A stretch of 24,565 bases of DNA, from the IMG/VR virus record IMGVR_UViG_3300020021_000246, positions 1 through 24,565 of that record; one strand, 5' to 3'. Within the stretch, counting starts at the first letter, position 1. Each line of letters starts with the position of its first letter. The stretch is from a virus. Below, one piece after another: positions 1-24,565 of this stretch. The position numbers and the translations under genes were made by a program. Below the pieces are notes generated by a model that was not told the DNA's origin, ran no database searches, and saw only the letters and a list, made by a program, of their open reading frames with translations.

Positions 1-840
1 TACAAGTTCGGATGCCGGATGGACTTCTCGCTTGAGACGATACTGAACGACGACCTGGACGCGCTGAAGGATACCCCGGCCCTCTTTGGTCGCGCGGCCC
101 GCCGAACCGAAGAGAAGCGGGCAACGATGCTGTTTAGCGGCGCGTCCGGCCCGAACGCAACATTCTTTTCGAACGCCAATAAGAATCTCATCAACAGCAC
201 GGTTTTGGGCGGAAGCTACACTGGAGTCCCTAATCCTCCACTGTCTATCGATGCGGTGATGTGGGCGCTAACCGTGCTCGCAAATCAGCGCGATCTTGAC
301 GGAGAGCCCATTTCGATTGAGCAGGCCGTTCTGGTTTACCCGCCCGCATTGAAGGTCACGGCGGAAAACATCCTGAACGCCCGCGAGCTGTGGGTCAACT
401 CCGAGGGCGGCAACGTCACCACGCTGGGCTCGGGGGCCACGCAAAACGCGACCAGCAGCGTACGTATGGTAGTCGCCAACTGGGCCAGCGGGTTCGCCCG
501 CGGCGCGCTCAACTACTACCTGCCCGTCGTCAACACTTCGAGCTCGGCCAACACCGCCTGGTACGTTTTCGCTTCGCCGACCGCAGGCCGTCCGGCGATG
601 CAATTGTCGTTCTTGCGTGGCCGTGAGGCTCCGCAACTGTTCATGCGCGCGGCGAATCAGGTAGCCGTGGGCGAGGGGCGCATGGGGCCGGGAGCCGGCA
701 GCATGCCGGGCGTGACGGAAACGAATCCGATGGAAGGCGACTTCGATACCGATAGCGTTGATTACAAGGTAAGGGCATTTATCGGAGGAGCGCTTTTAGA
801 TCCGGTTTGTGGCGTGGCCAGCACCGGATTGGGGGTTTAA
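1..840 (+). CDS. Major capsid protein, 5' truncated by window edge
   Basis: The reading frame is open to base 1, so the first in-frame ATG at 19 is not the true start; 279 residues are visible. The visible N-terminus has a conserved NDDL motif (ILNDDLDAL) followed by FGRAARRTEEK, the pattern seen in capsid proteins that are often joined to, or follow, a prohead protease. The rest (Ala/Asn/Gly-rich, ending RAFIGGALLDPVCGV) fits the C-terminal part of such shells. Known role of the family: it forms the icosahedral head after prohead maturation. It is the first gene of a tightly packed head-tail operon; the next gene starts one base after its stop. A protease domain or separate protease gene would lie just left of the window. 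The capsid assignment is strong, the exact family less so. Confidence 0.82.
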   Translation, partial: YKFGCRMDFSLETILNDDLDALKDTPALFGRAARRTEEKRATMLFSGASGPNATFFSNANKNLINSTVLGGSYTGVPNPPLSIDAVMWALTVLANQRDLDGEPISIEQAVLVYPPALKVTAENILNARELWVNSEGGNVTTLGSGATQNATSSVRMVVANWASGFARGALNYYLPVVNTSSSANTAWYVFASPTAGRPAMQLSFLRGREAPQLFMRAANQVAVGEGRMGPGAGSMPGVTETNPMEGDFDTDSVDYKVRAFIGGALLDPVCGVASTGLGV

Positions 841-841
841 T

Positions 842-1255
842 ATGGAACAGATAAATCCGATTTTCCCGAATATCCCTTCGCCCGATCCCAAAAATCCCGA
901 GACGGCAAAGATAGTAACTCAAGTCCCAAACGACCCACCCGCTCCACTCAACGCCGATGCGCAGGGGTCGCACCGCACCACGGTCAAGACGGTAGGGGTC
1001 ACGCAGATTCGCATTAACGGGACGGCCAAGACCGTCTCCCAGCATCCGACCGGCGCGGAAGTCTATGGGCTTGCTGGCGAAGTGCTGGGCCATCCGGCCT
1101 CGCAGGTTCGCGATGCTGGATTGCCCAGCCCGAATCCCGAGAACGCTCGGCTGAAGGCAGCTATGGGCCATCATCACGCGGGCGACGGGTACTTGGTAGT
1201 CAACAGCGCGCACCATGTGGCGTTGACCGAAGACCAGGAGTTCACGGCAGTTTAG
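842..1255 (+). CDS. Small protein with a ubiquitin-like (multiubiquitin-type) beta-grasp signature
   Basis: 137 residues. The ATG at 842 is chosen because a G-rich ribosome site (ggggg) lies just before it and it follows the capsid stop by one base. Residues 1-45 are Pro/Asn-rich and probably unstructured. From about residue 54 the pattern is T-Q-I-R-I-N-G, then TGAEVYGLAG, then GYLVVNSAHHVALTEDQ and a terminal EFTAV. That order (I-x-I-N-G strand, T-G-x-E helix start, L-A-G, late V-x-L strand, F-x-V end) matches what I know of the multiubiquitin domain family. A loop of about 30 residues in the middle is longer than usual. There is no C-terminal Gly-Gly, and no E1, E2 or JAB-type gene is visible nearby. 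Its place directly after the capsid gene would also suit a head decoration protein. The fold is an inference from pattern only. Confidence 0.62.
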   Translation: MEQINPIFPNIPSPDPKNPETAKIVTQVPNDPPAPLNADAQGSHRTTVKTVGVTQIRINGTAKTVSQHPTGAEVYGLAGEVLGHPASQVRDAGLPSPNPENARLKAAMGHHHAGDGYLVVNSAHHVALTEDQEFTAV

Positions 1256-1256
1256 T

Positions 1257-1279
1257 TTCGTCGCTCCTCCTGCGACGGA
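1257..1279 (+). other. Stem-loop directly after the stop codon
   Basis: TTCGTCGC at 1257-1264 pairs with GCGACGGA at 1272-1279 (one G-T pair), with a 7-base loop. It begins one base after the stop of the ubiquitin-like gene. No T-run follows, so it is not a standard terminator; it could stabilise the upstream message or weaken read-through. The 107-base gap 1256-1362 holds nothing else I can identify. Confidence 0.45.
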
Positions 1280-1362
1280 TTTGACGACGGTTTGGGCGTG
1301 GCGTTTGGCAAGGTCTCGGGGGAGGCGGTCAGCGGCCACGCCCGTATTTTTGTGAGGCATCC

Positions 1363-1749
1363 ATGAAAAGACTTTCTATTCTCGCGATTCTCATCGGACT
1401 TCTCCTTGGAGGGCCTGCCTATTCGCCCGTAGAGGCGCAAGGCGGGCTCGTCACCATCACCTCGCCCGCACGGGTCACGGGGAGCGGCGCGGCTGTCCAG
1501 CTGGCCGCAAGCGGCACTGCTCGATGGGTGCAGATTACGGCGCTCGCGGGGAATAGCGCGACGGTCCAAGTCGGCGGGTCGAACGTTTCGACCACCATTG
1601 GCGTTCCCGTGGCGGCCGGCGGAGGGATGTTCTTTCCGCCCATGCCGTTCGACTCGCGACTCGCAACGAACCAGAGTTACTACTCTCTCTCGAATATCTG
1701 GGTTTACGTTGCCAATGGGGACAAAGTTAATTTCACTTGGGCGAACTGA
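1363..1749 (+). CDS. Small exported protein in the head operon, function unknown
   Basis: 128 residues. The N-terminus is a textbook signal peptide: MKR, a hydrophobic core LSILAILIGLLLGG (residues 4-17), then a likely cleavage site VEA before Gln26. The mature part is Ser/Thr/Gly/Val-rich and predicted beta: GTARWVQITALAGNSATVQVGG (split by a GN turn), GVPVAAGGGMFFPP and a C-terminal YYSLSNIWVYVANGDKVNF. This W-[IV]-Q ... V-G-G ... Y-x-L-S-x-I-x-V-Y pattern is common in small phage structural proteins that may sit on the virion surface, normally without a signal peptide. It lies between the ubiquitin-like gene and the head-completion genes. An export signal on a head-operon gene is odd. Function is unassigned. 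Confidence 0.72.
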   Translation: MKRLSILAILIGLLLGGPAYSPVEAQGGLVTITSPARVTGSGAAVQLAASGTARWVQITALAGNSATVQVGGSNVSTTIGVPVAAGGGMFFPPMPFDSRLATNQSYYSLSNIWVYVANGDKVNFTWAN

Positions 1750-1761
1750 TGGAGGCGCAAT

Positions 1762-1938
1762 ATGGCGAACATTATAGACCCCACGGCAGTGGCATTTTGC
1801 AACCAGGAAATTCGGCCATCCGCCGATCGCCTAATGCAATTCTACTGGTGGTGCAAATCTCTCAAGGTCGCGTATTTGGCGAATCCGGCGCTTGCGACGA
1901 ACCTGCCAATGCGGGGACACCGTAATGTTCACTTTTGA
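1762..1938 (+). CDS. Short phage protein, N-terminal half of a conserved family (C-terminal half missing)
   Basis: 58 residues. GGAGG at 1751-1755 lies six bases before the ATG, a strong ribosome site. The protein begins MANIIDPTAVAFCNQEIRPS, followed by ADRLMQFYWWCKSLK. I recognise this I-I-D-P-T-A-[VI]-x-F-x-N-x-x-I-R-P opening from small proteins near the head genes of many phages; those are usually well over 100 residues. Here the frame stops at 1936-1938, inside the next gene, which starts at 1925, so the usual second half is absent. It probably still makes a short protein, given the intact ribosome site. Function is unknown. A competing frame from 1737 has no such motif and was discarded. 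Confidence 0.66.
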   Translation: MANIIDPTAVAFCNQEIRPSADRLMQFYWWCKSLKVAYLANPALATNLPMRGHRNVHF

Positions 1939-2374
1939 TTTCGCGACCGAGCCGCTACTCTCGCAGGTGCGCGCGCTTATCCCAGACACAACGCCGCCCG
2001 GAATTTTCTCTGACGATGAAATCAACATGTTCATCAATCTCGAATCGTCGCAGGGGCTCTACGTCAGCGGGCAGGGCGCGCCAACCGCATCAAGTCGCAC
2101 TGTTGTTCCGCTGGTGTATTCCGTTCGTCGCTCGGCGGCGATGGCGCTCGACGTGATCGCGAATAAGCTCACCCGGCTGGCTGGCGTGGTACAGATTCTC
2201 GACGTGAAGCTACAGCTCAACGTCGCGGCCGCGCAGGCCAAAGCGAACGCCAAAGACTTGCGCGATCAAGAGGCGCGGCTCGGAAGTTTCGCAATTGCTG
2301 AGCTTGTATACGACCAATTTTCGGCGAGAGAGAGAATTTACTCCCAGCTCTTACGATTGGAGGGCAACGGATGA
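1925..2374 (+). CDS. Head-tail connector / head completion protein candidate
   Basis: 149 residues from the ATG at 1925, which overlaps the end of the previous gene by 14 bases. An earlier in-frame start at 1892 would overlap much more and was not chosen. The N-terminal part (LLSQVRALIPDTTPPGIFSD, then DEINMFIN) has the V-R-x-L-I-x-D ... F-x-D-x-E-I form typical of helical adaptor proteins (HK97 gp6-like) that dock under the portal. The middle and C-terminus are helical (SAAMALDVIANKLTRLAG; ARERIYSQLLRLEG). The position, two to three genes after the capsid and before a gp10-like protein, supports the role. Family assignment rests on pattern and gene order, not a search. The stop overlaps the next start (ATGA). 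Confidence 0.68.
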   Translation: MFTFDFATEPLLSQVRALIPDTTPPGIFSDDEINMFINLESSQGLYVSGQGAPTASSRTVVPLVYSVRRSAAMALDVIANKLTRLAGVVQILDVKLQLNVAAAQAKANAKDLRDQEARLGSFAIAELVYDQFSARERIYSQLLRLEGNG

Positions 2375-2790
2375 ACCTCACTATCCAGGGATTGATAGGC
2401 GAGGTGATGCCGTACGCTCTCAGTACCGGCCTGTTCGTCTCCACGTGCGATATTCAGGCTCCCAGCGGCACGTTCGACTCGGGCGGCGCTCCTGCCGTGG
2501 GAAGCGACGGTAAGCCGCTCTACGTGGCCGTGGCGGGGCTGCAGGGCATCAAGTGTATGTCGGCCCCAATGTCGGTCGGCGGAATCGGGGCAGGGGAGAC
2601 AAAAACCCCAGCGGAAATCCTCAGCACGCAGACGCGGCATGTTTTGCTGGGCGGCTACTATCCGCAGATTCCGGCTCAGGACGATGGATGGCGCGCGGTG
2701 ATTGACGGGACGGTGTTCGATTTAGTTGGCGCAGAGTCAGACTCGCAATTCACCCAAACGAGGCTCGCGCTCAAGATTGCGCAGATTTGA
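2371..2790 (+). CDS. Head closure / neck protein candidate
   Basis: 139 residues. The start ATG overlaps the previous stop codon (ATGA at 2371-2374), indicating translational coupling. The sequence is beta-rich with a mid region STQTRHVLLGGYYPQIPAQD, DGWRAVIDGTVFDLVGAE and a C-terminal TRLALKIAQI. The H-V-L-x-x-G-x-Y ... W-x-x-x-x-D-G-x-x-[FY]-[DE]-[VL] layout is common in head-closure (stopper) proteins between the connector and the tail completion protein. Cytoplasmic virion assembly protein. The assignment comes from gene order and this layout, so the exact role is provisional. Confidence 0.55.
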   Translation: MNLTIQGLIGEVMPYALSTGLFVSTCDIQAPSGTFDSGGAPAVGSDGKPLYVAVAGLQGIKCMSAPMSVGGIGAGETKTPAEILSTQTRHVLLGGYYPQIPAQDDGWRAVIDGTVFDLVGAESDSQFTQTRLALKIAQI

Positions 2791-2791
2791 T

Positions 2792-3223
2792 ATGGCAGAC
2801 GTCTCTCTCAAAGCGAAGGTCACGTACACTCCCCGCAGTGCGGCGGGGCAATTCATCGCGTCGCGGGTGACGCCGGGCGTGGTGGCCTCCGTACGCGCCG
2901 CGCAGGGCCTCATAGTCCAGGAGGCGAAGAACCTCGCGCCCGTGCGAACGGGAGCGCTGCGCGATTCGATATACGCGGCTGATCCTGAGGAGACGGGCAA
3001 GACGGTCGTGGGTGCAGTGGGGGCGAGCGCAAGCTACAGTGGTTTTGTTGAATTTGGCACAGGGATAAGAGGGTCTCAAGGTCCGAATCCAGGCCCTTAC
3101 AATTATAGCGCTACATGGCCCGGAATGGAGGCCAGAAGCTTTCTTCGCCCGTCGATCGATTCCACGCGGGATGCTGTTCGTGAGGTCTTTGCAAGTCAGC
3201 TTGCAATATCGCTCAAGATATGA
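2792..3223 (+). CDS. HK97 gp10-like tail completion protein
   Basis: 143 residues from the ATG at 2792, one base after the preceding stop; an earlier in-frame start at 2726 lies inside the upstream gene and is unlikely. Diagnostic parts: VQEAKNLAPVRTGALRDSI (residues about 49-67), the A-P-V-x-T-G-x-L-R-x-S-I core of the gp10 family, then YSGFVEFGTG (the Y-x-x-F-V-E-F-G-T motif) and the A-R-[SP]-F-L-R-P segment near the end. The family is needed to join heads and tails. Its last 28 bases overlap, in antisense, the 3' end of an HNH endonuclease gene on the other strand. Confidence 0.85.
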   Translation: MADVSLKAKVTYTPRSAAGQFIASRVTPGVVASVRAAQGLIVQEAKNLAPVRTGALRDSIYAADPEETGKTVVGAVGASASYSGFVEFGTGIRGSQGPNPGPYNYSATWPGMEARSFLRPSIDSTRDAVREVFASQLAISLKI

Positions 3224-3819
3224 CGACGGGCAATTCTATATCGAGCTTCGCGGGCCTTGGCGCATGCGATGCAGAGCCGTTGAGTGCGGCCAACATGCGT
3301 GAACATGCGCGTATTGTCAGGAGTAAACCTATGGCCTTTCTGGCAGTGGGTAGCGCGGACTTGGGCTCCCTCTTCTCTGCGCTTACGCTCGCAGTACGCC
3401 CTTTCGCAGGCCATACATCGCCTAGCGCCGGTCCTTTTGATGCTGGTATTTTCGGCATCGTATGGATGCCCTTTCGGGCAGTGAGTTCGATCGGACAAAT
3501 ACTTGCCGGATTCTCCCCTGCGAATATTCTCTTCGTGTGTGACAGGATCGAGATGCCACGGGTTCACGCAGCAACGCACTCGACAGAGATGGTCAAGGCT
3601 GAGGCTTTTCGGAATAGGGCCACGAAATGCCTCATAACTAAACCTGTGGGCAGCGTAAAGGATCCCTTGAAAGAGGAACCGCCCATATCCTCCTCGAATG
3701 TTGTTGCCCATCCAAATCCAGCAGCCGGATTCGGTAATTATTTCGATTTGCTTGAGTATCTCGTCTTTATGTTCGCTCGCTCGTGGGTGCGAATGCGGGT
3801 TAAGCTTGTAGTCAGCCAT
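3196..3819 (-). CDS. HNH homing-type endonuclease with two zinc-knuckle repeats (antisense insert 1)
   Basis: 207 residues. The start at 3819 is chosen over an upstream start at 3960 because AAGGAG lies about six bases before it. The HNH core is clear: S-G-C-W-I-W (31-36), AHRF (57-60), LDHLCRVRCCVNPWHL (75-90) with the catalytic D76-H77, N86 and H89. After it come two copies of a C-x-K-G-H ... C-x-x-C unit (C114/H118/C135/C138 and C159/H163/C183/C186), likely zinc-binding DNA-contact knuckles. Enzymes of this type nick or cut DNA and spread into cut sites. It faces against the structural operon, overlaps the gp10-like gene tail by 28 bases, and separates that gene from the tail terminator. 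A 230-residue open frame on the + strand here is its shadow. Confidence 0.93.
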   Translation of the reverse strand: MADYKLNPHSHPRASEHKDEILKQIEIITESGCWIWMGNNIRGGYGRFLFQGILYAAHRFSYEAFRGPIPKSLSLDHLCRVRCCVNPWHLDPVTHEENIRRGESGKYLSDRTHCPKGHPYDAENTSIKRTGARRCMACERAYCERKRREEGAQVRATHCQKGHRFTPDNTRMFTHVGRTQRLCIACAKAREARYRIARRHILSDIAS

Positions 3820-3867
3820 TCGGTCTCCTTGAAAGATCGTTCGGTCAGGCTCGTTGCGGCGCTGATA

Positions 3868-3893
3868 CGCTGCGCGGGCCGTTTCTATTTTAC
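3868..3893. repeat. 26-bp element shared by both HNH inserts, copy A
   Basis: Starts ACGCTG and ends TTTCTATTTTA; 21 of 26 positions match copy B at 7198-7223, including the last eleven in a row. It lies about 50 bases upstream of the HNH start (read on the - strand) and about 20 bases upstream of the next + strand gene. Read on the - strand it contains TAAAAT, a possible -10 box for the endonuclease. Confidence 0.55.
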
Positions 3894-3914
3894 CGCGTGG
3901 AGGTCCGTTTAGCC

Positions 3915-4358
3915 ATGGACATCTACGCCAAAATCCGCACGCTCGCGCAACTGGATGCAACGCTATCGGCGCTGTTCTTCACGGGAACGCAGCGTTGGTT
4001 CAAACAGCAGATACAGCCGGGATACATCAGCAAGGGCCTCTGCGTGCGCGTGAGCAAGCCCACGACGGTCTTCAGCTACACGCAGTACGGCCTGATGAAT
4101 CTCAACAAGCCGCTGATGCAATTCGACATTCTGGGCTTCGACAGCACCGCAGTACAAGCCGCAACGATAGCGGTGATTAATTGGATGGGAACGGTCTCTT
4201 TCGCCGAGACGAACGATTTTGATTCGCCAGCGACGACGCCGCCGCACTCCCCCAACTTCCTCCTTAACCGCAGGTCCGGGATGGAAGCGCAGGTAGATCC
4301 ACCTGGACCTGTGTACATCGAGACACTCGATTTTCGCATTTACAATCTGGAGAACTGA
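3915..4358 (+). CDS. Tail terminator / tail completion protein candidate
   Basis: 147 residues. The ATG at 3915 is taken; an in-frame GTG at 3897 is possible, and the GGAGG at 3900-3904 is 11 bases from the ATG. The protein starts with a short helix (IYAKIRTLAQLDATLSALF), has VCV/RVSKPTTV-type strands and NKPLMQFDILGFDS, and ends VYIETLDFRIYNLEN. The F-D-[IL] strand in the middle and an E-x-x-D-F-x-I-[YW] strand at the end are typical of small proteins that cap the tail before head joining. The place right before the tail tube gene fits. The first HNH insert cut this gene away from the rest of the head-completion set. Confidence 0.6.
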   Translation: MDIYAKIRTLAQLDATLSALFFTGTQRWFKQQIQPGYISKGLCVRVSKPTTVFSYTQYGLMNLNKPLMQFDILGFDSTAVQAATIAVINWMGTVSFAETNDFDSPATTPPHSPNFLLNRRSGMEAQVDPPGPVYIETLDFRIYNLEN

Positions 4359-4364
4359 CACATC

Positions 4365-4847
4365 ATGAGCACCTTTCCTATCGCAATCCCGGCAATCGGA
4401 ACCCTACTGAAAGTGGGATACGGATCGCCTGAAGTTTTCTATTCCATCGCCAACATCGGCGATCTGACCGGCCCGTCGATCTCGGCGGCTGTCGTTGATG
4501 TCACATCGCACACGTCGCCGTCTGCCCCGTGGCGCGACAAAATCACCACGCTGCTGGACGCGGGGACAATCACGTTGCCGCTGTACTTCGTCCCGGCATC
4601 GACCGCCCCGTCCGCGCCCGGTCAGTTCATGGGCCACGGGTTCGTTAGCGGACTCGGCAAGCTGTTCACGAATCGCGGGTTATCGCCGGGCGTGCCGTAC
4701 AACTGGAAGATTGTATTCCCTGACGGCGTGCCGACGACTTACAGCTTCACGGCTTGGGTGTCGAAATATAGCCAGAAGGCTCCGGTCGCGGGTGTGCTGA
4801 CTGCGGATTTGGAATTGAGTATCACGGGAGTCCCGGTGTTCGCGTAG
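4365..4847 (+). CDS. Major tail tube protein
   Basis: 160 residues. Key parts: SIANIGDLTGPSISAAVVDV, TSHTSPSAPWRDKITTLLDAG, then a beta-rich C-terminal half with NWKIVFPDGVPTTYSFTAWV and VLTADLELSITGVP. The I-x-x-[IV]-x-x-[IL]-x-G-P-x-x-x-x-x-x-[ID]-V-T ... G-x-I-T-L-P-[LV]-Y-F arrangement is that of siphophage tail tube subunits, which stack as rings around the tape measure protein. The position between the terminator candidate and the tail chaperones supports this. No sheath gene is present nearby, so the tail is probably non-contractile. A GGAG ribosome site is about twelve bases upstream. Confidence 0.82.
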   Translation: MSTFPIAIPAIGTLLKVGYGSPEVFYSIANIGDLTGPSISAAVVDVTSHTSPSAPWRDKITTLLDAGTITLPLYFVPASTAPSAPGQFMGHGFVSGLGKLFTNRGLSPGVPYNWKIVFPDGVPTTYSFTAWVSKYSQKAPVAGVLTADLELSITGVPVFA

Positions 4848-4864
4848 TCGAGTTTACACGTAAG

Positions 4865-4900
4865 TCGCGCCGCTCTTAGTTCGTATCTAAGGCGGCGCGA
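4865..4900 (+). terminator. Strong stem-loop after the tail tube gene, possible terminator
   Basis: TCGCGCCGC (4865-4873) pairs perfectly with GCGGCGCGA (4892-4900), 18-base loop. It sits 17 bases after the tail tube stop. Only a weak T stretch follows, so it may attenuate rather than end transcription; strong tube expression is often set off in this way. Confidence 0.45.
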
Positions 4901-4912
4901 TCTGTCAAAAGC

Positions 4913-5569
4913 ATGACCACGCTCGAAGTCATCGGTCGGTTTCACGGGCTTTATTCTGGCGGGCTAGCGCAAGAAAAGAGAGACTCTGGAGACGCGACAG
5001 CCATGCCGCCATGGGCCGAAACGTATTGGCTCGGCAAGCAAGTCGTGAAGTGCCCGATGGACCTGTGGGTCTATCAGGAAATCCTGTGGGAAACGCAGCC
5101 CGATGTGCTGCTCGAAACCGGCACAAGCGGCGCGGGCTCAGCATTCTTTTTCGCCAGCATCTTCGACCGTATCGGCAAGGGCCGCGTCGTCACGGTGGAC
5201 ACCGAATACTACCCGCATCTTCGCATCGACCATCCGCGCATCAAGTACCTGACTGGCAGTTCGATTAATCCGCAAATTGTTGCGCAGATGTGTAGCGAGG
5301 CCGAAGGAAAGGTTATGGTTTCGCTTGATTCTCTGCACACGTACGAACACGTGAAGGCCGAACTCGACGCCTATGGTTCGCTAGTCACGACCGGCTGCTA
5401 TCTCGTTGTGGAAGACACCGGATGGGGGCCGCCTGGCGATCAGCGGGCATGGGCCTGCGATGCCGCCGCTGAGTTCCTTCGCGAGCATCCCGAATTCGTG
5501 GCGGACGAGAAGTGTGAGAAGCACCTTCTGACGTCAAACCGCGGCGGATGGCTGAAGCGGGAACCTTGA
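4913..5569 (+). CDS. CmcI / cephalosporin hydroxylase-family SAM-dependent enzyme
   Basis: 218 residues, near full family length. A Rossmann methyltransferase core is visible: CPMDLWVYQEILWETQPD (48-64), the SAM loop LLETGTSGAGSA (66-77), VVTVD (92-96), LTGSSINP (113-120), VSLDSLHTYEHV (136-147), YLVVEDTGW (163-171) and near the end EKHLLTSNRGGWLKR. D139 and E167-D168 stand where I expect the metal-binding acids of CmcI. The family (named after cephamycin biosynthesis) mostly acts as O-methyltransferases on sugars or small molecules; the substrate here is unknown. Odd placement: it lies inside the late tail operon, between tube and chaperone genes. It has no clear ribosome site. It could modify a host glycan or a virion protein; it has no expected part in tail assembly. 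Confidence 0.85.
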   Translation: MTTLEVIGRFHGLYSGGLAQEKRDSGDATAMPPWAETYWLGKQVVKCPMDLWVYQEILWETQPDVLLETGTSGAGSAFFFASIFDRIGKGRVVTVDTEYYPHLRIDHPRIKYLTGSSINPQIVAQMCSEAEGKVMVSLDSLHTYEHVKAELDAYGSLVTTGCYLVVEDTGWGPPGDQRAWACDAAAEFLREHPEFVADEKCEKHLLTSNRGGWLKREP

Positions 5570-5594
5570 CGCGCCGCCCTTTTCCGTGCATAAT
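5566..5594 (+). promoter_or_regulatory. Sigma70-like promoter
   Basis: TTGACG at 5566-5571, 17-base spacer, CATAAT at 5589-5594: five of six consensus bases in each box at the ideal distance. The -35 overlaps the stop codon of the CmcI-type gene. The expected transcript start is about 5601, exactly where the structured RNA begins. It would also serve the chaperone and tape measure genes. Confidence 0.6.
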
Positions 5595-5600
5595 TCAAAT

Positions 5601-5745
5601 CGGGCCGAATGCGGTCGGGTCTACATGCGATTGAGACTCGGCTATTTTCTTGTCGGCCCAAGACTTCTTACGAGACCCCAAAGGGGACACGCCGAGACGG
5701 ACGGTGGGGCAACGCCTTCACGTGATTCCACCGTCCGGGCTCGGC
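5601..5745 (+). ncRNA. Multi-stem structured RNA in the gap before the tail chaperone gene
   Basis: The 224-base gap 5570-5793 has no convincing gene but folds strongly by eye. P1: GGGCCGA 5602-5608 with TCGGCCC 5653-5659. P2, nested within P1: 5613-5622 with 5634-5643, ten pairs including three G-U. P3: CCCC 5676-5679 with GGGG 5683-5686, AAA loop. P4: GCCGAG 5691-5696 and CGGACGGTGG 5698-5707 with CCACCGTCCG 5728-5737 and CTCGGC 5740-5745, sixteen pairs with a small internal loop; its terminal loop can form a further GGC-AAC-GCC hairpin. A promoter ends seven bases before P1. There is no terminator after P4, so it may be a 5' leader of the chaperone operon or a processed separate RNA. It does not resemble a tRNA or any riboswitch I can place. 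Confidence 0.5.
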
Positions 5746-5793
5746 GCTGAACTTCTCATCCCGCCTATCCCTCGTTTCTGCTATCTTTTACCC

Positions 5794-6288
5794 ATGGAAC
5801 CAACCAACACCACAAACAACAACATCATCACCAGCATCTCTGCCGAAACTTGGCCACGCGTCAAGGTAGGCACCAGCCAAATACTCGAAGTGAAATGGGG
5901 ATTCTTCCCGCGATTCCTGTTGTCCAACTGGGGGCTGTCGCTCGACAACATCCTGGCCGCTATGCGGTCCATTCGCACCGTGACGCCGGAGGTCAAGGAT
6001 GAGGCCGGCGAAGTCGTGACGGCTGCCGTTCTAGCGGTCGATGATCCCGGCTACACCGCGCGAATGATGGAGCTCTTCGCGGCGATGGTCGGCCACAACT
6101 ACACGCAGATCGGGCAGACACCTCCGAGTGCGATGCATTGGGCGACGCAGATCGACGAGGGTCAGTGGATTGAGTGCCTCAAGGCCATGATGCTGGCAAT
6201 GGGAAAGGAAACGGCAGCGAGGAAAGCCGCTCAAGCCCCGCTGCCGGAAAAGACGGAGCAAGCCCAGACGATCCCGACCCTGCAATAA
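5794..6288 (+). CDS. Tail assembly chaperone (lambda gpG-like), zero-frame product
   Basis: 164 residues from the ATG at 5794. An upstream in-frame TTG at 5650 would translate through the structured RNA and is rejected. The start has no Shine-Dalgarno site but a TATCTT box six bases before it. Content: a Thr/Asn-rich N-terminus, WGLSLDNILAAMRSIRTVTP, GYTARMMELFAAMVGHNYTQ and ECLKAMMLAMGKETAARK. Such helical chaperones bind the tape measure protein and guide tube polymerisation; they are absent from the finished virion. Position directly before the tape measure gene (HNH insert apart) and the overlapping -1 frame make the assignment firm. Most ribosomes end here; a minority slip at 6201-6207 and make the longer fusion. 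Confidence 0.8.
   Translation: MEPTNTTNNNIITSISAETWPRVKVGTSQILEVKWGFFPRFLLSNWGLSLDNILAAMRSIRTVTPEVKDEAGEVVTAAVLAVDDPGYTARMMELFAAMVGHNYTQIGQTPPSAMHWATQIDEGQWIECLKAMMLAMGKETAARKAAQAPLPEKTEQAQTIPTLQ
6201..6246 (+). promoter_or_regulatory. Programmed -1 frameshift signal: GGGAAAG slippery site plus stem-loop
   Basis: GGGAAAG at 6201-6207 is in the correct zero-frame register (atG GGA AAG) and is the same heptamer used by lambda G/GT. Four bases later CGGCAGCG (6212-6219) pairs perfectly with CGCTGCCG (6239-6246), an eight-pair stem able to pause ribosomes. After slipping, reading continues at 6207 into the -1 frame, which is open to 6638. Confidence 0.85.
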
Positions 6289-6638
6289 GAGAGGGGTACT
6301 GGGTGAATCTCTGGGCGTTCGCCACATCGCCGCACGGACTGGCTATTCCAGAGAAAAAGTTCTGGTATATGTCCTTCGCCGAGTACAATGCCTTCTATCG
6401 CGTCTGGGAGAACTCCCGCAAGCCGGAGCGGTTCCAGTGGGCCGAGATGATGGCGTTGCTGTGGAACTCCAACGGCGGTAAGCCCGCCAAAAGCGCCTAC
6501 GACTACTTGCCAGACGAGAAGCGACCCGCGAATTACGACAAGCCGTGGATAGTCAAGGACGTGGAGTCGCAGAAGCTTTCGATTATGCAGGCGTTGGCTT
6601 TTGCGGCGGGGGCGAACGAAGGGAAACAGCCAAGCTGA
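6207..6638 (+). CDS. Tail assembly chaperone extension (lambda gpT-like), made as a -1 frameshift fusion
   Basis: The -1 frame adds 143 residues to the first 138 of the chaperone, giving a 281-residue fusion, close to the size of lambda gpGT. The frame is open upstream to 6174 but has no ribosome site and no ATG, so independent translation is unlikely. Content: an acidic/Gly/Ser linker (KDGASPDDPDPA), then YWVNLWAFATSPHGLAIPEK, FWYMSFAEYNAFYRVWENSR, FQWAEMMALLWNS and YDYLPDEKRP. The aromatic-rich C-terminal domain is the part that, in the lambda system, binds the tail tube protein while the G part binds the tape measure. Ends 48 bases before the second antisense HNH gene. Confidence 0.8.
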   Translation, partial: GNGSEESRSSPAAGKDGASPDDPDPAIREGYWVNLWAFATSPHGLAIPEKKFWYMSFAEYNAFYRVWENSRKPERFQWAEMMALLWNSNGGKPAKSAYDYLPDEKRPANYDKPWIVKDVESQKLSIMQALAFAAGANEGKQPS

Positions 6639-6644
6639 AGTTAA

Positions 6645-6665
6645 GGCCCCTTGCTGAAGGGGGCC
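6645..6665 (-). terminator. GC-rich hairpin between chaperone and HNH genes
   Basis: GGCCCCTT (6645-6652) pairs with AAGGGGGCC (6657-6665), one bulged G, GCTG loop. It lies between the convergent stops of the chaperone extension (6638) and the HNH gene (6687), so it could end either transcript. The base run beyond it is not T-rich on the + strand and only weakly so (TTAACTT) on the - strand. Confidence 0.4.
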
Positions 6666-6686
6666 ATTGCGCGAGGTGATGAACGC

Positions 6687-7151
6687 TCAAAGTGTAGCAC
6701 GGGAGCGATTCATACGATAACGAAGCTGATACTCGGCGCGGCAAATCTTGCAGAAACGTTGCCGTTTCTTTCCTGGACGTCCAGAGATTCCGCTAAAGGG
6801 GTGACCCTTGCTGCACGTCAGAAGGTTAGCGTTCTGTGCTTTTCTACCGATCATCGCGGGACCCAGTCTCAGCCCTCTCTGGAAATTCACCAGCGGGGTT
6901 ACGGCTTCCAGATGGATCGGATTTACACAACAGCGCACCCGGCACAAATGATCGAGTTCGAGGCCTCCGGGAACGGGGCCGTTGCGAGTTTCCCAGTACC
7001 ATTTATGGGCTACTACGGTTTTCCCGTCAGCCTTGAATTTGGCGTATCCGCCGCGCGCTTCTCCTGCCATCCACAACCAACACCCGGTGTTGGGTTCGGG
7101 CGAAACGTGGCTCCAGAATCGTTCCAGTGTCGTAAGCTTGGATTTAGGCAT
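6687..7151 (-). CDS. HNH homing-type endonuclease (antisense insert 2)
   Basis: 154 residues. AAGGAG lies six bases before the ATG at 7151. Motifs: T-G-C-W-L-W (22-27), AHKW (48-51), LDHLCRVRCCVNPIHL (66-81) with catalytic D67-H68, N77 and H80. One C-x-K-G-H ... C-x-x-C knuckle follows (C113, H117, C134, C137), against two in the insert at 3196-3819. The two proteins share the core D-H-L-C-R-V-R-C-C-V-N-P and the G-G-Y-[AG]-[KR]-F strand but differ elsewhere, so they are relatives rather than a fresh duplication. It splits the chaperone genes from the tape measure gene, a spot where those genes are usually adjacent, which argues for an inserted mobile gene. The + strand frames over it are shadows. 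Confidence 0.93.
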   Translation of the reverse strand: MPKSKLTTLERFWSHVSPEPNTGCWLWMAGEARGGYAKFKADGKTVVAHKWYWETRNGPVPGGLELDHLCRVRCCVNPIHLEAVTPLVNFQRGLRLGPAMIGRKAQNANLLTCSKGHPFSGISGRPGKKRQRFCKICRAEYQLRYRMNRSRATL

Positions 7152-7197
7152 CGTGGCTCCTTTCAGTCGCGGTGTTTATGGACCGCCCAGCGCGTCA

Positions 7198-7223
7198 ACG
7201 CTGCTGCGGTCCTTTCTATTTTA
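7198..7223. repeat. 26-bp element shared by both HNH inserts, copy B
   Basis: Same element as at 3868-3893 (21 of 26 identical, TTTCTATTTTA at 7213-7223). It lies about 50 bases upstream of the HNH start on the - strand and 17 bases upstream of the tape measure start on the + strand. The following bases (CGC, then GAGGT) are also alike in both copies. Confidence 0.55.
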
Positions 7224-7240
7224 TATCGCACGAGGTGCTT

Positions 7241-10200
7241 ATGAGCGAAGTGATCGGTGGCGTTTCCGTTATTATTGAAGGCGACTACTCCGGCCTTCAG
7301 TCAGACTTCGATGCGGCGCAGGCGCTGGCCGCGTCAGCAGCTTCCAAGATCGCGGACGCGCTCGACTTCGCGGCGCCAGACACCGCGCCGGTAACTGCAG
7401 CGCTTCAGCAAGTCTCCGATGCGGCCACAGCCACGGGCCAGAGCATCGCCACGGCTCTCGACGTTCAGATTGCCGCGCCCGACGTGTCGACGGTAGTTGA
7501 TAGCTTCGCGGCGCTTAGCGACTCAGCCACAGCGTCCGCAAGCGCGATTGCGGGGGCATTCTCTGGCGATGCGCTGCCAGCTCCTGACACTTCCGCCATC
7601 ATTGACGGCTTCACCGCGATCGACACAGCGGCACAACAGGCAGCCGATACCATTGCGCAAGACTTTTCCGCGATGGCTATCCCCGCGCCCGATATCAGCG
7701 GCTTCACGGGTGCGCTATCGCTGGCAGATGAGGACCTCGGGAAGCTGGAGGCGGATTTCCTCGCGCTTGAAGGTTCGACATCTGGGGCGGCGGCTGCGTT
7801 CACTGGCGTGGCGGATGCCATCGGGCAGGAGACGACCTCGGCGCTCGATGGGCAAGCGGCACTTCAGGCCATCATCCAGCAACTCACGGACGGCGAGATC
7901 AGCGGAAAAGAATTCGTAACGATGTCGAACGCGCTCGCCAATGCGCTGGAGGCGGTGGGGGCTGAAGCGCCTGCGGTGGCGGCGGGACTGAGTTCGATAA
8001 GCGAGGCGGCGACGGCAGCGGCGGTAGGGGAGAAGGCGTTCTCGGATGCGGCGCAAGCCATTATCGACGAGCAGGCAAAACTGGACAGCGAACTGTCCAC
8101 TGCGCAGGGTGCGCTTGCCGAGATCCGCGACGCATACGCCAGCGGCGCGATTAGTGCGGAGACGTTGGCACGAGCGGAAAATGAGGTCCAGTCCGCATTC
8201 AGTGCCGCGAACCCAGCAATCGAAGAAAGCGGAAAGGCTGCGGACGGCGCGAAAGAATCGTTCAGCGCACTGAATTCGGTTCTCGGGGCCGTTGGTATCG
8301 CGCTGAGCGTTGGCGCGTTTGTGAGCTTCGCCGAGTCGATAGGAGAGGTTTCCGACAGCATCAACCGGGCGACGATCTCGCTCACTGCGTTGACGGGCGA
8401 TGCGGAGAAAGCAAAGAGCACGCTCGAAGGACTCGAGCAGATTGGAATGTCCGATGGCCTGTCAATGCCCAGCTTGTTGCAGGCCGCGACATCTATGCAG
8501 AACCTCTTGCCTGCCGGGACGGACGTGGTCGGCGTTCTCAGCCAGATCGCAGACGGTGCGGCGATCATGGGAAAGAGCGTTGATGCGGCAGTGTCTGCTT
8601 TTGATCGCATCGTTGACAGCGGAAAGGTGTCCGACAAAACGCTTTCGTCCATGGGCCTCAATATGGACAAGCTCAAAGAAGGCATGGAGGAGGCCGGGGT
8701 AGCTGCCGGTATTCTTGCGGACGGGACAAAGAAAGCATTCGCCGAACTCGATCAGCATGACCGAATTGCCGTAATGCAAACAGCACTCCAGCAGTTCCAG
8801 GGAGTTGCTGAAGACATCGCGAACAATACTTTCGCGGGCGTGTGGCATCAGGCTATCGCGCAGTGGGATGCGGATATCAATAAGATCAAGACGGACCTCG
8901 GGCCACTGACTGATTCGGTATTGCCGAATCTGAAGGCTCTCGTTAACGATGTCGCGGCGGCTTTTGTGGCCGCGTTCGGCGTGATCAACTACGCCGTTAC
9001 CAGCATCGTCGGCAATATAGTGGCGCTACAGACCCAACTGGTTGGCCTAGCGACCGCATCGAAAGACGCACTATCAGGAAACTTCGCGCAGGCGGGTAAA
9101 GACATCTCCGACGCATTTGCAAACGCAAGCGCGGTGATGACGAAGACGAAGGACGACATGGCCGCCAATTGGGCTGCCAGTCAGAAGACTATTCAAGACC
9201 TGATGACGCAAACGGCGACAAGCGTCACTCCGGTTATTACTGCGCTTGATAACCTGGGCGGTCACGCGAAGGATACCGCGAGTAAAATAGCCGATGCTCT
9301 CGCGGCGGTACAGTCATTCGATAACAAGGTAACTGCTGGCGGTGGAGTGGCCGCGCTACAGGCCGCTTTCGAGAATGCATCGAAGGCCATCAACATAGTT
9401 GCCAAGAACGATCTTCCAGAAGCGATAAAGGCTGTCGATGACTATACTGCCGCACAGGTCCGCAACGGTGCCAGTGCCAGCGTAATCATGCAGGCGTTTC
9501 AGGATGAGTCGAAACTAATCGGGCAACTCGCCAAGATTGACCTGCCTGACGCCGTTTCGGCGATGAACAAGTTAGTCGCCGAGTTCTCCGCAGCAAAGGA
9601 GCCACTCGGAATCGTTCAGGCCGCGTTCGAGCAAGAAGAAAAACTCATCGCCCAGTTGGCCAAGGAGGATTTCCCAGCCGCAAGCGCGGCGTGGGACAAG
9701 CTGATTCAGACGTTGAAGGAGACGGGCGCTCCACTATCGATACTCAACCAGGCGTTGCAGGACCATCAGAAGTTTTTGGACGCGGCGGCGAAATCAGCAG
9801 AGGCCGCGGCAGCCGCGATGGACAAGGCGGCGCTGGCCTACGCCAAGTTCAACCTGCAAGGTCCTGCGGCTACGCAGGCTATTAAAGACGCAGCGGCTGC
9901 CCTGGATAACCTCGGAATAATGGCGGCCAAAGCACCTGCCGCGATTGATCCGGTCAATCAGGCCATGATTGACTTCGGAGTCAGCGCAGGCAAACTCAAG
10001 GATGCGGTCCAGAACCTTCACACTCCCATCGAACAACTCACGACGGACATGGGAAACCTTATCGCCAAGGCTCAACAAACAGGCGATTGGTCTCCGATAC
10101 TAACCGCTCTCGATACCTTTGACAAGCGCATTTCTTTTATTGCCAAGACTGATCTGCCGGAGGCAGCCAGCGAACTCGAAGCGATGACTCAGAAGTTGAT

Positions 10201-12244
10201 AAACATGCACGCTCCTACCGATTTGGTAGTCGGGCAGATGAATCAGCTTGAGCCGATTCTAAAGAAGATGGCAGATGAGGACGTGCCGGGGGCTACCGCC
10301 GCATGGCAGAAGTATCTCGACTTACTGAAGCAGGTTCCGGCTGCGATCAAGGATATCCAACAAGGTGATACTGAGACGCTCCAGCAGAACCAGCAGATCC
10401 TCGCATCCATGCAGGCGCGCGGCGATGCGTACGGCTACATTCTCACTCAGCAACAGAAGGTGTTGCAGGAAGAGATAGCCATCGCCGAGAAGACCGGCGC
10501 AGACGCAAATGATCAGGTATTGGGACTCGAAAAGGTAAAGCTAGCGACTGAGGAACTGCGCCTCGAAAGTCACGGATTAGCCGATCAGGAAGTCGCGATG
10601 ATCGGCGATATTCTGAAGGGCTTCGACCAGATGGGGCAAGCGATGGCCGGGGCTATCGTCAATGGGAAAAACCTCGGCGATGCACTCGTTGGCGAGTTCA
10701 AGAAAATAGGGCAAAGTATTCTCGGGGACTTGATAAACGCCGCGTTGATCCCGTTAAAACTTGCACTGTTCGAGCTGATTGGCAGCCTGCTTCCTGGCAT
10801 GAGCGGCGCAATGAGTATCGTGGGTGGCGGACTCGGAGCGATGAATACCGCGGCGGGTACGGCGGCAACTGGGCTGACGGCTCTTGCAACCGCAGCCCAA
10901 ACGGCAGCGGCCAACATCAACGCCAGTGTCGGAGGAGCCGGAGACGTCAGCAGTGCGGGTGGCGGACTGACAAGCGCGATAGGTGCGGTTTCCGCCGTGG
11001 TCTCGGCAGGGGCGGCAGTGGCCAGCGCGATCCTGCTTGCTCACATCAGCAGCGATACCGGCCACATCGAAGTCAATACGCGTAGCTGTCTCGCTGAACT
11101 GGAGAATCGGCGGCAGGATGCGTGGGACCAATACAACGGGATGTATCAGCGGATTGGCGAGATACTCAACGCCGTCCAGGGGGTCGAAGAAAAGCTCTCT
11201 CATCTGACCGTCAGCGCCACGGCGGCAGCCTTGACTCCTGCGGAAAGCAAGGCTCTCGAAAGCGCGGGCGACAATGCGCCGTTGATATTCTCGGAGCTCG
11301 TCGCGATTCAATCGAACACCCAATATGCGCTTGCGGCACTGCAAAACATCAGCGGCGAGCTTGACGTAGCGTTCGGCGGAAACAGCATTTACGACATGCT
11401 GGCAGTGATCAACGCGTCGATCCTAACTGTGGTGTCCGCCATCAACTACGGCACGCAGTCGGGGAAGAGCTACAGCGAACAAGCGACGGAGGCCGCGCAG
11501 GCAGTGGCGGAGGACGTACAAAACGGGGCGATGAGCGCCCATGCGGACCTCAGCAGAGTCGATACATCTATTCAGGAGGCGACGTCTTCCGGTCGCACGA
11601 ATACCCAACTGACCGTGGACCAGCAGATAGCGAAGCGGCAGGACGATATCGCGACTGCACAGGCAGCGGCCAACGACGCGCGGAATATTGCGGATAGGGT
11701 GGACGCGCTGCGGTCGGAATACAGCGCTGATATCGCCGCGATGAACGATGCGCTGCGGGCGGGGAATGTCGACCTCGCTACGCAATACCAGCACGCGGCA
11801 GCGGCGGTTCAGGAGCAAATCACCCCACTGCTAAGCTCGACCGCAACCAATACCGGCAATACGGCGACGTACGTTGAGGCCGCAGGAAACCAGACGGCGT
11901 TCGCCGCGCAGGGCGCCGGGGTTCTAGTCTCCGCCGCAGTCCAGCAAAGCGCGGCGACGATATCTCAAGCCGTGATGGCGGGGGCTGTGGCAAGCGCCTC
12001 GCTCTTTAATACGGGACTATCTTCGCTGTCGTCTATCATCGGCGCGTTCGGGAGGGCTGGCGGCGGACTCCCTGGCGGCCAGACGGGCTTGCCGAGCGGC
12101 TCCGGGCTCGGCAATGCCAATCCGAACGGCACGCCGACCTACGCGAATCCTGGAATCCCTATTGGCGAACAGCCGGGATTTAATCCTAATCCGCCGGCCA
12201 CGGGCGGGATGACTCAGGCGCAATGGGAGGCCACGGGACAATAG
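7241..12244 (+). CDS. Tail tape measure protein, main part
   Basis: 1667 residues from the ATG at 7241, with GAGGT five to nine bases upstream; an in-frame start at 7172 lies within the promoter region of the HNH gene and is rejected. The protein is almost wholly Ala-rich helix with heptad-like patterning. It begins EVIGGVSVIIEGDYSGLQSD, followed by three 34-35-residue A-P-D units, hydrophobic stretches near residues 344-364 (VLGAVGIALSVGAFVSF), 1165-1190 and 1249-1269, and a 43-residue repeat block near residues 709-837 and 956-1041. Tape measure proteins fill the tail tube, set tail length and help DNA entry. The frame ends at TAG 12242-12244 after a Gly-rich tail; the sequence carries on in the +1 frame (next CDS), so the full product is probably about 2028 residues. 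At roughly 0.15 nm per residue that would be a tail near 300 nm. Confidence 0.93.
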   Translation: MSEVIGGVSVIIEGDYSGLQSDFDAAQALAASAASKIADALDFAAPDTAPVTAALQQVSDAATATGQSIATALDVQIAAPDVSTVVDSFAALSDSATASASAIAGAFSGDALPAPDTSAIIDGFTAIDTAAQQAADTIAQDFSAMAIPAPDISGFTGALSLADEDLGKLEADFLALEGSTSGAAAAFTGVADAIGQETTSALDGQAALQAIIQQLTDGEISGKEFVTMSNALANALEAVGAEAPAVAAGLSSISEAATAAAVGEKAFSDAAQAIIDEQAKLDSELSTAQGALAEIRDAYASGAISAETLARAENEVQSAFSAANPAIEESGKAADGAKESFSALNSVLGAVGIALSVGAFVSFAESIGEVSDSINRATISLTALTGDAEKAKSTLEGLEQIGMSDGLSMPSLLQAATSMQNLLPAGTDVVGVLSQIADGAAIMGKSVDAAVSAFDRIVDSGKVSDKTLSSMGLNMDKLKEGMEEAGVAAGILADGTKKAFAELDQHDRIAVMQTALQQFQGVAEDIANNTFAGVWHQAIAQWDADINKIKTDLGPLTDSVLPNLKALVNDVAAAFVAAFGVINYAVTSIVGNIVALQTQLVGLATASKDALSGNFAQAGKDISDAFANASAVMTKTKDDMAANWAASQKTIQDLMTQTATSVTPVITALDNLGGHAKDTASKIADALAAVQSFDNKVTAGGGVAALQAAFENASKAINIVAKNDLPEAIKAVDDYTAAQVRNGASASVIMQAFQDESKLIGQLAKIDLPDAVSAMNKLVAEFSAAKEPLGIVQAAFEQEEKLIAQLAKEDFPAASAAWDKLIQTLKETGAPLSILNQALQDHQKFLDAAAKSAEAAAAAMDKAALAYAKFNLQGPAATQAIKDAAAALDNLGIMAAKAPAAIDPVNQAMIDFGVSAGKLKDAVQNLHTPIEQLTTDMGNLIAKAQQTGDWSPILTALDTFDKRISFIAKTDLPEAASELEAMTQKLINMHAPTDLVVGQMNQLEPILKKMADEDVPGATAAWQKYLDLLKQVPAAIKDIQQGDTETLQQNQQILASMQARGDAYGYILTQQQKVLQEEIAIAEKTGADANDQVLGLEKVKLATEELRLESHGLADQEVAMIGDILKGFDQMGQAMAGAIVNGKNLGDALVGEFKKIGQSILGDLINAALIPLKLALFELIGSLLPGMSGAMSIVGGGLGAMNTAAGTAATGLTALATAAQTAAANINASVGGAGDVSSAGGGLTSAIGAVSAVVSAGAAVASAILLAHISSDTGHIEVNTRSCLAELENRRQDAWDQYNGMYQRIGEILNAVQGVEEKLSHLTVSATAAALTPAESKALESAGDNAPLIFSELVAIQSNTQYALAALQNISGELDVAFGGNSIYDMLAVINASILTVVSAINYGTQSGKSYSEQATEAAQAVAEDVQNGAMSAHADLSRVDTSIQEATSSGRTNTQLTVDQQIAKRQDDIATAQAAANDARNIADRVDALRSEYSADIAAMNDALRAGNVDLATQYQHAAAAVQEQITPLLSSTATNTGNTATYVEAAGNQTAFAAQGAGVLVSAAVQQSAATISQAVMAGAVASASLFNTGLSSLSSIIGAFGRAGGGLPGGQTGLPSGSGLGNANPNGTPTYANPGIPIGEQPGFNPNPPATGGMTQAQWEATGQ
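7373..7684 (+). repeat. Three 34-35-residue repeats in the N-terminal tape measure protein
   Basis: Units start at APD codons 7373, 7475 and 7580, with a fourth APD at 7685. Pattern: A-P-D-x-S-x-x-x-x-x-F-x-A-x(5)-A-x(4)-I-A-x-x-[FL]. Amphipathic helix pairs, protein-level repeat only. Confidence 0.6.
9365..9751 (+). repeat. Three exact-period 43-residue repeats in the tape measure protein
   Basis: Units start at 9365, 9494 and 9623 (129 bases each), with a partial fourth at 9752. Two further copies lie at 10106 and 10235. Shared pattern: A-[FL]-x(4)-K-x-I-x-x-[LV]-A-K-x-D-[LF]-P-x-A-x-x-A, ending near A-P-L-x-I-x-x-Q. DNA identity is low, so these are old repeats kept by function. Confidence 0.7.
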
Positions 12245-13328
12245 CGCCGCGCCGGACTGGTGGCTGAAAGGGACTCCGCAGCCGGGCGTCAACCAGAGCA
12301 ACGTGCCCCATTTCCTCACGGGCGGATTCGTGGAAGTCGGCGGTGTGGCCGTGGTGGACAAGGGCGAGATAGTCATCCCGTCCGATCAGTCGATAGCCGT
12401 GAAGTCGGGCGAGGCCGTCGTATCGAGTCCGCATCTGACCGGACCGTCAAACGTTCTGTTCACGCAACCGAATCCGGTTGACCTGTCGAGCCAAGATAAA
12501 GGCTTCGTAGACCATGGGCCATCCACTGACCCGGATGCGTGGAAGGGCCTCGCCGATCAGGTCAAGGCCGTTGGCGATTCCATCGCGGCGCAGGACAAGG
12601 CCCGCGCTGCGGTAGCGGACCAGATGCTCGTGTACCAAGCGGAAACGGCACACGCACAGCAGTTGTTGGCAACGGCCACGCAGTCCGGGAACAAGGAGCA
12701 AATCGCGCTGGCGCAACAGTACGTCGCGATGATGGGGCGGCTGATCGACTCCACCGTTTCCGGGCAGCAGGTCATCGCTACCGCAGTGATGGGCATTCCC
12801 GGAATTCAGGTGAACGACATTGCAAGCAGTATTGCGGCGGCCATTGCTTCGGGGCCGATGAATAAAACCCCGCTGATGGATCCGACATTCAGCCCCGCGA
12901 CGGGACCGGCGGATAAAACGCCGCTCCAAGACCCCAACTTCAATCCAGTCGCCGCATCGGCCGCGCCGAAGGGATGGCGGCCAAATCAGGGCTCATCATT
13001 CTCCGGCTACGATCCGTACAACACGCCGAGTTTTGACATTGGCGGACCTGTCGGGCAAGACATGCTGGCGATGGTCCACGCGGGTGAATGGGTGATACCC
13101 AACGTCGGGAAGATTTCGCTTCCTCCCGAGGTTATGGCGCGCATTCGGATGCCGAGTATTCCGGGCGCGCCGAACGTGCCTGACGTGCCGTTCTCGGCGA
13201 GGGGCGGCGGTTCGAGCGATAGCTACACATTCATCATTCAAGGCATCACCGACCCCGATGTGCTGATGCGGGAAATCTCATCGCGCGTCAAGACTCGCAC
13301 CGGCCGCACGGCAAAGTTCTCGAATTAA
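12243..13328 (+). CDS. Tape measure protein, C-terminal part in the +1 frame
   Basis: The +1 frame is open from 12213 and has no ATG before 12303, where a GTG with no clear ribosome site could start a separate 341-residue protein. Reading from 12243 it gives SAAPDWWLKGTPQPGVNQSN and then PHFLTGGFVEVGG ... DKGEIVIPSD, which joins naturally to the end of the preceding frame. Two copies of the tape-measure tail motif G-G-x-x-G ... G-E-x-V-I-P are present (about 12319-12390 and 13036-13110), with a helical, Gln-rich section between them (AHAQQLLATATQSGNKEQ). Such motifs usually lie at the C-terminus of tape measure proteins. I therefore read it as the same gene separated by a one-base frame change at CAA-TAG, whether programmed, mutational or a sequencing error. 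A separate minor tail protein is the alternative. Confidence 0.75.
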   Translation, partial: SAAPDWWLKGTPQPGVNQSNVPHFLTGGFVEVGGVAVVDKGEIVIPSDQSIAVKSGEAVVSSPHLTGPSNVLFTQPNPVDLSSQDKGFVDHGPSTDPDAWKGLADQVKAVGDSIAAQDKARAAVADQMLVYQAETAHAQQLLATATQSGNKEQIALAQQYVAMMGRLIDSTVSGQQVIATAVMGIPGIQVNDIASSIAAAIASGPMNKTPLMDPTFSPATGPADKTPLQDPNFNPVAASAAPKGWRPNQGSSFSGYDPYNTPSFDIGGPVGQDMLAMVHAGEWVIPNVGKISLPPEVMARIRMPSIPGAPNVPDVPFSARGGGSSDSYTFIIQGITDPDVLMREISSRVKTRTGRTAKFSN

Positions 13329-13329
13329 C

Positions 13330-16300
13330 ATGGCCATCAAACTTATCATCAACGAGCCGGGCGGGCTGACCGACCAGACGCATCGCCTGTTCTATTCGGA
13401 CAATCCCAGCTTCAATCTCATCATGGGACAGCGAGGCACGGCTCAATTGCCCCTTCGTGCGCGTCCAGAAGACCCCTACTCGCCCACGATGGGGTCACAG
13501 GTGTTTCTTTACGACCCGGATACCTTGCGCGCCTATGCGGGCACGATTGACAACTACGCGCTTCGATGGATCGGTAACGATGGCTGGCGCGTGTACATGT
13601 GTACGTGCGTTTCATTCGAACAGGTCTTCGATACGATTCGCGTTCCGCCAACTGCCTATTTCGGCGAGACGGCTGAATTCATTTTCACTGACCTGTACAA
13701 CACGTACGCAGCGCCAATGGGAGTTCCCGTCACTCTCGGAACTGTCCAGACAGGTCCCGTAATAGATAGCTTTGTGGTGCGATGGGACCGGCTTTCCGAC
13801 CTGTTTCAGAAGCTCGCCACGCTCGCGCAGTTCATCACGGGCGTGCAGATGCAAGACCTCACGCTCTACTTTCAGGCGCCGGCTACCACACCAGCACCCT
13901 TCACGTTGCAGAAGTTCCTTTGGGAGACGGGCGATTGGAAACAGAACCGTTCGGACTTCCGCGACAGGCAACTGATTCAGATTTCCTTCACGGCGTTTTC
14001 TACGTCAAACGAGATGTTCGCGGGAGACGGAGCCGCGGGGTTCATCAGCCTTTTCCGCCGCGTGGACCGCATCAGTTCCGCGTGTATCACCACCAGCACG
14101 CAGGCGACAGCGCAAGGGATATTCGGCACATCCTCGCCGCTGGTGGCAACGCAGCCTTCTCCGGGCGACACCTTCCGCATAGGGATAGCTGGAGAAGAGC
14201 CGTACACGTTCGTGACCGCGCTGGATAACACGCTGCGGAATCAGATATTAATCGGGGCAACTGTCAACGATACGGCCATCAATACGTTCCACGCGATTCA
14301 GGGCACGCAGATTTGGAAGGGCATCAAGTTCTCTCTGCCGACGTGGGAAAACGACCAGTGCAACGCGGACTTCCCTGTTGGAAATGTGTTCACGCTGCGA
14401 TGCAAGAACCCCGGCAGTGGCGGCAATGGCATCCTGCTGACCACCACAAGCGCCACGTTCCAATGGTCGGCGAGCGCGACAACAGGCGGAACGGATGGCG
14501 TCAGTAACGCGCTGCGCTGCGGGATTCTCGGAGCGGGCGACACTGGCAACGACATTCTCTATCAGAGCGGCTCAAATATCATTTTCCTCGCTGCCCCGAT
14601 TCAGGTTGGCTCATCGCTCAGCGTGGCCTATTACGCACTCGGGGCGGACACTATCGCCGTGGAGGATTCGGCGCTCGTGGCGCTCCGCGCGGCGGTAGAG
14701 CACGGATCCGGGCGTTACGACCAGGGCCTTGTCGATACCAACGTCACCGATGCGATCGCTGGCTACGTTACCGCGGTCAACGCGCTGACGTCTTACAAGA
14801 CTCTTCCGAAGTCATTCACGTTTTCGATATTCGATGCGGAATTGTCGCCCGGCCAGTTGCTCACGATTTCTGTCCTAGCTCCCAGTGGCGCGCCTGTCCT
14901 GCTCGATGGCGTGTGGCTAGTGCATGAGATTCAGGCGTCGCTTGTGGAGGGAGTGGAACTCCTGCCAGAGCCGTATGGGCACTTCAAGTATTCGGTCACG
15001 GTCATCGACGTGACGGTGGTTGGAACGTTCATTGACTTTTACCAAAATCTGGCAATCGTGACCCCCGCCGGCTCGCAAACAGCATCCAGTGGAAATACCA
15101 CCATCCAGACCGCCACGCCCGCGCTCAAGAATCCGGCCACTGCGACGCCTGGCAGCCCCACTGCTGGCACGCCGAGTACTCCCGCGGGCCAGCAGTGGGT
15201 CCAGGAGGCTCCAGGACCTTATCGCCAGTGGAAGGCGAAGGACCTGAAGGTGGACGCCTCCACTAATACGATAGTGACTTCGCCCTCGCATTCGTTCGTT
15301 TCCGGCGACGCGGGCTCGACCGTCACGGTGACTGGCGGAACGGGATGGACTCCGGGCGCCTATGCGATTCTGTCGGTATCGGCTGGTGCGGCAACGCTTG
15401 ACGCTTCGCCCGCAGCGGTCGGGACCGCGCATGGCGAGTGGCAATTGTCCAGCGCGAAGATTTACGCGCTTTCTTGGACGCCGATGACTTCGAGCTACAC
15501 CAAAAATCAGATTGTTGTTCTGGCGCGGAACGGCCTCGAACTTTCTCCATTCGCGCCGCACGTGCCGGGGTATGTGGCGAGTGGCGGCGATTACGAGATT
15601 GCGAACAAGAACCAGATCCTCTTCAGCGATGCGGCAGCGCCGGACCCGACCAGCGACACGATAATTGCCGCCTACTTTCCCAGCGGCATCGTCAAGGAGC
15701 CGGAGGGGCCGGAAGCGCCGGATACAGGCGTGCCGCACTTTGTTGCGGTATGCCAGACCCTCACCACCGGGCGTCAGATTATGACGTCGCCCGATGCGGT
15801 CATCTGGACTGATGTGGCAAGCCCCCTCGATGACGGGGCGGTTACCTGCATTGCCACGGATGGCGCGGGCACTATCGTTGCGCTCGGGCAGACAGGAGGG
15901 ACGATAAAGGCCCTTCTCTCAACAGACGGCGGCAGCACGTGGACAGAGGAGACGATGCCGCAACTGGAGGTGCCCGGCATGATGATTTTCGGCGGCGGGC
16001 AATATGTCAGCGTATCGGCAGGAGGATTCGTTGTCTGCTCGCCTGATGGAGTGACTTGGACCAATACCGCGACCTTGCCGTTTAGCGGCATTGCCGCTTA
16101 TTATGACATCGGATTTAGCGGAAGCCTGTACGTGGTGGTTGCTATCGGGTTCACGCCCGCCGTTATCAAGACATCCCCGGATGGGATTACTTGGACGAAC
16201 ATATCGGCCCCAGTTGGAGTCCAGGACCTTGTAGGCATTACCTACGGGGGTGGCCTATTCGTTGCGGTCGGGCCGCGAGACCTGTTCGACCCACCATCCC

Positions 16301-16662
16301 ATATAATCACCTCGTCAGACGGTATCACGTGGACTACCCAGACACCAGCGGGCACGAGCGCCTACTCGTGGGATGGCGTGGCTTTCGGCGCTGGCGTCTA
16401 CGTCGCTTATGGCTTCGATGGATCCGGTAATGGGCATGTCCAATATTCGTCGGACGCAGTTTCTTGGACGCTCGTGAGCGTGCCCGACTTGCAACCTCCG
16501 GCATCCCTCCAGACACAGCCGTTTCTCCGCTTCGTCAATGGGTTGTTCATAATCTGCACGGGGTCTTCGCCGGGAGTGCCGCTCATCACCTCGCCGGATG
16601 GCATAACTTGGACATCGCAGACGACTCCGTTGACGGGGGTTTATGATGTGACCTTCGGCTAG
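13330..16662 (+). CDS. Tail hub / tip protein with C-terminal Asp-box beta-propeller
   Basis: 1110 residues; starts one base after the previous stop, so probably coupled. Residues 1 to about 570 resemble a tail hub: AIKLIINEPGGLTDQTHRLF, SFEQVFDTIRVPPTAYFGET and LPKSFTFSIFDAELSPGQLL. At about 280-385 sits an inserted domain with PYTFVTALDNTLRNQILIGA, a module I know from many phage tail proteins. A Pro/Thr/Ser-rich linker (577-620) leads to a domain of unknown type. From about 815 to the end there are seven S-x-D-x-x-x-W boxes (near 818, 864, 903, 948, 995, 1039 and 1087, roughly every 45 residues), for example TSPDGITWT. These are Asp-box/BNR signatures of beta-propellers, which often bind or cleave glycans. 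No sialidase catalytic set is obvious, so receptor binding is the likelier role. Likely sits at the tail tip. Confidence 0.8.
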   Translation: MAIKLIINEPGGLTDQTHRLFYSDNPSFNLIMGQRGTAQLPLRARPEDPYSPTMGSQVFLYDPDTLRAYAGTIDNYALRWIGNDGWRVYMCTCVSFEQVFDTIRVPPTAYFGETAEFIFTDLYNTYAAPMGVPVTLGTVQTGPVIDSFVVRWDRLSDLFQKLATLAQFITGVQMQDLTLYFQAPATTPAPFTLQKFLWETGDWKQNRSDFRDRQLIQISFTAFSTSNEMFAGDGAAGFISLFRRVDRISSACITTSTQATAQGIFGTSSPLVATQPSPGDTFRIGIAGEEPYTFVTALDNTLRNQILIGATVNDTAINTFHAIQGTQIWKGIKFSLPTWENDQCNADFPVGNVFTLRCKNPGSGGNGILLTTTSATFQWSASATTGGTDGVSNALRCGILGAGDTGNDILYQSGSNIIFLAAPIQVGSSLSVAYYALGADTIAVEDSALVALRAAVEHGSGRYDQGLVDTNVTDAIAGYVTAVNALTSYKTLPKSFTFSIFDAELSPGQLLTISVLAPSGAPVLLDGVWLVHEIQASLVEGVELLPEPYGHFKYSVTVIDVTVVGTFIDFYQNLAIVTPAGSQTASSGNTTIQTATPALKNPATATPGSPTAGTPSTPAGQQWVQEAPGPYRQWKAKDLKVDASTNTIVTSPSHSFVSGDAGSTVTVTGGTGWTPGAYAILSVSAGAATLDASPAAVGTAHGEWQLSSAKIYALSWTPMTSSYTKNQIVVLARNGLELSPFAPHVPGYVASGGDYEIANKNQILFSDAAAPDPTSDTIIAAYFPSGIVKEPEGPEAPDTGVPHFVAVCQTLTTGRQIMTSPDAVIWTDVASPLDDGAVTCIATDGAGTIVALGQTGGTIKALLSTDGGSTWTEETMPQLEVPGMMIFGGGQYVSVSAGGFVVCSPDGVTWTNTATLPFSGIAAYYDIGFSGSLYVVVAIGFTPAVIKTSPDGITWTNISAPVGVQDLVGITYGGGLFVAVGPRDLFDPPSHIITSSDGITWTTQTPAGTSAYSWDGVAFGAGVYVAYGFDGSGNGHVQYSSDAVSWTLVSVPDLQPPASLQTQPFLRFVNGLFIICTGSSPGVPLITSPDGITWTSQTTPLTGVYDVTFG

Positions 16663-16714
16663 GCGCGCTAGGTGCTACGATGGGCTGTACGTCGCCGCGC
16701 CCAAGGGGAAACAA

Positions 16715-16909
16715 ATGTTTGCAATACCTCCGATGATTACGATTCACGTTGTCTTTCCCGCGCTCGCCGATTACGTCGCCTACCTGAGGGAGACGGATAC
16801 CACGCAGCGGCAGGTCGATGCAGCCAAGCAGCAAATTCAGGCCATCACTTTCGGACTCAAACAATCCGGCGGCCGTCTCAGCCAGACAGTTGCCAGCCAA
16901 GGGCAGTAG
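16715..16909 (+). CDS. Small helical phage protein, unknown function
   Basis: 64 residues. AGGGGA lies about six bases before the ATG. It begins with a hydrophobic stretch (FAIPPMITIHVVFPALADYV), then a charged/Gln-rich helix (TTQRQVDAAKQQIQAITFG). It could be membrane-associated at the N-terminus, but the stretch is interrupted by prolines. It lies between the hub gene and the last gene before the operon terminator. I do not recognise it. Confidence 0.62.
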   Translation: MFAIPPMITIHVVFPALADYVAYLRETDTTQRQVDAAKQQIQAITFGLKQSGGRLSQTVASQGQ

Positions 16910-16934
16910 TTTCAACCTACGGAGATAACCAAAA

Positions 16935-17225
16935 ATGCCAGCAGATTTGACCGGCCTGAACCAGGCCATTACCGACCTGACCACCCAACTGACCGCGACC
17001 GTTGCGGGCGAGGATAGCGCCGAAGTACTGATCTCGGGTATCGGTGCCGCGACTACCGCAGCCGTGACTGCCGCCTTAACCGCCGATGCCGCTGCGAATG
17101 CGACTTCCATCGCCGCCGCCAGCGCTGCGATCGCAGGCGTAACCCAGCAGTTCCTCGCCTCGTCCACGAAGCTCGCAGCCGCCCAGGCCACTAACGGTCC
17201 GCAGCCTGCCCCTCCGGTTGCGTAG
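16935..17225 (+). CDS. Ala/Thr-rich helical protein, last gene of the structural operon
   Basis: 96 residues. GGAG (16921-16924) precedes the ATG by ten bases. The sequence is nearly all Ala, Thr, Leu and Gln (LTGLNQAITDLTTQLTATVA; AALTADAAANATSIAAASAA), suggesting a long helix or coiled coil, with a Pro-rich tail QPAPPVA. No cysteines, no signal peptide. It may be a small virion or trimer-forming protein such as a fibre chaperone, but nothing in it is specific. The operon terminator follows 40 bases later. Confidence 0.62.
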   Translation: MPADLTGLNQAITDLTTQLTATVAGEDSAEVLISGIGAATTAAVTAALTADAAANATSIAAASAAIAGVTQQFLASSTKLAAAQATNGPQPAPPVA

Positions 17226-17264
17226 TTCGTATTTGGATTGCAGGAGTAATTCAGAAGTGGAGAG

Positions 17265-17299
17265 GCGGGCCGGGTGGTTGACGGCCCGCTTTCCTTTTT
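17265..17299 (+). terminator. Rho-independent terminator of the structural operon
   Basis: GCGGGCC (17265-17271) pairs with GGCCCGC (17283-17289), 11-base loop, followed at once by TTTCCTTTTT (17290-17299). It lies between the last + strand structural gene and convergent - strand genes, whose last stop codon overlaps the T-run. Confidence 0.88.
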
Positions 17300-17576
17300 A
17301 CTGAGGAATGGTGCTGGGACCCCTGCCTATCTTGGCAACGCCTTGCTTGGCGTTATCAACAGCCACTTGCTGATTGATCGCCTGAGTCACATCATTGATA
17401 CTAGTGGCCACTTTTGGCGGGATGGCCCCCGCGGCGCTCGCCAGCCCCAACCCCATCTGGACGAAGGTTGTTGCTGTGGCGAGCTTCTGCGCGCCGCTAT
17501 TGGGCAGCGGATGAACCGACTCGGCGATACTGATGCCGAGTGGAATGAGTTGCTTTAGTAGTGCACCCCAGTCCAT
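17298..17576 (-). CDS. Small protein with hydrophobic helices, unknown (holin-like at best)
   Basis: 92 residues from ATG 17576; a GTG directly before it (17579) is also possible. AGGGG of the upstream gene's end acts as ribosome site, and the two genes are separated by only a few bases, so they form one operon. The N-terminal WGALLKQLIPLGISIAES and the mid FVQMGLGLASAAGAIPP are moderately hydrophobic; the C-terminus is Gln/Val-rich (DVTQAINQQVAVDNAKQGV). Neither segment is long enough to be a sure membrane span. Its location after the tail genes would suit lysis functions, but I cannot assign it. Confidence 0.6.
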   Translation of the reverse strand: MDWGALLKQLIPLGISIAESVHPLPNSGAQKLATATTFVQMGLGLASAAGAIPPKVATSINDVTQAINQQVAVDNAKQGVAKIGRGPSTIPQ

Positions 17577-17579
17577 CAC

Positions 17580-18161
17580 TTACCCCTTCAGTGCGGCAGC
17601 CGCGCTTACCGGGGCGCCCGCACCGTCCGTACCTGGAAGCTGCAAATACCAGCCCCATCCAGCGACTGAGTTGAATTTCTGATAGGTGTGTCCATCCGGC
17701 TGAACGGGCGTTGTCATGCCGCCCGGAAATCCGTCGCCGGGAAGCGCATCATACCACAGCGAGCCGGGGCCTCCGTTGCGTGCGCCGATGCGTATTGAGC
17801 CGTCATCGTGAACGAACGCAGGAATGCCCGCGTTGTAGGTTGGCAAGGGATTCGGCAGCACGAAAACCGGAGGGCCGGTCTGCGATCGTTCGTTGAGCAG
17901 GGGGGCTTCTTTCTCAACCACGACCCAGGAATTGGGAACCGGTGGCGGCGTGCGGCGCTCGGGTGGCACGAATCCGCCGCTCGTCATATTCGCTGCCCAG
18001 TCTTTGTATCTGGACTGATAGGCGGTAAGAAGTTGCCCGTTGATGAACGCCACTTGCGCGGCGTTGGTTGCGTCGAAGTTCTGCTTATCAGCAGAAAAAT
18101 CAGTGCCTCCAGAGAGGCCACTGTTGGGGTCTACTGTTTCTTGCACGAAAGATGTTGACAT
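17580..18161 (-). CDS. Phage protein of unknown function, Pro/Gly-rich C-terminal half
   Basis: 193 residues. The ATG at 18161 follows AAGGAG by six bases and a TATAAT box by about 18; the frame extends to 18254 but that part overlaps the promoter. The N-terminal half has a soluble helical look (ADKQNFDATNAAQVAFINGQ, LLTAYQSRYKDWAANMTSGG). The C-terminal half is loop- and aromatic-rich (NPLPTYNAGIPAFVHDDGSI, PGGMTTPVQPDGHTYQKF, AGWGWYLQLPG). No signal peptide. It is first in a two-gene unit with the 92-residue protein. Possibly a virion accessory protein; no recognised domain. Confidence 0.7.
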   Translation of the reverse strand: MSTSFVQETVDPNSGLSGGTDFSADKQNFDATNAAQVAFINGQLLTAYQSRYKDWAANMTSGGFVPPERRTPPPVPNSWVVVEKEAPLLNERSQTGPPVFVLPNPLPTYNAGIPAFVHDDGSIRIGARNGGPGSLWYDALPGDGFPGGMTTPVQPDGHTYQKFNSVAGWGWYLQLPGTDGAGAPVSAAAALKG

Positions 18162-18179
18162 ACTGACTCCTTCGGACTG

Positions 18180-18185
18180 ATTATA
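18180..18185 (-). promoter_or_regulatory. Perfect TATAAT -10 box upstream of the - strand pair
   Basis: On the - strand TATAAT sits about 18 bases before the ATG at 18161, preceded by GTG, with AAGGAG between box and start. No TTGACA-like box is present at the usual distance, so it may depend on the near-extended -10. Confidence 0.45.
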
Positions 18186-18201
18186 CACGGCGCGGGCGCA
18201 T

Positions 18202-18235
18202 CGGGCGGGAAAAAGGAGTCGCTGAAACCCGCCCG
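18202..18235. repeat. GC-rich inverted repeat between - strand genes
   Basis: CGGGCGGG (18202-18209) and CCCGCCCG (18228-18235), 18 bases apart. It lies just after the stop of the Cys-rich gene (18264), reading on the - strand, and could end its transcript, although no T-run follows directly. Confidence 0.35.
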
Positions 18236-18263
18236 CGCGTTCGCCGCGCCGCACTTCATCGTA

Positions 18264-18692
18264 CTACTCGGTGATTGTCTTTTTGCCCTTGCAGTCGGAA
18301 ACGGTCGCCCGCGCCTTGATGGCCCTCTCGAGGTGATGCACGGGCATCCCAATCTTGCGCCAGTTATCAATCACCTCCATCTGTTTTCCCGTCGTCACTC
18401 CCGGGACCCAGACCCACTTTTGCGATTCCCGCTTTTGCATGATAGGCGGCATTCCAGAGCCTCCGTAGCATGTCTGACACCCACCAGCCGCGTACGTGAA
18501 GTTATGGCAGGCGAGACAACTACCGTCGCTGCCGTTCAGGCAGCCAGTGCAGTCATCGGGAGACATCATTGCGACGACGGTTTTCTGCTGGACTGCTTGT
18601 TTGGATTGCTGCGCCGAAAGATATATCCCGCAGCAGGAAAGGAATCCGGCTAGCGCGGCCAGCCGGATGAAAGACAGAACGTTCTTTGTCAT
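18264..18692 (-). CDS. Exported Cys-rich small protein, unknown function
   Basis: 142 residues from the ATG at 18692; a GTG six codons earlier (18710) with a nearby AAGGA is an alternative. Signal peptide: TKNVLSFIR, hydrophobic core LAALAGFLSCCGIYL, cleavage likely after LSA with Gln28 as first mature residue; the C20-C21 pair could also suggest a lipoprotein, but no true lipobox is present. The mature part has three C-x-x-C pairs: C48/C51, C59/C62 and C72/C75. The middle one reads CLACH, a heme-type C-x-x-C-H motif; the pairs without His look more like a zinc ribbon. A Trp/basic C-terminal part follows (KWVWVPGVTTGKQMEVIDNW). Acts outside the cytoplasm. It starts back-to-back with the next + strand gene, only 27 bases apart. 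Confidence 0.62.
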   Translation of the reverse strand: MTKNVLSFIRLAALAGFLSCCGIYLSAQQSKQAVQQKTVVAMMSPDDCTGCLNGSDGSCLACHNFTYAAGGCQTCYGGSGMPPIMQKRESQKWVWVPGVTTGKQMEVIDNWRKIGMPVHHLERAIKARATVSDCKGKKTITE

Positions 18693-18719
18693 TGGGATAT
18701 TCTGTGACACAATTCCTTG

Positions 18720-18998
18720 ATGCGCAACTTTTATCTTGGACTAGCGGTACTGATTGGGCTGTCAGTGGCGGCCAAGGCCGATGACGGCATGCACGGCGGC
18801 TGGTGTCCGACCGATGGATGGGTGTATCAGCTGAACTGGCTGCCGAGCTGGACATGCGAGGTTGACGCCAACGGAAACATCACCACCTGTACGCAGGACT
18901 ACGAGTGCATCCAGCTTTATATGATCTGTCGGACAAGTCCGCCGAGATTTGCCGACCATGACCCGATGGAGGTAGACCGACAGAAAAGGCAGGCGTAG
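18720..18998 (+). CDS. Small exported protein with conserved-looking Cys and Trp, unknown
   Basis: 92 residues. Signal peptide MRNFYLGLAVLIGLSVAAKA, cleavage probably before DDG. The mature part has CPTDGWVYQLNWLPSWTCEV and an NGNITTCTQDYECI segment with a late C, five cysteines in all, so disulphides are likely. The C-terminus is charged (DPMEVDRQKRQA). It has no ribosome site; a weak CACAAT lies six bases before the start. It is divergent from the Cys-rich exported gene at 18264-18692, and the two may be co-regulated across the 27-base gap. I recognise no family. Confidence 0.6.
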   Translation: MRNFYLGLAVLIGLSVAAKADDGMHGGWCPTDGWVYQLNWLPSWTCEVDANGNITTCTQDYECIQLYMICRTSPPRFADHDPMEVDRQKRQA

Positions 18999-19020
18999 TA
19001 CTTTTCTGATCCGCCCCGTC

Positions 19021-19050
19021 TTGCGAATTAAGCGAGGATCGCGTTAGGAT
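19021..19050 (+). promoter_or_regulatory. Possible promoter of the DUF3489-Dam pair
   Basis: TTGCGA at 19021-19026, 18-base spacer, TAGGAT at 19045-19050 (four of six matches each). The gene start at 19068 is 18 bases further, with GAGGTGAT as ribosome site. Confidence 0.35.
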
Positions 19051-19067
19051 CAATGGCGAGGTGATCA

Positions 19068-19772
19068 ATGTTTTACATCGACCGAGAGAGTAACGGGATT
19101 AGCTATGGCGCGATAATGCTCGTGGAGAGTGACGCGTTCGACTCGCTGAATGGACTGACGATCGAAGCCGGAAATCGTGGCTGGTCGAAGCAGACCGTGA
19201 CAGACATTTGGAATGGCTTCGCCGGCACTGCTGGCCCGTTCGCCGATCTCAAGCCCTGCAAGTGCTTCAAGAATCGGCCGTACGGGCTCGCTAAGATTTG
19301 GGCGGCCATCCAGCGGCTCGTGCCAAAGGAAATCAATAATGGCGAAACTCAATCGGCAGCCACTACGCGCAAATGTCTGGATTGCGGTGGCGAAGGGTGC
19401 GATGAATGCGCCGGGACGGGAGAAATCTTAATCGACGCGCCAGAGCAGAGCGCTACGCCTATCCTAAATGGAGAGGTAGAAGAAGCGCCAGCCATGAAAG
19501 CCAAGAACGCCGCGCGCAAGCCGAAGAAGAAAGCGAAGATCGCGAAGCCGGTCAAGGCGACTGCAAAGTCAGACGGCAAGACCAAGCGGGATGAGGTTAT
19601 TCGATTAATGAGTCGTGCGCGTGGCGCATCGACCGAGGAGCTTTTGGAAGCTACCGGATGGCTCGGACATTCCCTCAGGGGGTTCGTGAGCACACTCGGA
19701 TCGAAACACGGCATCACAATCATTTCGGAAAAGGACGAGAAGCGCGGGCGAGTGTACCGGATCGCCGCGTGA
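19068..19772 (+). CDS. DUF3489-domain protein with a zinc-finger-like insert
   Basis: 234 residues; GAGGTG precedes the ATG. Three parts are visible. Residues 1-85 include FADLKPCKCFKNRPYGLAKI, an opening I have seen with this family. Residues 103-118 contain CLDCGGEGCDECAGTG, with C103, C106, C111 and C114 in a DnaJ-type C-x-x-C-x-G spacing, likely a zinc site. After a Lys-rich linker (144-170) the C-terminal domain KRDEVIRLMSRARGASTEEL, LEATGWLGHSLRGFVST and GRVYRIAA is DUF3489: a winged-helix-like fold with the A-T-G-W-x-x-H-S-[VL]-R-G-F core. It is probably a DNA-binding or regulatory protein. The stop overlaps the Dam gene start (GTGA), so the two are made together. Confidence 0.85.
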   Translation: MFYIDRESNGISYGAIMLVESDAFDSLNGLTIEAGNRGWSKQTVTDIWNGFAGTAGPFADLKPCKCFKNRPYGLAKIWAAIQRLVPKEINNGETQSAATTRKCLDCGGEGCDECAGTGEILIDAPEQSATPILNGEVEEAPAMKAKNAARKPKKKAKIAKPVKATAKSDGKTKRDEVIRLMSRARGASTEELLEATGWLGHSLRGFVSTLGSKHGITIISEKDEKRGRVYRIAA

Positions 19773-20176
19773 AATCACGGGTGGTATTCAGCAGCGCCAG
19801 CGTTGAATGGGGCACGCCGTCAGGAGTGTACGAGGAACTCAATCGAGAGTTCGGATTCACCTTGGACCCGTGCCCACTTGGAGGCGATGATAACGGACTG
19901 TCCACCCTGTTCATGCCATGGGAGAATCAGCGGGTATGGATAAACCCACCATACGCCAAGATTCGCCCGTGGCTTGAGCGGTGGAGAGAACCGGAACTGG
20001 CGGTGTATCTAATTCCCAGCCGGACTGACTGCCGATGGTTCCACGATATTGTCTTGCCGCACGCAACCGAGATTCGCTTCATCCGTGGTCGCCTGAAGTT
20101 CGGCGGGGCGACGAATAGCGCGCCGTTTCCCAGCGTTATCATCGTTTTCGACAACAGGGGTAAGCCATACCGTTAG
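19769..20176 (+). CDS. Phage-type DNA N6-adenine methyltransferase (Dam family)
   Basis: 135 residues from GTG 19769, which overlaps the previous stop as GTGA; a longer frame from 19658 lies inside the upstream gene. Motifs match the phage Dam family: EWGTPSGVYEELNREFGFTL (13-32), LDPCP (32-36), WINPPYAKIRPWLERW (57-72) with the catalytic N59-P-P-Y, VYLIPSRTDCRWFH (79-92) and RFIRGRLKFGGATNSAPFPS (103-122). It transfers methyl from SAM to adenine N6 in phage DNA, probably to evade host restriction or to mark replication. It is complete although short, which is normal for this family. The partner DUF3489 protein may help target it. Confidence 0.93.
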   Translation: MKSRVVFSSASVEWGTPSGVYEELNREFGFTLDPCPLGGDDNGLSTLFMPWENQRVWINPPYAKIRPWLERWREPELAVYLIPSRTDCRWFHDIVLPHATEIRFIRGRLKFGGATNSAPFPSVIIVFDNRGKPYR

Positions 20177-20191
20177 TGCGCGACCGCGCAC
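20176..20191. other. Perfect short hairpin at the end of the Dam gene
   Basis: GTGCGC (20176-20181) pairs with GCGCAC (20186-20191), GACC loop, starting on the last base of the stop codon. It lies between convergent genes. No T-run on either side. Confidence 0.35.
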
Positions 20192-20200
20192 AACGCGGGG

Positions 20201-20392
20201 CTATCCCTCGAACATTCCCACCTGAAACTCCTTGCGCTCCGGCGGCGGCGGAAACAATGCCGCGTGCTGACGTAGGGCTTGCTTGTAGGCGGCTTCCACG
20301 CCCATGCTAGCTATCAGCGGTAGGGCCGTCTTGTCGAGGGCCACGATGGCCCTGTAGGGCTCGCGCTGCTTTTCTATCGACTCCTTGGCCAT
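20201..20392 (-). CDS. Small antisense protein ending in a clamp-binding-like pentapeptide
   Basis: 63 residues from ATG 20392; longer starts at 20446 and 20476 exist, but that part reads like a regulatory region. A TAACCT box lies five bases before the ATG, so the transcript may be leaderless. Content: KESIEKQREPYRAIVALDKT and ASMGVEAAYKQALRQHAALF, helical, then a Pro run (FPPPPE) and a C-terminal KEFQVGMFEG. Q57-V-G-M-F61 fits the sliding-clamp-binding consensus Q-x-x-[LM]-F, as in QADMF of E. coli DNA polymerase III alpha. It is the only - strand gene among + strand neighbours (Dam gene left, unknown gene right). No family recognised; a clamp-interacting or clamp-blocking role is an inference. 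Confidence 0.55.
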   Translation of the reverse strand: MAKESIEKQREPYRAIVALDKTALPLIASMGVEAAYKQALRQHAALFPPPPERKEFQVGMFEG

Positions 20393-20511
20393 GCCCCAGG
20401 TTAACAGTACAGTGATAGGGGATTCCACTGATTCGGAGAGGATCATATCGCGATACACTAGAGGAGTAGAAAGCATCCGGCATCCAACGGGTGTAAGGGA
20501 GAACAAAAAAG

Positions 20512-20901
20512 ATGATGCTATACGACGTTTTCTATTACGGCCAGAGTTTCGATTCGAGCACGGCATTGCCTAATCCTTCAGGCGATATCGAGTACGCGAG
20601 AAACACAAATTGGGATGGCCACGTTCTGAGGCCCGTGAAGATGCCGGACGGCAAGCTCGTGTGGGCTGGCGGAATTGTTACGCTCAAGCTCTACGCCCCG
20701 CAAGGCCTCAGCCTCACCTCTCCTGAAGGGCAGGAGCGGTACGGACAGCTAATCAAATCATTGACGGGCATCGTGGCCAGCAAGCGCGAATTCGCGTGGG
20801 AATATGCTGGCACGATTACCCTGCTGGCGGATGAGGCGAAAGGTAACGCCCGCATCGCAGATGCCGCAGGATGGTCGCTGCGATCTGAATGGTCTTGCTG
20901 A
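20512..20901 (+). CDS. Phage protein of unknown function
   Basis: 129 residues. AAGGGAGA lies about ten bases upstream of two consecutive ATG codons at 20512 and 20515. The content is that of a soluble globular protein: MLYDVFYYGQSFDSS, WDGHVLRPVKMPDGKLVWAG, VTLKLYAPQGLSLTSPEGQE and WEYAGTITLLADEAKGNARI. It has no signal peptide and ends SEWSC. The 120 bases before it hold a TACACT (20454-20459) that could serve as -10 box. I do not recognise the family. Confidence 0.66.
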   Translation: MMLYDVFYYGQSFDSSTALPNPSGDIEYARNTNWDGHVLRPVKMPDGKLVWAGGIVTLKLYAPQGLSLTSPEGQERYGQLIKSLTGIVASKREFAWEYAGTITLLADEAKGNARIADAAGWSLRSEWSC

Positions 20902-21049
20902 CCCCTCGCCTTCATCAGGCCTCCAGGCCGGCGGGCGTCCGAAGGGAAATCGGGCCGGGGTACGCAACCCTCGGGAGATTCACATGCTGCCACCAACTGC
21001 CCGAAGGCCCTACGCCCGCCAGACAATCAGTACCAGTGTACAATTGGCC

Positions 21050-21832
21050 ATGCGACGCTTGATTCTTGCCTTGCTTTGCGCTTCCCTGTCCGCCCAATAC
21101 TTCCCGCCGCGGGGCGGCGGCGGAGGCTCGGCGAGTAGCGGGACATTCGCCAATTTGCCGAGCTGCACTACGGCTGGCACTATCTACGTATTCACCAACT
21201 CGTATTACACGAGCGCGATTTGCGATGGGGTTTCGTGGTCGTACGTTGCGCCAGGCGCCGGGACGGCAAGCCTTCCCCCTTCGACTGGCTGGACCTACGT
21301 GAATCAGTCAGGCGCCACACTGGATGCTTCAGCCGGCCCTGTCGTCTGGAGCTTGCCCACTAGCGGCGGATCGGGGCGATTCATATTGCGCACGCCGACC
21401 TTCACCTCGCCTCCGTGGTCGTATGTCATCGGCATGACCGTTTGGGCGGCCAACTCGAATTTCTACGACGATGGGCTTGTGGTGAGGGCAAGCGGCAGCG
21501 GGAACTTCGTCGGGGTCGCGTTAGCTACTGGGGTGACGCGCTTTTTCCCGGTCGGGGGCACTACGGACGCGACCGGTGCGGGAATCCTGAATTCAGGCGG
21601 CGGAACTCCACTGCGGTTCAAAATCACGAATGACGGCGTGACTGTTTCGGCGTACGTCAGCTACACCAACCAGCCAACTAACTGGATATTGGCGGGAACT
21701 GACACCGCGGCCAATCTCGGCACTATTGATGGCGTGGGGCTGTTGGCTTACAAAATCGGGCAGACTTCCGGGTTCTCGAACATCGACATGATTTCGCTGT
21801 GGGACTTCCAGGAGTTTCATTCTGTCATATAG
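21050..21832 (+). CDS. Secreted lectin-like (LamG/ConA-type) adhesin candidate
   Basis: 260 residues from ATG 21050, which gives a clean signal peptide MRRLILALLCASLSA with Gln16 as the first mature residue. ATG 20984 has a better ribosome site (GGGAG) but adds 22 residues ahead of the signal; both may be used. A Gly run (PPRGGGGGSASSG) leads to a segment reminiscent of phage fibre tips (TAGTIYVFTNSYYTSAICDG, VSWSYVAPG). Then comes a beta-sandwich-like domain: FILRTPTFTSPPWSYVIGMT, FYDDGLVVRASGSGNFVGVA, PLRFKITNDGVTVSAYVSYT and a closing DMISLWDFQEF. This spacing recalls LamG/DUF1349-type lectins. Likely exported by the host, binding glycans. A TACAAT box sits five bases before the start. Confidence 0.7.
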   Translation: MRRLILALLCASLSAQYFPPRGGGGGSASSGTFANLPSCTTAGTIYVFTNSYYTSAICDGVSWSYVAPGAGTASLPPSTGWTYVNQSGATLDASAGPVVWSLPTSGGSGRFILRTPTFTSPPWSYVIGMTVWAANSNFYDDGLVVRASGSGNFVGVALATGVTRFFPVGGTTDATGAGILNSGGGTPLRFKITNDGVTVSAYVSYTNQPTNWILAGTDTAANLGTIDGVGLLAYKIGQTSGFSNIDMISLWDFQEFHSVI

Positions 21833-21863
21833 CAAGTACCGGTACTCGTGATACACTTCACCC

Positions 21864-22286
21864 ATGCCAGCAGATATTGTAATCCCCAGCGGTAAATACG
21901 CGATCATCCAGATAATCGGCCGCGGTCCTGATTCGGACGGCGGAAGCGACCAGCAGTTCGAGGACGGCAGTGCTACTGTGACCGTCAGCGATGCCACCAA
22001 AATCTACGCAGTGCGTACCTCGGCGGCTCATGTGGAGCCCTACGTTGTGGCCATCGTGCCCAAGGTGGTAGCCAGTATCGGAGGTAGCTACCAAGTGAGC
22101 ATCGCAATCAACGGCAACGATGGAGGGAGCGGGACGCCACTGGCCACGCTCACACAGACGATCGAAGTGGACGGTGCGGCGGCGGCTGCGCAGGCTGCGT
22201 TTTCAATCAAACTACACTCGGTCACGTTCGACGATTTGGTCAACGCGCCGGCCGACCCGGACGCTGGGGCGACTATCACCCTGTAG
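21864..22286 (+). CDS. Small beta-rich protein, unknown function
   Basis: 140 residues. No ribosome site; a TACACT box lies six bases before the ATG, suggesting a leaderless message. It reads as a beta protein: PADIVIPSGKYAIIQIIGRG, SATVTVSDATKIYAVRTSAA, SYQVSIAINGNDGGSGTPLA and TLTQTIEVDG, then AAAAAQAAFSIKLHSVTF. No signal peptide, no cysteines. It lies between two secreted sugar-binding candidates and may be a virion or fibre-associated partner. Not recognised. Confidence 0.66.
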   Translation: MPADIVIPSGKYAIIQIIGRGPDSDGGSDQQFEDGSATVTVSDATKIYAVRTSAAHVEPYVVAIVPKVVASIGGSYQVSIAINGNDGGSGTPLATLTQTIEVDGAAAAAQAAFSIKLHSVTFDDLVNAPADPDAGATITL

Positions 22287-22289
22287 ATT

Positions 22290-23057
22290 ATGAAGCTCGC
22301 CCTGATATTCGTCGCGCTGCCGCTCGCCGCACAGATTCACGTCGAGGCGTGCGGCGCGGCGGACCAGGGGTTCTCCCTTCCCTCTACCTGCTACACCAGC
22401 CCCATCACTCTGCCCGCGGGAGCGCCCGGATATCTACAGCACGAGCGCTACGGCATGTTGTTCGGCTACCACTTCGCGGCGCCGGACGGCCAGTACACGG
22501 TGGCGCTCCACTTCATCGAGAACAGCACCGCCATAACGGGACCAGGACAGCGAGTCTTTTCCGCTTCGATCAACGGACAGGCAAGCATCGCATCGCTGGA
22601 CCTGTTCGCCGTCGCGGGACTCAACGCGCCAGTGGACAGGAGCTTTCAGGCTACTGCGGCGGCCGGTGCGGGACTGACTATCAACTTCGCTGCCATCGTA
22701 CGCAACGCCGTCATCAGCGCTATCGACATCACGCCCGTAGCGCAGCCGCCGTTCCCTGGATGCTTGCCGAACGGCGTGCAGGGCATCCAGTGCGCTGGCG
22801 GATTCTCGGTGACTCCAGCGGGGAACGCTGGCGCGCTAGTAATGTCGAATAGCGCGAATACTGGGAGCTTTGCGATGTCCACCGCGGCCACAGCGGGGCC
22901 GCTTACCGTCCTACTGATGCCCTCGTGCGCGGACGGTCAGTGCTTCGGCAAGTTCCTGCGCAACGCCGGCGTTGCGCCATGTCCGCAACTGCACCCCTCA
23001 ATCGCGGCTCTCAATCCCGTCTGCCACCAGGCAGAGTGGGCGGTACCCGGACAGTGA
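22290..23057 (+). CDS. Secreted malectin-like carbohydrate-binding protein
   Basis: 255 residues; starts three bases after the previous stop. Signal peptide MKLALIFVALPLAA, with Gln15 first in the mature form. Residues about 15-150 form a malectin-type domain: YLQHERYGMLFGYHFAAPDG (48-67), QYTVALHFIENS, QRVFSASINGQASIASLDLF and TINFAAIVRNAVISAIDITP. The Y-x-H-E-R-Y-G and Y-x-V-x-L-H-F-x-E and [FV]-x-x-x-[IL]-N-G blocks are the family's hallmark; malectin domains bind glucose-type disaccharides. The C-terminal half (PPFPGCLPNGVQGIQCAGGF onward) is Cys-containing, with eight cysteines in the protein as a whole. Such domains are common in acidobacterial secreted proteins and uncommon in phages, so host origin is likely. 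Confidence 0.8.
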   Translation: MKLALIFVALPLAAQIHVEACGAADQGFSLPSTCYTSPITLPAGAPGYLQHERYGMLFGYHFAAPDGQYTVALHFIENSTAITGPGQRVFSASINGQASIASLDLFAVAGLNAPVDRSFQATAAAGAGLTINFAAIVRNAVISAIDITPVAQPPFPGCLPNGVQGIQCAGGFSVTPAGNAGALVMSNSANTGSFAMSTAATAGPLTVLLMPSCADGQCFGKFLRNAGVAPCPQLHPSIAALNPVCHQAEWAVPGQ

Positions 23058-23058
23058 T

Positions 23059-23283
23059 ATGCCCGTGCGCGGCTCAGGACGGCGACTCGATGGCTTGATA
23101 GCCAGGCAACGCATCCAAGACCTCCAGCAAGAAGAGCGCGAAGAGGCTGCCCGCATCAATCGCCTGTACTGGAAGCGGTTCCGCTGGTCGATGAGCGTTT
23201 ACTATCGGCGCGATGAGACTTCGGGCATGGTGCTGGCGTGCATGGGGTATGAACGATACGGAAGGCTCTACGGCGGCGAGTAA
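23059..23283 (+). CDS. Small Arg/Glu-rich helical protein, unknown
   Basis: 74 residues; the ATG lies one base after the malectin gene's stop (TGATATG), implying coupling. A helical charged N-terminal half (RGSGRRLDGLIARQRIQDLQ, QEEREEAARINRLYWKRF) precedes a compact end (SVYYRRDETSGMVLACMGYE, RYGRLYGGE). A basic nucleic-acid-binding role is possible but unproven. A - strand frame runs across the whole gene and competes with it. Confidence 0.52.
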   Translation: MPVRGSGRRLDGLIARQRIQDLQQEEREEAARINRLYWKRFRWSMSVYYRRDETSGMVLACMGYERYGRLYGGE

Positions 23284-23445
23284 AAAGAGGCCCGGCGCGC
23301 TCTTCAGTTCGCATCGGGCCGTTGGCGTTCCGGCGTAATGAATACTCGCCACGTCGGTGCAACTGTACCCGTTGACCACATGGAACCGGCATCGCAGCAT
23401 GTCGGCGGCGAGCCGCAAGAACTCAACCTCAAACTGTTTCGGCAT
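23074..23445 (-). CDS. Low-confidence antisense frame after the methyltransferase gene
   Basis: 123 residues if real. Its ATG at 23445 overlaps the methyltransferase's 3' end by 17 bases in operon style, and the first 45 residues look protein-like (PKQFEVEFLRLAADMLRCRF, HVVNGYSCTDVASIHYAG). Against it: the second half is fully antisense to the 74-residue + strand gene, and a terminator hairpin with a T-run (23282-23320) lies inside the frame. It may be a decayed gene whose true end has been lost. Confidence 0.3.
   Translation of the reverse strand: MPKQFEVEFLRLAADMLRCRFHVVNGYSCTDVASIHYAGTPTARCELKSAPGLFLLAAVEPSVSFIPHARQHHARSLIAPIVNAHRPAEPLPVQAIDAGSLFALFLLEVLDALPGYQAIESPS
23282..23320 (-). terminator. 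Rho-independent terminator on the - strand
   Basis: Read on the - strand, GGCCCG (23320-23315) pairs with CGGGCC (23294-23289), followed by TCTTTTTA down to 23281. It would end the transcript that carries the beta-class methyltransferase gene. The 20-base loop is GC-rich and may add pairs. Confidence 0.6.
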
Positions 23446-24418
23446 CGAATAGCCCTACTTGGGAATGCGAGTCGGCCGCAATGGCCATGTTGGCGGCCAT
23501 TTGCCGGAAGTAGCTATGCTTCAACTCCGCACCGACGAACTTACGGCCCTCGCCGATGGCAACGTATCCCTCGGAACCAATGCCGGCGAACGGGGAAAAC
23601 ACGATATCGCCGGGGTTGGTCCACAGTTCTATGCATCGGCGGATGACAGTCAGTTGGAGTGGGCAAATGTGGCGCGAATCGCCATCTTCCCTGGCCGATA
23701 GCCGCTGAAGCGTATCGCTCGGGTCAATGTCGAACCACACGGGACTGGCGTACTTCTGCCACACGTGATGGCTGTACTTATTCTTTCCAGGATCGGACTT
23801 CTTTTCCGCTTTCGGCTCATCCTCTGGCGCTCCGCACCACCGCGAGAAGCCGCTTGGCTTGTGCGACACTGGCTCTGGATTATTCCCGGGCTTGCGCATC
23901 ACGATCAGCGTGTCCGGTATTCCCCATCGGCAACGCGCCGAGTCTTCCACTATCTGCTTGTGGGCCAGGCCGAGGGCGTGCGTGCGAACGGCCGCGATTA
24001 GCGGGTCTTTCCAAATAGCCATGCGCGGGCAGTGCTGGACGAAACCGTGCTTCTGGTACGCGCGGATGATGTCGCCAGGGAAGTCGTAAATCCCAATGAC
24101 GCCATCGCGCTCTATCGTTGTCGGCAACTCCATGCAGTGAGTGACCACGATGCGTCCCGGCATCATCGCCCGATACAGCTCCTTCAGTAGGAAGTCGATG
24201 CCCTCGAAGAATTGCGCGTGGCTTCCGACGTTGGAGAAGTCTTCGGGAGCGTCAGTGTAGGAATACAAAGATCCGAATGGCCAGGAACTCACCGAGAAAT
24301 GTAGTGAGTTGTCGGGCATTCCCTGCGCAACCTTAACGCAATCAGCGTTGTATAGCGCATAGTTCTGGCTGATGACTTCATCAATAACTCTGGCTGGTTC
24401 CGTTTGATATTCAATCAT
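23429..24418 (-). CDS. Beta-class DNA methyltransferase (N4-cytosine/N6-adenine type)
   Basis: 329 residues. Motif order is that of the beta class: catalytic region first (HFSVSSWPFGSLYSYTDAPE, 40-59), then MPGRIVVTHCMELP (86-99), MAIWKDPLIAAVRTHALGLA (133-152), and at the end the SAM-binding ICPLQLTVIRRCIELWTNPG (251-270) and VFSPFAGIGSEGYVAIGEGR (273-292). The target base is not readable; both N4-C and N6-A are possible. Motif IV is SSWPF where relatives I know have S-P-P-[FY]; one Pro is replaced by Trp46. The protein ends DSHSQVGLFDAETV: Q320-V-G-L-F324 fits the sliding-clamp-binding consensus, which could bring the enzyme to newly made DNA. Its start overlaps the upstream gene's end by eight bases. 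Confidence 0.85.
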   Translation of the reverse strand: MIEYQTEPARVIDEVISQNYALYNADCVKVAQGMPDNSLHFSVSSWPFGSLYSYTDAPEDFSNVGSHAQFFEGIDFLLKELYRAMMPGRIVVTHCMELPTTIERDGVIGIYDFPGDIIRAYQKHGFVQHCPRMAIWKDPLIAAVRTHALGLAHKQIVEDSARCRWGIPDTLIVMRKPGNNPEPVSHKPSGFSRWCGAPEDEPKAEKKSDPGKNKYSHHVWQKYASPVWFDIDPSDTLQRLSAREDGDSRHICPLQLTVIRRCIELWTNPGDIVFSPFAGIGSEGYVAIGEGRKFVGAELKHSYFRQMAANMAIAADSHSQVGLFDAETV

Positions 24419-24565
24419 TCCTGTATCTCTCTGCCGTGTGTAGCCATGGCGGCAATGACATTATCTTTGAGTGATCGTAGCGGGTGATGATCCGCCGTGC
24501 GAGCAGTTGCTCTTCGCGCATCGCTTCGTTCATCTCCGACTGAAGCTCCTCGTATTGTTTTTCTT
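24411..24565 (-). CDS. C-terminal part of an unknown gene entering from the right edge
   Basis: 51 complete codons including the stop are visible; the start lies outside the window. The reading EKQYEELQSEMNEAMREEQL, LARRIITRYDHSKIMSLPPW, LHTAERYRND is a charged helical/coiled-coil end. Its stop at 24411-24413 overlaps the methyltransferase start (ATG at 24418) by eight bases, showing co-translation. The other two frames read as basic nonsense or stop early. Function unknown. Confidence 0.6.
   Translation of the reverse strand, partial: EKQYEELQSEMNEAMREEQLLARRIITRYDHSKIMSLPPWLHTAERYRND

Follow-up and report, generated by a model that had tools for sequence, protein, structure and literature searches.

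A candidate moron-like small RNA gene behind the tail tube gene of an uncultured phage

Small RNAs encoded by phages are known mostly from enterobacterial prophages and mycobacteriophages. Lambdoid prophages carry the anti-sRNAs AgvB and AsxR at a moron insertion site (PMC4104026), and highly expressed small noncoding RNAs were described in Cluster A mycobacteriophages (L5, D29, and StarStuff) (PMC5712189). In Cluster O mycobacteriophages, a stem-loop terminator was reported behind the major tail subunit gene, as was an HNH gene between the chaperone and tape measure genes (PMC4351075). The locus described here is a noncoding gap in a 24,565-base virus record, the whole of which was analyzed and is referred to as the window. 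Our preferred reading, with a probability of about 0.5, is that the gap is a moron-like sRNA gene of the phage, placed in an accessory slot that follows the tail-tube gene.

The gap spans 224 bases without a credible gene (positions 5570 to 5793), between the CmcI-type gene and the tail chaperone gene, and agrees with its description in the first-pass annotation; the surrounding features are listed in Table 1. A GTG-initiated ORF of 54 amino acids (5586 to 5750) was considered as a protein-coding reading and rejected, as no Shine-Dalgarno sequence was seen and nothing else supported it. The predicted promoter shares bases with the stop codon of the CmcI-type gene. Transcription is predicted to begin at about 5601 to 5602, 6 to 7 bases past CATAAT and on the opening base of stem P1; the earlier proposal of a promoter with its start on the first stem was reproduced by both the site scan and the fold. 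A search for the host gave one weak capsid match among 400 genomes from the phylum to which the Kouleothrix record belongs. Promoters were scored against the 12 positions of a sigma-70-type consensus. With at least 10 of 12 matches, the scan of the whole window returned two sites on the plus strand, this one included, and none on the minus strand, compared with 0.5 per plus strand in shuffled sequences.

Table 1. Coordinates of the gap features and flanking genes (stems P1 to P6 from the predicted fold of 5601-5746)
Feature	Position	Strand	Description
Tail tube protein gene, PF16461	4365-4847	+	Domain match
CmcI-type methyltransferase gene, PF04989	4913-5569	+	Insert between tail-tube and chaperone genes
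Sigma-70-type promoter	5566-5594	+	TTGACG-17-CATAAT; 10/12 consensus match; predicted
RNA domain 1	5602-5659	+	P1 enclosing P2; 9-base unpaired ATTTTCTTG on 3' side
P1	5602-5608/5653-5659	+	7 pairs
P2	5613-5625/5632-5643	+	10+2 pairs
Linker and small hairpin P3	5660-5689	+	Linker AAGACTTCTTACGAGA; predicted fold
P3	5676-5679/5683-5686	+	4 pairs; CCCC-AAA-GGGG
RNA domain 2	5690-5746	+	P4, P5, P6
P4	5690-5696/5740-5746	+	7 pairs
P5	5698-5709/5726-5737	+	12 pairs
P6	5712-5714/5721-5723	+	3 pairs
C-rich, G-poor tract	5751-5830	+	31 C, 5 G; candidate Rho-utilization region
Extended -10 element	5779-5787	+	TGC TATCTT; lies six bases ahead of the chaperone ATG; leaderless promoter (predicted)
Tail assembly chaperone gene	5794-6288	+	About 30% identical to same-place gene in L002 and L003

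Behind the tail-tube gene, the bases 4848 to 4912 form a hairpin (-26.5 kcal/mol) without a U tract. The chaperone gene is overlapped in the -1 frame by an ORF at 6174 to 6638, as in frameshifted chaperones of the lambda G-GT type; the same overlap with the next ORF was found in the relative L002. Frameshifting in the window is putative, from the ORF layout. Two HNH endonuclease genes (PF13392; 6687 to 7151 and 3196 to 3960, both on the minus strand) lie inside the virion operon, and one of them separates the chaperone ORF from the tape measure gene.

The RNA of the gap is predicted to fold into two strong hairpin domains with a 30-base linker between them, and this fold is strongly non-random. 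For 5595 to 5755 the predicted energy was -74.5 kcal/mol (z = -5.0), with none of 200 shuffled sequences folding equally well. Because fold boundaries could be cherry-picked, the plus strand was also divided into 977 fixed 150-base tiles, among which 5601 to 5750 ranked first both by energy and by z (-5.7). The local fold of domain 2 (5688 to 5760) was -40.4 kcal/mol, and this domain is a probable 3' stabilizer. The multi-stem arrangement claimed earlier was recovered, although the last stem proved longer than the sixteen pairs given for it, with 19 stacked pairs and 3 more. Next in non-randomness within the window came 19901 to 20050 (z = -5.2), inside a coding ORF, and 7076 to 7225 (z = -5.0), near the start of the tape measure gene.

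In Rfam, no family reached its gathering score for the gap RNA, in line with the initial view of a structured RNA without a known family. Below threshold, there were only weak matches, all to unrelated and implausible families; YrlB (RF02565), the likeness of which was confined to 5599 to 5664, scored 20.6 bits, where the gathering score is 97, and was taken as chance. ARAGORN found no tRNA or tmRNA genes. Sequence collections were searched for the RNA by exact pattern or by blastn, both of which would miss diverged copies; the viral contigs were searched by two exact patterns only. With blastn, there was no match among phages, plasmids, and E. coli, and the exact patterns of 21 and 17 bases returned no real copy from the viral contigs; two exact matches lay in unrelated sequence and had no covariance-model match. 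The covariance model R1, built from the window sequence alone (n = 1), had no real match in the fetched relatives, in 8 whole records or genomes, or in 301 genomes of one phylum, and its hit in the gap of relative L026 with filters off (7.5 bits) was in the wrong register. Elsewhere in the window, the longest direct match of the gap stretch was 12 bases, making it single-copy.

The same slot was compared in related phages, which are viral contigs found with the tail-tube and capsid proteins of the window. Seven of them have a short spacer between the tube and chaperone genes and no RNA (L003, L004, L019, L027, L031, L040, and L052); for a moron-type unit, presence and absence at the same place is documented by the first six, in which the gap is absent or short, and other contents of the slot by L002, L026, and L030. 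In L030, the gap contains an ORF (up to 80 codons). A long noncoding gap was found in three relatives. In L026, the gap has 185 bases, with the promoter-like TTCACA-18-TAGAAT (10218 to 10247) overlapping the end of the tube gene; its fold ranked 3 among 328 tiles and ends in a stem followed by the T-rich tract ACTTTCATTTTT. In L002, two small ORFs are followed by GCGACA-18-TATAGT and about 300 noncoding bases (stretch 4960 to 5300), the 3' end of which is an interrupted, terminator-like hairpin and then TTTCTTTG; its fold was not unusual by tile z-score, and there was no credible match in Rfam. A match of the L002 RNA to a Pantoea plasmid (36 bases, in a degraded transposase-like stretch, without an Rfam family) looks like chance. 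In L050, a short version of about 90 bases carries CTGACA-17-TAAACT, which overlaps the tube gene at its end, then an intrinsic-terminator-like hairpin followed by ATTTGTCT, and then a leaderless -10 element.

These gap contents are not demonstrable homologues of the window RNA by sequence comparison. The best local alignment with L026 had a shuffled P of 0.031 among six comparisons and the global alignment a P of 0.26, so homology to that gap is not claimed. Neither the searched collections nor the fetched relatives yielded a homologue that could be aligned; the fold accordingly has no covariation behind it, and selection on it is unproven. In a further phage, L037, two strong tandem hairpins (9803 to 9866, tile z = -7.7) directly behind the capsid gene are probably a 3' stabilizer or attenuator.

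At the 3' end, the stem P4-P5 is followed by CTGAACTTCTCATCCC, with no U tract, and no intrinsic terminator was seen behind it. The C-rich tract that follows has the highest C-to-G ratio among all 80-base tiles of the window, about half of it being the start of the chaperone gene, whose Asn and Thr codons would also yield C-richness. Bubbles of C over G are typical of Rho-dependent terminators, and the one after the last stem suggests Rho-dependent termination; for a moron-type unit, this bubble is a candidate terminator.

The chaperone gene has no Shine-Dalgarno sequence, unlike most genes of the window, which have a Shine-Dalgarno-like stretch. A -10 element (at least 4 of 6 matches, with position 2 an A and position 6 a T) was found 5 to 9 bases before the chaperone start in 10 of 15 phages, the window and nine relatives (L002, L003, L004, L019, L026, L030, L040, L050, and L052), compared with 4.2% of all ATGs in the window, and six of the ten have the TGn extension. 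Three relatives (L027, L031, and L034) have a Shine-Dalgarno sequence and no -10 element at this start, and L003 has both. With its -10 element at this distance and no Shine-Dalgarno sequence, the chaperone gene of the window is probably leaderless and would have its own promoter, the start being predicted from sequence. A second predicted leaderless gene of the window starts at 21864 (TGA-TACACT-6-ATG, 21842 to 21864), also without a Shine-Dalgarno sequence.

The reading as a moron-like sRNA gene rests on this anatomy. The gap has its own promoter as judged from the sequence (TTGACG-17-CATAAT, 10/12), and the earlier suggestion of a separate phage RNA with its own promoter is supported. Host sigma-70 polymerase would start at about 5601, transcription would probably be ended by Rho in the C-rich tract past 5750, and the 3' end of the RNA would be trimmed back to the P4-P5 stem. 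The leaderless promoter immediately before 5794 would serve the chaperone and tape measure genes and make the RNA dispensable in cis, a view that the relatives support. Since the RNA is isolated and not conserved, it would most likely act in trans, as a decoy or a base-pairing sRNA against a host RNA or a host RNA-binding protein. Pairing of the linker with phage translation starts was no better than that of shuffled sequences, and the best partner of the internal loop, near 19068, was marginal (0.06). A broader reading is more speculative and on balance doubtful: across this uncultured phage clade, the slot between the tube and chaperone genes would be reserved for cassettes of rapidly changing noncoding RNA genes. 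Each gene would bring its own sigma-70 promoter and terminator, the cassettes would be tolerated through the leaderless restart of the chaperone and tape measure genes, and the RNAs would be trans-acting anti-host or anti-defense effectors of several new classes.

The main rival to the moron-like sRNA gene is an expression insulator, which we regard as possible but clearly less probable. Hairpins between the high-output tail tube and the low-output chaperone and tape measure genes would block or trim read-through and stabilize the upstream mRNA, the leaderless promoter would restart transcription at a low level, and the short RNA from the 5566 promoter would be a by-product. The terminator-like hairpin of L050 with ATTTGTCT, at the same place and before a leaderless -10 element, fits such an arrangement, as do two strong hairpins behind the capsid gene of L002 and the Cluster O terminator behind the major tail subunit gene (PMC4351075). 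However, a hairpin is already present right after the tail-tube gene of the window, P4-P5 lacks a U tract, several relatives with short gaps do without an insulator, and neither the near-consensus 5' promoter nor domain 1 is needed for insulation.

It is unlikely that the gap RNA is a cis-acting 5' leader that starts at the 5566 promoter and controls the chaperone and tape measure operon from 5794, at the level of translation or transcription, as the first-pass annotation had considered. Promoter, RNA, and gene do lie on the same strand with no intrinsic terminator between them, but the leaderless start, together with the absence of the RNA from several relatives, weakens this idea: there is no Shine-Dalgarno sequence at 5794, the extended -10 element six bases before the ATG is a layout common with the relatives, five of these (L003, L004, L019, L040, and L052) have the chaperone gene without such an RNA, and the start codon region is largely unpaired in the predicted fold.

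Less probable still is the remnant of a small mobile element, or an inverted-repeat site acting at the DNA level, in place of a functional RNA; the content of the slot does vary among relatives, but the stretch is single-copy, its longest match within the window being 12 bases and no further copies emerging from the searches, and no terminal repeats spanning the unit were seen. A SAM-sensing riboswitch linked to the CmcI-type methyltransferase, proposed earlier from the proximity of a predicted SAM-using enzyme, is highly improbable, because the RNA follows the enzyme gene instead of preceding it, no riboswitch family, SAM-binding or other, was matched in Rfam, and CmcI relatives in L011 to L014 occur without the RNA in other neighborhoods with other genes directly behind them. 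In L011, a tandem pair of CmcI-type methyltransferase genes (4001 to 5397) lies amid glycosyltransferase-like ORFs.

If the moron-like reading is true, uncultured phages would carry an RNA gene within their virion operon, which would indicate a slot for accessory RNAs that is missed by gene-only annotation. The predicted leaderless chaperone promoter, common to most of the clade, would be a simple way to separate high tail-tube from low chaperone and tape measure output.

The gap RNA would resemble AgvB and AsxR in being small, noncoding, and encoded where a phage genome takes up accessory insertions; those are 51 to 60 nt long, Hfq-bound, and located 3' of PR' (PMC4104026), whereas the predicted window RNA of about 150 nt lies in the tail gene cluster and is not known to have a target or an Hfq link. 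It shares with the Cluster A RNAs, likened here by description only, that they are phage noncoding RNAs and that the 3' end of the abundant right-end RNA is set without an evident stem-loop terminator, but the main one is located at the end of the genome and driven by the early promoter Pleft (PMC5712189). The Cluster O terminator differs in being a single 12-pair stem with TTTCT, for which no promoter in front was reported, yet it is likewise a stable hairpin that follows the tube gene within the tail gene cluster, and Cluster O genomes have predicted leaderless mRNAs, too (PMC4351075).
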